A stretch of 64,000 nt of DNA, taken from Haloarcula laminariae. GTDB taxonomy: Archaea; Halobacteriota; Halobacteria; Halobacteriales; Haloarculaceae. Positions 1-64,000 of the stretch are shown here, piece by piece. A program made the translations under genes and the position numbers. Within the stretch, counting starts at the first letter, position 1; each line of letters begins with the position of its first letter. Under the pieces are notes generated by a model. That model did not search any database. It worked only from the letters and a program-made list of their open reading frames with translations, and was not told where the DNA came from. The stretch covers positions 248,001-312,000 of the forward strand of contig NZ_JAMZFY010000002.1 in NCBI RefSeq assembly GCF_025457605.1. Reading direction: 5' to 3'.

Positions 1-523
1 CGTCCATGTCCAGTCCGTGTTCATCTGCCACGTCGTTGCGGTAGAACGCGGCGACCGGGCCGACGTCCCACGGGAGCGCGTACGTCCCCCCGTCCTTGGT
101 GAGCGGCCCCCACTTCCCGGAGACGAACTCGTCCCGGATACCGGCGTCGTCGATCCAGTCGCCGATGTCGCGCAGGCCGCCCGTGTCGACCCAGGCGGCC
201 GCGTCGACGCTCTCCATCGTGGCGACGGCCGGCGCGCCCGACCCCGAGAGAACACGCGACCGGAACTTGTCTTTCATGTTCGAGCGACCGAACTGCTCGA
301 CGGTGATGTCGCCGCCGTGTTCTTCCTCGTAGGGTTCGTCGACGGTGTCCAGGGCCTTCGCTGCCACGTCCCAGCTCCAGGCCGTGGCGCTCGAGGCCAT
401 ATCCCCGTTGGAACCGTCAGGGCCTGACTGGTCGCCCGTACCACAGCCGGCCAGGCCCGCGAGTCCAGCCGCACTCAGTTGTAAGACGCGTCGTCGGTCG
501 AGTCCGCTATTTGAGTCAGTCAT
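1..523 (-). CDS. ABC transporter sugar-binding lipoprotein, partial (3' end beyond window)
   Basis: Reading leftward from the ATG at 521-523, 174 codons are visible before the window edge. The N-terminus has a twin-arginine motif (DRRRVLQL) and a lipobox LAGC with Cys27, so the protein is probably exported folded and lipid-anchored outside the cell. The mature part reads like a family 1 extracellular solute-binding protein (WSWDVAAKALDTV, later YALPWDVGPVAAFYRND), the periplasmic-type component of sugar ABC importers. Permease and ATPase genes would be expected to the left, outside the window. A TATA-like ATTATTTAA lies at 551-559, and the IclR-type palindrome at 668-688 lies further upstream. 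The IclR and alpha-galactosidase neighbours suggest an alpha-galactoside or related sugar as substrate; that is inference. Confidence 0.85.
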   Translation of the reverse strand, partial: MTDSNSGLDRRRVLQLSAAGLAGLAGCGTGDQSGPDGSNGDMASSATAWSWDVAAKALDTVDEPYEEEHGGDITVEQFGRSNMKDKFRSRVLSGSGAPAVATMESVDAAAWVDTGGLRDIGDWIDDAGIRDEFVSGKWGPLTKDGGTYALPWDVGPVAAFYRNDVADEHGLDMD

Positions 524-667
524 CGGCGCTAGTCTCATCCATGATAGTACATTATTTAAGAGTTTTGCTAATTAGGTAGTGGGCAGGTAATCCCGACGCC
601 GTATGGCACTTTTCGTTAATTTGGGCCCGGTGATTATCGATATAGATAATATTTCTTATCATTCGTG

Positions 668-688
668 TTGTTCACCGATAGTGAACAA
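668..688. promoter_or_regulatory. Putative IclR operator, copy 1 (perfect 8-5-8 palindrome)
   Basis: TTGTTCAC-CGATA-GTGAACAA is a perfect inverted repeat with 8-bp arms and a 5-bp spacer. It lies next to an AT-rich leftward tract at 646-655, facing the sugar-binding protein gene. The same layout recurs at 796-816, 1616-1636 and 1717-1737, flanking the iclR gene. Confidence 0.7.
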
Positions 689-795
689 ACGGTCTGTCGA
701 CCCAGCGAAGATATGGGTGTATCGGGACATAAAGTCGCTCACGCGGCGTTTCTCGGGATTTCACCGAGTCTATGGGCACGGCGGCGGACAGCACT

Positions 796-816
796 CCGTT
801 CACTCTTGACGAACAA
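796..816. promoter_or_regulatory. Putative IclR operator, copy 2 (upstream of iclR)
   Basis: CCGTTCAC-TCTTG-ACGAACAA keeps the GTTC-n9-GAAC core with the same 8-5-8 geometry as copy 1, matching it at 12 of 16 arm positions. It abuts the TATA-like CAATTAT (815-821) and ends 28 bp before the iclR start codon, a position that suggests autoregulation. Confidence 0.6.
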
Positions 817-844
817 TTATCCCTCACGCCGCCTATAGCCGACT

Positions 845-1570
845 ATGGACGAGTCGTACCCAGTACAGGCGACCGCGACGACGATACGGGTCACCGAGGC
901 GCTGCTCGAGCGAAATCAGGCGGGCGTGACGGAACTCGCCACGGCGCTCGACCTCTCGAAGGGGGCCGTACACAACCATCTCCAGACGCTCCACCGCATG
1001 GAGTTCGTCGTCCGCGACGGCCGTCAGTACCGGGTCAGCTCCCGGTTTCTCGACGTCGCCTCGCGCGCCCGCGATGGGAACCCGGTGTACCGCGCCGCCC
1101 GGGGCGAGGTCGCCCAGCTCGCCCGCTCCAGCGGCGAGGTGGCATCGCTGGTCGTCGAGGAACACGGGAAGGCGGTGTACGTCCTGGTCACGGGCGGGGA
1201 GGACGGACAGACCGCCATACGCGAGGGCCGTCGGCGCCCGCTCTACACCGACGCCGCCGGGAAGGCGATTCTGGCACACCTGCCCGAAGACGAGGTCCGG
1301 GACCTCACCGGCACCATACCCGAGGACGAGACGGCGCTGTCCAGGGAACTGCGGACGGTCCGTGAACAGAGCGTCGCCTTCGACCGCGAGGAGCGGGCGG
1401 ACGGGACGCGGAGCGTGGCCGCTGCCGTGACGACCGAAGACGGGCGGCCGGTCGGCGCGGTGTGTGTCTCCGGGCCCGCCAATCGGATGAGCGGGAAACG
1501 GCTCGAAGAGGACATTACCGGCCTTGTTGTCAGCAGCGCGAATAGTATCGCAGTCGACCTATCGAAATAG
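845..1570 (+). CDS. IclR family transcriptional regulator
   Basis: This 241-residue protein has the two-domain IclR plan. Residues about 7-60 form a winged helix (LLERNQAGVTELATALDLS, then KGAVHNHLQTLHRMEFV). Residues about 75-238 form the ligand-binding domain (GEVASLVVEEHGKAVYV, LYTDAAGKAILAHL, GAVCVSGPANRM). It is a cytoplasmic DNA-binding protein that senses a small metabolite. The gene sits between a divergent sugar-binding protein and an alpha-galactosidase, and four matching palindromes surround it, so it most likely controls this locus and itself. Haloferax XacR is an IclR activator of pentose catabolism, but the ligand here is unknown. The TATA-like box at 815-821 is about 27 bp before the ATG, suggesting a leaderless mRNA. 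Confidence 0.9.
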   Translation: MDESYPVQATATTIRVTEALLERNQAGVTELATALDLSKGAVHNHLQTLHRMEFVVRDGRQYRVSSRFLDVASRARDGNPVYRAARGEVAQLARSSGEVASLVVEEHGKAVYVLVTGGEDGQTAIREGRRRPLYTDAAGKAILAHLPEDEVRDLTGTIPEDETALSRELRTVREQSVAFDREERADGTRSVAAAVTTEDGRPVGAVCVSGPANRMSGKRLEEDITGLVVSSANSIAVDLSK

Positions 1571-1615
1571 CTAGTTGTGTAGATATTTGCCGATATACGG
1601 CGGCCCACTGAAAGC

Positions 1616-1636
1616 CTGTTCAGCAGTTCTGAACGA
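1616..1636. promoter_or_regulatory. Putative IclR operator, copy 3
   Basis: CTGTTCAG-CAGTT-CTGAACGA has the 8-5-8 layout, with GTTCAG/CTGAAC as perfectly paired inner arms. A TATA-like GATATAAC follows at 1641-1648, pointing right toward the alpha-galactosidase gene. Confidence 0.6.
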
Positions 1637-1716
1637 AGCTGATATAACAATACTTGAGATGCCTACGGACACTCTAGCTAACGCTGTCGAACCCTATGAG
1701 ACGGACCCGGAGAAAA

Positions 1717-1737
1717 GCGTTCACGTATACTGAACGA
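1717..1737. promoter_or_regulatory. Putative IclR operator, copy 4
   Basis: GCGTTCAC-GTATA-CTGAACGA again has 8-bp half sites with a 5-bp spacer. An AT-rich tract (CGATTATTTT, 1741-1750) follows directly, as a TATA element would. It lies 113 bp before the alpha-galactosidase start. Confidence 0.6.
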
Positions 1738-1849
1738 ATTCGATTATTTTCCCGGCGAACGCTGATATCAGTCTGACTACGCAAATATCCGAAAACCGGA
1801 GGCATACGCCCTCCAAACAGCTATTACGGTTCGACTACGGTGGTGGCGT

Positions 1850-3988
1850 ATGGTTCAGGTCGACGTGGGCGGGACGGTCCTTCAGTTCGCGCCCGAGACG
1901 GCTCGCGTATCGCTCCGTGCGGACGGGACGACACTGGCGTCCGGCCGGGTCGTCGCCGAACTCGGCACCGACCGGTATCCGCGTACCGATAGCTATCACG
2001 TACAGACCGACGGGGACGGCGCGCGGGTGCGCTACGACGACGCCGCCGGGACGACGGTCCGCCTCGGCGAGGCGGCCAGAGGGGCCACCCTGACCGTGAG
2101 CGTGGCCAACGAAACCGAGACGCCGCGGTCGGTCGGTCGGCTGTGTCCGCTCGCGGCCGACGACCTGTCGTTCGGGCCGGAGACCCGGCTCTACCGGCAC
2201 GGCTACCAGTCGTGGACGCCGACGGCGACGCTCCCGGTCGAGGCGTCTTTCGCGCCGATCGAACCGGCCGACGTCCCGATGATGACCGACGTCGACGCGC
2301 CGCGGACGACGAGCCACTGCCACATCGGCCTGGCCGACGGCGAGCGCCGCCTGACGGCGGGGTTCCTCGACCACTCCGAGTACGTCACCCGATTCGACTA
2401 CGAGCGCGGGGACGGCGTCGAGTCGCTGACGGCGGTTTCCCCGGGCGACGGCGTCTCGCTGGCCCCGGGCGAGCGCGCGACCAGCGCGCCGCTGTGGGTC
2501 GACGCCGCCCGGCCGGTCGACGACGCGCTGGCCGCGCTGGCCGAGCGGACCGGCGAGCGGATGGACGCCCGCGTCGGCGAGTGGGTCCCGACGGGGTGGT
2601 GCTCGTGGTACCACTACTTCACCGAGGTGACCGCGGACGACGTCCGGTCGAACCTCGCCGAACTCGACGAGTGGGGGCTCCCGGTGGACCTGGTCCAGCT
2701 CGACGACGGCTACCAGACCGCCTTCGGGGACTGGCGAACGCTGGCCGATGGGTTCGAAGATATGGCGGCGCTGGTGGGGGACGTCCGCGACGGGGACTAC
2801 ACGCCCGGGCTCTGGCTCGCGCCGTTTTTCGTCCAGGAGGACGCCGACCTCGTGGCGTCTCACCCCGAGTGGCTCGTCACCGACGGCGACGGTGAGTTCG
2901 TCTCGGCCGGCGAGCGCCACGGCGAGATGTACGGGCTGGACCTGACCCACCCCGAGGTGCAGACGTGGCTCCGGGAGACGTTTCGGACTATCGTCGACGA
3001 GTGGGGGTTCGAGTACCTCAAACTCGATTTCCTCTACGCCGGGGCGTTGCCCGGCGAGCGGTTCGCCGACGTGACGCGGGCCGAGGCCTACCGCGAAGGG
3101 CTGGCGGCGATTCGGGAGGCCGTCGGCGAGGAGACGTACATCCTGGGCTGTGGGGCCCCGCAGGGCCAGAGCGTCGGCCTCGTCGACTCCATGCGCGTCG
3201 GTCCCGACACGGCCGAGTACTGGGCCCGCGAGGGCGAGTCCGATAGCGAGCCGGCTCACGAGAACGCTATCCGGAACGTACTCAACCGTGATTACCTCCA
3301 CCGGCGGTGGTGGGTCAACGACCCGGACTGTCAGCTCGTCCGGGAGACGACCGAGCTGTCGCCGGCCGAGCGGGAGTCGTTCGCGACGCTGGTCGCACTG
3401 ACCGGCGGCGCGAACGTGTTCAGCGATAGGATAGCCGACATCGGCGCCGACACCCGCTCCCTACTGGAACGCTCGCTCCCACCGGTACGGGCGGGCGCGG
3501 TCGAGGGCGTCGGCCGGACGGAGTTCCCCGACAGACTCGTCTGTGAGCGGGCGGCCGACGGCGGCCGCGCGGTCGCGCTGTTCAACTGGACCGACTCCCC
3601 CGAGACGCTGTCGCTGTCGCTGACCGACGACGAGCGCGGCTGGGACGCGTTCGAGGGCGAGGCCGTCCCCGCCGGCGGGACGGTCGAGCGGACGGTCCCG
3701 GCCCACGGCTGTCTCCTCGTCCACGTCGCGCCCGCGAGCGACCGCCCCCACCTGCTCGGCGCCGACCACCTCGCCGGCCTGGGCTCGCGCCTGGAGCGGG
3801 TCGCCTGGAGCGCCGACGGCGCGGCGGGACAGCTCTCTCTCACAGTCGACGCGGCGACGCCGCAGTCGGTCACGGTCGCGGTCCCCGACGGCTGGACCCG
3901 CGCCGGCGTCGACGGTGCGGGCGCGGCGGACACGTGTACGGTCACGGTCGGGCCGGGGCCCGCGACGCTCTCCTTCGAGCGGAGCTGA
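1850..3988 (+). CDS. Alpha-galactosidase, glycoside hydrolase family 36
   Basis: A 712-residue cytoplasmic enzyme (no signal peptide) predicted to release terminal alpha-galactose from galactosides such as melibiose or raffinose. It follows the GH36 plan: an N-terminal beta-sandwich (1-240), a TIM barrel (about 245-560) and a C-terminal beta domain. Visible signatures are WCSWYHYF, VDLVQLDDGYQ, GLWLAPF, KLDFLYAG with the likely nucleophile Asp393, and SMRVGPDT with the likely acid/base Asp453. The length is normal for the family. The ATG was chosen because a TATA-like sequence lies at 1820-1827, about 27 bp upstream, and two operator palindromes precede it. The KDG kinase follows downstream on the same strand. 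Exact substrate specificity cannot be read from the sequence. Confidence 0.9.
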   Translation: MVQVDVGGTVLQFAPETARVSLRADGTTLASGRVVAELGTDRYPRTDSYHVQTDGDGARVRYDDAAGTTVRLGEAARGATLTVSVANETETPRSVGRLCPLAADDLSFGPETRLYRHGYQSWTPTATLPVEASFAPIEPADVPMMTDVDAPRTTSHCHIGLADGERRLTAGFLDHSEYVTRFDYERGDGVESLTAVSPGDGVSLAPGERATSAPLWVDAARPVDDALAALAERTGERMDARVGEWVPTGWCSWYHYFTEVTADDVRSNLAELDEWGLPVDLVQLDDGYQTAFGDWRTLADGFEDMAALVGDVRDGDYTPGLWLAPFFVQEDADLVASHPEWLVTDGDGEFVSAGERHGEMYGLDLTHPEVQTWLRETFRTIVDEWGFEYLKLDFLYAGALPGERFADVTRAEAYREGLAAIREAVGEETYILGCGAPQGQSVGLVDSMRVGPDTAEYWAREGESDSEPAHENAIRNVLNRDYLHRRWWVNDPDCQLVRETTELSPAERESFATLVALTGGANVFSDRIADIGADTRSLLERSLPPVRAGAVEGVGRTEFPDRLVCERAADGGRAVALFNWTDSPETLSLSLTDDERGWDAFEGEAVPAGGTVERTVPAHGCLLVHVAPASDRPHLLGADHLAGLGSRLERVAWSADGAAGQLSLTVDAATPQSVTVAVPDGWTRAGVDGAGAADTCTVTVGPGPATLSFERS

Positions 3989-4084
3989 GCGCCTGCCGCT
4001 CGACCGGGCGATTCCGCCCGCGCCGGGGCCCCGCGGTGTCCCGTACCGCTCCCGACGGGCGCGCCGAGAACCGGAACCGGGCAG

Positions 4085-4091
4085 TTTTATA
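4085..4091 (+). promoter_or_regulatory. TATA box of the KDG kinase gene
   Basis: TTTTATA is centred 28 bp before the ATG at 4116, the spacing expected for a haloarchaeal leaderless transcript. It supports 4116 rather than any earlier in-frame start. No copy of the 21-bp palindrome is seen here. Confidence 0.6.
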
Positions 4092-4115
4092 CGCGGTCTG
4101 CTGTCCCTCATTACT

Positions 4116-5069
4116 ATGGTCGACCTAGTGACGTTCGGCGAGACGATGCTTCGCTTCTCGCCGCCGGACGACGAGCGCATCGAGACGGCAGACCGGTACG
4201 GCGTGCGTGCCGCGGGCGCGGAGAGCAACGTCGCCGTGACGGCCCAGCGGCTGGGCCTCGACGCGGCCTGGACCTCGAAACTGCCCGACTCGCCGGTCGC
4301 CCGACGTGTCACCGGGGAGCTTCGCAGCCACGGCGTCACCGTCGACGTGGCCTGGAGCGACGACGGCCGCCAGGGGACGTTCTACCTCGAAACGGGCGAG
4401 CAGCCCCGCGGGAACACCGTGATTTACGACCGCACCGACGCCGCCGTCACGACCGCGACGCCACCGGAACTCCCCGTGGCGGGAATCGAAGACGCGGCGG
4501 GATTCCACACGACCGGCATCACGCCGGCCCTCTCGGACACGCTCTCGGAGACGACGGCGACCCTGCTTGAGACCGCGCGCGAGGCGGGGACGACGACGAG
4601 TTTCGACTGCAACTACCGCTCGAAGCTCTGGTCGCCCGCGGAGGCCAGGGAGACCCTCACCGGGCTACTGGACGACGTCGACGTGTTCACCGTCGCGGAG
4701 CGGGACGCCCGCGAGGTGTTCGAAAAGTCGGGGGAGCCCGCGGACATCGGGCGCGAATTCGCGGAGACGTACGACCTCGACGTGGCGATTCTCACCCGCG
4801 GGACCGACCCGGCGCTCGCGGTCACCGGGGACGCCGTCTACGAGCAGCCGACCTTCGAGTCGACGGACGCCCATCCGGTGGGGACCGGCGACTCCTTCGT
4901 CGGCGGGTTCCTCTCGCAATACCTCGACGGACAGAGCGTCCCCGACGCGCTGGAATACGCCGCGGCGACGGCCGCGTTCAAGCGGACCGTGCCCGGCGAT
5001 ATCGCCGTCGTGAGCCCCGAGGAAGTCGAATCGGTCATCGGCGGCGACACCGCGGATATCTCCCGGTAG
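4116..5069 (+). CDS. kdgK: 2-keto-3-deoxygluconate/galactonate kinase (PfkB family)
   Basis: A 317-residue ribokinase/PfkB sugar kinase. The N-terminus FGETMLRFSPPDDERI and the AAGAESNVAVTAQRLG motif are typical of archaeal KDG kinases. The C-terminal GTGDSFVGGF motif (256-265) carries the anion hole and catalytic Asp259. It would phosphorylate 2-keto-3-deoxygluconate or -galactonate with ATP, as in the semi-phosphorylative Entner-Doudoroff and De Ley-Doudoroff routes of haloarchaea. The convergent neighbour encodes the matching aldolase, and the alpha-galactosidase upstream supplies galactose, so a galactose route is plausible. The ATG follows a TATA box at 4085-4091. The gluco- versus galacto- preference is not visible. 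Confidence 0.88.
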   Translation: MVDLVTFGETMLRFSPPDDERIETADRYGVRAAGAESNVAVTAQRLGLDAAWTSKLPDSPVARRVTGELRSHGVTVDVAWSDDGRQGTFYLETGEQPRGNTVIYDRTDAAVTTATPPELPVAGIEDAAGFHTTGITPALSDTLSETTATLLETAREAGTTTSFDCNYRSKLWSPAEARETLTGLLDDVDVFTVAERDAREVFEKSGEPADIGREFAETYDLDVAILTRGTDPALAVTGDAVYEQPTFESTDAHPVGTGDSFVGGFLSQYLDGQSVPDALEYAAATAAFKRTVPGDIAVVSPEEVESVIGGDTADISR

Positions 5070-5087
5070 CGAAGCGGGGGAACGATA

Positions 5088-5738
5088 TCAGTTCCGCGCG
5101 TCTTCGACGGCCCGGACGAACGCGGCCGCCGACTCGCGGACGCCGTCCATGTCGCCGTTCTCGATGGCCTCGTAGTCGACCAGCGCCGAGCCGGCGCCGA
5201 CGGCCATCGCGCCGGCGTCGAAGTAGCCGGCGACGTTGTCCGTCGAGACCCCGCCGGTCGGCATGATGGGCACGTCGCCCAGCGGGCCCTGCAGCGCGCC
5301 GACGTGGTCCGGACCGACGGTCGACGCGGGGAACATCTTCAGCACGTCCGCGCCTGCGGCCATCGCCCGGTCGGCCTCGGTCGGCGTCATCACGCCGGGG
5401 ATGGCGACGACGCGCTCCCGATTGCACACCTCGATGACCTCTTCGCTGACGTTCGGGGCCAGCACGAACTCCGCCCCGGCTTCGATGACGTTTCGGGCGG
5501 TCGCGGCGTCCCGAACCGTTCCGGCACCGACGACCGCGTCGGTGTCGGCCAGCGCCCGGTCCACGGCGGCGATTAGCTCCGAGCACCGCTTCGCGTCCGC
5601 GGTCAGTTCCAGCGCGGAGACGCCGCCCTCGTGGATTGCACGCGCGACTTCGACCACGTCGTCCTCGGGGATATCACGCATAACGGCGACCACGCCGCTA
5701 TCGACGATACGTTCCATTACGTGCTGTTTAGTCGGCAC
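5088..5738 (-). CDS. 2-dehydro-3-deoxy-phosphogluconate (KDPG) aldolase, class I
   Basis: From the GTG at 5738 the protein has 216 residues; a start at 5759 would add 7. I prefer the GTG because TATA-like sequence lies about 28 bp before it and because the active-site residues then match E. coli Eda numbering closely: Glu44 in ALELT and the Schiff-base Lys134 in LKMFPASTVGP. Other motifs are GAGTVRDA, APNVSEEV, IPGVMTPTEA and PTGGVSTDNV. It cleaves KDPG (or the galactonate epimer) to pyruvate and glyceraldehyde 3-phosphate. It is a bacterial-type KDPG aldolase, known in haloarchaea, and faces the kinase gene convergently 18 bp away, consistent with consecutive steps. Confidence 0.9.
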   Translation of the reverse strand: MPTKQHVMERIVDSGVVAVMRDIPEDDVVEVARAIHEGGVSALELTADAKRCSELIAAVDRALADTDAVVGAGTVRDAATARNVIEAGAEFVLAPNVSEEVIEVCNRERVVAIPGVMTPTEADRAMAAGADVLKMFPASTVGPDHVGALQGPLGDVPIMPTGGVSTDNVAGYFDAGAMAVGAGSALVDYEAIENGDMDGVRESAAAFVRAVEDARN

Positions 5739-5848
5739 GTCTGGGCGGATGCGTAGCAACAGTAAAGCTTCCCCGCTCTCCGCCTACAGGGGCCCTGTCG
5801 GCCCGTACCGTCGGTGTGGCGCCCCGTACTCGGCGGCGATGGCCCGTT

Positions 5849-6058
5849 TCAGTCGCTCTCGAACTCCTCGTTGAGCGCTTCGAGCCTGGCCTGTAGGTCC
5901 CACACGTCCTGGGTGAGCGCCTCGATGGACGCGCTGACCTCCTCGCTGTTGCTCTCGGTCGCGGCGGCCCAGAGGAGGTCTTCGGCCTCGTCGAGATACC
6001 CGTCGGCCAGCTGGAGCGCTCGAAGCACGTCCGGGTCGGGCGGTGGCGGGTCCCCCAT
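5849..6058 (-). CDS. Small acidic hypothetical protein
   Basis: From the ATG at 6058 this encodes 69 residues beginning MGDPPPPDPDVLRALQ; an in-frame TTG at 6085 would add nine. It is very acidic and mostly helical (ALQLADGYLDEAEDLLWAA, then ALTQDVWDLQARLEALNEEF), suggesting a short coiled coil or helical hairpin. There is no signal peptide, transmembrane segment or metal motif. A TATA-like AAATAT lies near 6103-6108. I do not recognise the family. Its acidic composition is typical of real haloarchaeal proteins and unlike the Arg-rich shadow frames. Confidence 0.6.
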   Translation of the reverse strand: MGDPPPPDPDVLRALQLADGYLDEAEDLLWAAATESNSEEVSASIEALTQDVWDLQARLEALNEEFESD

Positions 6059-6191
6059 GAACAGTACAGTGGACTCCGGGGTCAAGTCCGTTCAGGTAGG
6101 CCCGATATTTGTCGGCTCGGTCGCGGCCGCGGTGTGGCGCCACGGCGGGCACGGACAGCCTATATGTCCCCGGCGAACGGGGATACGACCG

Positions 6192-6869
6192 ATGGTCCCA
6201 CAGCGCCGTTCGAACGGTACGACGGACAGCCACGCGGGCGGGCCGGCCCGTCCGCTGTCGAGCGAGGACGTCGCCGCCCTCTACGACGGGCTGGCCGCCC
6301 AGTACGACCGGTGGGACTGGGCCAACCGGCTGTTCTCCGGCCCGCTCCGGAAGCGGGCGTTCGCCGACGCGGGCGGGCGGGTCCTCGATGTCGCCTGCGG
6401 GGCGGGGACGAACTTCCGGTATCTCCCCCCTACCGCCCAGCTGGTCGGCGTCGACATCAGCGACGAGATGGTCGAGGCGGCGCGGGACGAACTCGACGCT
6501 ATCGGCCGCGGCGGGACGGTGTACCGGATGGACGCCGAGGCGCTACAGTTCCCCGACGACAGCTTCGATACGGTCGTCTCGGCGCTCTCGACGTGTACGT
6601 TCCCCGACCCGGTGGCGGCCCTCTCGGAGATGGCGCGCGTCTGTCGCCCCGACGGGCGGGTGTTGCTGCTCGAACACGGCCGCAGCGACGTCGAACTCGT
6701 CGGGCGATTTCAGGACTGGCGCGCCGACGCCCACTACGAGCGACACGGCTGTCGGTGGACCCAGGACCCGCTCGCACACTTCGAGGCGGCGGACCTGACC
6801 GTCGTCGAGAGCGAGTCGTTCCTCCTGGGGATGATTACTGTCATCGAGGCCCGGCCCGGGTCGGCGTGA
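6192..6869 (+). CDS. Class I SAM-dependent methyltransferase (UbiE/Methyltransf_11 type)
   Basis: A 225-residue cytosolic protein. Motif I is RVLDVACGAGTNF (63-75), followed by LVGVDISDEMVEAARDEL, VYRMDAEALQFPDDSFDTVV and VLLLEHGR, the usual order in the UbiE-like methyltransferase fold. The N-terminal AALYDGLAAQYDRWDWANRLF also resembles the UbiE/MenG group, but the C-terminal part is too divergent to assign a substrate. The ATG at 6192 has a TATA-like CTATATG at 6160-6166, 29 bp upstream, so the longer upstream reading frame is ignored. The neighbours give no metabolic clue. Confidence 0.8.
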   Translation: MVPQRRSNGTTDSHAGGPARPLSSEDVAALYDGLAAQYDRWDWANRLFSGPLRKRAFADAGGRVLDVACGAGTNFRYLPPTAQLVGVDISDEMVEAARDELDAIGRGGTVYRMDAEALQFPDDSFDTVVSALSTCTFPDPVAALSEMARVCRPDGRVLLLEHGRSDVELVGRFQDWRADAHYERHGCRWTQDPLAHFEAADLTVVESESFLLGMITVIEARPGSA

Positions 6870-6883
6870 AGACGACGGCGCCC

Positions 6884-8136
6884 TCACGCCCCGCCGTCGC
6901 CGACCCGGAACGTCTGCAATCCCCGTGAACTGGCGACGAACAGGTGGCCCGCGGCGACGACCGGTGAGGCGTACGCCGAGACGGCGCCCGTCGTGTTCTC
7001 CCAGCGCGTCCGGTCCGGACCGAACAGCCCGCCGGTCTCCCGGCGGAACGCGCGAACGTCGTCCGACGCGACGACGACGCTGTCGTCGGTGACGACCGGC
7101 GCGGCGGTGCCCTCGCTCGGGAGGTGGACCTGCCAGTTCGTCTCGCCCGTCTCCCCGTCGAGTTCGTGGAGGTCGCTGTCGATGACGTAGACGTCGCCGG
7201 CGTCGACGGCGGCGGCGGCCCGGCTGTGGAGGTCCCGGCGCCAGCGGACCGAGCCGTCGGGCCCGGCGGCGACGGTCTCCTGCCACCCGGTCTGGATGAC
7301 GCCCCCGTCGTCGGCGACCGACGCGGCGTACGGCGTATCGACGGCGACGCGCCAGCGTTCGGAGCCCGTCTCGCGGTCCAGTTTCACGAGGGCGTCCCGG
7401 TCGGGGACGTAGACGGCGTCGGCGGTGACGGCGGGCGCGACCTGTGTCGCGGTCTCGTCCCCGAGGTTGTACTCGTCGTAGACGAGCGGCTCCAGCGACT
7501 GTCGCCACCGTTCGGTCCCGTCGGGAGCGAGTCTGACGCAGGTGGTCGAACTCCGGGCGTAGAGGTCGCCGCCGGCGACGGTGACCCCGTAGGTCAGCTC
7601 GCCGCCGAGACGGTACGTGTCGAGGACTGCCCCGCCGGCGAGCGCCGCCACGTGTACGCTGGCGCGCCTCCGGTCCTCGTCGCCCGCTGGCTCGGCGCTC
7701 GTCGGGACGTAGAGGCGGGCGGGTTCGGGGGCTATCGCCGGGACGCCACACGCCTCGCCGTCGAGGTCCCGGGACCACTGTTCGGTGCCGTCGGCCGCGA
7801 CGGCGACGACGCGCTGGTCGGTGGCGAAGTACGCGACGCCGTCGTGGACGACCGGGGGACGTACGCCCAGTTCGCGGGTTCGAGGAGCCGGGCGTCACCG
7901 GGCTCCGGGGCGCCGCCGGGGACCCGGTTCGCGTTCGTCGGCCCGTTCCCGTACGAGTGCCAGTCGCCGCCGTGGAACGCCGCGGTGTCGTCCTCGCGGA
8001 GGGCGTTACATCCGGCGAGCGACCCGGTCAGCGCGGTTCCGAGGGCTGTGAGAGCGGCCCGACGCGACGGCCCCCGTCGGGACGGTTCGGAGTCGGTGGG
8101 CGGCGGGCGTGCGGGCGACAGGTGGGGCGAGGGCAC
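6884..8136 (-). pseudogene. PQQ-repeat (BamB-like) lipoprotein, disrupted by a one-base frameshift
   Basis: Two overlapping frames together encode one protein of about 417 residues. The first part, from a GTG at 8136, carries a twin-arginine signal (SRRAALTALG) and lipobox SLAGC, then HSYGNGPTNANRVPG and NWAYVP. At the C5 run (plus-strand G at 7854-7858) the frame breaks. Adding one base restores PPVVHDGVAYFATDQRVVAV and continues without a stop to the TGA at 6884. The rest holds repeated beta-propeller blades (YVPDRDALVKLDRETGSERW, DGEVYVI-type segments) as in PQQ-binding-like beta-propeller proteins, probably an extracellular binding or scaffold protein. A homopolymer sequencing error is as likely as a true mutation. 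The start is less sure than the body. Confidence 0.8.
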
Positions 8137-8370
8137 GGGGTACCCGTCAGGTGCCGTGAACAAAGGACTTCCCGTCGATTCGATCGCGATTTGACCGACG
8201 ACTGGGCCGCCGCGGCCGACGCTGTTGCGCGCCGGGACGCCGCTGTCGGTCGGGATACCGTCGGCGCCGCCAGAATTATTGGATAACAATGATTAATTCA
8301 TAAACATGAATCTCCCAGCCGACGGTGTCGTCGCCCATCACCGCCGACCGCTCGCCCGCCGGACGGACCG

Positions 8371-9114
8371 ATGACCGGCCCGCTCGCGGCGCTGCTCGCA
8401 CAGTCCGGGGGGACGACCGGCCTGCTCGCGAACCCGTGGTTCTACGCGGCGTTCTCGGCGCTGTCGCTCGTCGCCGGCGCCGCCGTGGGTATCTGGATGG
8501 CCCCCGAGCAGCGGTGGCAGGCGGCGCTGCTCGCCGTCGGCGGGGGGTCGCTCGTCGTCTCGCTCGCCTTCGAGCTGTACGACCCCGCGGTCCGGAACAT
8601 CGGGCCGTGGCAGGCCTCCGGATACTTCCTCGTCGGCGTCGCCGTCTTCGGTACTCTCGACATCCTCATCGACGACCGCTCCAGCGACCAGACCGAGGAG
8701 CGGGGCTGGGGGCTGTGGGCGAGCGTCACGACCGACGGGATTCCGGAGAACGCCGCCATGGGGTCGCTGCTGGTCGGGAACGTCTCCGGCGCGCTGTCGT
8801 TCCTGTTTGCCCTCTCGGTCACGAACACCTCCCAGTCGATGATGTCGGGGACGAACATGTCGAAAAACCGGGGCGATTGGCGGACGATGGGCGCGTGGGC
8901 CGTCACCGCCGTCGTCGTCGGCGGCGCCGTTCTGGTCGGCTACTGGGTCCTGCCGCCCCTGCCGGACTACTGGATAGGCGCGACCCGCTCTTTCGCCGGC
9001 GGCGCCATCCTGGCGTCGCTCGCGGCCGAAATCTACCCCGACGCGTACGAGGAGGCCGGGCCCTACATCACGCTGGCGACGGCCCTGGGGTTCCTCGGAA
9101 CCTTCCTCCTGTGA
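8371..9114 (+). CDS. ZIP-family-like metal transporter, membrane protein
   Basis: A 247-residue protein with about eight predicted transmembrane helices. The central segment WASVTTDGIPENAAMGSLL occupies the place of ZIP helix 4, whose usual metal motif is HNxPEG; here His is replaced by Asp and EG by EN. The following segment FALSVTNTSQSMMSGTNM lacks the second canonical His site, and a late AAEIYPDAYEEAG resembles the ZIP helix 7 region. The fold call is therefore reasonable, but the ion, or whether it moves metals at all, is uncertain. AT-rich sequence at 8276-8306 could hold the promoter. It is followed by the halocyanin gene on the same strand. Confidence 0.65.
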   Translation: MTGPLAALLAQSGGTTGLLANPWFYAAFSALSLVAGAAVGIWMAPEQRWQAALLAVGGGSLVVSLAFELYDPAVRNIGPWQASGYFLVGVAVFGTLDILIDDRSSDQTEERGWGLWASVTTDGIPENAAMGSLLVGNVSGALSFLFALSVTNTSQSMMSGTNMSKNRGDWRTMGAWAVTAVVVGGAVLVGYWVLPPLPDYWIGATRSFAGGAILASLAAEIYPDAYEEAGPYITLATALGFLGTFLL

Positions 9115-9233
9115 CCGCCGTCCATGATGGCTGTCTCCGGGGCCGGGCGTTCGATGCGGTCGCCATCGGCCTAAACACTACCGCGAGGAATAGTTAACTA
9201 TCCAACATATACAGGGCGGTCGGAACCCTACCG

Positions 9234-9959
9234 ATGCGCATGGCATCCCGGACGACGACTGTGTCCCGGCGGGCGTTCCTGCTGACCAGTGCGGGCGCGA
9301 CGGCGACCGCTGTGACCGGTTTCGCGGCCGCACAGGCGGAGTCACCCACGGACGGCACCACTCCGACAGGCACCGAGGGCGGCGGGAACGCCACCGAGGC
9401 CGGCTCGCCCGGCGGCGGTGGGGGTGGCCCGCCGGACTTCGGCGGCTTCCTCGACCCGGTGGGGAACTTCGACGGCAGCGTGGTCGACGCCCGCGGGCAG
9501 GGGCAGGTGTCGGTGACCGTCGGCGCCGAGGGCAACGGCGGGAACTTCGCCTTCGACCCGCCCGCGGTCCACGTCGACAACGGCGCGACGGTGGTGTGGG
9601 AGTGGACCGGGGAGGGCGGCGGCCACAACGTCGTCTCGGATGGCGAGGGCCCGCTCGACTCGGGCGACCCCGTGAGCGACGAGGGGGAGACCTACGAGTA
9701 CACGTTCGACTCCGACGGCATCTACAACTACGTCTGTGTCCCCCACGAGGGACAGGGCATGAAGGGGTCGGTCGTCGTCGGCACCGACTACCCGACGGCC
9801 AGCGCCGGCGGTGGCGGCGGGGGAAGCGGCGTGCCACAGCTCCCGGACGGCGCGAAGACGCTGGGCGTCGCGACCACCGTCGTGATGGCGGCGACGCTGG
9901 GGCTGACCTACGTGTTCATGCGCTTTGGCGGCGACTACGAGATGCCCGGCGACGAGTAG
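9234..9959 (+). CDS. Halocyanin, membrane-anchored blue copper protein
   Basis: A 241-residue secreted electron carrier. The N-terminus has a twin-arginine signal (SRRAFLLTSAGA). A Gly/Thr-rich linker (about 36-70) leads to a plastocyanin-like cupredoxin domain (about 75-185) with copper ligands His131 (GGHNV), Cys168 and His171 (YVCVPH) and Met176 (GQGM). A Gly-rich spacer and a C-terminal transmembrane helix (about 207-229) anchor it to the outer face of the membrane, which differs from the usual lipid-anchored halocyanins. The ATG at 9234 has a TATA-like CATATAC at 9206-9212; a second ATG at 9240 is possible. It likely shuttles electrons in respiration or to a terminal oxidase. Confidence 0.93.
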   Translation: MRMASRTTTVSRRAFLLTSAGATATAVTGFAAAQAESPTDGTTPTGTEGGGNATEAGSPGGGGGGPPDFGGFLDPVGNFDGSVVDARGQGQVSVTVGAEGNGGNFAFDPPAVHVDNGATVVWEWTGEGGGHNVVSDGEGPLDSGDPVSDEGETYEYTFDSDGIYNYVCVPHEGQGMKGSVVVGTDYPTASAGGGGGGSGVPQLPDGAKTLGVATTVVMAATLGLTYVFMRFGGDYEMPGDE

Positions 9960-10046
9960 CCACACAGCGGTCCCGGGGTCGACAGACCCGTCCGCTCGCG
10001 GCGTACCGAGCCGGTGGCGTCCCGATATGCTACCCGCTTCGCGCGC

Positions 10047-13000
10047 TCAGGTCGCTGTCTCACCCGGGGTGAACACCCGCGCGAACACCTTCCGCTGGGC
10101 CTTCCGCATGTGGCTGTGGAACGTCGCCGCGGCGATGTCCAGCGACGAGGCGACCTGCTCGCCCGAGGCGGCTCGCGGCCACTCGAAGAACCCGGCGTGG
10201 TACGCGGTCTCCAGCACCGTTCGCTGCCGGTCCGTCAGGTCGGCGAGCAGTTCGCGCTGCATCCTGTCGCTTGCGTCCCGTCGCCTGGTTATCTGCTGGC
10301 GTTTGCGTAGCTGGACCGTGGGGTAGGCGCTCTCGAGCCGCTCGACGACCTGGCGAACGTCGACGCTCGTCGGGATGTGGACCGTCATCCGGTAGTCGTC
10401 GTCCTCGATGACCGCCGCTTCGACCGAGCCGCCGACCGAGGCGATGGTCGAGAACGCCGGCGGCGCCGACAGCAGGAGTTCGAACGGCTGCTCGGCCCCG
10501 GTCCCGTCCTGTACGGTGAGGCGCTCCCAGTGGGGCACCCTGTCGACGAGCGACCGCAGGTAGTCGACCGAGTCGTCCGTCACGCTGCCGTAGACGATGA
10601 ACTCGTCGTCGCCGAGCGATATCGAGTGGCGGAGCCGCGCCGCCCCAGACGGCTGGCTGTCGACACCAAACGCCTCGGAGACGTCCGGCACGAGGAAGTG
10701 GAGTTCCACCATCTCGTCGCTCATCAGCGCCTGCTTTCGCTCCGTCGCCGCGATGGCGTGGCCGACGATGTCGCCGAGCTGTTCGATGACCGCCCCCTCC
10801 TGGCCGGCGAAGGCGTTCGGGCGGGCGGCGTAGACGTTCAGGGTCCCGTACATCGTCCCCTCGTGGCTGATGGGGATGGCGGCCGACGACTGGAAGCCGT
10901 ACTGTTCGACGTGGTCCCGCCACGGGTCGTAGCTGGGGTCGGACCCGACCGCTGTGGTCGCCTGCATCTCGCCCGTCAGGAAGGCCCGCCCCGTCGCGCC
11001 CCCGCTCCGCTCGTCGTCGGGGTCGACCGAAATGACGGTCTCGTCGAGGTACCCCTCGATGCCCGCCTCGGTTCGGACGGCGACGGTCTCCGAGGGGGCG
11101 TCGACTTCGCCGACCCAGGCCAGCACGTACGACTCCGAGTCGACGAGATACTCACACACCGTCGCTTCGATTTCCTCGCGCGAGGACTGGTCGATGACGG
11201 CGGCCGTCACCCCGCGGACGACCTCGTTGAGGCTGTTGAGCGCGGCCAGCTGTTCGCGCTGGCGTTCGAGCTCCCGCTGGCGTTCGACGTGGTCCGTGAT
11301 GTCCCGGACGACGCCGACACGCTCCGGGCCGGTGGCCGTCGCGAGCGTGTTGAACCTGGCCTCGGTCCGGATAGTGGTTCCGTCCGGGCGCACCACCGAC
11401 GTCTCGATGCTGCCGGTCTCGCGCTCGCCCACCCGAATCTCGGCGTCGATTTCTCTGGCCCGCTCGATGACCGACGCGTCGAGGATGTCCGCCTCGACGA
11501 GCGACTCGACGGTCCGGCCGACGAGCTCCGCCGCCGGGACGCCGACCAGGTCGCCGTAGGCGTCGTTGACGAAGGTGAACTCGCCGTCCTCGGCGACGGT
11601 GTAGATGCCGTCCTCGACGGCCTCGACGATGCCCTCGTAGCGTCTGAGTTCCCGCTCGCGCTCGCGGCGCTCGGTCACGTCCCGGACGACGCCGACGCTC
11701 CCGGACCCCGCCCGCCCGGGGTCGAGCAGGGCGAATCGCGCCTCGACGGGGACCGTCCCGCCGTCGGCGGTGGTGAGTTCGGTCGCCAGGGTCGCGACCG
11801 ATTCCTCGTCGCTCCGGAGTTCCTCGCGCAGTCGGTCACCGCTGTCGAGTGCCGACTCCCCGGCGACCGTCGACACGTGGGCCCCCAGCAGTTCGTCGCG
11901 GTCGTACCCCGTCAGTTCGCAGTAGGCCTCGTTGACGAGGACGAACTCGCGGGCCTCGTCGATGACGTAGACGCCGTCGCCGATGGTCTCGATGGCGAGT
12001 TCGTACTGTTCGAGCTCCTGTTCGCGCTCGCGGCGCTCGGTGACGTCGCGGAAGTACACCGACAGCCCGCTCTCGGAGGGGTACGCCGACACCTCGAACC
12101 AGGTCGAGAGCGGCGGGTAGTACTCCTCGAAGGTGACCGACTCCTGTGTCGACACCGCCCGCTCGTACTGCTCCTGAAAGGCGGTGTCGACGGCCTCGGG
12201 GAAGGCCTCCCAGAGACTGCGCCCGAGCAGTTCGCCGACCGACTGGTCCAGTAGGGCCGTCGCCTGCTCGTTGGCGTGGACGAACCGCCACTCCTCGTCG
12301 ACGGCGAAGAAGGCGTCGTCGATGCGACCGAACACCTCGCGCAGTTCGTGGTCGAGTTCGTCGCGCTGGCGCTCCAGCTCCCGCATGGTCAGTTTGAGTT
12401 CCGTGATGTCCTCGCCGACGACGATGACGCGCTCCAGGGCGCCGGACTCGTCGGTGAGCGGCGTCGCGCTGAGCCGTACCCACCGGCGTTCGCCGTCGGG
12501 CGTGTCGTGGCCCACGAGCCGGTCGGTGGCCGGTTCCCCGGTCTCCAGCACGATGTTGACGGGGTGGTCCGCGGCGGGCAGGGGGCCTCCGTCGGCGTCG
12601 TAGAACGCTTTGTCGGCCGGGCTAAACGTCGAATCCTCGCTGACGCCGAGCATCTCCCGGCTCTCGGCGTTCATGCGGTCCAACGAGCCGTCGGCGTCGA
12701 AGACAGCCAGCCGGACCGGCGCGGTCTCGAACAGCCGCGCCGTGAGGTCCCGCTCGCGGCGCAGCGCCTCCTCGCGCTCGCGGCGCTCGGTCATGTCGCG
12801 GGTAATCTTCGCGTACCCCTCCAGCGTCCCGTCGTCGTCCCGGATGGCCGTGATGGTCACGTTCGCCCAGAACCGGGACCCGTCGGCGTGCAGGCGCCAC
12901 CCCTCGTCCTCGACGGCCCCCGCCTCGGCCGCGGCCGCCAGGTTCGCCTCGGGCACGCCCGCGGCGCGGTCCTCGGGGGTGTAGAACGTCCCGACGTGTT

Positions 13001-13781
13001 CGCCCAGAATCTCGGCGGCGTCGTACCCCTTGATGCGCTCGGCGCCGGCGTTCCACGTCCGGACGCGGCCGGTCGCGTCGAGCTTGAAGATGGCGTACTC
13101 CTCGACGGCGGTCACGAGCGAGTCGAACTGCCGCTCCCGCCGCTCGTGGGCCCGCCGGAGACGCGCCCGCTCGGTGACGTCCTCGTACAGGTCGACGCGG
13201 CCGCCGGCGACGACCCCGGTCTCGACCGGTTCGCTGTGGTGTTCGACCCGCCGCGCCTCGCGGCCGTCCGCGGCCGTCACCTGCCACTCGGAGCGCTCGC
13301 CGGTGTCGTCGGGCGCGAGCGCTCGTTCGGCGAACGCCCCGCCGTCCTCGACGGTCGGCGCGATGACTTCCTCGACCAGCGTCCGGTAGCTCGTCCCGAG
13401 GGCGCTGTCGTGGTCGAACCCGAAGTATCGCTCGGCGGCGTCGTTCACCCACACGACGTGGTCCCCCGAGTCCCGGACGACCACGCCCACCCCCGTCCGG
13501 TCAAGTACGTCCGCCGCGATGGAGCTGACGACTGCCGGCCAGTCCCCGGCGGAGCCCCCGCCGGCCGTGGCCGGGGCCGGTCGCCACCAGACGCGCCCGC
13601 TCGCGCCGACCTTCTTCGTCTCCAGTCGGCCGTGTTCGACCAGTCGCTCCAGGCGCTCGTACGTGCTCCGCCGCCCCAGTCCGACCCGCTCTGCGACCTC
13701 GCTCGTGGCGAGGGGCGCCCCGGCGACGTCGAACAGCGCGAGCGTCTCCCGGAGCGTCTCGGTCAACGGTTGGCCTCTCAT
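10047..13781 (-). CDS. Multi-PAS/GAF sensor with N-terminal winged helix and C-terminal HTH_10 (Bat-like regulator)
   Basis: A very long (about 1244-residue) cytoplasmic one-component regulator. Residues about 5-70 form a winged helix (SEVAERVGLGRRSTYERLER, then WWRP). Six PAS-type modules follow (about 75-190, 215-335, 345-465, 485-595, 605-715 and 725-840), then a GAF domain (about 860-1010), a Bat-associated region beginning near MSDEMVELHFLVPD, and a C-terminal HTH_10 domain (LTDRQRTVLETAYHAGFFEW, TFHSHMRKAQRK). There is no kinase domain. The family includes the bacterioopsin activator Bat of Halobacterium, which responds to redox or light. The second Met is taken as start. No target is evident; the convergent halocyanin is the nearest gene. 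Confidence 0.87.
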   Translation of the reverse strand: MRGQPLTETLRETLALFDVAGAPLATSEVAERVGLGRRSTYERLERLVEHGRLETKKVGASGRVWWRPAPATAGGGSAGDWPAVVSSIAADVLDRTGVGVVVRDSGDHVVWVNDAAERYFGFDHDSALGTSYRTLVEEVIAPTVEDGGAFAERALAPDDTGERSEWQVTAADGREARRVEHHSEPVETGVVAGGRVDLYEDVTERARLRRAHERRERQFDSLVTAVEEYAIFKLDATGRVRTWNAGAERIKGYDAAEILGEHVGTFYTPEDRAAGVPEANLAAAAEAGAVEDEGWRLHADGSRFWANVTITAIRDDDGTLEGYAKITRDMTERREREEALRRERDLTARLFETAPVRLAVFDADGSLDRMNAESREMLGVSEDSTFSPADKAFYDADGGPLPAADHPVNIVLETGEPATDRLVGHDTPDGERRWVRLSATPLTDESGALERVIVVGEDITELKLTMRELERQRDELDHELREVFGRIDDAFFAVDEEWRFVHANEQATALLDQSVGELLGRSLWEAFPEAVDTAFQEQYERAVSTQESVTFEEYYPPLSTWFEVSAYPSESGLSVYFRDVTERREREQELEQYELAIETIGDGVYVIDEAREFVLVNEAYCELTGYDRDELLGAHVSTVAGESALDSGDRLREELRSDEESVATLATELTTADGGTVPVEARFALLDPGRAGSGSVGVVRDVTERRERERELRRYEGIVEAVEDGIYTVAEDGEFTFVNDAYGDLVGVPAAELVGRTVESLVEADILDASVIERAREIDAEIRVGERETGSIETSVVRPDGTTIRTEARFNTLATATGPERVGVVRDITDHVERQRELERQREQLAALNSLNEVVRGVTAAVIDQSSREEIEATVCEYLVDSESYVLAWVGEVDAPSETVAVRTEAGIEGYLDETVISVDPDDERSGGATGRAFLTGEMQATTAVGSDPSYDPWRDHVEQYGFQSSAAIPISHEGTMYGTLNVYAARPNAFAGQEGAVIEQLGDIVGHAIAATERKQALMSDEMVELHFLVPDVSEAFGVDSQPSGAARLRHSISLGDDEFIVYGSVTDDSVDYLRSLVDRVPHWERLTVQDGTGAEQPFELLLSAPPAFSTIASVGGSVEAAVIEDDDYRMTVHIPTSVDVRQVVERLESAYPTVQLRKRQQITRRRDASDRMQRELLADLTDRQRTVLETAYHAGFFEWPRAASGEQVASSLDIAAATFHSHMRKAQRKVFARVFTPGETAT

Positions 13782-14008
13782 CATGAAACAAATGTTACTG
13801 CTGCGACAAGTACTCTCCGGCGACGGAGGCCACGCAGCCGGTGTCTCCGGGTACGGAACTGGCGTGCAACGGTAACCAAGTTCCTGTCATCCGAACGTAA
13901 GTACGGTGGACCGACCGGCCGGCGCGCCGCCGCGGCCCCCTAGTATCTTCTAGGCTACCCTTAGGCCCGCGGCGGCCTTCGATAGAGGTACGGTAAACAC
14001 ATCACACC

Positions 14009-14314
14009 ATGAACGACGCTTCCCTGCAGCAGACGACTGGTATCAGCTACGACGACGCCGGAACGGCCGCCATCACGACGCACGGCCGGCACAAACTGCT
14101 GTCCGACGAACGCCGACACACCGCGCTCCGGGTGCTCGACGAGGGGCCGCTCCCGATGGCTCTCGGGGAGCTGGCCGACGCCGTGGCAACGGACGAGGCC
14201 GCGGACGCGGACGCTGTCGGCGTCGCGCTCCACCACAAGCACCTGCCGCTGATGGCCGACCTCGGCGTCGTCGACTACGACCCTGCCACGCGGCGTGTCA
14301 GCGGCCCGCGGTAG
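14009..14314 (+). CDS. Haloarchaeal small winged-helix protein (DUF7344-like)
   Basis: This 101-residue protein has a compact HTH pattern: HKLLSDERRHTALRVLDEG, SLGELADAV-type helix (PMALGELADAVATDE), then ALHHKHLPLMADLGVVDYD and a short wing (ATRRVSGPR). The pattern of Leu-Leu-Ser-Asp-x-Arg-Arg followed by a His-Leu-Pro-x-Leu helix is common in small haloarchaeal transcription regulators; the DUF7344 label is from memory and unchecked. It is likely a DNA-binding protein that senses little by itself. It sits divergently from the large PAS regulator with a 200-bp gap, so it could be linked to it, but that is only positional. Confidence 0.7.
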   Translation: MNDASLQQTTGISYDDAGTAAITTHGRHKLLSDERRHTALRVLDEGPLPMALGELADAVATDEAADADAVGVALHHKHLPLMADLGVVDYDPATRRVSGPR

Positions 14315-14479
14315 GCCACGCTGTCGCCGATTGCTGCCCGTCCCCGACACACCGGCCGCCGAGCGAGCCACCCGCACTGAAGACGACCGACGCACGTGCC
14401 CCTTTTTCTTCCCGGACGCGCGAGCGATTCGCCCGCCGGGACCGCCAGCTTATTTAGCGCCAGCGGCCTCCCCGACGGT

Positions 14480-15097
14480 ATGGACCCCGAGGACGTGCGT
14501 CGGGACTGGGCCGAGCGGACGGGCAAGTACTCCCCGGAGTACTACGCCGACATCGGACCCAACGAGGTCAGCGAGACGCTGCGGGACGTGCTGGGCCACT
14601 ACGTCACCGAGGACGCCGCCATCCTGGAGGTCGGCTGTGGCTCCGGGCGCCACCTCGAACGGCTCCGCCGGCAGGGGTACGGGAACCTCACCGGCATCGA
14701 CATCAACGAGGACGCATTCGACGTGTTGCGCGAGCGATACCCCCGCCTCGCCGAGACCGGCCAGTTCCACGCCGGCGCCGTCGAGGACCTTGTCGGGGAG
14801 TTCGACGACGGCGCCTTCGACGTTATCTACACCGTCGAGACGCTCCAGCACATCCACCCCGAGGACACCTGGGTGTTCGAGGAACTCGCCCGACTCACGT
14901 CTGACCTGCTGATAACGGCCGAAAACGAGGGCAACAGCCCCCAGCGCGGGCGGGGCGAGACCGCCGTGAGCTACGTCGACGACGAGTTCCCGCTGTACCA
15001 CCGCAACTGGAAGACCGTCTTCTCCGAGCTGGGGCTGGCACAGCTGATTCGGGAGCCGACCGACCGGGACACGATTCGCGTGTTCCGGACGGTGTGA
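14480..15097 (+). CDS. Class I SAM-dependent methyltransferase
   Basis: A 205-residue protein starting MDPEDVRRDWAERTGKYSPE. Motif I is AILEVGCGSGRHLERL, followed by LTGIDINEDAFDVLRERYP, the acidic loop GAVEDLVGEFDDGAFDVIYT and the helix LQHIHPEDTWVFEELARL. The ending HRNWKTVFSELGLAQLIREP resembles small haloarchaeal methyltransferases of unknown substrate. The start was set at 14480 because CTTATTTA at 14449-14456 is a good TATA element 27 bp upstream, giving a leaderless message; the frame extends further upstream but without acidic haloarchaeal composition. Confidence 0.82.
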   Translation: MDPEDVRRDWAERTGKYSPEYYADIGPNEVSETLRDVLGHYVTEDAAILEVGCGSGRHLERLRRQGYGNLTGIDINEDAFDVLRERYPRLAETGQFHAGAVEDLVGEFDDGAFDVIYTVETLQHIHPEDTWVFEELARLTSDLLITAENEGNSPQRGRGETAVSYVDDEFPLYHRNWKTVFSELGLAQLIREPTDRDTIRVFRTV

Positions 15098-15146
15098 TAC
15101 GGGGCCGGCGTCAGGGTTTATGCATTCGCCGTGACAACCGGCGGGT

Positions 15147-15659
15147 ATGTCGCCCTCCAGTACCGTCGAACTCGCGGACGCGGTCTCCGAGGTGCTCTAC
15201 GCGCTCGCCGGCTGGCTCCTCGTCGGACTGGGCGCGGTCGGCGTCGTCGTCGCCGTCCTCTCCGTCGCCAGCGGCACCGCGTCGAGCCTCATCCTGTCGT
15301 CGATTGTGGTGTTGCTCTCGCTGTGTCTGGTCGCTTTCGGCGTCTTCGTCAACCCCGGGTTCCGCCGCCGGCTCGACCGCCGCCGCTCGCTCGGGCAGTT
15401 CGGCCGCTCCCGCGTGGTCGAACACCGCGTTCTGCGTCCCGGCGAGGACAGGACGGACCGCTGTGTCGACTGTGGTGCCCGTGTGACCGAAGGGGAACTC
15501 AGGCGCTACCGGGAGGAGTTCTGTCTCGCCGGCCTGCCGGTGTACACCCACAGCGAGGGGGAAAACGCGTACTGTCTCGACTGTGCGACGACCGATTCGT
15601 CGGACGCGACGGCGCCGGCGGACGAGCGGGCGCGGGCGGAGCCGCTGACGGAGTCCTAG
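15147..15659 (+). CDS. Membrane protein with C-terminal zinc-ribbon-like domain
   Basis: A 170-residue protein. Two hydrophobic helices (about 17-40 and 46-68) are followed by a basic stretch (NPGFRRRLDRRRSLG) and a soluble tail with two Cys pairs, CVDCGARV and, about 40 residues later, CLDCA, a likely zinc ribbon facing the cytoplasm. The tail end is acidic and Ala-rich. I do not recognise a named family. The ATG is 27 bp from the TATA-like TTTATGC at 15117-15123. Its stop overlaps the stop of the convergent eIF2B-like gene by four bases. Confidence 0.72.
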   Translation: MSPSSTVELADAVSEVLYALAGWLLVGLGAVGVVVAVLSVASGTASSLILSSIVVLLSLCLVAFGVFVNPGFRRRLDRRRSLGQFGRSRVVEHRVLRPGEDRTDRCVDCGARVTEGELRRYREEFCLAGLPVYTHSEGENAYCLDCATTDSSDATAPADERARAEPLTES

Positions 15660-16507
15660 AACTCCATGACGGCGTTCTCGGTGACGACCGAGTCGATGAG
15701 CCGCGTCGGCGTCGCGTCGTAGCCGGGGTTGGCGATATCGAACCCCTCGGCCGGTTCGAGCATGACCTCGCTGCCCGGGCGGAACGTGTTCTCGAAGTTG
15801 AAGCCGCTGCCGATGAACTTTGAGGAGGACCCGACCGCCGTGACGGGGACGCCGTGGCTGGCGGCCGAGGCGACGACCGAGTGGGTCCCGATGCGGTTGT
15901 ACAGCACGTCGTCGATGAGGCAGTTCATCCCGATGAGGACGCGGTCGACCTCCTCCAGGTAGTGGCCCGCGGCGCCGTCGGTGATGAGCGTCACGTCGAC
16001 GCCGTCGCGCTCGGCGAGCTGTCGGGCGGTCTTTCGCCCGAGAAACCGGGGCCGCGACTCGGTGACGAACGTCTCGACCGTCTTCCCCGCACCCACTATC
16101 TCGTCGAAGGTGGTCATCACCGTCGAGGAGTTCTCGTGGGTCAACAGGACGTCCCCGTCCTCGACGAGGTCGGCCGCGCGCTCGGCGGCGCGTTGCTTGC
16201 TCGACTCCACCTCTTCGACGATGTCGTCGATGGCCCCGACGAGCGCCTCCTTTGCCGCCTCGACGGTGTCGGCGTCGGACCCCTTGACGGCCTCGACGAT
16301 GCGCTGCTGGGTCGTATAGAGGGGGGCGTGGGAGCGGTTGGCGCGCTGGAGGGCGCTGGAGTTGCGCTCGACGACGCGGTAGAAGTCCTCGACGGTGTGG
16401 CACTCGCGCTCGGTCAGCTCGCGCAGCGCACGGGCGGCCTTGACGGCGACGATAGAGGAGCTCTGGGTCTGCATCTCCTCTATCTCCCTGACTGTTTCGT
16501 CTATCAT
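15656..16507 (-). CDS. eIF-2B alpha/beta/delta-family protein, possible ribose 1,5-bisphosphate isomerase
   Basis: A 283-residue protein. Helical N-terminal half (ETVREIEEMQTQSSSIVAVK, LRELTERECHTVEDFYRVVE) and a Rossmann-like C-terminal half with THENSSTVMTTFDEI, FVTESRPRFLGRKTARQL, VTLITDGAAGHYLEEVDRVL and IGTHSVVASAASHGVPVTAV, all typical of the eIF2B/MtnA superfamily. In archaea this family includes ribose 1,5-bisphosphate isomerase, which feeds RuBisCO in nucleotide (AMP) degradation and in the haloarchaeal pentose bisphosphate pathway, and also proteins annotated as initiation factor subunits. I favour the isomerase, but the decisive residues were not checked. The ATG lies just right of a short intergenic segment shared with the protease gene. 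Confidence 0.75.
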   Translation of the reverse strand: MIDETVREIEEMQTQSSSIVAVKAARALRELTERECHTVEDFYRVVERNSSALQRANRSHAPLYTTQQRIVEAVKGSDADTVEAAKEALVGAIDDIVEEVESSKQRAAERAADLVEDGDVLLTHENSSTVMTTFDEIVGAGKTVETFVTESRPRFLGRKTARQLAERDGVDVTLITDGAAGHYLEEVDRVLIGMNCLIDDVLYNRIGTHSVVASAASHGVPVTAVGSSSKFIGSGFNFENTFRPGSEVMLEPAEGFDIANPGYDATPTRLIDSVVTENAVMEF

Positions 16508-16566
16508 GCACGTACATGCGGCTGTCGGGAATAAGGACCTTCCCCCATCGCTTGCCGAGCGTCTAC

Positions 16567-17748
16567 CTATGACTCCGTCCGGCGCGGACTTCTCCCGAGC
16601 CCGGCGTCCTCGCTGGACCGCAGGATAGACAGCGCGGTCATGATGTCAGAGCGGGTGAGCAGCCCCTGGAACTCGCCGGCGGCGTCGGTGACGACCAGCC
16701 GGCCGACGGAGTTGTCCTGTAGCTCGCTCAGCGCGTCCATCACGTCGAGTTCGGGCGCGACGGTCACGAGGTCGGTGGTCATCACGTCGCCGACGGTGTA
16801 GGCGTCCCGCTCGACGTCCCGGACCGCGCGGGCGTCCTCCAGCGTGACCAGGCCCACCACCTCGCCGTTGACCTCGACCGGATAGCCGGTGTGGCGCTCC
16901 CGGAACATCGTCTCGATGAGCTCGCGGACCGACACCCTCGGCGTGACCGTGGTGACGTGGGCCGCCGGCGTCATCACGTCCCTGACCTGCACGCCCTCAA
17001 GGTCGGCCCGCATCGTCGTCTCGCGGGCCTCGCCCGCCGCGCCGACGTAGATGAAGAAGGCCAGCCCGGCGAGGAAGATGTTGCCGGCGACGAACAGGCC
17101 AAACAGGCCCAGGAGGATGGCAAACACCTTCCCGACCTCCGCGGCGATTTCGGTCGCGCGGGCGTAGGGGCGGGTCCGGGCAAGCAGCGCCCGGAGCACC
17201 CGCCCGCCGTCCATCGGGAACCCCGGGAGCATGTTAAAGGCCGCCAGCGCGACGTTCATCACCGCGAGGTAGGCGAAGACGAAGCGGGCGGACTCGACGA
17301 CGGCCGACCCGGTGCCCGGCAGGACGGCGAAGGCGGCATACGAGAGCGCGCCCAGGGCGACGCTGACGACGGGGCCGGCGACGGCGATGGCGAGCTCCTG
17401 TCGCCAGTCCTCGGGCATCTCGGTCAGCTGGGCGACGCCGCCGAAGAGCCACAGCGTGATGGAGTCGATGGGGAAGCCGTAGCGTATCGCCACCAGCGAG
17501 TGGCCCAGCTCGTGGAGGACCACGCCGGTGAAGAGACCGACGGCGGCGACGACCCCCAGCACCCAGACCAGGCTCCCGCCGGTCAGCACGGCCGGGTCCA
17601 GCCCGGCCCCGAGCGAGTCGTTCAACAGCCCCGCCGTCTGCTCTATCTGCGTGCCGATAATCCACGCAAAAAGCGGCAGGACGAGCAGGAAGGTGAGGTC
17701 GAGCTGGATGGGGATGCCGAAGGCGCGCCCGATGCGGAACCGTCGCAT
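16567..17748 (-). CDS. Site-2 protease family (M50) metalloprotease with two CBS domains
   Basis: A 393-residue polytopic membrane protease. The zinc site HELGH is at 79-83 in a transmembrane helix, and the third ligand is in GFPMDGG (Asp180), both standard for M50/S2P intramembrane proteases. Two CBS modules follow (about 252-310 and 315-377; RDVMTPAAHVTTV and GDVMTTDLVTVAP), which usually bind adenine nucleotides and could gate proteolysis. It probably cuts membrane-bound substrates such as anti-regulators or signal-peptide remnants. The CBS-fused arrangement is known in archaea and some bacteria. It diverges from the helicase gene across about 97 bp. The substrate is not predictable. Confidence 0.92.
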   Translation of the reverse strand: MRRFRIGRAFGIPIQLDLTFLLVLPLFAWIIGTQIEQTAGLLNDSLGAGLDPAVLTGGSLVWVLGVVAAVGLFTGVVLHELGHSLVAIRYGFPIDSITLWLFGGVAQLTEMPEDWRQELAIAVAGPVVSVALGALSYAAFAVLPGTGSAVVESARFVFAYLAVMNVALAAFNMLPGFPMDGGRVLRALLARTRPYARATEIAAEVGKVFAILLGLFGLFVAGNIFLAGLAFFIYVGAAGEARETTMRADLEGVQVRDVMTPAAHVTTVTPRVSVRELIETMFRERHTGYPVEVNGEVVGLVTLEDARAVRDVERDAYTVGDVMTTDLVTVAPELDVMDALSELQDNSVGRLVVTDAAGEFQGLLTRSDIMTALSILRSSEDAGLGRSPRRTES

Positions 17749-17845
17749 AGCTGTCCGTTGGCGGCGGATAGTGATAAGCGCCGGTGGCCCGCCGGGCCGA
17801 CTCGTCCCGAGCCAGTAAAGTAGCTCCCCCGCCGTAGTGACACCC

Positions 17846-19879
17846 GTGTCGAAGCAGGCTGCGGAGGTCGAGACGCTCTTCCTTCACGAACACGGCGACG
17901 ACGTCCGTGTCGTCGCCCAGCGCGACGGCTCGCGGCTCTTTCGCGCGGTCCTCGAACTGAAGGAGACCGACGCGGGCCCCCGTCCCCGCCGGCTCCGCAT
18001 CGAGGACGGCTCCGGCGAGCAGCTGCGCTCGCCCGACCAGTTCGTGGAGCTGGCCCGCCGGGCGACCCGCATCCGCATCTCCCAGCAAACCGGTTCTATC
18101 GCCCGCGAGCGCATCAAAGAGATGCTCGACGGCTACCAGCTCGACGCGAAGGTCGTCCGGACCTGTCGGTTCTGTGCCTCGGCGGGCCGGTACTCGCCGA
18201 TTACGAGCGAGACGGCTATCGAGGCCGACGGGGAGTCGATTTGCCCCGAGTGTGCCAGCCAGGAACTCGACCGGCAGCTGGCGTTCGACGGCCAGATTAC
18301 CGGCGACGCCCGCGAGCGGCTGGAGGAGCTCCTGCTGGAGGTCCAGGACTTGGACCGCATCACGAACCTGCTGTCGGGCCAGCTCGACCCCGACCTGACG
18401 AAGTTCGACGAGATATCCGCGACGACCGAGGACGTAGAGCCCGTCCGCGTCGACTCGCTGGGGCTGCACCCGGGCATCCAGGACCACCTGGAGTCCCGGT
18501 TCGAGACGCTGTTGCCGGTCCAGAGCCTCGCGGTCGAACACGGCGCGACCGACGGCGAGGACCAGCTCGTCGTCTCGGCGACGGCCACGGGGAAGACGCT
18601 CGTCGGCGAGATGGCCGGGCTCGACAGAGTCCTCAACGGCGAGGGGAAGATGCTCTTTCTCGTCCCGCTGGTCGCGCTGGCCAACCAGAAGTACAACGAC
18701 TTCCAGGACCGCTACGGCGACATGGTCGAGGTCTCCCTGCGCGTCGGCGCGAGCCGCATCGCCGACGAGGGCGGCCGCTTCGACCCCGACGCCGACATCA
18801 TCGTCGGTACCTACGAAGGCATCGACCACGCGCTCCGGACCGGCAAGGACCTGGGCAACGTCGGCACCGTCGTCATCGACGAGGTCCACACGCTGGGGGA
18901 GGACGAGCGGGGCCACCGGCTGGACGGGTTGATTTCCAGGCTGAAGTACTACTGTGAGGAAGCACAGACCGACACCCAGTGGATTTACCTCTCGGCGACG
19001 GTCGGTAACCCCAGCCAACTGGCGAAGAAGCTCCGCGCGAAACTCATCGAGTTCGAGGAGCGCCCGGTCCCCATCGAGCGCCACGTCACCTTCGCGGACG
19101 GCCGCGAGAAGATAGAGACCGAGAAGAAGCTGGTCAAGCGGGCATTCGACTCGAAATCGAGCAAGGGGTACCGGGGCCAGACCATCATCTTCACCAACTC
19201 CCGGCGGCGCTGTCACCAGATATCCCGGAAGCTGAACTACTCCTCGGCGCCGTACCACGCCGGGCTCGACAACCGGAAGCGAAAGCGGGTCGAGAAGCAG
19301 TTCGCCGACCAGGAACTCGCCGCCGTCGTAACGACTGCCGCACTCGCGGCCGGGGTCGACTTCCCGGCCTCGCAGGTCGTCTTCGACTCGCTGGCGATGG
19401 GTATCGAGTGGCTCACCGTCCAGGAGTTCAGCCAGATGCTCGGCCGCGCCGGCCGGCCCGACTACCACGACAAGGGGACCGTCTACGTCCTGGTCGAACC
19501 GGACTGCACCTACCACAACAGCATGGAGATGACCGAGGACGAGGTGGCGTTCAAACTCTTGAAGGGGGAGATGGAGCCCGTCATCACCCGCTACGACGAG
19601 GGCGCCGCCGTCGAGGAGACGCTGGCGAACGTCACCGTGGCCGGCAAGGCGGCCAAGCGGCTCAACGACCGGATGGTCGGCGAGGTCCCCACGAAACACG
19701 CCCTGGGGAAGCTCCTCGAATACGAGTTCATCGACGGGCTGGAGCCGACGCCGCTCGGCCGGGCCGTGACCCGACACTTCCTGGCGCCCGACGAGTCGTT
19801 CCAGCTGCTCGACGGCATCCGCAAGGGGAGCGACCCCTACGACATCGTCGCGGAGATGGAGCTGCGCGACGAGCACTGA
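17846..19879 (+). CDS. DEAD/DEAH-box helicase with zinc-finger N-terminal domain
   Basis: A superfamily 2 helicase of about 677 residues. The N-terminal 200 residues are haloarchaea-specific and contain two Cys pairs (CRFC and CPEC, about 110-140), likely a zinc finger. The motor follows: VSATATGKTLVGEMAG (motif I), DEVHTLGEDERGH (motif II), YLSATVG (motif III), FTNSRRRCHQISRKL, then TTAALAAGVDFPASQVVFDS and LGRAGRPDYHDKGTVYVL (motif VI), similar to the Ski2/Hel308 group. A C-terminal winged-helix-like region ends the protein. GTG at 17846 is preferred to GTG 17837 because a TATA-like AGTAAAGT lies about 27 bp before it. Its role, RNA or DNA, is unknown. Confidence 0.85.
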   Translation: MSKQAAEVETLFLHEHGDDVRVVAQRDGSRLFRAVLELKETDAGPRPRRLRIEDGSGEQLRSPDQFVELARRATRIRISQQTGSIARERIKEMLDGYQLDAKVVRTCRFCASAGRYSPITSETAIEADGESICPECASQELDRQLAFDGQITGDARERLEELLLEVQDLDRITNLLSGQLDPDLTKFDEISATTEDVEPVRVDSLGLHPGIQDHLESRFETLLPVQSLAVEHGATDGEDQLVVSATATGKTLVGEMAGLDRVLNGEGKMLFLVPLVALANQKYNDFQDRYGDMVEVSLRVGASRIADEGGRFDPDADIIVGTYEGIDHALRTGKDLGNVGTVVIDEVHTLGEDERGHRLDGLISRLKYYCEEAQTDTQWIYLSATVGNPSQLAKKLRAKLIEFEERPVPIERHVTFADGREKIETEKKLVKRAFDSKSSKGYRGQTIIFTNSRRRCHQISRKLNYSSAPYHAGLDNRKRKRVEKQFADQELAAVVTTAALAAGVDFPASQVVFDSLAMGIEWLTVQEFSQMLGRAGRPDYHDKGTVYVLVEPDCTYHNSMEMTEDEVAFKLLKGEMEPVITRYDEGAAVEETLANVTVAGKAAKRLNDRMVGEVPTKHALGKLLEYEFIDGLEPTPLGRAVTRHFLAPDESFQLLDGIRKGSDPYDIVAEMELRDEH

Positions 19880-19888
19880 TGCGCAGGT

Positions 19889-20002
19889 CGTCGACAGTCG
19901 GCAGTGTTTAGTTACGAGATAGAGACAGCAAACAGCCAGCCGGGGCTTTCTGGCTCTTTGAGTCATTTCCTGCTAAAGTAAACACTGACCGTCGACAGTC
20001 GG
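19889..20002. mobile_element. MITE-like element: 86-bp unit with terminal inverted repeats between 13-bp direct repeats
   Basis: CGTCGACAGTCGG occurs at 19889-19901 and again at 19990-20002. Between them, 19902-19987 begins CAGTGTTTA and ends TAAACACTG; the inverted ends match at about 11 of 13 positions. Inside is a hairpin AGCCAG/CTGGCT around CGGGGCTTT. Small size, inverted ends, direct flanks and no coding capacity fit a non-autonomous mobile element, but a folded terminator region for the helicase gene is an alternative. Confidence 0.45.
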
Positions 20003-20040
20003 TCCGTACCTTCATGTGGCCCCGCAGTCTTGCGGTGTGC

Positions 20041-21579
20041 ATGGGGCTGTTCGATAGCATCCGGCGCGTGGTCGGCGGCGGAGACGACGACGCCGACGAC
20101 GCGGCGACCCAGCCTGACCTGGTCGACACGCGCGACATCGACGTCTCGGCGCTCCGCGAGCGGGCCGAGAGCGTCGCCGGCGAGGTCGGGGTACTCGACT
20201 TCTCGCTTTCCTCCCTGGCTCGGTTCGACGACGCCATCGACGAGGGCTACGACGAGGACCTGGCCACGTCAGACCGACCGGGGGCCTACGCCACCGACAC
20301 CGTCCGCTTTGGCTGTTATCTCGGCGAAGTGCTCGTCCGGGTCTACGACGGCGAGTGGACCCGCAACCCGGACTGGGGGGTCACCATCGCCGGGCCCGGC
20401 GGCACCACGACCGTCGACGTCTTCGACGTGGCGGAGCGGTCGATAACCACCGGCGCGGTGTTCGCCGCCGTGGCCGACCGGGCCGCTACCGCGGCCGGGC
20501 TCGACACAGCCGACGCCGCTCCGTCGGCCGGCGACGACGGCACGGACGCGACGCCGGCCAAGGGCGATACCGACGGCGAGCCGGCGGCTGGGGAACCGCG
20601 TGTAGACGACCGGACTGTGGACACACCGGGCGACGACACCCCGGAAGTCGGGACCCCGGACGGCGATGGACCGACGGCCGAGGCGTCCGGCAGCGACGAA
20701 CCGATTTCCGAGGCGTTCGAGGACAATGAACCGCCGGCCGACAGCCCGGACACGGGCGTCGGTCCCGACCCGGCCGAGGCCGACCCGACCCCGAGCGACG
20801 CGGCCGATGGCGACGATGCCGAGCCGCTCATCGAGGAGGCGGAACCGGGCGACACCGCGGCGGACGAGGCGACCGACACGGCGGCCGCGAACGGCGAGAC
20901 GGCGACCGGTGACGGGCCGTCCACCGCCGACGGCTCGCCGTTCGGGGACGACGCCAACTCGGGCGACGGGACCGACCGGGATACCTCGCCGTCGCTGTTT
21001 GACGACGCGGCCGCCGGGGCGGGCCCGACGGTCGACGACGCCCCATCGGCCGAGGACGGGCCATCGCTCTCCGAGGTCGACGACGCAGACCGGGACGACG
21101 GGGCGACCGCCGACGCCGACAGCGACGAGGCGACCGCCGACAGCGCCGATACGGGGCCGGCGGCCGGCGACGACCTCCGGGAGCCCTACGCCGAGGCGGC
21201 CGAGGAACTCGCCTCCTTCTGGACGGAGTACGACCTCGACTACACGCCCGAGTCCTTAGAGCGGCTCGACGCCCTGGTTAGCGCCGAGTGGGACGACGAC
21301 CGGTTCGACGACGCCGAGTTCGGCAGCGACGACTCCTTCGACGACCGCGTGTTCACGAGCGTCTCCACGGAGCTCGGCGGCTACTTCGGCGAGGTGCTCG
21401 TCCGGGAACTCGACGCCGAGTGGAGCGACGGGACGGCCACCGACGCCGTCGTCGTCGAGGGTGCCGACGGCCCGCTGGCCATCCCGGTGTTCAAGGTCGC
21501 CGGCACCTCCATCACCCAACAGCCGGTGTTCGCCCGGAGTTACGCCTCGCTGCTCTCCGACCTGGACGCCGACGGGTAG
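20041..21579 (+). CDS. Duplicated-domain protein with long acidic linker, function unknown
   Basis: A 512-residue soluble protein with extreme acidity. Residues about 30-145 and about 390-508 are copies of one domain: compare YLGEVLVRVYDGEW ... VFDVAERSITTGAVF with YFGEVLVRELDAEW ... VFKVAGTSITQQPVF. Between them lies a linker of some 235 residues made almost only of Asp, Glu, Ala, Gly, Ser, Thr and Pro, probably disordered. The N-terminus MGLFDSIRRVVGGGDDD is a short basic patch. There is no signal peptide or transmembrane segment. I do not recognise the domain; the shape suggests a tether that holds two binding modules apart. It is a single gene between the helicase and a permease; the ATG at 20041 fits the composition change. 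Confidence 0.8.
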   Translation: MGLFDSIRRVVGGGDDDADDAATQPDLVDTRDIDVSALRERAESVAGEVGVLDFSLSSLARFDDAIDEGYDEDLATSDRPGAYATDTVRFGCYLGEVLVRVYDGEWTRNPDWGVTIAGPGGTTTVDVFDVAERSITTGAVFAAVADRAATAAGLDTADAAPSAGDDGTDATPAKGDTDGEPAAGEPRVDDRTVDTPGDDTPEVGTPDGDGPTAEASGSDEPISEAFEDNEPPADSPDTGVGPDPAEADPTPSDAADGDDAEPLIEEAEPGDTAADEATDTAAANGETATGDGPSTADGSPFGDDANSGDGTDRDTSPSLFDDAAAGAGPTVDDAPSAEDGPSLSEVDDADRDDGATADADSDEATADSADTGPAAGDDLREPYAEAAEELASFWTEYDLDYTPESLERLDALVSAEWDDDRFDDAEFGSDDSFDDRVFTSVSTELGGYFGEVLVRELDAEWSDGTATDAVVVEGADGPLAIPVFKVAGTSITQQPVFARSYASLLSDLDADG

Positions 21580-21624
21580 CCGACAAACCCCACGTTTTTC
21601 CCCCAGCCTGCCGAGCCCAAACCT

Positions 21625-23511
21625 GTGTCGCTGCCACCGATTACGCCCGCGATGGCGTTCGTCTTCGCGCTGATACTCGCGGCGCTCGTGCTCTTTGCGA
21701 CCGAACTCGTTCCCGTCGACGTGACGGCTATCGCGGTGATGGTGGCGCTGCTTTCGGCCGAGCCGGTGACGGCGACGTTCGCCGACCTCGGGCTGCTCGC
21801 CGAGCCGCTCTATGTCCTCCACCAGCCCGGCGACGACATCTCCCCGCTGGCCCAGGGGCTGTCGGGGTTCGCCTCGACGGCGACGATTACGGTCCTGGCG
21901 ATGTTCATCCTCTCGGACGGCGTCCAGCGGACCGGTATCGTCCAGCTGCTGGGCGCGAAACTCGCCGCCCTGACCGGCGACAGCGAGACCAAACAGCTGG
22001 GCGCGACGGTCGGTCTCGTGGGCCCTATCTCCGGGTTCATCAACAACACCGCCGCGGTCGCCATCCTCCTCCCGATGGTGACCGACATCGCACACGAGGG
22101 GAAGACCTCCCCCTCGAAGCTCCTCCTCCCGCTCTCCTATGCCTCGATGTTCGGCGGGATGCTCACGCTCATCGGCACCTCGACGAACATCCTCGCCTCC
22201 CAGCTGTCGGCGGAGCTGCTCGACCGCCCGTTCTCCATGTTCGAGTTCACGCAGCTGGGGCTCATCGTCACCGCCGTCGGCACCGTCTACCTGCTCACGG
22301 TCGGCCGGTGGCTCGTCCCGAGCCGAATCCCGGTCCGCGAGGACCTCACCGAGGAGTTCGAGATGGCGGACTACCTCACCGAGGTGGTCGTCCGCGAGGA
22401 CTCGCCCATCGTCGGCCAGACGGTCCGGGAGGCCCTGGCCGAGACCGACCTCGACGTCGACGTAGTCCAGCTGGTCCGGGACAAACGGACCTTCCTCGAA
22501 CCGCTCGACCAGAAGACGATACGCGCCGGCGACGTCTTCGCCGTCCGAATCGACCGGGACACGCTCGTCGAACTCCTCGACCTGGACGGGCTCGACGTGA
22601 TTCCCGACGTGACCGTCGACGACGCCGAACTCGAACGGGCAAGCGACCGGCAGAACCTCATCGAACTCGTCATCGCGCCCGGCTCCGCCCTCGTCGGCGA
22701 GACGCTGGCCTCGTCGAACTTCCGCCAGCGCTACGACGCCACGGTGCTCGCGCTGCGACGCGGCCGCGAACTGTTCCGCCAGCGGATGGACCGCGTCCGG
22801 CTGAAGGTCGGGGACACGCTGTTGGTCCAGGCGACGGTGGACAGCATCGACCGCCTCGACGTGAACCGCGATTTCATCGTCGCCCAGGAGGTCGAACGCC
22901 CCGACTACCGCAAGTCGAAGATCCCCGTCGCCGTCGGCATCGTCGCCGCCGTCGTCGCCGTCGCGGCCCTGACCCAGGTCCACATCGTCGTCTCGGCGCT
23001 GGCCGGCGCGCTCGCGATGGTACTGACCGGCTGTCTCCGGCCCGGTGAACTGTACGACGCCGTCCAGTGGGACGTCATCTTCCTGCTGGCCGGGGTCATC
23101 CCGCTCGGCATCGCCTTACAGGAGACCGGCGGCGCCGACCTCATCGCCGACCTGTTCGTCCTGGCCGCACCGGGGCTGCCCGCAATCGTCGTCCTCGGGC
23201 TGATGTACGTCGTCACCGCCCTGTTGACCAACATCATCTCGAACAACGCCTCGGTCGTACTGATGATTCCCGTCGCCGTCCAGGCCGCGGGCCAACTGGA
23301 AGCCAACGCCTTCGCGTTCGTCCTCGCCGTCACCTTCGCCGCCTCGACGGCGTTCATGACGCCCGTGGGCTACCAGACCAACCTCCTGGTATACGGCCCC
23401 GGCGGCTATCGGTTCACCGACTACCTGAAGGTCGGCGCGCCGCTGCAGGCGGTCTTTGCGGTCGTGACGACGCTCGGCATCGCCTACTTCTGGGGCCTTG
23501 CCCCGGCGTGA
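21625..23511 (+). CDS. SLC13/DASS-type permease with two TrkA-C (RCK_C) domains
   Basis: A 628-residue membrane protein. About five transmembrane helices (1-230) carry the anion-transporter signature FINNTAAVAILLPM and LTLIGTSTNILAS; a cytoplasmic middle part (about 250-450) holds two TrkA-C modules (VVREDSPIVGQTVREALAE and IAPGSALVGETLASS); the second membrane half ends with TNIISNNASVVLMIP and FMTPVGYQTNLLVYGPGGY. Such proteins are sodium-coupled carriers of di- or tricarboxylates, sulfate or similar anions; the TrkA-C modules may sense a ligand. The GTG at 21625 is the only sensible start. The gene stands alone upstream of tRNA-Pro. Confidence 0.9.
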   Translation: MSLPPITPAMAFVFALILAALVLFATELVPVDVTAIAVMVALLSAEPVTATFADLGLLAEPLYVLHQPGDDISPLAQGLSGFASTATITVLAMFILSDGVQRTGIVQLLGAKLAALTGDSETKQLGATVGLVGPISGFINNTAAVAILLPMVTDIAHEGKTSPSKLLLPLSYASMFGGMLTLIGTSTNILASQLSAELLDRPFSMFEFTQLGLIVTAVGTVYLLTVGRWLVPSRIPVREDLTEEFEMADYLTEVVVREDSPIVGQTVREALAETDLDVDVVQLVRDKRTFLEPLDQKTIRAGDVFAVRIDRDTLVELLDLDGLDVIPDVTVDDAELERASDRQNLIELVIAPGSALVGETLASSNFRQRYDATVLALRRGRELFRQRMDRVRLKVGDTLLVQATVDSIDRLDVNRDFIVAQEVERPDYRKSKIPVAVGIVAAVVAVAALTQVHIVVSALAGALAMVLTGCLRPGELYDAVQWDVIFLLAGVIPLGIALQETGGADLIADLFVLAAPGLPAIVVLGLMYVVTALLTNIISNNASVVLMIPVAVQAAGQLEANAFAFVLAVTFAASTAFMTPVGYQTNLLVYGPGGYRFTDYLKVGAPLQAVFAVVTTLGIAYFWGLAPA

Positions 23512-23567
23512 CACGGCAGGGAAGGCAACGAAACCCTTTACTCGCTGACGGGCACACGTCCGAGTAC

Positions 23568-23640
23568 GGGATCGTGGGGTAGCTTGGTAACCTTCGGGCC
23601 TTGGGTGCCCGTGCCCCTAGTTCAAATCTGGGCGATCCCA
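23568..23640 (+). tRNA. tRNA-Pro (anticodon TGG)
   Basis: The 73-nt cloverleaf folds fully. The acceptor stem is GGGATCG/CGATCCC with discriminator A; the anticodon stem is CGGGC/GCCCG around the loop CTTGGGT, giving anticodon TGG at 23602-23604; the T stem CCTAG/CTGGG closes the loop TTCAAAT. A G follows the anticodon, as in tRNA-Pro. No intron is present and CCA is not encoded. Confidence 0.95.
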
Positions 23641-23766
23641 TCCACTTCTCGGAGCCACGAACAGCCGGGAGCGGTGTGGCCGGCAATCGTGTCGGAGCTG
23701 AGCGACACCGGCGCAATTGTGTTGGAATAACAACACGTTTCTACGTGCGCCCCCTCGTCGGTACCA

Positions 23767-24333
23767 ATGGTAGACGTCCTCGGCCACCTCGGAATGGCGC
23801 TGCTCTGGCTCGCACCCGTCTGGTACTTCATCGGCCACCGCCGGACCGCGGCGCTGGTCATCGGCGGCGGGTTCTGGTTCGGTATGCTCCCGGACATCGA
23901 CCTCCCGCTTTCGGCCTGGGTCGACGGGATTCACCACCACGGTGTCGTTCACACGGTGCTCGCGGTCGCGATACTCGCGGCGGTCATCGGGCCGCTGCTG
24001 GGGCTGGTGTTCGCTCGCATCGGGACCCGAACGGACTCGACGTGGTTCTACGCGCCGGCACGGGAGCGGGCAACGGCTATCGGCGTCCTCACCGTCCTGG
24101 TCACGGGGCTCGCCCACCTCTTTGCCGACATCCTGTCGGCGCCCGACGTCTCGACGCGAATCGAGCCGCTCTGGCCGGTCGTGGAGGGCCCCATCGTCAT
24201 GGTGGACGTACTCTGGTACCAGTCGTGGTGGGCGACCTGGGGGCTGTTCGTCCTCGGCGTCGCGGTCAACGGGCTGGCGTGGTACCTGACTGACGGCCGG
24301 GACGAGCCGCCGGCCGGGACGCCCGTCAAGTGA
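23767..24333 (+). CDS. YdjM-like (PF04307-type) membrane-bound metal-dependent hydrolase
   Basis: A 188-residue protein with about four or five transmembrane helices. Polar signatures are conserved in the family: GMLPDIDLPLS (Asp pair), GIHHHGVVHT (His cluster) and AHLFADILSAPDV, which probably bind a metal at the membrane surface. The family is known from bacteria (YdjM) and archaea, but its substrate is unsettled. An ATG lies at 23767 and the gene is unlinked to the tRNA. Similarity to phospholipase-C-like domains is sometimes noted, and I would not go further than membrane hydrolase. Confidence 0.72.
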   Translation: MVDVLGHLGMALLWLAPVWYFIGHRRTAALVIGGGFWFGMLPDIDLPLSAWVDGIHHHGVVHTVLAVAILAAVIGPLLGLVFARIGTRTDSTWFYAPARERATAIGVLTVLVTGLAHLFADILSAPDVSTRIEPLWPVVEGPIVMVDVLWYQSWWATWGLFVLGVAVNGLAWYLTDGRDEPPAGTPVK

Positions 24334-24469
24334 CCGCTGGCCCGCCGTAGCGGCCCATCGCTCCGAGGGTCCCACTCACATTTCGGCTCCGGAGTCGGGC
24401 CCGACACACCACTTTCACCCCGGCATACCAACCTTCTTAGGTCATCCCGCACAAACCCTGTACACTCAG

Positions 24470-26566
24470 ATGGCGACCGCCGAGAACACCGAACTCATCG
24501 ACCGTTTCGAGGAGTTCTACCGCAACTACTACCGCAACGAGATCGGTGAGCTCGCCCAGAAATACCCCAACGACCAGAAGTCGCTGTACATCGACTGGGA
24601 CGACCTCTACCGCTTCGACCCGGACCTGGCCGACGACTACCGCACGAAGCCGAGCCAGCTCCAGGAGTTCGCCGAGGAGGCGCTGCGCCTCTACGACCTG
24701 CCCGTCGACGTCTCGCTCGGGCAGGCCCACGTCCGTGTCCGAAACCTCCCCGACTCGGAGGACATCCGCGACATCCGACACGAACACCACGGCAACCTCA
24801 TCTCCGTACAGGGCATCGTCCGGAAGGCGACGGACGTGCGGCCGAAAGTGACCGAGGCGGCCTTCGAGTGCCAGCGCTGCGGGACCCTCACCCGGATTCC
24901 GCAGGCCGCCGGGGACTTCCAGGAGCCCCACGAGTGCCAGGGCTGTGAACGACAGGGCCCCTTCCGGCTCAACACCGACCAGTCGCAGTTCATCGACGCC
25001 CAGAAGATTCGGGTCCAGGAGTCGCCGGAGGGGCTGCGCGGCGGCGAGACGCCCCAGTCCATCGACATCAACGTCGAGGACGACATCACCGGCGTCGTGA
25101 CCGCGGGCGACCACGTCCGCGCGACGGGCATCCTCAAGCTCGACCAGCAGGGGTCGGACCAGGACAAGTCCCCGATGTTCGACATCTACATGGACGGCGT
25201 CAGCGTCGTCATCGAGGACGAGCAGTTCGAGGACATGGACATCACCGACGCCGACAAGAAGGAGATCGTCGAACTCTCCAACGAGTCCGACATCTACGAC
25301 CAGATGGTCGGCGCCATCGCGCCCTCCATCTACGGCTACGAGAAGGAGAAGCTCGCGATGATGCTCCAGCTCTTCTCGGGGGTGACAAAGGAGCTTCCCG
25401 ACGGCTCGCGTATCCGTGGGGACCTCCACATGTTGCTGATAGGGGACCCCGGGACCGGGAAATCGCAGATGCTGTCCTACATCGAACAGATCGCGCCCCG
25501 CTCCGTCTACACCTCGGGGAAGGGCTCTTCCAGCGCCGGGCTCACCGCGGCCGCGGTGCGCGACGACTTCGGCGACGGCCAGCAGTGGACGCTGGAGGCC
25601 GGCGCGCTGGTCCTCGCAGACCAGGGTATCGCCGCCGTCGACGAGCTGGACAAGATGAGCCCGGAGGACCGCTCGGCGATGCACGAGGCGCTCGAACAGC
25701 AGCGCATCAGCGTCTCGAAGGCGGGTATCAACGCGACGCTCAAGAGCCGCTGTTCGCTGCTGGGCGCGGCAAACCCCAAGTACGGCCGCTTCGACCAGTA
25801 CGAACCCATCGGCGAGCAGATAGACCTCGAACCCGCCCTCATCTCCCGGTTCGACCTCATCTTCACAGTGACGGACAAGCCCGACGAAGAGAAAGACCGG
25901 GACCTCGCGGAGCACATCGTCCAGACCAACTACGCCGGCGAGTTGCACACCCACCGAACGAACACCCCGACCTCGAACTACTCCGAGGAGGAGGTCGACA
26001 CCGTCACCGACGAGGTGGCCCCGACCATCGAACCGGAACTGCTGCGGAAGTACATCGCCTACTCGAAGCGCAACTGCTTCCCGACGATGACCGAGGAGGC
26101 CAAGACGCGCATCGAGGACTTCTACGTCGACCTGCGGATGAAAGGCCAGGACGAGGACGCGCCGGTGCCGGTCACCGCTCGAAAACTGGAGGCGCTCGTC
26201 CGGCTGGCCGAGGCGTCGGCCCGCATCCGCCTCTCGGACACCGTCGAGGAGTCAGACGCCGACCGCGCGGTCGACATCGCCCACTACTGCCTGAAGGAAA
26301 TCGGCGTCGACCCCGAGACCGGCGAGTTCGACGCCGACGTGGTCGAGACGGGGACCTCCAAGAGCCAGCGCGACCGCATCCAGAACATCCGCGGCATCAT
26401 CAACGACATCGAGGACGAGTACGACGAGGGCGCGCCCATCGACGTGGTCGTCGAGCGCGCCGAGGAGGTCGGCATCGACGAGTCCAAGGCCGAACACGAG
26501 ATAGAGAAGCTCAAACAGCGCGGCGAGGTGTACGAGCCCCGCACCGACCACCTCCGGACCACCTGA
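24470..26566 (+). CDS. mcm: Replicative DNA helicase MCM
   Basis: A 698-residue archaeal MCM, the hexameric motor that unwinds DNA at the replication fork. The N-terminal domain has a zinc site starting CQRCGT (Cys134/Cys137) with the second pair in ECQGC. The AAA domain has Walker A GDPGTGKS with Lys331, Walker B LADQGIAAVDELDKM, and arginine finger SRFDLIF. The C-terminal winged helix is the last 80 residues (VVERAEEVGIDESKAEHEIE). No intein is present, although inteins are common in haloarchaeal replication genes. The next gene overlaps the stop codon (ATGA), so the two are translated together. Confidence 0.97.
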   Translation: MATAENTELIDRFEEFYRNYYRNEIGELAQKYPNDQKSLYIDWDDLYRFDPDLADDYRTKPSQLQEFAEEALRLYDLPVDVSLGQAHVRVRNLPDSEDIRDIRHEHHGNLISVQGIVRKATDVRPKVTEAAFECQRCGTLTRIPQAAGDFQEPHECQGCERQGPFRLNTDQSQFIDAQKIRVQESPEGLRGGETPQSIDINVEDDITGVVTAGDHVRATGILKLDQQGSDQDKSPMFDIYMDGVSVVIEDEQFEDMDITDADKKEIVELSNESDIYDQMVGAIAPSIYGYEKEKLAMMLQLFSGVTKELPDGSRIRGDLHMLLIGDPGTGKSQMLSYIEQIAPRSVYTSGKGSSSAGLTAAAVRDDFGDGQQWTLEAGALVLADQGIAAVDELDKMSPEDRSAMHEALEQQRISVSKAGINATLKSRCSLLGAANPKYGRFDQYEPIGEQIDLEPALISRFDLIFTVTDKPDEEKDRDLAEHIVQTNYAGELHTHRTNTPTSNYSEEEVDTVTDEVAPTIEPELLRKYIAYSKRNCFPTMTEEAKTRIEDFYVDLRMKGQDEDAPVPVTARKLEALVRLAEASARIRLSDTVEESDADRAVDIAHYCLKEIGVDPETGEFDADVVETGTSKSQRDRIQNIRGIINDIEDEYDEGAPIDVVVERAEEVGIDESKAEHEIEKLKQRGEVYEPRTDHLRTT

Positions 26567-26838
26567 TGGACCGCATCAGCGCACTCCGGAACGTCGAGGA
26601 CGCGCTGGCGGCCTTCGAAGACGGCGAGTGCTCGCTGTCGGAGCTAGAGGCAGACGTTCGCGCGATTCTCAGGACCTACGCGGCCGACTTCGAGGGCGAC
26701 CTGCGGGCCTACCGGGCCAGCGACGACGGCTCGGCGGACGGGCTGGTCGTCCTCGCGCCTTCGGCGCCGGAGGCCCGCGACAGGGTCGCCGCGCTTGTCG
26801 ACGAGCCCGGCGACTTCTCCGTCTCGCCGGTCGAGTAG
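26566..26838 (+). CDS. Small protein co-transcribed with mcm, function unknown
   Basis: Starts inside the mcm stop codon (the shared A of TGATG) and encodes 90 residues: MDRISALRNVEDALAAFEDG, then SELEADVRAILRTYAADFEG and SADGLVVLAPSAPEARDRVA. It is acidic and mixed alpha/beta with no metal or nucleotide motif. Tight overlap with mcm suggests translational coupling and a role near replication. A haloarchaeal DUF number probably exists, but I cannot confirm one. It opens a block of genes of unknown function that runs to the TFB gene. Confidence 0.75.
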   Translation: MDRISALRNVEDALAAFEDGECSLSELEADVRAILRTYAADFEGDLRAYRASDDGSADGLVVLAPSAPEARDRVAALVDEPGDFSVSPVE

Positions 26839-26877
26839 GGAAAGCTGTTTTACTGCCGGACGGCGAGCCCCTATCCG

Positions 26878-27432
26878 ATGAGTTCGCTCCGCGAGGCGGT
26901 CGGTGACGCCGCCGTGACGCTGGTGTGTACGTCGTCGATGGGACCCGTGCGTCGCGTCGACCCGCTCTCGACGACACCGGAGACGACCGTCCTCTGGGTC
27001 ACCTACAGCCGCCCGCCGGCGGACTGTGCCGAGCAGTTCCGCGCGGCCGGCGCGTCCGGGTCGCTGTCGGTCATCGCCGTCGGCGATATGCCGGCTGACG
27101 CCGACGACGTGTCCGTCAGGTCGGTGTCGACGCCCGATGACCTGACCGGGCTGGGAATCACGCTCAGCCAGGCGGTCTCGGCCCACGAGGCGCCTGTCGT
27201 CTGCTTCGATTCGCTGACCGCCCTGCTCCAGCACGTGGCGGTGGAGACGGCCTACGAGTTTCTCAACGCCCTCACCGGCCACCTCTATGCGGCCGACGTC
27301 GAGGCGTACTTCTATCTCGACCGCGCGCCCTACGACAGCCGAACCGTCGACGCACTCGCGTCGCTGTTCGACGCTGTCGTCGAGGGCGGGGACGGGGCGT
27401 GGTCGGCCCGGCGCCGCCGATTGTTGCAGTAG
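26878..27432 (+). CDS. RecA/KaiC-like protein without Walker A (DUF7504-like)
   Basis: A 184-residue protein reminiscent of a degraded RecA/KaiC fold. The place of the P-loop reads VTLVCTSSMGPVRRVDPL, with no GxxxxGK[ST]. The region TVLWVTYSRPPADCAEQF and the long VVCFDSLTALLQHVAVETAYEF resemble the KaiC-type strands around Walker B (hhhhD). A C-terminal HLYAADVEAYFYLDRAPYDS and basic ARRRRLLQ tail follow. It most likely binds partners rather than ATP. The DUF7504 name is from memory. The ATG is 29 bp from the TATA-like TGTTTTACT at 26846-26854, suggesting its own leaderless promoter. Confidence 0.7.
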   Translation: MSSLREAVGDAAVTLVCTSSMGPVRRVDPLSTTPETTVLWVTYSRPPADCAEQFRAAGASGSLSVIAVGDMPADADDVSVRSVSTPDDLTGLGITLSQAVSAHEAPVVCFDSLTALLQHVAVETAYEFLNALTGHLYAADVEAYFYLDRAPYDSRTVDALASLFDAVVEGGDGAWSARRRRLLQ

Positions 27433-27476
27433 CGAAAAACTAAATTTTAACTTCCCTTCGACACACACTCCAGTTC

Positions 27477-27812
27477 GTGCTGCTGGTCGTCACGTATACG
27501 CGCGAGGCGCGCCGCGACCTGCGAAACGTCTGTCGGGCACACGAGGGGTCGGTCGTTCGCCACTTCGGACGGGCCGCGCTGCTGTCGGCGACGGAGTTCG
27601 GGGCGTTCCAGGCGCTCAGGCTCCGCGAGAAACACGGTCTCGACGTCCAACTGGAGCGCGTCCGCCCGTTCGAGCCCGAGGACGCCCCGGCCCGCGTCCG
27701 AGCGGCGGCCCGGGCCTACGAGGCCCGCGAGGCCGACTCGACTCCTTACCGACAGTTCGCCGCGGGGCGGGACCTCCCGACAGCCGAACAGCTGCGCGGT
27801 GAGACGCTGTGA
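27477..27812 (+). CDS. Small haloarchaeal protein, function unknown
   Basis: A GTG-started protein of 111 residues. It begins MLLVVTYTREARRDLRNVC, contains LSATEFGAFQALRLREKHG and ends PYRQFAAGRDLPTAEQLRG. The compact, mixed charge sequence has no known motif. It overlaps the next gene by four bases (GTGA), so the two form an operon. A TATA-like AAATTTTAA lies at 27442-27450, about 31 bp before the GTG, suggesting a leaderless start. The family is unknown to me; its consistent neighbours between mcm and TFB point to a shared function. Confidence 0.68.
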   Translation: MLLVVTYTREARRDLRNVCRAHEGSVVRHFGRAALLSATEFGAFQALRLREKHGLDVQLERVRPFEPEDAPARVRAAARAYEAREADSTPYRQFAAGRDLPTAEQLRGETL

Positions 27813-28627
27813 AGCTCTACGTCCGCGGGACGACATACGAGGGGCGGGCCGTCGACCTGCGCTGTCGGCCGGTCGCGGGCGGGGACGTGGCCGGGGCGGT
27901 TCGGGGCGTCCGGTCCCTGCCGGCCGTCGACGCTCCCGCCCCCGGGCCGGTGTACGACTACTGCGGCCGCGTCCACCCGGCGATGGGACTCCGGACTAAG
28001 ACGGCAGTGGCCGCGGCCGCCCGGTCGCGGGGCCACCGGACGACTCACGACGACGCGCTCGCCGAACTGCGGGAGCGGCTGGCCGACCTCGACCGGGCCG
28101 AGCCGACCCTGCCGCGAGCGCGGGAGCCGATAGACGACGACGCCGTCGCCACGCTCCGAGAGCGGGTCGCGGCGACGCGCGGCCGGCTGGAGGCGCGGGA
28201 GGCCCTGGGCGCGGAGACGGAGGCGGTCGAACAGCGGGTGCGAGAGGCCGCGCGGACGCTGGCGGAGCGGGAGACCGAACGCGCCGCCGCCGAGCAGAGC
28301 CGCCGGCAGCGACGCGACCGGGCCCGCGAGTACAGGGACCGGCAGGCACGGCGCCGGCGGCTGGCCGACCGGCTGGCGAACCGCCGGCGCGACGCCCGCC
28401 GTGAGCTCCTCGAGCGCGTCAGCGACGCGTTCGCGGCCGCCCTCGACGCCGTCCCCGGCCCGGTGCCCGCCGATACCGACGACCCGCTCGACGCGCCGCC
28501 GGTCCCGGCCGCGCTGGCGACCCTCCGGCTCGCCCGTACCGACGCCCCGGTCGTCGTCGAGACCGACCGCTTCCCGAGCCCGACGGCCGCCGCCGACTGG
28601 CTCGATGCGCCGGTCGTCCGGTGCTGA
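27809..28627 (+). CDS. Coiled-coil protein, function unknown
   Basis: A GTG-started 272-residue protein overlapping the previous stop by four bases. The N-terminal 65 residues are globular (LYVRGTTYEGRAVDLRCRPV, VYDYCGRVHPAMGLRTKTA). Residues about 75-215 are nearly continuous charged helix rich in Arg, Glu and Ala, a likely coiled coil. The C-terminal part (ALATLRLARTDAPVVVETDR) is a small strand-helix unit. Similar layouts occur in filament or DNA-organising proteins, but I see no SMC or Rad50 hallmarks. Part of the block between mcm and TFB. Confidence 0.68.
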   Translation: MKLYVRGTTYEGRAVDLRCRPVAGGDVAGAVRGVRSLPAVDAPAPGPVYDYCGRVHPAMGLRTKTAVAAAARSRGHRTTHDDALAELRERLADLDRAEPTLPRAREPIDDDAVATLRERVAATRGRLEAREALGAETEAVEQRVREAARTLAERETERAAAEQSRRQRRDRAREYRDRQARRRRLADRLANRRRDARRELLERVSDAFAAALDAVPGPVPADTDDPLDAPPVPAALATLRLARTDAPVVVETDRFPSPTAAADWLDAPVVRC

Positions 28628-28660
28628 GATTTAAATCCGAGCGGGCGACCACCGCCCGCC

Positions 28661-29359
28661 ATGGTTACGTTCGACTGTTCGGCCAGCCGCCACGACGGGG
28701 TGACGCTGGTCACCGTCCATCTCCGGCGTCTCGACGTCCCGACGCGGGTGACCGTTCGGAACTGCCTCGACGGCCCGGTGTGGCCCCCGCGGAGTGAGGG
28801 GCTGCCCGAGGCCGGCTGGTCGGAGACCGGGTTCTCAGGCGTCCTCGCGCCCGGGGCACACGCGCTCGGGTACGCGACACCGGCTCAACCCGAGGGACAG
28901 CCGGCCGAGCTCGCCGACGCCGTCGCGGTCCCTGAAGCGGACCCAATCGGAGCGAGGTCGGGCGGTCCAGCCGACGTGGTCCGCGAGCTGGGTGACCCAT
29001 TGCCGCCGGCCGACGCCGTGCCGGCCGTCGAACCGAGGGAGTCGCCGGTAGCCACGGCGGAAGCGTCGTCGGCTCCCGGCGCCGAGGGAGACCACCCCGT
29101 ACGGCTCCCGTCGGCGGTGGAGCCCTGGCTAGCCGAGATGGAGCGCCGGGTCGACAGCGCCGAGGCGCTCGCGGCCGCCGAAACCCTCCCCGAGGCGACG
29201 GCGGCGGTACGGGGCGCGGGCGGGCTGGCCGAGGTGCGGGCGCTCGCCGACGACGGGGACGAGCGCCGGCTCAGGCTCGTCGCCCGGCGGGCGCGACGGC
29301 TGGCCGACCGGCGCGCGGGGGCGACGATACCGGTCGAGACGCTTTCGACGCTCGCATGA
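28661..29359 (+). CDS. Hypothetical protein with N-terminal beta domain and Arg-rich helical tail
   Basis: This 232-residue protein starts MVTFDCSASRHDGVTLVTVH, with alternating beta strands (RLDVPTRVTVRNCLDGPVWP, FSGVLAPGAHALGYATPA). A low-complexity acidic stretch (about 80-150) is followed by a helical tail (SAVEPWLAEMERRVDSAEAL ... RRLRLVARRARRLADRR). It has no known domain. The TATA-like ATTTAAAT at 28629-28636, 29 bp upstream, marks a leaderless ATG. Its stop overlaps the start of the MinD-like gene by four bases (ATGA), so these two at least are translated together. Confidence 0.67.
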   Translation: MVTFDCSASRHDGVTLVTVHLRRLDVPTRVTVRNCLDGPVWPPRSEGLPEAGWSETGFSGVLAPGAHALGYATPAQPEGQPAELADAVAVPEADPIGARSGGPADVVRELGDPLPPADAVPAVEPRESPVATAEASSAPGAEGDHPVRLPSAVEPWLAEMERRVDSAEALAAAETLPEATAAVRGAGGLAEVRALADDGDERRLRLVARRARRLADRRAGATIPVETLSTLA

Positions 29360-30021
29360 TCGTCGCCGTCACCGGGGGCAAGGGCGGCGTCGGCAAGTCG
29401 ACGGTCGCGTACAACCTCGCGGCCCAGCTCGACGGCTGCGTCGTCGACGGTGACCTCGCCATGGCGGACCTGCCGGCGAGTCACGGGCCGGACCTCCACG
29501 ACGTGCTGGCGGGGCGAGCCACGCCCGCCGAGGCCGTCTGCGAGGACGGGCCAGTGACGATACTCCCCTGTGGCCGGACGCTCGCCGGCGCCCGGGCGGT
29601 CGATTCGACGCGACTGGCCGACGTGCTCGAAACGCTCGACCGCGCCCACCGCTGGGTCGTGGTGGACTCGCCCGCCGGACTGCGCGCGGACGTGGGTCTC
29701 CCGCTCGCAGTCTCCGACGCGGCGGTGCTGGTGACGACCGGCTCGACGGCGGCGCTGGCCGACGCGTTGCGGGTCCGCGAGCTCGCCAGGGAGCTGGACG
29801 CCGGGCTCTGCCGGGTCGTCCTCAACCGAGCCGGTCCGGAACCGGCGACTGCCACCGTCGCCGACCGGTTCGGGGCGCCCGTCGTCGCCGTTCCCGACAG
29901 CGAGGCCGTCGCGACGGCCCAGCGACACGGCCACCCCGTCAGCCGGACTGCGCCCGACTCCACCGCCGCCAGCGCTTTCGAGGCGCTCGCGGCCGCCGTC
30001 TACTCCTGTAGCTCCGTGTAG
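29356..30021 (+). CDS. MinD/ParA-family P-loop ATPase
   Basis: A 221-residue deviant-Walker ATPase. The motif KGGVGKST (9-16) has Lys9 and Lys14, and the later CVVDGDLAMADL and VVVDSPAG segments match the second and third MinD/ParA motifs. A conserved VLVTTGSTAALADALRVREL follows. These proteins dimerise on ATP and position partners on DNA or the membrane. There is no obvious C-terminal membrane helix. It overlaps the preceding gene by four bases and converges with TFB, with a 22-bp overlap of their 3' ends. It closes the mcm-adjacent block, so it may work with the coiled-coil or RecA-like neighbours. Confidence 0.82.
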   Translation: MIVAVTGGKGGVGKSTVAYNLAAQLDGCVVDGDLAMADLPASHGPDLHDVLAGRATPAEAVCEDGPVTILPCGRTLAGARAVDSTRLADVLETLDRAHRWVVVDSPAGLRADVGLPLAVSDAAVLVTTGSTAALADALRVRELARELDAGLCRVVLNRAGPEPATATVADRFGAPVVAVPDSEAVATAQRHGHPVSRTAPDSTAASAFEALAAAVYSCSSV

Positions 30022-30860
30022 GTCGCCCGCAGCGTCACCGGCGTCACGTCGGCCACGCCCGCGGCTTCGGCCTGGGTCAGCTCGCCGCCCCGTTCCTGTG
30101 CCGCGGTGTAGAGACACGCCGCGGCGACGCCCGCGGGGTTGCGCCCGCCGATGAGCCCGCGGTCCCGGGCCTCGCCGACGAGGCCTTCGGCGCGACTACG
30201 GGTCTCGTCGGGTAGAGACAGCTCGCTCGCAAAGCGGGGGACGTACTCCCGCGGGTCGATGGGGCCGGTCGGCAGCCCCAGCTCGCGGTTCAGGGCGTCG
30301 TAGGCCGCCCGAAGCTCGTTGGGCTCCGCCCGGGCGGCCCGACACAGCTCCTCGACGGTCCGGGCGACGCCCTCGGTGCGGCAGGTGGCATACACTGCCG
30401 CCGCGGCAAACCCCTCCAGCGACCGGCCTTGGAGCAGGTCCTCGGTCTGGGCCGACTCGAAGAGGACGCAGGCCCGGTCGCGGATGGCCGCCGACAGACC
30501 CAGCGAGCCGACGATGCGGCGAATCTCCGTGAAGGCGTACACCTGGTTGCGCTCGCGCTTGGAGCTGACCTGGGCTCGCCGGTGTTGGCGGCGCAGTCGA
30601 GCCATCTGCCGTCGCTTGCGCCCCTTGAGCCGCGTCGACCGGCCGATTTCCGTCGAGAGCCCGCGGTCGTGGCGGGACCGAGTCAACGGCGCGCCGGTCC
30701 GGGCGCTGTCGGTCTCGTCGTCCTCGAAGCTTCGCCACTCCGGGCCGCGGTCGATGCTGTCCTCGCTGACGACTAGCCCACAGTGGACACACACCGTCTC
30801 ACACCCGTCCTGTTTCAGCGACCCGTCGCATTCGGGACACCCTGACGTTACGGTAGCCAT
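30000..30860 (-). CDS. tfb: Transcription initiation factor IIB (TFB)
   Basis: A 286-residue general transcription factor. The N-terminal zinc ribbon has Cys8, Cys11, Cys24 and Cys27 (GCPEC ... VCVHCG). A linker with TRSRHDRGLSTEIGR follows, then two cyclin-like repeats (about 100-185 and 195-280) with motifs AAAVYATCRTEGVARTVEEL and VAAACLYTAAQERGGELTQAE. It brings RNA polymerase to TATA-TBP. Haloarchaea carry many TFB copies; this is one of them. The minus-strand TATA-like TTTTTTAA (plus 30887-30894) is about 30 bp before the ATG. Its 3' end overlaps the MinD-like gene by 22 bp. Confidence 0.95.
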   Translation of the reverse strand: MATVTSGCPECDGSLKQDGCETVCVHCGLVVSEDSIDRGPEWRSFEDDETDSARTGAPLTRSRHDRGLSTEIGRSTRLKGRKRRQMARLRRQHRRAQVSSKRERNQVYAFTEIRRIVGSLGLSAAIRDRACVLFESAQTEDLLQGRSLEGFAAAAVYATCRTEGVARTVEELCRAARAEPNELRAAYDALNRELGLPTGPIDPREYVPRFASELSLPDETRSRAEGLVGEARDRGLIGGRNPAGVAAACLYTAAQERGGELTQAEAAGVADVTPVTLRATYTELQE

Positions 30861-31030
30861 ACTCGAAGCTACGGCAGCCAGGTGGGTTAAAAAACCGACG
30901 CTGATGGCGGTCTCGGGCCGATTTCGCCTCGATGCACCTACCGGTTACCGGTAGGTAAATCCCCCTGCCGGCTCGGGTCTCGCCCGCGCGAACGCCACCG
31001 TTAAATTCCGCGCCGCCGAACGAGATACCA

Positions 31031-31525
31031 ATGGGGCTCGCCGACATTGCCGCCGGCATCGAGGTGACCGACAGCCAGCGCGACCGCGGCGTGGCGGCCG
31101 TCGACGACACCGACGACTCCCTGGCCGAGCGGCTGGCGCCCTTCGCCGACCGGCTCCCGTGTTCGCCGGCCGACGCCGCGACTATCGTCGACGCGTACGC
31201 GAGCGGTCGGGCGGTCGACGACTGTGGCCACGTCGCCGAGGTGCCGCCCGTGACTGCCGCAAAGACGCTGCATCTACTCGGCGAGCGGGTCTCGCCGGTC
31301 GGCCCGACGGGGCGTGACGTCGTCGCCGACTGGCTCGACGGCCGGCTCTCCCGCAGCGACGCGATGGCGCTTGCCGGCGTCGGCGAACGCACCTTCGCCC
31401 TGGCGGCCTACGTCGAGAGCACGGACCGGCTGCCGGAGGCCCGGGACGCGGTCGAAGGGGCGCTGGAGACGGAGGAGGCGGACCCGCTGGGCGAGGCGCG
31501 CAGTGACGTCGGCGAGCTACTGTGA
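31031..31525 (+). CDS. Haloarchaeal hypothetical protein, helix-rich
   Basis: A 164-residue acidic protein, MGLADIAAGIEVTDSQRDRG, DDSLAERLAPFADRLPCSPA, ATIVDAYASGRAVDDCGHVA, VSPVGPTGRDVVADWLDGRL and SDAMALAGVGERTFALAAYV. The pattern of short amphipathic helices could be an HTH-like DNA-binding protein, but no clear family is visible. Its ATG is 27 bp from the TATA-like TTAAATT at 31001-31007, so it is probably leaderless. It is divergent from TFB, sharing the intergenic segment, and could be co-regulated with it; that is positional only. Confidence 0.65.
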   Translation: MGLADIAAGIEVTDSQRDRGVAAVDDTDDSLAERLAPFADRLPCSPADAATIVDAYASGRAVDDCGHVAEVPPVTAAKTLHLLGERVSPVGPTGRDVVADWLDGRLSRSDAMALAGVGERTFALAAYVESTDRLPEARDAVEGALETEEADPLGEARSDVGELL

Positions 31526-31616
31526 CTTCTCGTGGGAACGCCGCCCCGTTTCGTCTCGGTTGTGTAACTCTCGCGACTGGACCACGTTTTTGACCCCCCG
31601 CCGAGAATCCGGTGGT

Positions 31617-33137
31617 ATGTCGGCATCCGAACTGGCAGCGGCGGTGGGTCGGGCCCTCGACGTGGACGGTGAGGCGTTCCACGAGCGGGCACGCGAAGAG
31701 GCTGCTCAGCTCAAAGAGGAGGTCCGTTCGGGCACGTTCGACAACTCCGAGGCCATCGTCGGGATGGAGCTTGAGCTGTACGCCGTCGACGACCGGACCG
31801 ACGCCCTGCGGCGGATGCCCCGCCATCTGCTCGAGCTCATCGGCTTCGAGAAGGAGCTCGGGCTCCACAACGCGGAGATGCAGACCAGCCCGCAGCCGCT
31901 GAACTCCCACGGACTGGCCGCCCAGCGCAACGAGCTGAAGGCGTCGTTGCTGCCGGCCCAGCAGCGCGTCCAGAGTGAGGGCATCCGGCTGGTCTCGGAC
32001 GGGATGTGGACGGTGCCGCCGAACGGCGAGACCGCCCGCGAGTACCTCTGTGACTGTGTCGAGGAGGACGGAATTCGCATCGGGACGAACATGACCGACG
32101 CGGTGCGGTACCACACGATGGCCAACACGGGCTACCCGTCGGCGTTCGAACTCGACGCCCCGCACGTCTCGCTCTCGGCCGAGACCGTCATGCCGGAGTC
32201 GCTCATCACCTCTATCCAGCCCCACTACCAGATTCCCCACGCGCCGGACCTGCCGGAGTACTTCACCTACGCCCTGCGCATCGCCGCCCCGGTGCTCGCG
32301 CTGAGCGTCAACTCCCCCTTCTTCCCGCCGGACCTCTACGACGACGCCCCCGACGCTGACATCGTCGCCGACGCCCACATGGAGAACCGCGTCGGCGTCT
32401 TCGAGTCGGTGCTGAACCCGGCCGAGGGGGACTCGACGCCGCCGAAGGTGTGTTTCCCGCCCGACTTCGACACCGTCGAGGACGTCATCGACGACATCGT
32501 CGAGGACGACACCATCGTCCCCCGGCGGCTCCAGTCGGGCACCCGATTCGACGACGACTTCGTCCACTTCCGGCACAAACACGGCTCCTACTGGCGGTGG
32601 GTCCGTCCCGTCTTCGAGGGGCCCACGCGGTCGGCGGCCAACGCCCGTATCGAGTTCCGGCCCTTGCCGGCCCAGCCCACCGTCGACGACGCCGTCGCCT
32701 TCGAGGCGCTGGTCGCCGGCCTGATGGAGAGCCTGGTCCAGTTCGAACACCCCATCCAGTCACAGGACTGGGAGACCGCGCGGGAGAACTTCTACGCGGC
32801 CACCCGAGACGGACTCGACGCGGACATCGAGTGGATAACCGCCGACGGCACGACGACCACGTCGACCGACGAGATATACGGCGAACTGTTCGAACACGCC
32901 CGCGATGGGCTGGAGGGGCGCGGGCTCTCGACTGAGGCCGCCCACGAGTACCTCCGGCCGCTTCGCGAGCGCGCCGACCGACGGATGACGCCCGCCCGCT
33001 GGAAACACGACTACGTCCGAAAGCGCGTCGAGGAGAACGTCCCGCTGGCGGAGGCCATCTGGGGGATGCAGGCCGCTTACATCCGCCAGCAGGAGGAGAC
33101 GCTGCTCGATGGCACCTTCCTCGACTGGTTGGAGTGA
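31617..33137 (+). CDS. Glutamate-cysteine ligase superfamily protein (GCS2-like)
   Basis: A 506-residue soluble protein. The N-terminal EAIVGMELELYAVDDRT resembles the metal/glutamate-binding strand of the GCS2 family (pattern GxExE), and further similarities are LHNAEMQTSPQPLNSHG, LVSDGMWTVPPNGETAREY, HVSLSAETVMPESL, and ANARIEFRPLPAQPT. This superfamily joins an amino group to glutamate's gamma carboxylate. Haloarchaea make gamma-glutamylcysteine as their main thiol through a GshA-type ligase, but this longer protein may be a paralogue with another amine substrate. The ATG at 31617 was chosen by composition. The following small membrane protein gene overlaps its stop codon by one base. Confidence 0.6.
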   Translation: MSASELAAAVGRALDVDGEAFHERAREEAAQLKEEVRSGTFDNSEAIVGMELELYAVDDRTDALRRMPRHLLELIGFEKELGLHNAEMQTSPQPLNSHGLAAQRNELKASLLPAQQRVQSEGIRLVSDGMWTVPPNGETAREYLCDCVEEDGIRIGTNMTDAVRYHTMANTGYPSAFELDAPHVSLSAETVMPESLITSIQPHYQIPHAPDLPEYFTYALRIAAPVLALSVNSPFFPPDLYDDAPDADIVADAHMENRVGVFESVLNPAEGDSTPPKVCFPPDFDTVEDVIDDIVEDDTIVPRRLQSGTRFDDDFVHFRHKHGSYWRWVRPVFEGPTRSAANARIEFRPLPAQPTVDDAVAFEALVAGLMESLVQFEHPIQSQDWETARENFYAATRDGLDADIEWITADGTTTTSTDEIYGELFEHARDGLEGRGLSTEAAHEYLRPLRERADRRMTPARWKHDYVRKRVEENVPLAEAIWGMQAAYIRQQEETLLDGTFLDWLE

Positions 33138-33364
33138 TGAGACTCGCCGACACCGAACGGACCGCCCTGTGGGTGGCGAGCGGGCTGGCCGGCGTCGTCC
33201 ACCTGCTCGCTCCGGGCGTCCTGCTCCGCCTCGCCAGCCGGGCCTACCGGCTGGTGCTGGCCGTCGAGTTCGACCCGAAACCGGGGGCGAAACGACGCGT
33301 GCGGCTGGTTGGTGTCGCCTTTCTCGCCGTCGCCGTCGCGCTCCGTCGACTACTGGAGCGCTGA
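33137..33364 (+). CDS. Small membrane protein, function unknown
   Basis: ATG shares one base with the preceding stop codon (TGATGA) and encodes 75 residues. One helix (TALWVASGLAGVVHLLAPGV) and a second near the C-terminus (VRLVGVAFLAVAVALRRLL) are predicted to be transmembrane; between them lies the polar AYRLVLAVEFDPKPGAKRR. Coupling to the ligase-like gene suggests a shared operon. The 3' end overlaps the convergent TIGR00725-like gene by 15 bp. No family recognised. Confidence 0.7.
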   Translation: MRLADTERTALWVASGLAGVVHLLAPGVLLRLASRAYRLVLAVEFDPKPGAKRRVRLVGVAFLAVAVALRRLLER

Positions 33365-33793
33365 TTCGACGTAGTCGACGGCCTCATCGGCGGTCTCGAC
33401 GTGTTCGATACCTTCGAGGGAATGAGTACCGATGCCGGCCACGGGCCGGTCCATATCCAGGGCGTGGCCCAGCTCCGAGAGCGTCCCGGTGCTGCCGTCG
33501 ACGGCAATAACGGCGTCGCCGTTCAGCACGACCAGCACGTTCCGGGCGTTGCCCATCCCCGTCGCGATGGCTGTCTCGACGTGGTCGTTGGCGGTTGTCC
33601 GGTCTTCGTTCGGGAGGATGCCGATGGTGTGTCCGTCCGCCTCGCGGGCGCCCGCACAGACCGCTTCCATCACGCCGCCGAAGCCGCCACAGACGACCTC
33701 GTGCCCCCGCTCGCCGAGCAACCGACCCACCTCGCGAGCCTGTTCGTACTCCTCGTCGGTAACTGTCGAGCCGCCGATGACGGAGACGCGCAT
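33350..33793 (-). CDS. SLOG-superfamily protein, TIGR00725 type
   Basis: A 147-residue Rossmann-like protein with MRVSVIGGSTVTDEEYEQAR, GHEVVCGGFGGVMEAVCAGA (the PGGxGTxxE-related nucleotide loop region), TIGILPNEDRTTANDHVETA and VIAVDGSTGTLSELGHALDM. This matches the TIGR00725/LOG-DprA (SLOG) superfamily, related to molybdenum-cofactor carrier proteins and cytokinin-activating LOG proteins. Known members bind nucleotide-like ligands, but the archaeal role is unsettled. The gene is transcribed opposite the small membrane protein, overlapping its 3' end. Confidence 0.8.
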   Translation of the reverse strand: MRVSVIGGSTVTDEEYEQAREVGRLLGERGHEVVCGGFGGVMEAVCAGAREADGHTIGILPNEDRTTANDHVETAIATGMGNARNVLVVLNGDAVIAVDGSTGTLSELGHALDMDRPVAGIGTHSLEGIEHVETADEAVDYVESALQ

Positions 33794-33835
33794 GCGTCGG
33801 CTACCGGACGGGAGATAGAAAAGAAACCGCTTCGC

Positions 33836-35320
33836 CTACAGTTGGTCGAGCCAGTCCTGGGCCTGGGACGGTGAGGCGTTGGTGATTTCGGCCAGTTCGG
33901 CCGGGTCGTACTCCGACAGGTCCTCGACCGTCTCGATGCCGGCGTCGCGGAGCCGGTCGGCGTAGGTCGGCCCGATGCCGGAGACGGTGTCGACGCCGTC
34001 GGAGAGCTCCCCGCTCTCGGCGGCCGCGGCCTGGTCGACCGCGTCCTCGGAGTCCGCTTCCTCGGCTTCGGTGTCCGCGTCGTCGTCCACTTCGACCTCG
34101 ACGGCGTCGTCGGCCGCTTGGGCCGCCTCGCTGGCGGCGTCGGCGACCTCCTCGACGGCGGACTGGGCCTCGTCCTCGGGGGACTCGACCTCGATGTCGA
34201 CCTCCTCGCTGTTGCGCTCGCTGTACCACTCGGCCACGTCGGGCCACAGTTCGGCGTGGGTCGAGGAGGAGACCGAGAGGCCGATGTGGCCCGTCGAGAA
34301 CTCCATGATGGTCGTGTCGTCGCTGGGGATGACGTCGTTGAACGGCTTCGAGGCGTCCGCCGGGACGAGGTGGTCGTACTCGCCCATCAGCTGGAGGACT
34401 GGCATGTCGATGTTCTGAATGTCGACGTGCTTGCCGTCGAGCTCCAGCTCGTTCCTGTAGAGCTTGTTGTCCTGGTAGATGTCTTCGAGGAACTGGACGT
34501 AGGTCTCGCCGGCGACGTCGATGCCGTCGCCGAGCCACTTCTCCATCCGGCCGAAGTTCTCCACGAAGTCCTCGTTCTCCATGTTCTCGGCGAAGCGGAC
34601 GTACTTCGAGACGTAGTTCTCGACGGGGTCCATCAGCGCGAAGCCGATGTCGAGCATCTCCGCGGGGACGTTGCCGAAGGTGTCGGTCACGTCCGAGGGC
34701 TCGTAGTACTCGCCCGCGCCCCACTCTTCGAGGACGCCGCCGGTCTGGTCGAAACAGAGGCCGGCGGCCATCAGCCCGAGGGTGTTGACCTTCTCCCCGT
34801 GGAGGGCGCTGTACATCACCGACATCGTTCCGCCCATGCAGTAGCCGAGCAGGTTGATGGCGTCCTGGCCCGAGCGCTCCCGCACCACGTCGACGCAGTT
34901 GTCGATGTAGCGGTTGACGTAGTCGTCGAGCGTGAGGTGCTTATCGAGCCGCGAGGGCTCGTTCCAGTCGATGAGGTAGACGTCGTGACCGCCCTCCAGC
35001 AGACGCCGCACTACCGACCGCTCCTCCTGGAGGTCCAGGATGTACGGGCGGTTGATGAGCGCGTAGACGATGAGGATGGGGACCGACTCCTTCTCGTCCT
35101 CGTCGACCTCGATGCCGGCGGCCTCGGCGTCGTAGTGGAGGAGTTCGAGCTTGTTCTCCTCGTAGACGACCTCGCTGGGCGTCTGACCGACCTCGACGGA
35201 CTCCATCAGTTCGAGCCGCTCGTCGGCGATAGACGACTTCTCGACGGTGTCGGTCATCGCTTCGAGGGACTTGCGCTGCCAGTCGAGCGCGGCCGTAAAC
35301 GGGTTGTAGTTGCTGGACAT
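33836..35320 (-). CDS. phaC: Class III polyhydroxyalkanoate synthase subunit PhaC, with C-terminal helix-hairpin-helix extension
   Basis: A 494-residue catalytic subunit that polymerises hydroxyacyl-CoA into PHA granules. The alpha/beta-hydrolase catalytic triad is visible: Cys161 in GYCMGG, Asp316 in [10 protein letters not shown] and His345 in STGHIGLS. The core ends near residue 370. After it come an acidic, Ala-rich linker (about 372-440) and a small helix-hairpin-helix module ([20 protein letters not shown], 446-465, then [16 protein letters not shown]), a domain normally seen in DNA-binding proteins. Longer C-termini are known for haloarchaeal PhaC, but the role of this tail is unclear. 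The gene follows phaE with a one-base gap. Confidence 0.96.
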
Positions 35321-35321
35321 G

Positions 35322-35864
35322 TTACTCCAGTTGCTCGATGATGCGGTCGAGCTTCTCCTCGACCGCGTGCTGTCGGCGTTCGAGTTCGACCAGGCGCTCG
35401 GCTACCTCGTCCATGTTCTCCTGTGTGGGAAAGCCCATCTGAGCGATGGCGTCCTGGGAGAGCTCCTCGGCCTCCTGTTGCATCTCCATCATCGACTCGA
35501 CGAGCTGGCCGTTGGCCGCGGCGAAGGCCGACGTGCCCATCACCTGCTTGAACGCCTCGTTGGCGGACTTGAGCCAGATGTCGCGGAACTCGGCCGGGTC
35601 GACGTCCTCGCCCTGCGCGGCGGCCGTCGACCGCTCGACCATCTGTTCGGCGGCGTCGACCCACTCCTCGTAGGCCCGGTTGTACCCCTGCAGCCCCTCG
35701 GACATCTCCTCTTCCTTCGGGATCGAGTCCTCGACGGCGTCGGCCCACGACTCGACGAAGGCGGCCTGTGCCTCCATGTTCTGCTCCATGGAGTCGGCGA
35801 CCGCCGTGTTCATCTCCTCGACCATCTCCGCCCACTCCTCTTGCATCTGGTTTGTATCGCTCAT
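35322..35864 (-). CDS. phaE: Polyhydroxyalkanoate synthase subunit PhaE
   Basis: A 180-residue acidic helical protein, [20 protein letters not shown], followed by [20 protein letters not shown] and a C-terminal coiled coil ([20 protein letters not shown]). PhaE pairs with PhaC to form an active class III synthase. It is shorter than bacterial PhaE (about 350 residues), as is usual in haloarchaea. A poly-T TATA-like tract lies on the minus strand at about 35888-35898, some 29 bp before the ATG, so phaE-phaC may have their own promoter apart from phaR-phaP. Confidence 0.93.
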
Positions 35865-35907
35865 TGGTGTACTATGGTCCTGTAACGCACAAAAAACGGC
35901 TGGTTGG

Positions 35908-36459
35908 TTACGCCTCGACGGCGTCGGCGGCCTGGGCCTGCACTTCCTCGACCTGCTCCTGTATCTCCTCGACCTGCTCCTGGACCTCCTCGAGCTGGTC
36001 GCCGAACTGCTCGGCGACCTCGACGGACTGGGACTCCAGCTCCTCGTGGGCCTCGACGAGCATGCCGACCTGCTCGTCGACGGCCGCGACGTAGTCCTCG
36101 GTCATCTCGTCGTAGGCCTCGACGCCCTCGACCATCTCGCTCTCGACGTTGTCGAAGACCTCGGCGTGGTTCTCCAGCAGGAAGTCGTACTGCTCGTCGA
36201 CGGTGGCGCGGAGCTCGTCGATGGTGCCGGTCATGCCGGGGACGGTGGCCTCGACGGCGTCGAGGTAGCTGTGGAAGGCGGTCTTCGAGAGCTCGACGCT
36301 GCGGCGCTGGGCCGACTCCTGGGTGTCGAGGCTGTCGATGAGCGCCTCGTTGACGTTCTGCTGGAAGCTCACTGTCTGCTCCAGGGCCTTCTGGCTCTGC
36401 TCGATAGTCGCGCGCTGCATCTCGAAGGCTGTCGTGACGGGGGTGGTGTAGTCTACCAT
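35908..36459 (-). CDS. phaP: Haloarchaeal phasin PhaP, granule surface protein
   Basis: A 183-residue protein that is nearly all amphipathic helix: MVDYTTPVTTAFEMQRATIE, NVNEALIDSLDTQESAQRRS, and a regular heptad-like C-terminal stretch EEVQEQVEEIQEQVEEVQAQ. This fits haloarchaeal phasins, which coat PHA granules and limit their fusion. It sits directly after phaR, separated by about 7 bp, and before phaE, the same gene order as described for Haloferax and Haloarcula relatives. Its expression is thought to be controlled by PhaR in Haloferax mediterranei. Confidence 0.85.
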   Translation of the reverse strand: MVDYTTPVTTAFEMQRATIEQSQKALEQTVSFQQNVNEALIDSLDTQESAQRRSVELSKTAFHSYLDAVEATVPGMTGTIDELRATVDEQYDFLLENHAEVFDNVESEMVEGVEAYDEMTEDYVAAVDEQVGMLVEAHEELESQSVEVAEQFGDQLEEVQEQVEEIQEQVEEVQAQAADAVEA

Positions 36460-36466
36460 TGTTGTG

Positions 36467-36763
36467 TTACTCCGTGTTGTTGCTGACCGGGAGGACGACG
36501 GTCTGGACGATATCGCCTTCCTCGATGCCGAGCGCCTCGCGCTCCGCGTCGGGGATGCTGATTCGGCCGCCGCTCTGGACGCGGGTTTTGAACGTCGCCA
36601 TCTGGCTCATCGCGCCCAACTGATTCATATCGAACGTCGGCATGCCGCCGTTGGCGAACAACTGCTTCATCATCTGTTGCTGCTGTTCCATCGCGTTCTC
36701 GCTCGCCTGCTGCATCCCCTTGAACATCGGGGGCCACATCAGACCATCGTCCTCTTCGGCCAT
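36467..36763 (-). CDS. phaR: AbrB-type regulator PhaR, PHA granule-associated
   Basis: A 98-residue protein. The N-terminal half is Met/Gln-rich (GMQQASENAMEQQQQMMKQL), likely for granule or oligomer contact. The C-terminal half holds an AbrB/SpoVT swapped-hairpin DNA-binding domain (FKTRVQSGGRISIPDAEREA, LGIEEGDIVQTVVLPV). In Haloferax mediterranei an AbrB-like PhaR binds granules and represses the phaRP promoter. Here it leads phaP, which fits. The TATA-like element (CTTAAAA, plus 36792-36798) is about 32 bp before the ATG and a four-half-site palindrome lies just upstream of it. Confidence 0.85.
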   Translation of the reverse strand: MAEEDDGLMWPPMFKGMQQASENAMEQQQQMMKQLFANGGMPTFDMNQLGAMSQMATFKTRVQSGGRISIPDAEREALGIEEGDIVQTVVLPVSNNTE

Positions 36764-36791
36764 CGGTATCAGACACTACTCCGTTCAATGA

Positions 36792-36798
36792 CTTAAAA
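36792..36798 (-). promoter_or_regulatory. TATA box of phaR
   Basis: CTTAAAA on the plus strand reads TTTTAAG on the minus strand, about 32 bp before the phaR ATG (36763). It lies just promoter-proximal to the four-half-site palindrome at 36811-36845, so a bound repressor or activator could contact the basal machinery. Confidence 0.55.
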
Positions 36799-36810
36799 CT
36801 TTCCGTGATT

Positions 36811-36845
36811 TACCATCTGCTACCATTGAATGGTACTGAGTGGTA
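36811..36845. promoter_or_regulatory. Putative PhaR operator: four half sites spaced by 5 bp
   Basis: TACCA-n5-TACCA-n5-TGGTA-n5-TGGTA: two direct copies of TACCA followed by two of its complement, all in 10-bp steps. The central 15 bp, TACCATT-G-AATGGTA, is a perfect palindrome. It lies 13-47 bp upstream of the phaR TATA box and between divergent phaR and the MaoC gene. One helical turn per half site suits a multimeric regulator such as an AbrB-type protein. The assignment to PhaR is inference. Confidence 0.6.
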
Positions 36846-36969
36846 AGCGGTAAGCTGCGGCCACGAACGCCCCGCTCGCCCTCGCAGCAGGCGTTATCTG
36901 AAAACAATACTGCCGTTGAGGCGCGGTAGAAGCCGTCTCCTGGCCGTCGAGTGAAATCTATCACCAAGG

Positions 36970-36976
36970 TTTAATA
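36970..36976 (+). promoter_or_regulatory. TATA box of the MaoC hydratase gene
   Basis: TTTAATA is centred 30 bp before the ATG at 37003, the usual distance for a leaderless haloarchaeal transcript. The four-half-site palindrome at 36811-36845 lies 125 bp upstream. Confidence 0.5.
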
Positions 36977-37002
36977 GCCCGACCGCTAAACAGGATTCAT
37001 CA

Positions 37003-37611
37003 ATGAGTTCTGAACCGTTGCGGAACCCACTGCTCGATACGTGGACAGAGACCTCTTCTCACATGTTCAACAGCGTCGTCGCGGCCAACCGAGCGGCGTT
37101 TGCGGCGTTCGGCGTCAACCCCGACGAGGACCTCCCGTCGCCCGCCGAGCGCATCGAACCCGACGAGGACCTCCCGGAGTGGCACGTCGCCATCTCGGAG
37201 GACCACCCCGACCGGCTCGGCGTCGGCGACACCGTCGAGTTCACGAAGACCATCTCGGACAACGACGTCAAGCAGTTCGCCGCCGCCAGCGGCGACACGA
37301 ACCCGCTCCATCTGGACGACGAGTTCGCCGAGGGGACCCGCTTCCGTGGCCGCATCGCCCACGGCACGCTCGTCGGGAGCCTCATCAGCGCCGCGCTCGC
37401 GCGCCTGCCCGGCCTGACCATCTACCTCTCCCAGGACCTGGAGTTCCACAACCCCGTCCGCATCGGCGACCGCCTCACCGCCGAGTGCGAGATTGTCGAG
37501 GACCTGGGCGACGAGCAGTACCGCCTCACCACGCGCGTCAAAGAGGACGACACGGTCGTCATCGACGGCGAGGCCGTCGTGCTCATCGACGAACTCCCGG
37601 ACGACAGCTAA
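37003..37611 (+). CDS. MaoC-family (R)-specific enoyl-CoA hydratase, probable PHA precursor enzyme
   Basis: A 202-residue protein. An N-terminal extension of about 60 residues (PLLDTWTETSSHMFNSVVAA) precedes a hotdog-fold MaoC domain with the motif ASGDTNPLHLDDEFA and FRGRIAHGTLVGSLISAAL, which contain the catalytic Asp/His pair of (R)-hydratases. It would convert enoyl-CoA to (R)-3-hydroxyacyl-CoA, a monomer for PHA synthase; haloarchaeal PhaJ proteins do this. The N-terminal extension has a phasin-like look (WTETSSHMFNSVVAANRAAFA), which may help it bind granules. It is divergent from phaR. Confidence 0.85.
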   Translation: MSSEPLRNPLLDTWTETSSHMFNSVVAANRAAFAAFGVNPDEDLPSPAERIEPDEDLPEWHVAISEDHPDRLGVGDTVEFTKTISDNDVKQFAAASGDTNPLHLDDEFAEGTRFRGRIAHGTLVGSLISAALARLPGLTIYLSQDLEFHNPVRIGDRLTAECEIVEDLGDEQYRLTTRVKEDDTVVIDGEAVVLIDELPDDS

Positions 37612-37618
37612 CTACGTC

Positions 37619-38470
37619 TCACGTTCCCGCACAGAACGACCGCACCGTCTCGTTGAACCACTCCGGGCGCTCCCGGGGCGGGCAGTGGCCGCAGTTTTCT
37701 ACCAGTTCGAGCCTGCTGTTCGGTAGTTTCGACGCCGCCCGCCGGGACCACGACGGCGGAAACAGCGGGTCCTCGTCGCCGTGAATCAGCAGCGTCGGCG
37801 CCGTCAGCTCCCCCAGCCGGTCCGCGTAGTTCGTCCGGAAGCCGCTCGTCAGGAACTCGCTGCGCTGCCAGCGCCGCATCGCGCGCACGGTCCGGCGGTC
37901 GACGACGCTGTCCACGTCGTCGACCAGTTCCCCGGGCGGCTCGGTCGCACCCATGCTCCGGAGGCCTGTCCGAATCGCCGGCTTCGACGTGCTCACGCCC
38001 TGCCAGACCATGTTCCCCAGCAGCGGCGTCTGAAACAGCCCGCTCGCCGCCGTCCGCCAGTAGGCGTCCCCGCCCAGCCCGTAGCTGTTGACCAGCACGA
38101 GCCGCTCGACGCTCCCGCCGTCCAGCGCGTGGCCCAGCGCCAGCGCCCCGCCCATCGACAGCCCCGCTATCGCGGGCTCGTCCACGTCTATGGCGTCCAG
38201 AAACGCCTTCACGGCCGCCAGGTAGTACGGCGTCGTGTAGGCGCGGTCCGGCTTGTCGCTCTCGCCGTGCCCCGGCAGGTCCGGCGCGTAGACGGTCCGG
38301 TCGCCGGCCAGCGCGGGCAGTGCGTGGCGCCAGGAGACCGACGCGGCGTCCAGCCCGATTCCGTGCAGAAAGACCAGCGGCGGCCCGCTCCCGCCGGTCC
38401 TGTAGTGTATATCCACGTCGTCGCCATCGACGGACAGCTCGACGCGCTCCGATGCGATCTGGGAACTCAT
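37619..38470 (-). CDS. Alpha/beta hydrolase
   Basis: A 283-residue enzyme with the alpha/beta-hydrolase fold: oxyanion-hole segment VFLHGIGLDAASVSW, nucleophile elbow AGLSMGGALALGHAL (Ser), acid in TLLIHGDEDPLFPPSWS and base in ELVENCGHCPPRERPE (His). There is no signal peptide. Close relatives act on esters, haloalkanes or PHA oligomers; its position beside the PHA cluster makes intracellular PHA or oligomer hydrolysis possible, but the fold is too common to decide. It is convergent with the MaoC gene (7-bp gap), and a TATA-like TTATAT lies near 38527-38536 on the minus strand. Confidence 0.82.
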   Translation of the reverse strand: MSSQIASERVELSVDGDDVDIHYRTGGSGPPLVFLHGIGLDAASVSWRHALPALAGDRTVYAPDLPGHGESDKPDRAYTTPYYLAAVKAFLDAIDVDEPAIAGLSMGGALALGHALDGGSVERLVLVNSYGLGGDAYWRTAASGLFQTPLLGNMVWQGVSTSKPAIRTGLRSMGATEPPGELVDDVDSVVDRRTVRAMRRWQRSEFLTSGFRTNYADRLGELTAPTLLIHGDEDPLFPPSWSRRAASKLPNSRLELVENCGHCPPRERPEWFNETVRSFCAGT

Positions 38471-38872
38471 TGCTCAACTTCGGGGGCCGCGTCGGATGAG
38501 ACTTTCTGGAGTGTGGCTAGCACAACACATATAAGTCAAACGAACGACAGGTACGCTGACGCTCAGACACTGTGCCCACCTCGGTCGCCGGCCGAACGCT
38601 AGGGCCGCTTCCGATTATTTCTTCCGTGGGTATTATTTGCCGAGGTGCTATTTCCCCGGTTTACGACGGTTCTCGCCGTTCGACTCTAGATTGCGGTCGC
38701 ATCGCGACCCGTGAACGGCATCGCAGGCTAACAAATTCCTTTGAGAGAATCATTTGAATAGGCATGCTATCTCTCTCACCGGAACTACGCTACCGCCGTG
38801 TTCGCGGACGCCGTGGAACTGCGGTTCGGGGAACCGCGCCCCCCGGTCGCCGAGCGGTCCGCCGTAGCACGC
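38471..38872. other. 402-bp intergenic region without a gene
   Basis: I see no convincing coding sequence; the short frames here lack haloarchaeal acidic composition. Recognisable items are a minus-strand TATA-like CTTATATG near 38530 for the alpha/beta hydrolase, and a perfect hairpin GCGGTTC-GGG-GAACCGC at 38821-38837, which lies downstream of cgi121 and could act in ending its transcript. The segment 38620-38760 is AT-rich for this genome and may contain an unlisted regulatory RNA or a lost gene. Confidence 0.5.
38821..38837 (-). terminator. Hairpin downstream of cgi121
   Basis: GCGGTTC/GAACCGC form a 7-bp perfect stem around a 3-nt loop, 36 bp past the cgi121 stop on its strand. There is no T tract, so a processing or stability element is equally possible. 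Confidence 0.35.
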
Positions 38873-39364
38873 TCACTTCTCCACGACCAGCAACGCCACC
38901 CGCTCGCGGACGGCGTCGGCCAGCGTCCCCTCCGTCGCGGCCAGTTCGTCGTCGCTCACGCCGAAGAAATCGCGTACGCGTCCGTCGTCGTAGTCCCCGA
39001 GCGTCTCGGCGGCGGTGAGCCGTTCGCGGAGGTCGTCGGCCGCCCGCTCCTCGTCCCCCTCACCCACGACGACCGCCACGACCGGACACTCGCCCTCGCC
39101 GACGCCCATCTCCAGCGCCCGGTTTATCTGTCGGCGGCCGGCCGCGTACAGCAGTATCTCGACGCCGAAGTCGTCGGCAATCGTCTCGCCACGCTCGCGG
39201 GCGCGGGCGGCGAGGTCGACCGCCCGCTCCAGATGCGCGCGGTCCACGACGTAGCGGGCGTCGAAGGCCTGGACCGTTACGCCGTGGGCCTCGCCGATGG
39301 CGTCGAGTTCGCCCACGAACGCGCCCACGTCGTCGATGTCGGCCCGCCCCTCGACGACCTCCAT
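38873..39364 (-). CDS. cgi121: KEOPS complex subunit Cgi121
   Basis: A 163-residue protein with the Cgi121/TPRKB pattern: VQAFDARYVVDRAHLERAVD, RGETIADDFGVEILLYAAGR, QINRALEMGVGEGECPVVAV and ETLGDYDDGRVRDFFGVSDD. KEOPS (with Kae1, Bud32 and Pcc1) makes the t6A modification on tRNAs that read ANN codons; Cgi121 binds the tRNA 3' end and Bud32. Its ATG overlaps the last base of the hel308 stop, so the two are co-translated. The link between a tRNA modifier and a fork-repair helicase is a conserved oddity rather than a known pathway. Other KEOPS genes are not in the window. Confidence 0.88.
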   Translation of the reverse strand: MEVVEGRADIDDVGAFVGELDAIGEAHGVTVQAFDARYVVDRAHLERAVDLAARARERGETIADDFGVEILLYAAGRRQINRALEMGVGEGECPVVAVVVGEGDEERAADDLRERLTAAETLGDYDDGRVRDFFGVSDDELAATEGTLADAVRERVALLVVEK

Positions 39365-41775
39365 CAGAAGTCCCCCAGGCTGGACTGGTCTTCCTCCGGC
39401 TCGTCCTCGTAGTCCTCCTCGCCGTCGCGGGCCGACGGCTCGTCGACTTCGACGTTCGGGTCGGGCTCGACGCCCTCCATCGAGGGGTCCCGGTGGCCGG
39501 CGTTCTCAAGGACGTTCTCGGCGGTCTTGCGGCGCCCGCGCAGCGCGGCCAGCACGACCGGTTTCGCGGCGTCGCGCAGCGCGGCGCGGTCGCCGATGCC
39601 GGCCTCGAACAGCCGACGGGCGCGCTTGCGGCCCACGCCGCGCACGCCGGCGAGGTCGACCAGCTCCTCGCGGACGCCGTGTTCGACGCGGATGCGGGCC
39701 TCGCTGATGGCCCGGGCGGCATCGGAGTCGACCTCGCCGGCCAGCGACTCGGCGGCCCCCAGCAGCCACTGGGCCGTCTCGACCTTCCCGCGGATGTCGC
39801 CCGGGCCGACGCCGTAGCGGTCGGTGATGGTCTCCTCGTCGACCTCGCTGGCCCAGTCCTCCAGCAGGCGGGCCGTCTTCAGCGCCGAGAGCCAGTCCTC
39901 GAAGCGTTCGTCCTCGAACTCGGAGGGCGTCGGTCCGAGGAGTTCGTCCTCGCGCTCGTACAGCTCCATCTCGTACTCCTCGCGGTCGCCCGACCGCAGG
40001 TAGAGCTGGTACATGTCGGGGGTCCGCGAGACGAGGTGGTACAGCCCCAGCGCCGAGATGTCGTCGGGGTCGATGTCGGCGTCGCCCTCGCTCTCCCCGG
40101 CGAGCTCGCTCGCCGTGGTGAACGCGCCGTCGGCGTCCTCCGTGTCCGGCCCGTCGCTCGCCTCGGGCTCGCCGCCGTGGCGCGCCCAGTACTCCAGCCC
40201 GTCGACGATCTCCGCGGCGCTCATCGGGTCCAGATACAGCCGCGAGACGGTGTGGCCCAGCGAGGTGGCATCGAGTTCACCCGCATCGACGTCGAGGAAG
40301 CCGTTGCGCTCCAAATACGTCAGCACGTCGTCGACGACCCGCTCCAGCCGGCCGCTCTCGTCGGTCTGGCTGGCATAGAGGGTCTGTTCGAGGAACTCCA
40401 GGAGCCCGCTTCGCGACCGCGCAAAGCCGGAGGAGACGGTCGCGAGGATGTGCGTCCTGAGGGCGGGCTCGGCGGCGAGTTTCGAGCGGACCGGCTCGGG
40501 GTCTGCCCAGACGTACCGCTCGAACAGCTCGTCGAGTTCGTCGTGACTGCTCGCCACCAGCACCGCTTCGCCGTAGGGGTCCAGCCCCGGGCGGCCGGCC
40601 CGCCCCATCATCTGGTGGACCTCAAGCACCGAGAGGGGGGCCATCCCGCCGGCGCTCCCGTCGTAGCGGCGCCAGTCCCGGACGACGACGCGCCGGGAGG
40701 GGGTGTTCACCCCGGCCGCGAGCGTCGGCGTCGCACAGACGACCTTCACGAGGCGGTCCTGGAAGGCCTGCTCGACGAGTTCGCGGTGGCCCCTGGCGAG
40801 ACCGGCGTGGTGGAACGCGGCGCCGTCCGCGACGGCGTCGGCCAGGTCGTCGCTCGTCTCCGTGTCGCTCACGTCCCGTATCTCGTCGGCGATGTCGGCG
40901 AGCTGTGCCCGCTCGTCGCTCGTCAGGTGCGGCCGGACCGTGCTCCCGAGCCGGCCCGCGGCGGCCTCCGCGTTCCGGCGGGAGTTGACGAACACGAGCG
41001 TCGAGCCCCCCTCCTCGACGGTCCCGTCCTCGCCCTGTTTGTCCTGTAACGTGTCCCGGACGATGGCCGCGGTGGGCTTCTCGTTGTTCTGGACGGCGAG
41101 CCGTTGCTGGCTCCCGTCCTCAAGATGCAGGGCCTGCCCGTAGTGAACCCCCTTCTGGAGCTCGATGGGCCGCCAGTCCGAGTCCACCAGCTCGGCGTCG
41201 AGCCAGCCGGCGAGCTCGTCGGCGTTGCCGATTGTGGCCGACAGCGCCACCGTCTGCAGGTCCGGATTGAGCCGCCGGAGTTTGGCCAGGGTCACTTCGA
41301 GCGTGGGGCCGCGCTGGCTGTCGTCCACCAGGTGTACCTCGTCGCTGACGACACAGGTCAGGTCCTCGAGCCACGGCGCGTCGTTACGTACCAGGGAGTC
41401 GACCTTCTCGCTGGTGGCGACGACGATGTCACAGTCGCCGAGCCAGCCGCCGTCGGACTCGTAGTTGCCCGTCGAGACGCCCACAGAGAGCCCGTACTGC
41501 TCGAACTGCTCGAACTCGGCCTGCTTCTCGCTGGCCAGCGCCCGGAGGGGGACGATGTAGAGGGCCGTCCCGCCGCGGGCGACGGCAGACAGCATCGCCA
41601 GCTCGGCGACGAGGGTCTTGCCACTCGCCGTGGGGATGGCCGCGACGATGTTCTCGCCCTCGGTCACCCCGCGCTCGACGGCCTCGGCCTGGGGTGGGTA
41701 CAGCTGTTCGATGCCGCCGGCGCGTAGATGCTCGGGGAGCCAGTCGGGCACGCCCGGCAGGTCCGCAACGTCCAT
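39364..41775 (-). CDS. hel308: ATP-dependent DNA helicase Hel308
   Basis: An 803-residue superfamily 2 helicase that unwinds stalled forks and displaced lagging strands. The Q-motif region ends [15 protein letters not shown]; Walker A is AIPTASGKT (48-54 core), Walker [15 protein letters not shown], motif [11 protein letters not shown], then [20 protein letters not shown] and [12 protein letters not shown]. The winged-helix and ratchet domains follow; the C-terminal helix-hairpin-helix ([20 protein letters not shown]) is present. An acidic insertion lies around 535-560 and again at the C-terminal end. It is the first gene of a two-gene operon with cgi121 and diverges from a ferredoxin gene. 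Confidence 0.96.
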
Positions 41776-41885
41776 TGGTCCGTCGTTGGGCCCCGCTCCG
41801 ATTTAAACTGTCGTCATCAGTTGCGGCCCGGTCCCGCCCGAGCCCCGAGGATAACGCCTTTGTCTGTCACCGGCAAAGCCAGCGT

Positions 41886-42131
41886 ATGCGAATCGAGTAC
41901 GACCGGGACACCTGCATCGGGATGTTCCAGTGTGTCGCGGAGTGGGACGCGTTCGAACGCGACGAGGACGCCGGCAAGGCTGTCCTGGCCGGCGGCGAGG
42001 AGACCGACGAGGGCCTCGTGGTCCGCGACGTGCCCGAGGACGCCGAGTTCGACGCGAAGTTCGCCGCGCGGGCCTGTCCGGTCGAAGCCATCGCGGTCTA
42101 CGACGACGACGGCGAGCAGCTGATTCCCTGA
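41886..42131 (+). CDS. Ferredoxin with three cluster cysteines (probable 3Fe-4S)
   Basis: An 81-residue ferredoxin. The cluster motif reads C10-x2-M13-x2-C16 with the last Cys in ACPVEA (Cys64): Met replaces the second Cys of the usual 4Fe-4S pattern. Three ligands usually mean a [3Fe-4S] cluster, as in ferredoxins that serve cytochrome P450s. A Gly/Glu/Asp-rich insertion (28-45) and the acidic surface suit high salt. The ATG at 41886 was chosen over the longer frame upstream. It is divergent from hel308 and lies before the MATE gene, with no obvious partner. Confidence 0.86.
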   Translation: MRIEYDRDTCIGMFQCVAEWDAFERDEDAGKAVLAGGEETDEGLVVRDVPEDAEFDAKFAARACPVEAIAVYDDDGEQLIP

Positions 42132-42178
42132 CACCGGAGCCGAAAGTCATTGGTGGCTGTCGGCCCCAGCACCGATAG

Positions 42179-43657
42179 ATGGACAGCCGTTCGCTCGGCT
42201 CGCTGCTTGCCCGACTCGTTCGCGCCGTCCCGGCGCTGCTTTCCCGCGCCGGCCTCGTCGACCGCCGGAAGGCCACGGAGGCGACGGACCTCGCCGCGCC
42301 GGTGATGGTCACCGGCGGGTTACGCATCCTCCTTCGGCTCGCGGACTTCCTGATGGTCGGCATCGCGCTGGGTGACGCGGCCATCGCCGGCCTGGAACTG
42401 GGCTTTCAGTACTACTTCGTCGGCTTCGGGCTCTCGCTCGCGGTCTCCTCGGGGACGATTAGCGTCGTCTCGCGGCTCCAGGGGAGCGACCGGCCGGGGC
42501 GTGCGAACCTGGCGGTCAAGCAGTCGCTGTGGCTGGCGCTCCTGATTTCGGTGCCGCTGACGCTGGTCTCGTGGCTCTACCCCGAGGCGCTGGTGGGCGT
42601 CCTCTCGGGGGACCGGACGACGGTCGACTACGGCGCGACCTACCTCTCCATCGTGATGCTGTCGATGGCGCCGCGGTTCTGGAGCATGGTCGCCTCGCGG
42701 GCGCTGGCCGGCAGCGCCGACACCCGCACGCCCATGTACGTCCGCCTGTTGACGCTGCCGACGAACATCGCCCTCAACGGCCTGCTCATCTTCGGTCCGG
42801 GCCCGTTCCCCGAACTCGGCATCGCCGGGGCCGCCTGGGGCACGGCCATCGCCAACACGCTCGCGGCGGCCATCTTCATGGGGCTCCTGCTGTCGGGCCG
42901 CTACGCGGTCCAGCTACCACTGAGCGGCCCGCAGGTCGACCTCTCCTTGCTCCGGGAGATAGTTCGGGTGGCCCTGCCGCTGTCGGGGATGCGGCTGCTC
43001 CAGACGTTCGCGCGCTTCCCGTTCCTCTTCATCCTCGGCGTGCTCGGGACGCCGACGCTGGCGGCCTACGCCATCGGCCGGCGCGTGATGCTGCTCGCGC
43101 TCATGCCCGCGTGGGGGTACGCGACGGCCGCCTCGACGCTGGTCGGCCAGCACCTCGGCTCCGGTGACGCCGAGTCCGCCACGGAATACGGCTGGCAGAC
43201 GCTCAGAGTGGCGCTGGCGGTCCAGCTCGCCGTCGCCGTCGTCCTCGTGGTCTTCGCCCGCCCCATCGTCTCGCTCTTCGGGACGGAGTACCCCGCGCTG
43301 GCCGCCCAGTTCGTCCGCGTGTTCGGCCTGCTCGTCGCCGGCTTCTCGGTCTCCCGGACGATGCGCGGGAGCCTCCGGGGCGCCGGCGACACCCGCTGGC
43401 CGCTCTACGGCACGATTCTGGGTGGCTACTGCTTCCGGCTCCCCGTCGCGATGCTCGCTCTGCCCGCCGGCTTCGCCGTGACCGTGCCGCTCGTCGGCCT
43501 CTCGGTCTCGCCGGGGCTGGGACTCGGGCTTCCGGCCATCTTCGTCGCGCTCGTGGGCGACTTCTACCTCAAAGCCGCGGTGAACACGGGCCGGTTCTGG
43601 ACCGGCAAGTGGCGCGACGTGGCCCGGCAATCCGCTGTGGGTGCCGGTGACGATTAG
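42179..43657 (+). CDS. MATE family efflux protein
   Basis: A 492-residue integral membrane protein with about 12 transmembrane helices in two halves, beginning at TDLAAPVMVTGGLRILLRLA. Family signatures include DFLMVGIALGDAAIAGLELG, SMVASRALAGSADTRTPMYV, GIAGAAWGTAIANTLAAAIF and SMRGSLRGAGDTRWPLYGTI-like segments in the second half. It would export organic cations or drugs using an Na+ or H+ gradient. A second MATE gene occurs at 50760-52280 but the two are not close relatives. The ATG at 42179 begins a basic N-terminus. Confidence 0.93.
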   Translation: MDSRSLGSLLARLVRAVPALLSRAGLVDRRKATEATDLAAPVMVTGGLRILLRLADFLMVGIALGDAAIAGLELGFQYYFVGFGLSLAVSSGTISVVSRLQGSDRPGRANLAVKQSLWLALLISVPLTLVSWLYPEALVGVLSGDRTTVDYGATYLSIVMLSMAPRFWSMVASRALAGSADTRTPMYVRLLTLPTNIALNGLLIFGPGPFPELGIAGAAWGTAIANTLAAAIFMGLLLSGRYAVQLPLSGPQVDLSLLREIVRVALPLSGMRLLQTFARFPFLFILGVLGTPTLAAYAIGRRVMLLALMPAWGYATAASTLVGQHLGSGDAESATEYGWQTLRVALAVQLAVAVVLVVFARPIVSLFGTEYPALAAQFVRVFGLLVAGFSVSRTMRGSLRGAGDTRWPLYGTILGGYCFRLPVAMLALPAGFAVTVPLVGLSVSPGLGLGLPAIFVALVGDFYLKAAVNTGRFWTGKWRDVARQSAVGAGDD

Positions 43658-43705
43658 TGCTGCTCCTCCCGGAGCCATCCCCTCCTTCTCGGCAGCGACA
43701 GACAA

Positions 43706-43763
43706 CCAGAAAGCCCCGCCGTCGGTCGGCTGGTCCACGGGGCGGGACTGAAAAGGGGCTTTC
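43706..43763. repeat. Intergenic fold with long paired arms, related to 19941-19953
   Basis: GAAAGCCCC (43709-43717) pairs with GGGGCTTTC (43755-43763) around a 37-nt loop; CCCGCC (43715-43720) can alternatively pair with GGCGGG (43741-43746). The 13-mer CCAGAAAGCCCCG (43706-43718) is found inverted at 19941-19953 inside the MITE-like element. The flanking GGGACTGAAA string resembles a dispersed haloarchaeal intergenic repeat I remember, but I could not check it. Confidence 0.4.
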
Positions 43764-43898
43764 CGGCCGTTCTGAATCAGATTCTTGGTCCCGAAGCAAC
43801 TGTCTCTGTTCGCACCTCCGACACAGACACACCCACGCACAGGCGGCGCCAGCGCCGAAGTCTTAAACAGGCAGAACCCCCTATCCGTAGGCATACTT

Positions 43899-44447
43899 AT
43901 GAAACACGTGAAGATTCCGCAGGACCGTATCGGTGTGCTGATCGGCGAGGGCGGTGCGACGATGCGGGAGATAGAGGAGCGCGCGGAGGTGCGTCTGGAC
44001 ATCGACTCCGAGGACGGCACCGTCAAGGTCGACACCGTCGGCGACCCCGTGACGGCGCTGAAGGGGCCGGACATCGTCAAGGCCATCGGCCGCGGGTTCA
44101 AGCCCGAGGACGCGCTGGCGCTGCTGGACGACGACATGATGATGTTCGAGCTGATAGACATCGAGGCCGCGGCCAGGAACCAGAACGACCTCCGGCGCCA
44201 GAAGGGGCGGCTCATCGGCGAGGGCGGGCGGACGCGCGAGCTGATGCAGGAGCTGACCGGCGCCGCGGTCGTCATCTACGGCTCGACGCTGGGTATCATC
44301 GGCGGCCCGGAGCAGGTCGACGCGGTGCGGGAGGCCGTCGAGATGCTCCTTGACGGAGCCCCCCACGGCTCGGTGTACTCGTTCCTCGAACGCAAGCACA
44401 ACGAGATGAAGCGCAACGAGATCGAGTACCACCAGTTCACCGGGTGA
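43899..44447 (+). CDS. KH-domain RNA-binding protein (Krr1/Pno1-like)
   Basis: A 182-residue protein with two KH modules. KH-like region 1 has MKHVKIPQDRIGVLIGEGGA (GxxG loop GEGG) and region 2 has RRQKGRLIGEGGRTRELMQE (GxxG loop GEGG) and VVIYGSTLGIIGGPEQVDAV. This doubled-KH arrangement is typical of archaeal Dim2/Pno1 and Krr1 homologues that assist small-subunit rRNA assembly, and of aIF-1A partners. The ATG at 43899 follows a TATA-like GTCTTAAAC near 43861-43868. In many haloarchaea this gene lies beside a RIO-kinase and aIF1A, but here the downstream gene is an AAA ATPase. Confidence 0.88.
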   Translation: MKHVKIPQDRIGVLIGEGGATMREIEERAEVRLDIDSEDGTVKVDTVGDPVTALKGPDIVKAIGRGFKPEDALALLDDDMMMFELIDIEAAARNQNDLRRQKGRLIGEGGRTRELMQELTGAAVVIYGSTLGIIGGPEQVDAVREAVEMLLDGAPHGSVYSFLERKHNEMKRNEIEYHQFTG

Positions 44448-44556
44448 GCGGCGGCCGGCGCCGTCGAACTGACAGCTCAGCGCCTCGCCGGCGTTTTTTC
44501 GCGAACCGGGCGTAACATATAACCCTCCGAGCGGCCAACACTTTTGCCAGACAACC

Positions 44557-45621
44557 GTGGCCAAGGACACAGACGGGGAGGGCGGGACCACCGAGACGGA
44601 GGGCGGCCGGACCGTCACCGAAGTGATGGACCGACTGGAGACGCTCCGCGGCGAGGAAGACGACCGCTCGGTCTCGACGGACGAGGGCATCCTGCTCGAC
44701 CAGCTAGAGGAGGTCGAGAGCCGGCTGCTGGCCTTCGGCCAGGGGCTGGGCGGGGAGCCCGACGACGTCACCGACCTCCCCTTCACCGAGGAGGCCGGGC
44801 TGGACCACATGCCGGAACCGCTCTACGTCCGCCACGACACGGAGATGCTGAACCAGGTCACCTCGTGGCTGCTACAGGACCAGCATATCGGGCTGGTCAG
44901 CCCCTACGGAACGGGGAAGTCGGCCTTCCGCGAAATCGTCCTCCGGGACCTCGCGAAACACGACGACTTCGTCGTCACGCATCTGGACAACCCCCGGGAG
45001 ACGACGGCCCGGTCGCTGTACCAGACCATTCTGGAGGCGGCCTACTCGGCGGGCTACTCGGTCAACGCGGGCCATTACTCCCAGGTCCGCAACGGCATCC
45101 CGTGGGCGACGGCGGAGGCCAAACAGGCCGTCCACGAAGTCGTTGGTCGCGTGCGGGAAGACGGGAAGACGCTCCTCCTGGTCGTCGACGAGATAGAGGT
45201 CCTCACCGCCGACCTGCTGTCGCCGCTGCAGGTGGCCGGCGACGCCGGCGTCCGGCTGTTCCTGACCGGGACCCCGGAGGGCAAGCGCCGCGTCGCCGAG
45301 ATCCGCGGGACGCTGGACTCGCGGCTGCGTTACTACGAGAACATCGACCCCTTCTCGCCCGACGACATCGCCGAGTACGTCGCCCGCTCGCTGGCCTACT
45401 TCCGGGACGAGCCCTACACCGGGCAGGCGCCGGACCTCTTCACCCGCGAGGCCATCGAGGACATCCACGAACGGACCGAGGGCAACCCCCGCGAGGTCCG
45501 CATCGAGTGTCGCGAACTCTTCACCCGCGCCGCCTTCGTCTGGTACCGGACCGGCCAGGACATCGACCGGATTCAGGTGACGCCCGAACTCCGCCACCGC
45601 CGCTTCGGGATGGGATACTGA
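44557..45621 (+). CDS. AAA/Orc1-Cdc6-like ATPase
   Basis: A 354-residue cytoplasmic protein started by GTG. A short acidic N-terminus leads to a P-loop VSPYGTGKSAFREIVL (Walker A) and LLLVVDEIEVL (Walker B), then FLTGTPEGKRRVAEIRG with a sensor-like segment and SRLRYYENIDPFSPDDIAEY. This follows the AAA_22/Cdc6-like pattern of origin-binding ATPases, but no clear winged-helix DNA-binding domain is visible at the C-terminus, so a plain Orc1/Cdc6 call would be unsafe. Similar proteins act in transposition or DNA uptake (ExeA, TniB). No typical replication genes adjoin it. Start is based on composition. Confidence 0.72.
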   Translation: MAKDTDGEGGTTETEGGRTVTEVMDRLETLRGEEDDRSVSTDEGILLDQLEEVESRLLAFGQGLGGEPDDVTDLPFTEEAGLDHMPEPLYVRHDTEMLNQVTSWLLQDQHIGLVSPYGTGKSAFREIVLRDLAKHDDFVVTHLDNPRETTARSLYQTILEAAYSAGYSVNAGHYSQVRNGIPWATAEAKQAVHEVVGRVREDGKTLLLVVDEIEVLTADLLSPLQVAGDAGVRLFLTGTPEGKRRVAEIRGTLDSRLRYYENIDPFSPDDIAEYVARSLAYFRDEPYTGQAPDLFTREAIEDIHERTEGNPREVRIECRELFTRAAFVWYRTGQDIDRIQVTPELRHRRFGMGY

Positions 45622-45672
45622 GCCCGTTCGCGGTGACATTCCCGAAACCGGGCCGACAGACCGCACAGATGG

Positions 45673-45683
45673 CTATATAAATA
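45673..45683 (+). promoter_or_regulatory. Distal TATA-like element upstream of the thermosome gene
   Basis: CTATATAAATA is one of the strongest TATA-like strings in the window, about 106-116 bp before the thermosome start. An inverted repeat GTGAGA (45686-45691)/TCTCAC (45699-45704) follows directly. It could be a second promoter for the thermosome or a terminal promoter for a short transcript. Confidence 0.5.
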
Positions 45684-45754
45684 GGGTGAGACAATCCCTC
45701 TCACACCACACCTCGGGGCCGCAGTGCCGGGGTTGCCCATCCGCCACCACAACT

Positions 45755-45762
45755 TTTATATA
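45755..45762 (+). promoter_or_regulatory. Proximal TATA box of the thermosome gene
   Basis: TTTATATA is centred about 31 bp before the ATG at 45789 and 25 bp before the GTG at 45783. Heat-responsive cct promoters in haloarchaea are described with such a core element. Confidence 0.65.
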
Positions 45763-45788
45763 GAATCACTTTCAATCATCGTGTGACT

Positions 45789-47486
45789 ATGGCTCAACAG
45801 CAGATGGGCAACCAGCCCATGATCGTACTTTCCGAGGAGTCCCAGCGGACATCCGGAAAGGACGCCCAGTCGATGAACATCACGGCCGGCACGGCCGTCG
45901 CCGAGGCCGTTCGGACCACGCTCGGTCCGAAGGGTATGGACAAGATGCTCGTCGACAACTCCGGGTCGGTCGTCGTCACGAACGACGGCGTCACCATCCT
46001 CGACGAGATGGACATCGAGCACCCGGCCGCCAACATGATCGTCGAGGTCGCCCAGACCCAGGAGGACGAGGTCGGGGACGGCACGACGACGGCGGTCGTC
46101 ATCGCCGGTGAACTGCTGTCGAAGGCCGAGGAGCTCCTCGACCAGGACATCCACGCCACCATCCTGGCCCAGGGGTACCGCCAGGCCGCCGAGAAGGCGA
46201 AGGAAATCCTCGAAGAGAACGCCATCGACGTCGACGCCGACGACACCGAGACCCTCGAGAAGGTCGCCGGCACCGCGATGACCGGCAAGGGCGCCGAGTC
46301 CTCGAAGGACCTGCTCGGCGAGCTCGTCGTCCGCGCGGCCCAGGCCGTCGCCGACGACGACGGCACCGTCGACACCGACAACATCCAGATCGAGACCGTG
46401 GTCGGCGGCGCCACCGACGAGTCCGAACTCGTCGAGGGCGTCATCATCGACAAGGAGCGCGTCCACGACAACATGCCCTTCGCCGTCGAGGACGCCGACA
46501 TCGCCCTGCTGGACACCGCTATCGAGGTTCCCGAGACCGAACTCGACACCGAGGTCTCGGTCACGGACCCCGACCAGCTCCAGGAGTTCCTCGACCAGGA
46601 GGAGAAACAGCTCAAGGAGTACGTCGACCAGATCGCCGCGACCGGCGCCGACGTCGTCATCTGCCAGAAGGGCATCGACGACATGGCCCAGCACTACCTC
46701 GCACAGGAGGGCATTCTGGCCGTCCGACGCGCCAAGAAGTCCGACATCGAGGCGCTCTCGCGCTCGACGGGCGCCCGCATCGTCTCGAACATCAACGACA
46801 TCGAGGCCGACGACCTCGGCTTCGCGGGCTCGGTCGCCCAGAAGGACATCGCCGGCGACGAGCGCATCTTCGTCGAGGACGTCGAGGACGCCAAGGCCGT
46901 CACGATGATCCTCCGCGGCGGCACCGAACACGTCGTCGACGAGGTCGAGCGCGCCATCGAGGACTCGCTCGGCGTCGTCGCCGCCACGCTGGAGGACGGC
47001 AAGGTCCTCCCCGGCGGCGGTGCCCCCGAGACCCAGCTCGCGCTCGGTCTGCGTGACCACGCCGACTCCGTCGGCGGCCGCGAGCAGCTCGCTGTTGAAG
47101 CCTTCGCCGACGCCATCGACGTCATCCCGCGCACCCTCGCCGAGAACGCGGGCCACGACCCCATCGACTCCCTCGTGGACCTCCGCAGCAAGCACGACGG
47201 CGGCAACCAGACCTTCGGTCTCGACGCCTACACCGGCGAAGTCGTCGACATGGAGGAGGACGGCGTCGTCGAGCCGCTCCGCGTCAAGACCCAGGCCATC
47301 GAGTCGGCCACCGAGGCCGCCGTGATGATTCTGCGCATCGACGACGTCATCGCCGCGGGCGACCTCAAGGGTGGCTCCGGCGACGACGACGACGAGGAAG
47401 GCGGACCCGGCGGACCCGGCGGTGCCGGCGGCATGCCCGGCGGCGGCATGGGCGGCATGGGCGGCGGCATGGGCGGCATGATGTAA
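45789..47486 (+). CDS. Thermosome subunit (group II chaperonin)
   Basis: A 565-residue subunit of the two-ring archaeal chaperonin, which folds proteins inside a closed chamber using ATP. Signatures include [53 protein letters not shown] (ATP site), and [17 protein letters not shown]. The C-terminus is a Gly/Met repeat ([18 protein letters not shown]) that lines the chamber floor. The ATG at 45789 was chosen over GTG 45783 by convention; both are close to the proximal TATA box. Two TATA elements upstream may give basal and heat-induced transcripts. A hairpin-rich intergenic repeat starts six bases after the stop. Confidence 0.97.
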
Positions 47487-47765
47487 GACCACTTTTTGCA
47501 ACTCCCTCGGGCGGCTTCGCCGCCCTCGGTCGTGCAAAAACGTGGGGAAAAATCGCAGCGTGCTCCCTTCGCGCCTTCGGCGCGGCGGTCCGCGCGCTGC
47601 GGTTGAACCGCGGCCTTCGGCCGCGGACATCTGCCCTACCGCAGTCCGCACCGCTCGCTAACCGATTTCTCTCTTTGCGCTTCGATACCCCCTCGCTAGT
47701 CGCTGAGTTCGCCTACCAGTCGCTTCACCGACACCGATTTCATCGCGGCGAGCCATCGGCCGGCT
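47487..47765. repeat. Hairpin-rich intergenic repeat, copy A, downstream of the thermosome gene
   Basis: TTTTTGCA (47493-47500) pairs with TGCAAAAA (47533-47540), enclosing a TTC-loop hairpin GGGCGGC/GCCGCCC (47509-47525). Further hairpins follow, including GCGCC-TTC-GGCGC near 47571-47583 and CCGCGGCC-TTC-GGCCGCGG (47608-47626). A GGTTGAACCGC string at 47601-47611 has a counterpart in copy B (61315-61323, GGTGAAACCG). No coding sequence is seen. The first stem may end the thermosome transcript; the rest looks like a dispersed genomic repeat family. Confidence 0.6.
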
Positions 47766-48185
47766 ATGAGCGGAGTCCCGGACGCGGGCAGGTACTTCCC
47801 CGAACGGCCGCCGACGTGGCTCGAAGTCGGGCTCACCCTGCTCGTGATGGCAACCGTCGGGCAGACACTCCTCGCCGGTGACGTGACCTCCTGGCCCGCC
47901 TTCGCCGTCGGCTTCCTGCTGTTCGCCGTCGCGGTCGGTCCCGTGGCGAACAGTCCCGTCGGCGACCGCGTCGGGCAGTGGTTCCGGGCCATCGGACTGG
48001 TCGGTCGCGTCGTCGTCATCGGGCTGTTCCTCGCTGTCGTCACCGTACTGTCCCGCACGGCGTGGGTCCCGTACGCGCTGGTGAGCGATGCGGGAACCGG
48101 TGGCCTCCTCGCCCTCATGCTGTACATGGTGGGCTATCTGGCCCGGGCCGGCGGGGTCGAGGGGTGGACGAGCGGGACCGACTGA
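47766..48185 (+). CDS. Small membrane protein with about four helices, function unknown
   Basis: This 139-residue protein has four likely transmembrane helices (TWLEVGLTLLVMATVGQTLL, AFAVGFLLFAVAVGPVANSP, IGLVGRVVVIGLFLAVVTVL and GGLLALMLYMVGYLARAGG). There is a short hydrophilic start (MSGVPDAGRYFPERPP). No known family or charged transport motif is visible. It is followed by the DMT transporter gene on the same strand. The ATG is the only reasonable start. Confidence 0.7.
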   Translation: MSGVPDAGRYFPERPPTWLEVGLTLLVMATVGQTLLAGDVTSWPAFAVGFLLFAVAVGPVANSPVGDRVGQWFRAIGLVGRVVVIGLFLAVVTVLSRTAWVPYALVSDAGTGGLLALMLYMVGYLARAGGVEGWTSGTD

Positions 48186-48272
48186 GGACGAGTCCTCGCA
48201 CCTCGACACATGGGGGCCGGTTCGGCAAACAGCAGGTTCAAGCGCGGGACACACCTGTCACGACGCAGGTAG

Positions 48273-49151
48273 ATGGCTGTCGACCTACTCGGTGCCGGAC
48301 TCGCGGCGCTGGCGACGGTCGGGCTCGCGGGCCAGAGCATCGCTGTCCGGCAGGCCGCCAAAGAGCGGTCCATCACCGACCTCGTCGCCGTCGTCTTCGT
48401 CGTCAACCTCCTCGTCTTGCTCCCGGCGACCGCCGTGTTGTCCTACCCGGACTTTGGCTTGACGCCGCGGGCCGTCGCCGCCTTCGCCGTCGCCGGGCTG
48501 TTGGGGTCGCTGCTCGCCCGGGCCGCGCTCTTCGTCGGCATCCACCGGCTGGGGGCGAGCCGTGCCGAGCCGCTGAAGTCGACGTTTCCGCTGGTGGCCG
48601 TCGGCTCGGCCGTGCTGGTGCTTGGCGAACCGCTGACGCCGCTACTCGTCGTCGGCGTGGGGCTGCTCGTGGCGGGAGCCGCCGCGGTGTCGGGCGACGC
48701 CCGCGCCAGCGTGGCGACTGCCTCGGGGGCCGACATCGCCTTCCCGCTGGCCGCGGCGCTCTTGCTCGGCATCGACCCGGTGTTCACCAAGGTCGGCTTC
48801 GCCGAGGGGACGCCGCCGCTGGTCGGCGTGACCGTCCGCGTCCTCGCGGCCGCGGGCGGTTTCGCCGGTTATCTCCTCTGGCGGCGGCTCCGCGGCCGGG
48901 GGTACCGTCCGGCGCGACCGACCCGCGCCGCGCTCCTCGCCGGCGTCGCCAACACGGTGTACCTGTCGGCGTATCTGGCCGCCCTCTCACGCGTGTCCGT
49001 CTCGCTCGTCGCGCCGGTGCTGGGTGCGAGCCCGCTGCTCGTCCTGCTTGGCTCGCTGGTTCTGACCCCGGACGACGAGCAGGTGACCCCGCGGCTCGGC
49101 GCGGCGGTCGCGGTCCTGGTCGCCGGTGTCGTCCTCGTCCTGCAGGCGTGA
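48273..49151 (+). CDS. EamA/DMT-superfamily transporter
   Basis: A 292-residue membrane protein with about ten helices arranged as two EamA repeats. Motifs: RLGASRAEPLKSTFPLVAVG in the first half, and YLSAYLAALSRVSVSLVAPV, LLVLLGSLVLTPDDEQVTPR in the second, ends typical of the drug/metabolite transporter group. It would carry a small metabolite or sugar nucleotide, with no substrate obvious. The ATG at 48273 follows a 90-bp gap; PNPOx-like gene 49204-49695 is convergent. Confidence 0.85.
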   Translation: MAVDLLGAGLAALATVGLAGQSIAVRQAAKERSITDLVAVVFVVNLLVLLPATAVLSYPDFGLTPRAVAAFAVAGLLGSLLARAALFVGIHRLGASRAEPLKSTFPLVAVGSAVLVLGEPLTPLLVVGVGLLVAGAAAVSGDARASVATASGADIAFPLAAALLLGIDPVFTKVGFAEGTPPLVGVTVRVLAAAGGFAGYLLWRRLRGRGYRPARPTRAALLAGVANTVYLSAYLAALSRVSVSLVAPVLGASPLLVLLGSLVLTPDDEQVTPRLGAAVAVLVAGVVLVLQA

Positions 49152-49203
49152 CCCCCGCGTATCGCGATAGTCGCGCCGAAGCGGCCCAGCGCGGACGACG
49201 GGC

Positions 49204-49695
49204 TCACTCCATCTGTCCTTCGGAGGACGGCTCCCGAAGCTCGGGCGGCAGTTCGAGCTGTTTGATACCCGCCCGCTCCTCGATGTCGAACCGGTAGATT
49301 GCGGTGGTCCGGGACTCGGCGGCGCGCTCGAACAGGTCGGGGCGCCAGGAGGGGTCCATCCGCTCTTCGAGGGCCTCGCGTTCGGCGTCCGAGACCGCCT
49401 CGACGGTCCCAGTCAGGAGCACACTGCGCCAGTTGAACGTCGTCTCGACGCTGTAGACCAGAAACCGCGCGGCGTCGGCCGCCTCAGTCAGCCGCCGTTT
49501 CTCGCTCTCGCCGGCCAGCACGTAGACGAAGTACAGCGCGTCCTCCCCGTCGTACCAGTAACTCAGCGGCCGCATGCTCGGTGCGCCGTCGGTCGGGAGC
49601 GCGAGCACGCCGACGCTTCGGGACGAGAGCGTCCGCCGGATATCGTCGTCGTCCATCCGATGCATGCCGAACGTGTCAAGTTCGTCAACAGTCAT
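49204..49695 (-). CDS. Pyridoxamine 5'-phosphate oxidase-family (FMN-binding split-barrel) protein
   Basis: A 163-residue protein. The split-barrel pattern is visible in RTLSSRSVGVLALPTDGAPS, MRPLSYWYDGEDALYFVYVL, TTFNWRSVLLTGTVEAVSDA and TAIYRFDIEERAGIKQLEL. Such proteins bind FMN or F420 and act as flavin reductases or PNPOx-like enzymes; no substrate can be read. The start could be the Met at residue 1 or Met11 (MHRMDDDD). Likely cytosolic. Neighbours are transporters, with no operon. Confidence 0.82.
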   Translation of the reverse strand: MTVDELDTFGMHRMDDDDIRRTLSSRSVGVLALPTDGAPSMRPLSYWYDGEDALYFVYVLAGESEKRRLTEAADAARFLVYSVETTFNWRSVLLTGTVEAVSDAEREALEERMDPSWRPDLFERAAESRTTAIYRFDIEERAGIKQLELPPELREPSSEGQME

Positions 49696-49812
49696 GGGCC
49701 GATGTTCGTGTTACGCTATGATAAGCTCTAGCGGGCGGGACGGCGGTCGTGCCTCACGGGTGGGCGCAGTCGAGTCGAAACTGTTCTGCCCCTCGCCGTG
49801 GGACAGTCACCA

Positions 49813-50763
49813 GTGTCGCTGCTTGGCATCTTCGGGACGGCTATTCTCCCCATCGTCGCCGTCGCGGGCGTGGGCTACGCGCTGGGCCGGTTCAAAGGCG
49901 TGGATGCCGACGCCCTGAACACCGTCACCGTCTACGTGCTCGCGCCGGCGCTGGTCATCCACAGCCTGGCCACGTCCGAACTGGCCGGCGGGACCATTCT
50001 CGCCGTCGCGGGGGCCGTCGGGCTCTTCACCGCCGCGATGATTGCCGTCGGCGAGGCGGTGGGGCGGCTCTTCGGCCACCGGGAGCCGATGCTGGGCGCG
50101 TTCGTCCTCGTCACCATCTTCCCCAACACCGGTAACTACGGCATCCCGCTCGCGGACTTCGCCTTCGGGCCGTCCGGGCGCAGCGTCGCGGTCCTGGTCA
50201 CCGCTATCGAGGCCGTGTTGATGTACACTGTCGGCATCTACATCGCGGCCAGGGGCGGCGAGAACGCCCCGCTCACGGACATGAAGCGGGTGTTCGGCGT
50301 GCCGCTGGTGTACGCCGTCGTCGTCGCGCTGGCGGCCCGCTACGCGGGTGTCGTTCCGCCCGCGGACTCGGCGCTGATGCAGACCCTGGAGATGGCCGGC
50401 AACGCCTCGATTCCCGTGATGCTTCTCATCCTCGGGATTCAGCTGGCCGGCGTCAACCTTGAGGGGACGCTTCGGCCCGTGGCGGCCGCGGGCGCCCTGC
50501 GCTTGCTGCTCGCGCCGCTGGTCGCGAGCGCGGCGGTCCTGCTTGCCGGCGTCTCGAACCCGACTGTCGCCCGCACCGTCGTCCTCCTGCTGGCGACGCC
50601 GACCGGTGTGACGACCATCATCCTCGTCGGCGCGTTCAGCGGTATCGGCGACGGGCTGGCGCCCGGCGAGTTCACCAGCGCGACCGTCTTCGTCACGACG
50701 GTCCTCAGCGTCGTCACGGTGACCGGCCTCGTCGCGGCGCTGGAAGCGGGCTGGCTCGTCTAG
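49813..50763 (+). CDS. AEC-family permease (auxin efflux carrier-type)
   Basis: A 316-residue membrane protein with about ten helices. The AEC pattern is clear: GTAILPIVAVAGVGYALGRF at the start, TIFPNTGNYGIPLADFAFGP in the centre, and ILGIQLAGVNLEGTLRPVAA and LLLATPTGVTTIILVGAFSG in the second half. Known members export malate, lactate or auxin-like anions. GTG 49813 was preferred over GTG 49798 because the sequence before it lacks the hydrophobic start. It converges with the MATE gene, overlapping the last four bases (CTAG). Confidence 0.88.
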   Translation: MSLLGIFGTAILPIVAVAGVGYALGRFKGVDADALNTVTVYVLAPALVIHSLATSELAGGTILAVAGAVGLFTAAMIAVGEAVGRLFGHREPMLGAFVLVTIFPNTGNYGIPLADFAFGPSGRSVAVLVTAIEAVLMYTVGIYIAARGGENAPLTDMKRVFGVPLVYAVVVALAARYAGVVPPADSALMQTLEMAGNASIPVMLLILGIQLAGVNLEGTLRPVAAAGALRLLLAPLVASAAVLLAGVSNPTVARTVVLLLATPTGVTTIILVGAFSGIGDGLAPGEFTSATVFVTTVLSVVTVTGLVAALEAGWLV

Positions 50764-52280
50764 TCGTCCGCGACGGCGGCCTCGGGGTCGGCTCGCGGGT
50801 CGGCGTCGCGCCAGGTGCCCCGGGTGAACCACGCGACGGCGATGACCGCGGCGACGACGTTCGAGACGCCGAAGGCAAGCCAGATACCCCGCTCGGCCAG
50901 CGAGAACGCCAGCGCGTCGACGACGGCCGTCCCGAGCGCGGCCGACACCGCAAACAGCGGGTCGGCCGCCCAGGCCGGCACGGCGACGGGGCGGGACATG
51001 ACCCACGCGACGGGGAGCCGAACGACTCCTAGCATCGTCACCGCGAGCGCCGCCGCGGTGAGGGTCTTCCCGGCGCCGCGGAACCCGCCCGAGTAGGCCC
51101 GCACGATGCCGATGAAGCCGAACGTCGGGGCGACCCACTGGAGGAACTCGGCGCCGATACGGACCACCTCGGGGTCGTCGCTGAACACGCTGACGACCGC
51201 GGGCGCGGCGAAGATGGTGGCCACGCCCAGGACGGAGAGCAGGACGAAGGAGACCTTCGCGGCGAAGTGGTTCGCCGTCGCCGCCCGGTCCGGGTGGTCG
51301 GCCCCGAGGTTCTGGCCGGTCATCGTCTCGACGCCCCGGTCCATCGCGATGGCGGGCATGAACACGAGCGAGAACACGCGGATGCCGACGCCGAAGGCCG
51401 CGACGACCGTGACCGAGAACGTCCCGACGATAAAGAGCATCGCGTTGACCGACAGCGCGCGGCCGGTCCCCTCGATGGAGGCGGGGATGCCGATGGAGAG
51501 CAGCTTCTTCAGGTAGGTGAAATCGGGCACCATGTCCCGGAGGTTGACCTGGATGCCGCGGTCCCCGCGGAGCATGATGGCGATGCCGACGGCGAAGGCC
51601 AGCCCCCGCGAGAAGATGGTCGCGACGGCGGCCCCGACCACGCCCAGCTCGGGGAACGGCCCCCAGCCGAAGATGAGGAACGGGTCGATGACGATGTTCA
51701 GTATCACCGTCCCCAGCATGACGAGCATCGGCGTGATGGTGTCGCCGGCGCCCCGCATCAGCGCGATGAACACGAAGAAGCCAAACATCGTCGTCAGCCC
51801 CAGCGAGACCACCTGCAGGTAGCCCGTCGCTCCCGGGAGCACCTGCTGGGAGGCCCCGAGCACGCGCAGGAAGTCCTCGACGAAGAAGTAGCCGACCCCG
51901 CCCAGAACCAGTGAGCCGACGACTGCGAACGTGAGCGTCTGTGAGGCGACGTATTCGGCTTCGTCGTGCTCCTCGGCGCCGGTGTGTTGGGCCACGAGGA
52001 CGCTCCCCGCCACCGACAGGCCCATCCCCAGCGAGATGAGCAGGAATATCATCGGGAACGCAAAGGAGATGGCCGCCAGCGCCTCTGTGCTGTACTGGCC
52101 GAGCCAGAAGGTGTCGGCGAGGTTGTAGGCGACCTGCAGGAGGTTCGTGATGACGATGGGGAAGGAGAGATACAGCAGCGGCTTCCCGATGGGGCCGCTG
52201 GTCAGCTCCAGCTCGTCCTGGCCCTTGAACAGGCCGTCAAGCCGCTCGACCAGGGCGCTGAGGCGTTCGCGGGCTGTCAT
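50760..52280 (-). CDS. MATE family efflux protein, TetR-linked
   Basis: A 506-residue integral membrane protein with about 12 helices. The signature regions GPIGKPLLYLSFPIVITNLL, YNLADTFWLGQYSTEALAAI, LMRGAGDTITPMLVMLGTVI and MAMDRGVETMTGQNLGADHP-like stretches fit the NorM/DinF-type pumps. It likely exports cationic drugs or metabolites with Na+ or H+. Its ATG lies inside the TGA of the upstream TetR gene (bases 52277-52280 overlap), so both are one transcript. It converges with the AEC gene. Confidence 0.93.
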   Translation of the reverse strand: MTARERLSALVERLDGLFKGQDELELTSGPIGKPLLYLSFPIVITNLLQVAYNLADTFWLGQYSTEALAAISFAFPMIFLLISLGMGLSVAGSVLVAQHTGAEEHDEAEYVASQTLTFAVVGSLVLGGVGYFFVEDFLRVLGASQQVLPGATGYLQVVSLGLTTMFGFFVFIALMRGAGDTITPMLVMLGTVILNIVIDPFLIFGWGPFPELGVVGAAVATIFSRGLAFAVGIAIMLRGDRGIQVNLRDMVPDFTYLKKLLSIGIPASIEGTGRALSVNAMLFIVGTFSVTVVAAFGVGIRVFSLVFMPAIAMDRGVETMTGQNLGADHPDRAATANHFAAKVSFVLLSVLGVATIFAAPAVVSVFSDDPEVVRIGAEFLQWVAPTFGFIGIVRAYSGGFRGAGKTLTAAALAVTMLGVVRLPVAWVMSRPVAVPAWAADPLFAVSAALGTAVVDALAFSLAERGIWLAFGVSNVVAAVIAVAWFTRGTWRDADPRADPEAAVADD

Positions 52281-52873
52281 GCCGACAGCTCCGCCGGGTC
52301 GGCGAGTAGGTTCGTCTCCACGTAGTCGGCGAGCATCCGCTGGCTACACTCGACCGGCCGGCCGGCGGTGACCCGCCGGGTCGACGTGCCGGTCAACACC
52401 GTCACGATGAACCCCGCGGTGTCGGCCGGGTCGATACCCGGGTCGAAGGTCCCGTCCGCGACGCCGGCCTCCAGAATCCCGGTCAGTTCGGCGACGAGGT
52501 GGTCGTCGAGCCGCCGCAGCCGCTCGCGAAATCCCTCTTCGTAGGGCGCCTGGGCGCGGATTTCGAGGACGGCCGTCTCGAACTCCTCGCGGTCGTCGTC
52601 GGGGTTTTCGAGCACCGCCTCGATGAGGGCCAGCAGCTCCTCGTGGGGGTCGTCGCCCTCGACGTCGTCCGTGAGCGCGACGAATCGGTCGTAGAGGTCA
52701 TCGAGGAACGCACACAGCAGGTCATGTTTGCTGTCGTAGTGGTAGTGGAGCGCGGCTTTGCTCTTCGAGGACTCGTCGGCGATGTCCTGCATCGTCAGAT
52801 CCGCATAGCCGTACGAACAGAGCGCGCGATAGGTCGCATGCATTATCTCCGTGGCGGCGTCTCCGTCACTCAT
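52277..52873 (-). CDS. TetR family transcriptional regulator of the MATE operon
   Basis: A 198-residue regulator from the ATG at 52873 (a GTG at 52882 would add three). The N-terminal HTH is HATYRALCSYGYADLTMQDI, ADESSKSKAALHYHYDSKHD, standard TetR. The rest is helical with an acidic region (VEGDDPHEELLALIEAVLE). An inverted repeat 12 bp before the start (52885-52900) is a good operator. It probably represses itself and the overlapping MATE pump until a drug-like ligand binds. The stop codon overlaps the MATE start. Confidence 0.92.
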   Translation of the reverse strand: MSDGDAATEIMHATYRALCSYGYADLTMQDIADESSKSKAALHYHYDSKHDLLCAFLDDLYDRFVALTDDVEGDDPHEELLALIEAVLENPDDDREEFETAVLEIRAQAPYEEGFRERLRRLDDHLVAELTGILEAGVADGTFDPGIDPADTAGFIVTVLTGTSTRRVTAGRPVECSQRMLADYVETNLLADPAELSA

Positions 52874-52884
52874 TGTTCTCACTA

Positions 52885-52900
52885 ACTGACTGGTCAGTCA
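52885..52900. promoter_or_regulatory. Putative TetR operator
   Basis: ACTGAC-TG-GTCAGT (52885-52898) and, shifted by two, TGACTG-GT-CAGTCA (52887-52900) form nested perfect inverted repeats. They lie just upstream of the TetR ATG, where a bound repressor would block the transcription start. Similar TGACTGGTCAGTCA-type sites occur for TetR proteins in general. Confidence 0.7.
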
Positions 52901-52993
52901 TGTACCCATTGATTCCCCGCGACCGCGGGCTCGGTCACGGACAGCGTCGCCGCTCTGTGGTCGGCGTCGTCCCCGGCCGGCGGCCGGCTCGCC

Positions 52994-53449
52994 CTATCGC
53001 ATGTCGAGGTCGAACTGCTCGTGTTCGCTGGCGGTGTTCAACACGACGGAGGTGTTCGACTCGTTGATCTCGGGGTCGGTGAGCAGCTCCTTGATCTGTG
53101 CGTTCATCCCGTCGGTGTCGCTGAACTTGCCGACGGCGATGATGTCGTAGTCGCCGGTGACCTCGTACACCGATATCATCTGCTTGTGGTCTTTGAGGCT
53201 CTCGGTCACGTCGGGCAGGGACGACCCCTCGACCTTGAGCTGGATAATCGCCGTGACGTCGTAGCCCAGCGCGTCGTAGTCCACCTTCGGGGTGTAGCCG
53301 TTGATGATGCCCTCGTCCTCCAGGTCGGAGAGGTGGTTCGAGACGGTCGTCACCGACACGTCGAGGTCCTCGCCGAGGCTTCGCAGGCTGGCGCGGCCAT
53401 CGCCCAACAGGGCATTCACTAACTTGCGGTCGAGATTTTCATACGTCAT
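52994..53449 (-). CDS. lrp: Lrp/AsnC family regulator
   Basis: A 151-residue protein from the ATG at 53449 (a GTG at 53458 would add three). The N-terminal HTH is [20 protein letters not shown], then [20 protein letters not shown]; the C-terminal RAM domain starts near [20 protein letters not shown]. It senses amino acids and is divergent from glnA, sharing a 117-bp intergenic region with a TATA-like TTTTA on each strand. In Halobacterium an Lrp gene adjoins glnA and regulates nitrogen and amino acid genes, so a role in glutamine synthetase control is likely. Confidence 0.92.
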
Positions 53450-53575
53450 TACATCCACTCACGGTAGCGGGGGATTAGAATTTTACGAATGTCCAACTGC
53501 GGCCGAGCAGGCCGAAATCCTTGCGCATAACGGCAGGGTTTTAGTATTAGCAGTGTTCCTTCCCGGTGTCCAAGC

Positions 53576-54928
53576 ATGACAAGCGAACTTTCCGCTGAGG
53601 CAGAGGAGGTACTCGACGAGATCGAAGAGAACAACGTCGATTTCCTGCGCCTTCAGTTCACGGACATCCTCGGTACAATCAAGAACGTCTCGATTACGGC
53701 CGAACAGGCCGAGAAAGCATTCACGGAGGGCATCTACTTCGACGGCTCCTCCATCAATGGTTTCGTCCGCATCCAGGAGTCCGACATGCGTCTGGACCCG
53801 GACCCGTCGACGTTCGAGATTCTGCCGTGGAGAGAGAACGTCGAGGGCGGTTCCAGCGCACGGCTCATCTGTGACGTCATCGACACCTCGACCGGCGAGC
53901 CGTTCTCGGGCGACCCGCGACGCGTCCTGAAAGACGCCGTCGCCCGCGCCGACGAGATGGGCTTCGACGTCAACGCCGCGCCCGAGCCGGAGTTCTTCCT
54001 GTTCGAGGAGGACGAAGACGGCCGCGCGACGACGAAGACCAACGACGCCGGCGGCTACTTCGACCTCGCGCCGAAGGACCTGGCCTCCGACGTGCGCCGT
54101 GACATCATCTACGGCCTCGAAGACATGGGCTTCGACATCGAAGCGTCCCACCACGAGGTCGCCCAGGGCCAGCACGAGATCAACTTCACCTACGACGACG
54201 CCCTGTCGACGGCCGACAACGTCGCCACCTTCCGGTCGGTCGTCCGCGCCATCGCGGCCGAGCACGACCTGCACGCGACGTTCATGCCGAAGCCGATTCC
54301 GCGCATCAACGGCTCGGGCATGCACACCCACATCTCGCTGTTCCAGGACGGCGAGAACGCCTTCTACGACGAGGACGGCCAGTTCGGCCTCTCGGAGACG
54401 GCACAGAGCTTCATCGCCGGTATCCTCGACCACGCGCCCGCCATCGCGGCTGTCACGAACCCGACGGTGAACTCCTACAAGCGACTGGTCCCCGGCTACG
54501 AGGCGCCCGTCTACGTCGCCTGGTCCGACCGGAACCGCTCGGCGCTCATCCGCAAGCCGGCCGCCCGCACGCCGGCCGCCGCGCGTATCGAGGCCCGCTT
54601 CCCCGACCCGTCCTGTAACCCGTATCTGGCCTTCGCGGCGCTCATCCACGCCGGGCTGGACGGTATCGAGCGTGACCTCGACTGCGACGACCCCGTCCGC
54701 GAGAACATCTACGAGTTCGACGAGGAGAAACGCGAGGACTACGGCATCGAGACGCTGCCGACGAACCTCGGCGAGGCCATCGACGAACTCGAAGAGGACG
54801 AGGTCATCAGCGACGCGCTGGGCGAGCACGTCTACGAGAACTTCGTCGAGGCGAAGCGCCAGGAGTACAAGGACTACCTCGTCGACGTCTCCCAGTGGGA
54901 GCTCGACCAGTACCTCGAGACGTTCTAA
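53576..54928 (+). CDS. glnA: Glutamine synthetase, type I
   Basis: A 450-residue enzyme that makes glutamine from glutamate, ammonia and ATP, forming dodecamers. Motifs are [20 protein letters not shown] (N-terminal), [13 protein letters not shown] (metal ligands), [20 protein letters not shown] (active-site loop), [20 protein letters not shown] (glutamate site), and [29 protein letters not shown] (ATP and arginine). The length matches GSI-alpha. A TATA-like TTTTAGTATT at 53539-53548 is about 33 bp before the ATG. The divergent lrp gene may regulate it. Confidence 0.97.
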
Positions 54929-54938
54929 CGCGGCAAAC

Positions 54939-55829
54939 TCACGCCTTTTTTGCGACGCGCTCGCCGACCAGCGGCAGCGCCAGCGCCCCCGCCGTCCCGA
55001 CGGCGACGAGACCGCCCACCACCGGGTCCGGCGGCCCGACCAGTACGACGCCGGCGGCGATAGCGCCCAGCCAGACGGCCCCCAGTACCGACGTGACTGC
55101 CCCACCACGGCGGGTCGGCTCCGGGACTGGCTCTAGGACCGTCCACGCGACCAGCCCGCCCACGCCGAGCCCGACGGCCCCGGCGGTGTCGCGGGTGAGC
55201 CCGCCCGCGACGACGCCGGCGACGGCCACGACCGTCACGAACGCGAACAGCCGCGCCGGCGTCCGCAGCCGAGTCACGGCCAGCCAGAGGGCCCCGGCGG
55301 CGATGGCCGCCCCCGCGACCACGTCGACGAGGTAGTGGACCCCGAGGACGAGCCGCGAGAGCGAGATGACTGCGACGGCCGCGGCCGCGACCGCGTAGCG
55401 CTGTCGGCGCCGGCCCACCCGCAGCGCCCACGCGAACCCGCCCCAGACGAGCACCGCCGAGGTCGCGTGGCCGCTCGGGAAGCCGTAGCCGCGGCCGGTG
55501 ACGACCGACTCGTAGAACGGCCTGACGGGCCACGGGAGGTCGGCGGCCGCCGCCACCACCGCGGCGTTCGGCGGCCGCGGGAACGCGAAGACGGCCTTCA
55601 ATCCGAGGCCGACGGCGGCGGCAGTGGCCACCAGCCCGACGACCATCGCGCCCCGCTCGCGGGTGAGGCCACGGCCCAGCCACGGTGTGGCCGAGCCCAG
55701 CCAGTAGGCGAGCAGGCTCGCGACCGCCAGAAACCAGAAGTCACCGAGTTGGGTGAGGACGGCAAAACAGACGAGGACCGCAGTCGGCAGCTCCGTGAGC
55801 AGTTCCGTGACGCCGACGCCGCGGCTCAT
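54939..55829 (-). CDS. PAP2-family phosphatase, membrane-bound
   Basis: A 296-residue protein with about seven transmembrane helices. The phosphatase signature KAVFAFPRPPN, YGFPSGHATSAVLVWGGFAW and SRLVLGVHYLVDVVAGAAIA covers the three PAP2 motifs (KxxxxxxRP, PSGH, SRxxxxxHxxxD). Likely removes phosphate from lipid or prenyl pyrophosphate intermediates. The ATG at 55829 overlaps the stop of the upstream YihY gene (TCAT), so they are one operon. A C-terminal hydrophobic region (VTVVAVAGVVAGGLTRDTAG) extends beyond the phosphatase core. Confidence 0.92.
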   Translation of the reverse strand: MSRGVGVTELLTELPTAVLVCFAVLTQLGDFWFLAVASLLAYWLGSATPWLGRGLTRERGAMVVGLVATAAAVGLGLKAVFAFPRPPNAAVVAAAADLPWPVRPFYESVVTGRGYGFPSGHATSAVLVWGGFAWALRVGRRRQRYAVAAAAVAVISLSRLVLGVHYLVDVVAGAAIAAGALWLAVTRLRTPARLFAFVTVVAVAGVVAGGLTRDTAGAVGLGVGGLVAWTVLEPVPEPTRRGGAVTSVLGAVWLGAIAAGVVLVGPPDPVVGGLVAVGTAGALALPLVGERVAKKA

Positions 55830-57055
55830 CCACGCCAGTCTCGCACCTTGTCCACCGCGATGCCCGGCAGCCCGGTGACGCGGATGCCCAGGCCCACGAC
55901 CACCATCACGACGTACAGTCCCAGCGTCGACAGCCAGACGACGAGCATCGCGAGCACCGCCCAGACGCTCTTCAGATAGTAGAACGCGCCCAGCGTCATA
56001 ATCGTCCCGTACAGCAGGACGAGATAGGGGCCCCAACCGCGAGCGTGTCCCCGACGCATCCGCCGGCGGACGTACTGTTTGAGGTCGCTCTCGACGTCGT
56101 CGCGGTGGAGCGTCCGCTCCTCGACGTCGTCGCGGAACGCCTCGAACTCCTCGCGTAGCTGTTCGAGCTCCTCGTCGGTCAGGTCGTCGACCCCCCCGGT
56201 CTCCGCGGGCGGGGGCGTCTCGCTGTCGTCGTCCTCGCTCATCGCTTTGTCGGACAGTCGAAGGGACTCCTGTTGTAATTGCCGGTCCGCCCCGCCGCTC
56301 AACACGGCGTTGAGGACGGCGCCGAGCAACAGGAGCTGGCCGGCGAAGTAGAACCACGTCACGAGCAGGAGGACGCCGCCGATGACGCCGTAGAGCTGGA
56401 AGCTACCGGCGACGGAGGCATAGAGGCCGAAAACCGTCGCGAGTACCGTCCAGCCGACGGCCGCGAACACCGTTCCGGGGAACACCCCTCGGACCGTCGT
56501 CTTCGTGTCGGGAAAGAGGTAGTACAGCGGGAGGAAGGCGACGACGAGGATGGGGACCAGCGCCAGCCCGCCCAACGCGACGGTGACCCCGAAGACGGCG
56601 CCGAGCGAGCCGACGACGGCAAACCCCACGAGCGCGAGCGCGATGCCGCCGAGGGCCGCGGTCGCGTCGACGACGCTGTCGAGAAACCCCCCGACATCGT
56701 GGGTCCCGTAGATGCGCGAGAAGGCCGTATCGACGCCCCGGAACACCTTCAGCGCCCCCCAGACCATCACGACGAGGCTGACCAGGGTCGCCCCGCCCCG
56801 ACCGGTCGCGTTCGTGAGCGCCGTCCCGAGCAACCGGGCCGCCTGGGGCGTCAGCGCCTCGCCGACGGCCGAGACGACCTGGTTCGCGAAGGCGGTCCCG
56901 CCGAGGAAGGTGGCGACGGCGAGCCCGAGCAACAGCAGCGGCAACAGCGAGACGAACATGTAGTAGGCGATGCTGGCGGCCAGAAAGGAGACCTGTTGGG
57001 TCCGGACGGCACTCACGAGCTCCCGGCCGACGGAGACGGTGCGGTTCCGGTTCAC
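55826..57055 (-). CDS. YihY/BrkB-family membrane protein
   Basis: A 409-residue protein from a GTG at 57055. Six transmembrane helices (about 25-260) include AASIAYYMFVSLLPLLLLGL, the family signature. An acidic, helical hydrophilic domain (about 270-340; EEFEAFRDDVEERTLHRD) is followed by two more helices near the C-terminus (ILLYGTIMTLGAFYYLK). YihY proteins are often misnamed RNase BN; function is unknown, with lipid or solute transport suggested. The start was shifted from an ATG at 57079 because CATATATCG lies at 57078-57086, 29 bp before the GTG. Translated together with the PAP2 gene. Confidence 0.88.
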   Translation of the reverse strand: MNRNRTVSVGRELVSAVRTQQVSFLAASIAYYMFVSLLPLLLLGLAVATFLGGTAFANQVVSAVGEALTPQAARLLGTALTNATGRGGATLVSLVVMVWGALKVFRGVDTAFSRIYGTHDVGGFLDSVVDATAALGGIALALVGFAVVGSLGAVFGVTVALGGLALVPILVVAFLPLYYLFPDTKTTVRGVFPGTVFAAVGWTVLATVFGLYASVAGSFQLYGVIGGVLLLVTWFYFAGQLLLLGAVLNAVLSGGADRQLQQESLRLSDKAMSEDDDSETPPPAETGGVDDLTDEELEQLREEFEAFRDDVEERTLHRDDVESDLKQYVRRRMRRGHARGWGPYLVLLYGTIMTLGAFYYLKSVWAVLAMLVVWLSTLGLYVVMVVVGLGIRVTGLPGIAVDKVRDWRG

Positions 57056-57249
57056 AGTTGTCCCACGAACGGCCGGCACATATATCGTGACAATCGAACC
57101 GCTTACATGGGACGCTGTGACCGGAGCTGTCGCGTTTCGACGGCGCCGCCTGTCTCGGTGTCCGTGGCTGCCCTCGTCGGACGCGTCGGAGCGGCGGGTC
57201 CGACTGCAGTTTACACAGCGCTTATGTCCCGCCGCGCCGACCTGAACCC

Positions 57250-57657
57250 ATGGAGACGGCGATACGAACGGGGGCGATGCAGGTGACGGTGCTGTGTCTC
57301 GTCGCCGCCGGGACGCTGCTCGCGCTGGGCGCCGCCGGGGTCCCGGCCTCCCCGGCGCTGGTCGTCTTTCTGGTCGCGCTGTCGGCCGGGCTGTACTACA
57401 CGCGGCCCGACGCCACCGCGGGACGCGTCCTGGGTCTCGACGTCGACAGCCTGCTGTCGGCCCTGTGGCTGACCCCGGCGCTCGCGGCGGTTCCCGTCCT
57501 GCTGGAACCGACCGCTTCGGCCGAGGAACTCGGGGCGCTGGGCGGGGTCATCGGGCTGGTCGGCATGCTGAACTACTTCCTCCGTCCGGTGTATCTGCTC
57601 GGCTACTCGCTCGTCGAGACGGTCCGTCGGTGGGGAGGCAAGTCGGTCGAGCGCTGA
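57250..57657 (+). CDS. Small membrane protein, function unknown
   Basis: This 135-residue protein has about four transmembrane segments (MQVTVLCLVAAGTLLALGAA, PALVVFLVALSAGLYYT, LLSALWLTPALAAVPVLLEP and GALGGVIGLVGMLNYFLRP). A basic C-terminal tail follows (ETVRRWGGKSVER). No family signature is visible. A TATA-like CGCTTATG is about 29 bp before the ATG. It is divergent from the YihY operon. Confidence 0.7.
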   Translation: METAIRTGAMQVTVLCLVAAGTLLALGAAGVPASPALVVFLVALSAGLYYTRPDATAGRVLGLDVDSLLSALWLTPALAAVPVLLEPTASAEELGALGGVIGLVGMLNYFLRPVYLLGYSLVETVRRWGGKSVER

Positions 57658-57670
57658 CGGGCGCGGGGGG

Positions 57671-58774
57671 TCACTCCGCCGTCGACTCGCGTATCTCGGC
57701 CACGTCGGCGTCGGTCTTGAACGTGGTCCCGCCGTAGTGGGTGCGGGAGGCCGAAAAGCCCGCGTCCCGCAGTTTCTCGTTGAACGTCTCCATCGCCTCG
57801 GCGCCCCGACCCCAGCGCTTGCAGAGGCGGTGCTGGTCGTAGTGGGTCGGCGTGTCGAGTTCGCCCGCGAGCGTGGCACACAGCTCCCGCGCCTTCTCGG
57901 CGGTCCCCATCTCCTCGGTGACCCGCTCGGCCACCGACCGGACGAACTCCGGCTCGCACGTGCGGGCCAGCCAGATGGGGCCGGCGGTCTGGACGTGTTC
58001 CCCGCAGTGGGGACAGTCGTCGGGGGCGTCGGCGATGAGGCCGCGCTCTGCCTCGCGCCAGAGACAGCGCTGGCAGTAGTAGACGTGGCCCAGGTCGTCG
58101 ATGCAGTCGTTGGCGACTTTCGCCCCGTGGTCGAACTCCAGGTAGGTGCGGACGTAGTGGTTCGTCGCGTGGCTCATAATGGGGCGGGCGGCGATGTCGT
58201 AGCGGGCGGCGGTCCGGACCATCGCCGACAGCAACACGCGCATCCCCATCTCGGGGTGGAACTCCGTGTTCCGCGGGACGGCCCCGTAGCTGCGGACGCC
58301 GCTCTCGAAGTGGGCGCCACACAGCGGCGCGGTGTCGGTTGCCGTGACACAGAGCAGGTGTTTCGTCCCCTGGACGGCGGCGTCGGCAAAGGGAATGGGC
58401 GTCCCGAAGGGGTCCAGGTCGACCACGTCGAAGGCCTCGCTGTGCATGAGCACGTTGGCGTTCTCGTGGTGGACCGTCCCGTCGAGGTCGTTGGCATCGA
58501 GGTTCGACCGACAGAGCGCCACCGCTTCGTCGTCGATATCACACAGGCTCGTCTCCCAGCCGTCGGCCGCGGCCCGCACTCCGCGGATACCGCTGGCCGC
58601 GGTGGCGTCGAGATACGACCCGACCCGCGGCGTCCGCTCCCGGTAGGCCCGCAACGCCGCCACGGTCAGGTCGCGGTTCAGCTCCTGGACGGGGTTGAAG
58701 AACACGTCCGCGCCCTTCCCCGCGTCGGGCTGTTCGGGGACCGTAGCCGTCACTTGCCCTTCGCTCACTCGCAT
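57671..58774 (-). CDS. trm1: tRNA (guanine(26)-N(2))-dimethyltransferase Trm1
   Basis: A 367-residue enzyme that dimethylates G26 of tRNAs. The N-terminal SAM domain includes [40 protein letters not shown] (motif I), [20 protein letters not shown] (the DPFG catalytic region). The C-terminal part has two Cys pairs (CQRC, CPHC) and a Trm1-specific winged region ([20 protein letters not shown]). The length and motif order fit archaeal Trm1. It is convergent with the 57250 membrane gene. Confidence 0.95.
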
Positions 58775-58901
58775 ACCTGAGCGTGCCCGCGGCGACCGTT
58801 AAGTCGTTCGAAGGTGCGCTGGGCGTGGGTGTGCCGGGCGCGGCCGGCTCGGTCGGGCGCGATGCGTACAGCCGGCCGGCTGTGCGCCTCGCTCGTTGTA
58901 C

Positions 58902-60581
58902 CTAGCGAGTGGACGCAGTAACTTCCTCACCCACCACCGGCAGCCGGACGGTCACCCTCGTCCCGTCGCTCACGTCGAAGTCGAGGTCGGCACCGAGCGT
59001 GGTCGTCGCCCAGCTGACCAGCCAGAGCCCCATCCCGCTGCCGTGGGACAGGGGCGTCTCCTCCCCTCGGTCGAGCACGCCGAGCTCGTGGTCGGGGATT
59101 CCGCTACCGTCGTCCGCGATGGACAGGGCCACCTCGTCGCCGTCGACCGCCGCCCGCACCGTCACGCTGGCGTCGGGGACGTGCTGGAGGGCGTTCTCGA
59201 CGAGGTTCTCGACGACGACGCCGAGCAACACGGGCTGGCTCCGCACGGTCAGCCCGTCCGGGACCTCGACCGTCACCGTCCCGCCGTAGTCCGCCGACAG
59301 CGAGTCGACGGTCTCGGCGACGAGCCCGGCCAGGTCGACCGGTTCGAGGTCGGCGTCGTCGGTGCCCGCCTCCGAGAGCGTGCGGGCCTTATCGCCCGAG
59401 GCGACGAGCCGGTCGACGGCCCGCTCGATGGTCGCGGCGTGGTCGGCCGCGTCGCCGTCGAGGGTCTCCGAGAGCAGTTCGGCGCGGGCCTGGATGACGA
59501 CGCTCTCGTTGCGGACGTTGTGTCTGAGAAAGCGGTTGAGCACCTCCAGGCGGCGCTCCCGTCGTATCTCGTCGGTGATGTCCTGGAAGACGGCGGTGTA
59601 CCCCAGGCGGGTCCCGCCGCCGTCGGTCAGCTCGGTCTGGCCGAGCTTGTACTCCCGGCGGCGGCCGCCGTTTGCCACCCCGAAGCGGTCGTCGTCCTCG
59701 CCGGGGACGAACCGGTCGCCGTCGATGCGGTCGTCCAGCCTGTCGGTCAGCGTCGCCCGCTTACCGACCCCGAGCATCGCCTCCGCGGCGGGGTTGAGGT
59801 TGACGATGCGGCCCGCCACGTCGACGATGGCCACCGGCGTCGCGATGTCGTCGATGGCCGCCCGCTCGCCCGCTCGGCGGGTGGCGGGGTGGAACTCGAA
59901 CATGTCGCTGCGGACGAACGCGTAGGTGTCGAGCGCGATGTGGGGCAGGAAGGCCAGCGTCGTGAGGTTGACCGCCGGCCCGATGCCGAGCGCCCACGCC
60001 AGGACCGCAAGCCCCGGCGGAATCGGGCTCAGACCGACCGCGATGGCCTCCCGGCGATACAGGGGCCCGTAGCTGAGGACGGTGTCGAAGACGAGCATCG
60101 TCCCGAACGTGACAAAGAGCATCGCCGCGAATATCGCGAGATAGCCCAGCGGCGCAATGGTGTAGTCGACGACCGTTCCCGCGTCGGCCGTCGCCACGGC
60201 GGCGTCGGTCCACAGCAGCGAGTGCGCGCCGTTCGAAAGCGCCAGCACCGTCACCGCCGCCGGAACGAGCCCCAGCCCCCGGAACGTCACACTCTCAAGC
60301 GTCGCCCGGCGTCCGGTGTACCCCAGCGCGAACCCGACGAAGACGTAGCCGAGCCACACCAGACAGCCCCACGTCGTCGCCTCCAGCGCGAGCCGAACGA
60401 CCGGCCTCGACACCAGCAGCGCCGCGCCGTAGACGGTCGACCAGACGGTGATGATGCCGATGGTGGCGACGAACCACTTCGCGCCCGGCTTCGCCCAGTG
60501 TTCGCGAAGCTGGGCCAGCAGATACAGCGACCCCACCCCCGACGCGAACGACCCCAGCGCTACCCACGGGACGTCGGCCAT
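58902..60581 (-). CDS. Sensor histidine kinase with 7TM N-terminal domain and PAS domain
   Basis: A 559-residue kinase. Seven transmembrane helices (about 5-215) form the sensor of the histidine-kinase N-terminal 7TM type. A PAS domain (about 240-340; VAIVDVAGRIVNLNPAAEAM) precedes the dimerisation helix with phospho-acceptor His354 (FLRHNVRNES). The ATPase domain has VVENLVENALQHVPD (N box), SIADDGSGIPDHELG (G1) and GSGMGLWLVSWATT (G2). This is a common haloarchaeal histidine kinase type, usually paired with a response regulator encoded elsewhere. No response regulator is nearby. The signal is unknown. Confidence 0.93.
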   Translation of the reverse strand: MADVPWVALGSFASGVGSLYLLAQLREHWAKPGAKWFVATIGIITVWSTVYGAALLVSRPVVRLALEATTWGCLVWLGYVFVGFALGYTGRRATLESVTFRGLGLVPAAVTVLALSNGAHSLLWTDAAVATADAGTVVDYTIAPLGYLAIFAAMLFVTFGTMLVFDTVLSYGPLYRREAIAVGLSPIPPGLAVLAWALGIGPAVNLTTLAFLPHIALDTYAFVRSDMFEFHPATRRAGERAAIDDIATPVAIVDVAGRIVNLNPAAEAMLGVGKRATLTDRLDDRIDGDRFVPGEDDDRFGVANGGRRREYKLGQTELTDGGGTRLGYTAVFQDITDEIRRERRLEVLNRFLRHNVRNESVVIQARAELLSETLDGDAADHAATIERAVDRLVASGDKARTLSEAGTDDADLEPVDLAGLVAETVDSLSADYGGTVTVEVPDGLTVRSQPVLLGVVVENLVENALQHVPDASVTVRAAVDGDEVALSIADDGSGIPDHELGVLDRGEETPLSHGSGMGLWLVSWATTTLGADLDFDVSDGTRVTVRLPVVGEEVTASTR

Positions 60582-60816
60582 GAGCTATCCACGTGTTCTC
60601 GACTGTTTACCCTTCCGGGCTAGCAACCAGGCCTGAAAACGGCCGGACGAACGCGGACAGCCGGATAGCAACGCCGGTCGACACAACGGCCGGAAAGCCA
60701 CGCTGAGCCAAAATCGGGCCTTCTGGCTGTATTCGCTCCGAGCACCCCTACCCGCCGGAGACTCCGCCCTTTCCCGGAGACGACGCTGTTTTGTCGGGGC
60801 TATCCGTAGCGAGCGT

Positions 60817-61164
60817 GTGACCGCCGTCGAGGAGTGGGTAGACCGGCTAGCCGACGCCGGGGAGCTGACCCCCGACGTAGTGACGGCCATCGTCGACGTC
60901 CACGGCGAGCGCGGCCGCCGGGCCATCGAGGCCGTCGGCGAGAGCCGCGTCAAGCGGTACCGGGACTTCACGGTCGTCGTCGGCTACGAGGACGAGTACA
61001 TCGTCGAGGACGGCCAGTGTGACTGCGCCGACGCCGAGTACAACCTCGATAGGGACGACCCCGAGCAACTGTGCTGGCACGCCATCGCCGTCCGCGTCGC
61101 CGACGCCATCGACGCCGTCGACCACCACGACATGTGGTACTCCGACGTCAGGGACTTCCTATAG
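60817..61164 (+). CDS. SWIM zinc-finger protein
   Basis: A 115-residue, GTG-started protein. The SWIM motif is C68-x-C70 ... C86-x-H88 (CDC and CWH), forming a zinc site between a basic beta-rich part (RVKRYRDFTVVVGYEDEYIV) and a helical end. Short stand-alone SWIM proteins in archaea are linked to RadA/recombination factors, akin to the Shu complex Sws1 of eukaryotes, but their exact role is open. The TATA-like GTTTTG near 60788 is about 29 bp before the GTG, giving a leaderless start. A hairpin-rich repeat begins a few bases after the stop. Confidence 0.85.
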   Translation: MTAVEEWVDRLADAGELTPDVVTAIVDVHGERGRRAIEAVGESRVKRYRDFTVVVGYEDEYIVEDGQCDCADAEYNLDRDDPEQLCWHAIAVRVADAIDAVDHHDMWYSDVRDFL

Positions 61165-61446
61165 TACCTTTTTGCTGCGGGGGGTGTCCTCGGGCCCTCG
61201 GCCCTGTGGGCACCCCAGCTTGCAAAAATCTACGCTAAAAAGGCCGGAATCGCGGACTCACGGCTTCGCCGTTCGTCAACGCGGTCGCAAGCGACCGCGC
61301 TTGCGGCGATTCCGGTGAAACCGCTCGCTACGGCGAGCGGTATGCTCACCGCGACGGCCTTCCCTTCCCCGTCGACGCTCGGCTGCGACAGCCGTCGCAG
61401 CCCTCGCGCCCGGCCGCTACGACCGCAGACCCCCTCCAAAACCTTC
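61165..61446. repeat. Hairpin-rich intergenic repeat, copy B, downstream of the SWIM gene
   Basis: TTTTTGC (near 61170) pairs with GCAAAAA (near 61222-61228), enclosing GGGGTG/CACCCC. Next come CCGGAATCGC (61244-61253) with GCGATTCCGG (61306-61315), ACGGC-TTC-GCCGT, GCGGTCGC/GCGACCGC (61281-61298), CCGCTCGC-TACG-GCGAGCGG (61321-61340), and the 9-bp hairpin GGCTGCGAC/GTCGCAGCC (61381-61402). Same order of parts as copy A at 47487. No coding sequence is present. Confidence 0.6.
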
Positions 61447-62160
61447 TCACGTAACCGGCTGCCCGAAGCCGTAGGTAACCGTGCCCTCGAAGGCAAACAT
61501 GGCGATAGCGCGGTCGCCGAGGTTCAGGTCACGCAGCGTCGCCGACCGGTCGTGGGTTCCGACCAGCAGCTCGAAGTCCTCCGACAGCGGTCGGACGCCG
61601 AAGCGACCGTCCACCCCGACGGCGAACTGTTCGAGCCGCCCGTCCCGGACGGCATAGCCGGTCGTTTCGAGAGACGCGGGCCAGCTCCGCGGACGGGCGA
61701 TATCGACCGTCAAAACGTGGTCGCCGTCCTCGATGACGCTGGTCGTCCGGCGGCCGCCCGCGTCGTGGTGGGCGATGCGCGCGACGGTCTTCGGAAGCCC
61801 CCACACGTCGTCGCCGAGCGCGCGGGCCGGCTCGGTCGTCACCGGCAGCGAGTGGACGTAGCCACCGTAGTCGCCGGTCGCGAGCGGGACCAGCGGCGGG
61901 GACGGCTCCCGGGGCGTCGCGGCAAGCACCACCGCGAGCTCGTCGTAGGGACGTACCGCGCCGTCGCCGATGCGGTGGTACTCGACGGCCAGCACGGTGA
62001 CGACGCCCCGGCCCGGCGTGACGCGGACGGGGGCGAGCCCGTCGGGGAGCAGACTGCCGACGGCGTCGCTGTCAGCGGGGAGCACGAGCCCGGTTACCGT
62101 CGCCGCCGTCTCCAGCGGAACCGTCACCGTCTGGCCCGTCGAGAGCGTGGTGTGGCTCAT
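61447..62160 (-). CDS. Acetoacetate decarboxylase-superfamily protein
   Basis: A 237-residue protein with the ADC beta-barrel pattern. Signatures: TGLVLPADSDAVGSLLPDGL, DYGGYVHSLPVTTEPARALG and DDVWGLPKTVARIA, with Lys124 in GLPKT corresponding to the Schiff-base Lys of true ADCs (GYPKK). The second Lys of the usual KK pair is replaced by Thr, so catalysis of decarboxylation is doubtful; other reactions (aldolase-dehydratase, lactonase-like) occur in this superfamily. It overlaps the upstream SDR gene by one base (TGATG type), so the two form an operon and may act in a single pathway. Confidence 0.7.
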   Translation of the reverse strand: MSHTTLSTGQTVTVPLETAATVTGLVLPADSDAVGSLLPDGLAPVRVTPGRGVVTVLAVEYHRIGDGAVRPYDELAVVLAATPREPSPPLVPLATGDYGGYVHSLPVTTEPARALGDDVWGLPKTVARIAHHDAGGRRTTSVIEDGDHVLTVDIARPRSWPASLETTGYAVRDGRLEQFAVGVDGRFGVRPLSEDFELLVGTHDRSATLRDLNLGDRAIAMFAFEGTVTYGFGQPVT

Positions 62161-63002
62161 CACAACCACCTGTCGAGCCGCGCGGTCACGCGGCCGAACC
62201 GGCGCGTTATCGGGTCGACGACCCGCTGGGGGAGCCACTCGGTCCACCGGACGAACTTCGCGAACCGGCCCACCGGATAGCGAGCGCTGGGGTTCTCGTC
62301 CGTCGCCGCGTCGAGAACCGCCGCCGCGACGGCCTCGGGCGCCGCGGCCAGCGGGCCGCCGTCGAGGGTCCACCCGTCTTCCAGCGACTCGTACACCCCG
62401 TCGTAGTCGGGCGTCCGGTCGTCGGGGAGCCCCGAGCGCGCGCTGTCTGCGAAGGCCGTCTCGACCCACGCCGGCTCGACGAGCGCCACGTGGACCGGCG
62501 TGTCCGCCAGCTCCATCCGGAGCGCGTCGCTCATCGACGACAGCGCGGCCTTGCCGCCGCTGTAGGCGCCCAGCCCCGGACAGGCCCGCCGCGCGAGGAC
62601 GCTGGAGACGTTGACGATGCGGCCGCCGCCGTCGCGCATCTCCGGCAGGACGGCCCGAGAAAGCCGGTGTGGGCCGTGAACGAGCACGTCGAAGACGTCC
62701 CGGCCCGCCTCGACCGGCACGTCCTCCAGCGGTCCCGACGCCGCGTAGCCGGCGTTGTTGACCAGACAGTCGAGTCGCCCCGCCTCGGCCAGTATCCCGT
62801 CGACGACAGCCTGGCACTGCTCGTCGCTGGTCACGTCGAGCGCCCGCGTCCGACAGCGCTCGCTCACCCGGTCCGGGAGCGGCGTCTCGATATCGGTCGC
62901 GTAAACGGTCCACCCGTCGTCGGCGAAGGCGAGCGCCGTCGCCGCGCCGATGCCGGAGCCGGCACCGGTCACCAGGACGACGGGGTCGGCGTCGGCTGTC
63001 AT
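62160..63002 (-). CDS. Short-chain dehydrogenase/reductase (SDR family)
   Basis: A 280-residue enzyme from the ATG at 63002. The coenzyme loop TGAGSGIG (12-19) and active-site residues Ser133/134, Tyr147 and Lys151 (YSGGK) are present, as is NNAGYAASGP. Asp near the end of strand 2 (TDIE) suggests NAD preference, but NADP is possible. The longer C-terminal region (DEWLPQRVVDPITRRFGRVT-like) is basic. The substrate is unknown. The start was moved to 63002 from 63029 because the earlier frame is Pro/Gly-rich without SDR character. Co-transcribed with the ADC-like gene. Confidence 0.9.
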   Translation of the reverse strand: MTADADPVVLVTGAGSGIGAATALAFADDGWTVYATDIETPLPDRVSERCRTRALDVTSDEQCQAVVDGILAEAGRLDCLVNNAGYAASGPLEDVPVEAGRDVFDVLVHGPHRLSRAVLPEMRDGGGRIVNVSSVLARRACPGLGAYSGGKAALSSMSDALRMELADTPVHVALVEPAWVETAFADSARSGLPDDRTPDYDGVYESLEDGWTLDGGPLAAAPEAVAAAVLDAATDENPSARYPVGRFAKFVRWTEWLPQRVVDPITRRFGRVTARLDRWL

Positions 63003-63077
63003 ACCCGGACCGAGTCCCGGCCGACACAAGAATCCATCTCCGTCACCGGCCGCGACCGCCCCCCGCAGCCGACGTGA

Positions 63078-63728
63078 CTACCGCCGGTCGAGACAGTAGT
63101 CGACGTAGTTCTGGAGAATCCGCAGCCCCGTCTCCCCCGATTTCTCGGGGTGGAACTGGGTCCCGAAGACGTTGCCCTCCTCGTTGGCGACGATGGAGGC
63201 GAAGTCGGTCCCGTAGTCGGTGGTGGCGACGACCGCCTCGTCGTCCTCGGGGACCGCGTAGTAGGAGTGGACGAAGTAGGCGTACTCCCCGTCGACGCCC
63301 TCGACGAGGGGGTGGTCCCGTTGCACGTCGAGCTCGTTCCAGCCCATGTGCGGGACCGTCTGGTCCCGCGAGAAGCGGACGTTCTTCCCGGGGACGAGGT
63401 CGAGACCCTCCGCGTCGCCCTGGCCCTCGTGGTCCGCCTCCTCGCTCGTCGTCAGCAGCATCTGCATCCCGAGACAGATGCCGAACAGGGGCGTCCCCGC
63501 CTCGGCCTCCGCTTCCAGTGCCTCGCGGAAGGGGCCGGCGTTGTCCATCCCCTCGGCGAAGGCCCCGACGCCGGGCAGGACGATGCCGTCGGCGCTGTCG
63601 AACTCCTCGGGGTCCGCCGAGAGCGTCACCTCGGCGCCGGCCCGTTCCAGCCCGCGGGTCACGCTCCGGAGGTTCCCGAGCCCGTAGTCGACGACGACCA
63701 CCTCCGCGGCCGTCTGTCTGGCGTTCAT
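63078..63728 (-). CDS. hisH: Imidazole glycerol phosphate synthase subunit HisH
   Basis: A 216-residue glutamine amidotransferase subunit. The nucleophile Cys85 is in GICLGMQM, and the His193/Glu195 pair is in GTQFHPEKSG, completing the triad. VVVDYGLGNLRSVTRGLERA and LPGVGAFAEGMDNAG are family-specific. It hydrolyses glutamine and passes ammonia to HisF for imidazole glycerol phosphate formation in histidine synthesis. No hisF or other his gene adjoins it, which is common in haloarchaea. Located on the minus strand after the SDR-ADC pair; the intervening segment has no notable signal. Confidence 0.95.
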   Translation of the reverse strand: MNARQTAAEVVVVDYGLGNLRSVTRGLERAGAEVTLSADPEEFDSADGIVLPGVGAFAEGMDNAGPFREALEAEAEAGTPLFGICLGMQMLLTTSEEADHEGQGDAEGLDLVPGKNVRFSRDQTVPHMGWNELDVQRDHPLVEGVDGEYAYFVHSYYAVPEDDEAVVATTDYGTDFASIVANEEGNVFGTQFHPEKSGETGLRILQNYVDYCLDRR

Positions 63729-63800
63729 GCGCGTAGGTACGCCGAGGCCGGCTAAGTGGCTTCCCCTTCGGACAGCACTTGCAGTGCGCCGTCGACCCGT

Positions 63801-63929
63801 TTAGCACGCAGTCGATTCGACGACTTCGACGGTCCGGTCGCCGTCTGGCTGGTTGCACCCAGCCACCACGGCCAGCCCGACCGGGAGCAGCAAGCGGAGA
63901 AGCTGCCGGCGGGAGTGTGTGGTCCTCAT
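63801..63929 (-). CDS. Tiny predicted lipoprotein, 42 residues
   Basis: From the ATG at 63929 the product is MRTTHSRRQLLRLLLPVGLA followed by VVAGC and a 16-residue tail (NQPDGDRTVEVVESTA with a final Cys). It has a twin-arginine-like SRRQLLRLL, a hydrophobic stretch and a lipobox (VAGC), so it looks exported and lipid-anchored. The mature part is only about 17 residues, suggesting a truncated gene or a small anchored peptide. A TATA-like ATATTC (plus 63953-63958) is about 27 bp before the ATG. The upstream part of the frame is not used. Confidence 0.6.
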   Translation of the reverse strand: MRTTHSRRQLLRLLLPVGLAVVAGCNQPDGDRTVEVVESTAC

Positions 63930-64000
63930 ATACCGGACAGTGACACGGTGAGAATATGTCTTCTTGCGGGGCGAATCCAGCACGTAGCGGTGGACGGTAC

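Follow-up and report, generated by a model that had tools for sequence, protein, structure and literature searches.

Four operator-like palindromes bracket an iclR gene at a galactoside locus of Haloarcula laminariae and recur in related haloarchaea

The 64-kb window (the whole stretch of Haloarcula laminariae DNA that was analyzed) opens in a galactoside gene cluster in which a gene for an IclR-family regulator lies between two pairs of palindromes. The features are listed below; start codons and TATA boxes are predicted from the sequence.

1..523, minus strand: 5' part of the solute-binding lipoprotein gene, first in the transporter-dgoD-SDR-GH42 operon and running beyond the window
551..572, minus strand: putative transporter-operon core promoter, CAAAA and then CTTAAATAA, conserved and at a fixed distance from U1
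668..688, no strand: U1, operator-like palindrome TTGTTCACCGATAGTGAACAA, 110 bp from the transporter-operon TATA box
796..816, no strand: U2, palindrome CCGTTCACTCTTGACGAACAA, with one core mismatch, abutting the iclR TATA-like tract
815..822, plus strand: putative iclR TATA box AATTATCC, read from the sequence, about 27 bp 5' of the start codon
845..1570, plus strand: iclR, 241 aa, with HTH_IclR and IclR_C domains
1616..1636, no strand: D1, palindrome CTGTTCAGCAGTTCTGAACGA, 3' of the iclR stop codon
1717..1737, no strand: D2, palindrome GCGTTCACGTATACTGAACGA, 101 bp from D1
1813..1827, plus strand: putative GH36 core promoter CCAAACAGCTATTAC, 85 bp past D2, with the start codon 29 bp further on
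1850..3988, plus strand: GH36-type alpha-galactosidase gene, 712 aa
4116..5069, plus strand: bifunctional KDG/KDGal kinase gene (NCBIfam NF041332, above cut-off)
5088..5759, minus strand: KDPG/KDPGal aldolase gene (Pfam PF01081, TIGR01182)

The minus-strand operon, most of which lies outside the window, encodes the solute-binding lipoprotein, two permeases, an ATPase, a galactonate dehydratase 95% identical to annotated dgoD, a short-chain dehydrogenase, and a GH42 beta-galactosidase. The window's GH36 protein is 71% identical to a Haloarcula sinaiiensis protein annotated as GH36, and the closest named locus is on plasmid pHsi117 of that species. Together these genes make up a complete DeLey-Doudoroff route for alpha- and beta-galactosides, with the substrates of the dehydrogenase and the transporter deduced from their genomic context. 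A first reading of the sequence alone (the sequence-only reading) had placed an IclR regulon at an alpha-galactosidase locus; an iclR gene with four operator-like palindromes does lie at a galactoside locus, but the description is too narrow, as the locus holds the whole pathway, with the beta-galactosidase, dehydrogenase, and galactonate dehydratase outside the window. Further along the window, a 1,245-aa frame on the minus strand (10047-13784) resembles, by eye, a sensor with several PAS domains that ends in a helix-turn-helix of the bacterio-opsin-activator type.

By domain content the regulator is an ordinary IclR protein, with an N-terminal helix-turn-helix (PF09339, E value of 1e-8) and a C-terminal effector domain (PF01614, E value of 3.8e-24), both above cut-off. 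A TATA-like tract occupies the matching place before iclR in most relatives, and the position of the putative TATA box, about 27 bp before the start codon, suggests a leaderless transcript.

The four palindromes stand letter for letter where the sequence-only reading had placed them, and all contain GTTC-n9-GAAC. Within the 64-kb window, the core GTTCA-N7-TGAAC was matched five times with at most one mismatch versus 0.61 matches expected, a count reached by none of 100 shuffled windows. The same reading had proposed a genome-wide scan for the motif. Across the 3.69 Mb of the genome, the exact core has three occurrences, each of them inside 1.07 kb of the iclR locus, whereas about 0.7 matches are expected from base composition. 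These counts are from pattern searches, and when one mismatch is allowed the number rises to 73 genome-wide, so that a lone one-mismatch site elsewhere means little and is mostly background; this unspecific search was not used to propose further targets. The 73 loose matches are what might favor a fortuitous cluster of palindromes. Against it stand the probability of about 1e-8 for three exact matches in one 1.07-kb stretch and the conservation of fixed positions in 17 loci described below, which make chance a negligible explanation.

Several minor observations concern the motif itself. Contig 4 of the genome contains two copies of the one-mismatch site GCTCACATATGATGAAC (C4:2263-2279 and C4:87149-87165), probably within a repeated element. 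A 24-codon open frame read by eye at window positions 1659-1733 (ATG CCT ACG ... TAC TGA) begins just past D1 and ends inside D2, and is probably due to chance. Among viral contigs, seven match the exact two-site pattern.

A profile search for the IclR protein in 392 genomes of the order found 16 close relatives, including the window's own, separated from the remaining hits by a gap in score. Together with the H. sinaiiensis plasmid, these gave 17 orthologous loci from several families. Sites were scored with a matrix trained on the upstream sites only, each locus being scored with itself left out. U1 was found in all 17 loci, at -175 to -186 from the iclR start, and so was U2, at -47 to -51. 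Two sites past the iclR stop codon were found in 16 of the 17, the remaining locus (L106) having one. In 12 of the 16 loci with a downstream pair, the per-position chance was below 5e-5 for both sites; in the other four (L097, L098, L101, and L063), one downstream site was weaker (1e-4 to 4e-4) and yet lay at the expected spacing. The operator consensus across the loci is TCGTTCACCAATGGTGAACGA.

The DNA between the sites is not similarly maintained. Median identity was 60% for the upstream spacers (59% when shuffled) and 63% for the downstream spacers (62% when shuffled), and three locus pairs exceeded the shuffled maximum in their downstream spacers, which may be due to a short unmasked stretch. 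As the spacers are at shuffled-level identity and the distances are kept, conservation applies to the sites and their distances and not to the entire region. Being related, the 17 loci do not count as independent cases; a safer count is the three operator lineages seen in the tree, which gave no support for a single origin of the three.

The palindromes also keep company with one particular regulator. The genome has eight other iclR genes, none with a core site within 1.5 kb, and no sites were seen near dgoD in three clusters (L087, L088, and L091) where no relative of the window's IclR was found. Judged by these sequence comparisons, the sites travel with orthologues of the window's IclR. This bears on the idea that a different regulator, another IclR or a TrmB-like protein, reads the sites while the adjacent IclR reads something else. 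Many haloarchaea do have numerous IclR paralogues, and one-mismatch sites are common in the genome; but in 17 loci the sites accompany an orthologue of this IclR, they are missing near the eight paralogues, and they have no exact copy elsewhere in the genome, and we regard a different reader as improbable.

The sites are further arranged in a fixed geometry. The distance between U1 and U2 is 128 to 135 bp across the 17 loci, and D1 and D2 lie 98 to 103 bp apart in ten loci; in six others their spacing is exactly 38 bp. The transporter-operon core promoter, recognized as a CCAAA-like element followed by TTAAGT or TTAAAT, lies 107 to 111 bp from U1 in nine loci and 87 to 89 bp from it in six; two of the 17 loci gave no match to this pattern. 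The three length changes between spacing classes, of about 22, 11, and 60 to 65 bp, are near whole helix turns, which is no more than suggestive, given the few independent changes. Between the upstream and the downstream pairs, no helix phasing was found (Rayleigh p of 0.5 to 1), and the low Rayleigh p obtained for D1-D2 carries no independent weight, as it reflects just two spacing classes in related lineages.

The most contested point is what the downstream pair does. One reading takes all four palindromes as independent, promoter-proximal operators of the same IclR that neither cooperate nor loop, D1 and D2 controlling whichever gene follows. It draws support from three Halobellus-type loci, where the downstream pair begins at +16, +6, or +97 from the iclR stop codon and the TATA-like element of the following aldolase gene nonetheless lies 34 bp from D2 and 72 bp from D1 in all three. 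In the window's genus, the distances of D1 and D2 to the GH36 TATA box are similarly fixed (73 to 74 bp from D2 in three relatives and 85 bp in the window), and the GH36 core-promoter element CCAAACAGCTATTAC is identical in three relatives. Opposed to it are the loci in which no catabolic gene directly follows the pair (L095 to L100, L104, L109, and L110): the next gene there is convergent or unrelated, and yet the internal D1-D2 spacing is unchanged. On balance we hold independent action to be a serious contender at somewhat under even odds.

The sequence-only reading had the sites flanking iclR and facing the lipoprotein and GH36 genes. Two do lie 5' and two 3' of iclR, but D1 and D2 are not basically a GH36 promoter element. 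GH36 lies 3' of iclR only in the window's genus and elsewhere, where found, is with the transporter operon. As the pair persists where GH36 sits elsewhere, it probably predates the arrival of GH36 behind iclR, and as it is kept where no catabolic gene adjoins it, it appears to have a function independent of such a neighbor. The TATA-like tract claimed for every palindrome was confirmed for all four in the window and for U2 in nearly all relatives, but not for the D1/D2 pair in most relatives, so simple promoter control does not explain the role of the pair.

The palindromes might instead act as RNA hairpins, that is, as terminators or stability elements rather than as DNA operators. A short stem is possible at each of them, and D1 and D2 would fall in the iclR 3' untranslated region. 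U1 and U2, in contrast, lie upstream of putative promoters and hence outside the main transcripts, and half-site changes often break the pairing (an A-C mismatch in the window's U2; GTTC versus GTTT in D1 of L105), so that DNA half-sites fit better; we consider the hairpin explanation highly improbable.

IclR activators are known from haloarchaea for xylose/arabinose, rhamnose, galactose, and sugar alcohols, XacR, GacR, RhcR, and MscR being activators of sugar catabolism (PMC11519228). "Undescribed," as the switch had been called, is thus too strong for its kind. For the four-operator bracket itself, no description was found in the literature searched, in which the original XacR and GacR studies figured only as citations. 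XacR (HVO_B0040) of Haloferax volcanii is an IclR-family protein (Johnsen et al. 2015, cited in PMC10448506 and PMC6085418) needed for activation of xacE (PMC10448506), and a negative semi-palindromic element is described in the xacR promoter (PMC6085418). It resembles the window's system in being a haloarchaeal IclR beside a sugar pathway with a palindromic or semi-palindromic element in its own promoter. However, that element lies over the WW motif 3' of the TATA box whereas the window's U2 lies just 5' of it, and the sugars are other than galactosides. At the gfo6 locus of Haloarcula hispanica, no annotated IclR gene was found nearby.

GacR of Haloferax volcanii is an IclR activator of the DeLey-Doudoroff galactose genes (Tastensen et al. 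2020, cited in PMC11519228). Its Haloferax lucentense counterpart lies beside dgoD, and a single palindrome of similar type, TCGTTCACTAACTGTTAACAA, precedes its start at a short distance; neither an upstream partner site nor a downstream pair was seen at that locus. The Haloferax IclR next to dgoD is only 40% identical to the window's IclR, and in the tree the GacR-type protein stands on a long branch outside the three operator lineages, with unsure placement. The GacR cluster has a Gfo6-type dehydrogenase and a PepT-type transporter, whereas the window's cluster has an SDR and a CUT1-like transporter with a MalK-type ATPase. MscR of Haloarcula hispanica, also an IclR activator beside a CUT1 transporter cluster and likewise from the Haloarcula group, differs in serving mannitol and sorbitol rather than galactosides, and no operator for it was found in the passages of PMC11519228 consulted.

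In the reading we prefer, at a probability of roughly 0.72, the adjacent IclR recognizes the four palindromes as its operators, keeping its own gene in check and switching the catabolic promoters in a manner close to that of XacR and GacR. The device would probably be read by that IclR itself, the protein encoded between the palindromes binding all four. At U2, where it would touch its own TATA box, it would limit iclR transcription, a self-repression suggested by the position of U2 together with the negative element of xacR. From U1, it would switch on the transporter-dgoD-SDR-GH42 operon, whose core promoter lies at a fixed distance, in response to a galactoside-derived ligand, and in the window's lineage it may likewise switch on GH36 from D1 and D2. 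The sign and the ligand of this control are modeled on XacR, GacR, RhcR, and MscR: since haloarchaeal IclR proteins activate sugar catabolism and xacR carries a negative element, activation combined with self-repression is the likeliest sign. Counting against this reading, the distance from U1 to the TATA box is unusually long by the standard of classical archaeal activators.

The fixed spacings further suggest, as the least certain step of the proposed mechanism, that the two operator pairs probably work together, IclR dimers assembling into a higher-order complex. A DNA loop enclosing the regulator gene is a plausible extension of this idea. In its full form, in which IclR bridges both pairs into a looped, helix-phased complex that encloses its own gene and thereby sets its own level and that of the divergent catabolic promoters, we consider it rather unlikely. 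A literature search for looping by IclR proteins returned no paper.

If true, the looping reading would describe a conserved archaeal DNA-looping switch with the regulator gene enclosed. Action at a distance by archaeal sugar regulators already has one puzzling case: a Haloferax xylose promoter needs an element 250 to 750 bp upstream for repression and full activation, by a mechanism left unexplained (PMC10448506). The present set adds 17 natural loci whose distal operators stand at fixed spacings that can be counted, which makes looping and phase dependence directly testable by moving or deleting sites. The recurrence of the four-site layout with its spacings in distant haloarchaea marks it as a real, testable candidate control device for galactoside use. 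The consensus can be used to annotate a group of haloarchaeal IclR regulators, and the locus supplies a candidate galactoside-inducible promoter.

Similar arrangements occur beyond the 17 loci. In a sister group (L114, L117, L118, and L121, the last being a Haloprofundus salinisoli locus adjoining dgoD-SDR), iclR is bracketed by operator-like sites at about -150, -46, and +2, so that regulator genes enclosed in this way may extend beyond the clade of the window's IclR. A further sister group (L111, L112, L113, L115, and L123) has a strong iclR site at -57/-58 and a weaker one 130 to 133 bp upstream of it, a spacing like that of U1 and U2. Finally, the Halobaculum marinum plasmid NZ_CP119991 (G358 C3; L090 1-560 and L137) holds two copies of the 5' part of iclR together with the operator pair that precedes it: the exact sites at C3:407/539 adjoin a short remnant of iclR, and those at C3:279413/279546 a full iclR gene.

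Follow-up and report, generated by a model that had tools for sequence, protein, structure and literature searches.

A phased array of TGGTA half sites as the predicted PhaR operator of the haloarchaeal phaR-phaP operon

Four exact TGGTA/TACCA half sites, one every 10 bp, lie just upstream of phaR in Haloarcula laminariae and very probably form the operator of the phaR-phaP operon, at which PhaR is predicted to bind and to repress its own operon. The array was found in the window, a 64,000-nucleotide stretch of genomic DNA in which the initial annotation had proposed a PhaR operator, and conservation among haloarchaeal genomes supports that proposal well, with binding predicted from sequence. 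The support is threefold: the array keeps a fixed place at PhaR promoters, is nearly absent from genomes that lack PhaR and recurs at the promoters of phasin genes not linked to phaR.

Results

The array and the phaR promoter

The array TACCATCTGCTACCATTGAATGGTACTGAGTGGTA (36811–36845) is intergenic, in the 239 bp between phaR on the minus strand and a divergent MaoC-family gene on the plus strand (Table 1). It reads TACCA-n5-TACCA-n5-TGGTA-n5-TGGTA, four exact half sites with starts exactly 10 bp apart, in agreement with the regular spacing first annotated. With TGGTA written as > and TACCA as <, its order is <<>>, two half sites facing two, from either side. Neither a search of the intergenic region for further repeats nor a sigma-70 promoter and terminator scan gave anything beyond the array.

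On the minus strand, the end of the array at 36811 is followed by the BRE-like CGGAA, the TATA-like TTTTAAG and the phaR start codon (ATG, 36763–36761), 47 nt from the array. The array had been said to adjoin the phaR TATA box, and both promoter-like stretches do lie right beside it. Archaeal transcription starts about 26 bp past the centre of the TATA box; by this rule the array would lie between positions of about -42 and -76 relative to the predicted transcription start. The array sits, as a PhaR operator would have to, in the promoter of the phaR-phaP operon; the operon itself (phaR, phaP-like, phaE and phaC, all on the minus strand) has the gene order described for haloarchaea, given as phaJ-phaR-phaP-phaE-phaC in passages of PMC10948481.

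Table 1. Features of the phaR region (window coordinates)
Feature	Coordinates	Strand	Remark
Operator array (PhaR box array)	36811–36845	none	four TGGTA/TACCA half sites
Half site TACCA, closest to phaR promoter	36811–36815	+	TGGTA when read towards phaR
Half site TACCA	36821–36825	+	
Half site TGGTA	36831–36835	+	
Half site TGGTA, most distant from phaR promoter	36841–36845	+	
BRE-like CGGAA, phaR promoter, adjoining array	36801–36805	-	predicted; layout repeated in relatives
TATA-like TTTTAAG, phaR promoter	36792–36798	-	inferred
phaR, 98 aa	36467–36763	-	C-terminal AbrB-like domain (about residues 55–95)
phaP-like phasin gene, 3' of phaR	35908–36459	-	name from published gene-order synteny
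phaE, class III PHA synthase subunit	35322–35864	-	PF09712, E 5.6e-13
phaC, class III PHA synthase subunit	33836–35320	-	TIGR01836, E 5.1e-120
Divergent MaoC-family hydratase (phaJ)	37003–37611	+	probably not an array target
TATA-like TTTAATAG of MaoC gene	36970–36977	+	inferred; about 125 bp off array

Searched with up to 1 mismatch, TACCA-n5-TACCA has two matches in the window, both exact and both within the array, with 0.32 expected. A genome scan for this pair, proposed with the initial annotation, returned three exact occurrences in 3,685,742 bases; two are the array and the third falls within a long open (coding) frame. The full 20-base <<>> pattern has a single match in this genome at up to 3 mismatches, and TACCA-n5-TGGTA palindromes occur twice more (loci L116 and L117). 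The genome also has a single PhaP match, which is phaR-linked, and the predicted target here is therefore phaRP, with any read-through to phaEC. On these counts we reject a broad regulon within the genome of the window: the full pattern is found once, the only PhaP match is by phaR and the third pair is coding.

Spacing and register at PhaR promoters

We examined 83 regions upstream of PhaR, comprising 80 of 159 relatives found in genome contigs, two plasmid loci and the window. There are 67 exact same-strand TGGTA pairs at a spacing of 10 bp and 21 at 20 bp, with one altogether at spacings of 1–9 and 11–19 bp. Convergent half-site pairs number 11, 18 and 6 at 10, 20 and 30 bp, and there are no divergent pairs at these three spacings in the 83 regions. 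Elsewhere in these loci, across 455,671 bases, there are 306 half sites, none of them paired at 10 bp.

Strong arrays (at least 3 steps, score at least 6) are present in 52 of the 83 regions and in 14 of the 22 named genera (at least one strong array each), counts that kinship among the genomes inflates. No array reached a score of 6 in 40 shuffled sets, and none was found at a step of 7, 8, 9, 11, 12 or 13 bp. Chance pairing of half sites is ruled out by the window and genome counts, the spacing and the shuffled sets.

The repeated unit is rATGGTA, and over 189 units its T, G and G are conserved at 0.97, 1.00 and 1.00. Read in the direction of the gene, the step closest to the promoter is TGGTA in 51 of the 52 arrays; the second step has this orientation in 46 of the 52 and the third in 27, the fourth in 5 of 33. 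The register is therefore strict and the orientation flippable, nearly always inward.

A strong array is missing from the other 31 regions, which include every one examined from Halovenus (4/4; L062, L065, L066, L068), Natronomonas (4/4; L042, L049, L051, L073), Haladaptatus (2/2; L070, L115) and Haloglomus (2/2; L058, L064). PhaR without this array therefore exists; in such regions PhaR may use weaker or different sites or another operator, or autocontrol may have been lost.

The gene served by the array

A divergent MaoC gene stands beside phaR in 75 of 80 loci, and an intergenic site could act on both genes. The initial annotation had suggested that the array may also reach the divergent hydratase. 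In the 45 of these 75 loci that have a strong array, the distance from the array to the phaR start has a median of 47 bp (sd 7.9), whereas the distance to the MaoC start has a median of 152 bp and varies widely (sd 82, range -16 to 366 bp). Because the first distance is constant and the second variable, the array belongs to the phaR promoter. Arrays elsewhere precede unlinked phasins and not hydratases, and in the window the TATA-like box of the MaoC gene is well removed from the array (Table 1). An array common to both genes, also controlling the phaJ promoter, is accordingly unlikely, and we set aside control of the MaoC gene as unsupported.

The MaoC hydratase carries about 70 residues ahead of its MaoC domain (76–180), by eye similar to a phasin N-terminus; this stretch could perhaps serve granule attachment.

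Co-occurrence of the array with PhaR

PhaR is present in 227 of the 391 genomes of the class. The <<>> pattern, allowing up to 3 mismatches, occurs in 88 of the 391; 83 of these have PhaR and five do not (Fisher p 2e-17 over the 391 genomes, a figure inflated by kinship). A PhaR operator should be conserved with PhaR and rare without it: the array genomes divide 83 of 88 in favour of PhaR, and beside them stand the array-free PhaR regions described above and 144 of the 227 PhaR genomes without the <<>> form at this threshold. In the window's genus, 22 of 24 genomes have the <<>> pattern, in 22 of 22 within 150 bp upstream of PhaR, and in the remaining two (G185 and G333) PhaR is preceded instead by an exact TGGTA-n5-TGGTA-n5-TGGTA. 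Among the matches listed there are 75 <<>> places, of which 48 can be compared with a listed PhaR place, the other 27 being excluded. Thirty-eight of the 48 lie within 150 bp upstream of PhaR and 10 do not; four of those 10 (G268 twice, G117 and G173) precede phasin genes.

Shorter exact arrays are distributed similarly across the 391 genomes. The >>> form (three TGGTA) is found at 37 places: 25 upstream of PhaR, five at unlinked phasins and seven elsewhere (G265:C1:1620283, G352, G068, G346, G005 and, twice, G251). The <>> form (TACCA-TGGTA-TGGTA) is found at 25: 21 upstream of PhaR, three at unlinked phasins and one elsewhere (G276). Together, 46 of these 62 three-step arrays are at PhaR, eight at unlinked phasins (54 of 62 at phaR or a phasin gene) and eight elsewhere, where one longer array may count twice. 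The reversed <>> pattern, a clean control, has no match in the 391 genomes. The reversed >>> control is not clean, since the unit is usually ATGGTA and its reverse reads ATGGT, which matches the same arrays.

The array places in G346, G251 and G276 are in genomes without a PhaR match. At G265:C1:1620283 (L174, 1501–1525) a clean three-step array has no phasin or PhaR frame adjoining. Another three-step array (G068:C1:546754; L153 2455–2479, L180 1501–1525) is flanked by frames that look, by eye, hydroxyacid dehydrogenase-like and TIGR00725-type-like, and is a possible further PhaR target.

These distributions bear on whether some other regulator of the polymer genes, such as the PspR (PPS-like) repressor, binds the array. 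By ChIP-qPCR and EMSA, PspR is reported to bind the phaR promoter of H. mediterranei, and passages of the report name no site (PMC10948481). Against this, the array tracks PhaR, its unit is of the AbrB type, and the same report counts PspR in 13 haloarchaea with no Haloarcula among the table rows listed, whereas the array is in all 24 genomes of the window's genus. We consider a regulator of this sort highly unlikely, and take PhaR as the probable ligand in what follows.

Arrays at unlinked phasin genes

At seven loci (G268, G173, G068, G252 twice, G216 and G134) the gene directly behind an array away from phaR is a relative of PhaP (E 7e-35 to 2e-67), as judged with a profile of 69 phaR-linked relatives and the window's PhaP. 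For the converse test, a protein search of 96 genomes of the family supplied 38 PhaP-like genes unlinked to phaR, and we scored their upstream regions, counting an array at a score of 5 or more; in three tandem pairs the region scored was that ahead of the leading gene. The search rows were used in part, and four (G288 twice, G037 and G049), for which the PhaR position was not listed, were dropped. An array precedes 12 of the 16 strong PhaP relatives (E at or below 1e-60) and one of the 22 weaker ones, the latter apparently spurious. Control regions upstream of other long frames score in 2 of 150 cases, and one or two of these matches may come from a frame so extended that it takes in a PhaR promoter. 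With the four cases already known from the array searches (G268, G252 twice, G117) removed, the count for strong phasins is 8 of 12. At most unlinked phasins the array is followed, as at phaR, by a BRE/TATA-like stretch.

This layout, common to phasin and phaR promoters, is what would be seen if the phasin arrays were remnants of copied phaRP promoters and not a working regulon. Such an origin is doubtful: the orientation and the number of steps vary at the phasin arrays while the 10-bp register is kept, a combination that suggests selection, and the weaker PhaP relatives yield only the one seemingly spurious score. We therefore continue to read the phasin arrays as predicted PhaR targets.

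One unlinked phasin of another genome (L151, 2415–3239) has a C-terminal stretch resembling, by eye, that of PhaC. In the window's PhaC, residues 443–494 form a terminal helix-hairpin-helix domain (PF14520, E 7e-12). The two together raise the possibility that granules are linked to DNA or among themselves.

PhaR and its likeness to AbrB

The C-terminal domain of PhaR is predicted to be AbrB-like. PhaR matches NCBIfam TIGR01439 with E 1.6e-5 and 24.5 bits (cut-off 28.3) and Pfam MazE_antitoxin at 17.2 (cut-off 24.7), both below the cut-off, and a 40-row profile matches PDB 2glw with E 2.5e-8. AbrB-like chains (AbrB, SpoVT and relatives) lead the fold matches, which are weak (E at least 0.3, Z at most 3.8), and the predicted single-chain model is of low confidence (pLDDT 65.8, pTM 0.34). 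Because the model is poor and the fold matches weak, we claim no docking and no stoichiometry. In 40 PhaR proteins R61, R67 and R75 do not vary, and they may correspond to DNA-contacting arginines of AbrB. Those arginines are R8, R15, R23 and R24 in passages of PMC4022651.

AbrB sites have been given the pseudo-consensus TGGNA-n5-TGGNA (in part of PMC11497800) and called 'bipartite TGGNA' (in part of PMC11135676), and the array holds two TGGNA boxes 5 bp apart, as a site of this type requires. It shares with bacterial AbrB sites the pentamer, the 5-bp gap and, as predicted, the swapped-hairpin DNA-binding domain of the regulator. The same passages of PMC4022651 describe AbrB as a tetramer that binds long sites cooperatively, which may be a further likeness to PhaR at its array, and its site specificity as long elusive. 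The haloarchaeal sites differ in that the N of TGGNA is mostly T (93% of the 189 array units), in having three to four strict steps in register with the BRE/TATA, and in that half sites flip; moreover, the DNA-binding domain is N-terminal in AbrB, and that predicted for PhaR is C-terminal.

Discussion

The array is best explained as an operator through which PhaR would control its own operon. The product of the adjacent gene, PhaR, would occupy all four half sites in a row along the same helix face, two dimers or one tetramer being the probable form. In this position, adjoining the BRE/TATA from which it is itself expressed, it would hinder the loading of TFB and TBP and so repress itself. Polymer granules would draw off free PhaR, and repression would be relieved when polymer is made.

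Activator sites are common upstream of the BRE in archaea. Since the array occupies this position, we take repression from the literature and not from the geometry. An array that activates phaRP, with PhaR or a partner just upstream of the BRE recruiting TFB, would suit its position relative to the predicted start and its constant distance from the BRE-like CGGAA that it adjoins. This is nevertheless quite unlikely: in H. mediterranei, according to passages of two reviews, the activity of the phaRP promoter increases about fourfold when phaR is lost and is lower in polymer-negative strains (PMC9049629, PMC7137286), and the promoter carries a negative element of four tandem repeats, described in the former as most likely the PhaR site (PMC9049629). 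The former also states, as the initial annotation had, that PhaR represses phaRP in this species (PMC9049629), and repression by PhaR remains our preferred reading.

The window's array resembles the H. mediterranei element in operon, gene order, type of regulator and the presence of four promoter units. The H. mediterranei units, compared here by review description only, are described as tandem, whereas those of the window, although four repeated units are likewise present, are oriented two and two (<<>>). Five genomes of one genus (that of G211) and a Haloferax larsenii plasmid have mostly <<<> arrays with weaker last steps; we assign the five to Haloferax on the match of their arrays and PhaR to those of the H. 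larsenii plasmid. The four-repeat element of H. mediterranei reportedly goes back to Cai et al. 2015.

Bacterial PhaR differs from the haloarchaeal protein in family and in operator. The likeness to bacterial PhaR/PhaP control (Cupriavidus and others) is one of logic only, that of a polymer-responsive phasin autorepressor (in part of PMC9049629).

A four-repeat, PhaR-type site was thus already known from H. mediterranei, and the window's site adds another. What is new is the rule of a phased, flippable array and the predicted phasin regulon. A literature search covering titles, abstract openings and some passages found no AbrB-type rule or phasin regulon for haloarchaea, and both the rule and the unlinked phasin targets may already be in literature outside that search.

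We think it somewhat probable that haloarchaeal PhaR reads a modular code shared with bacterial AbrB, in which TGGTA boxes are placed every 10 bp along one side of the helix, may be flipped and keep a fixed phase to the BRE/TATA, and that throughout the haloarchaea this code marks out a regulon of phasin (granule-coat) genes, including some far from phaR. The findings suggest that AbrB-type recognition (TGGNA-n5-TGGNA) works alike in Bacteria and Archaea. They also provide, for the principal regulator of bioplastic granules in haloarchaea, a predicted operator resolved to the base, a rule for its position and a list of candidate targets, with a possible use in tuning phasin levels.
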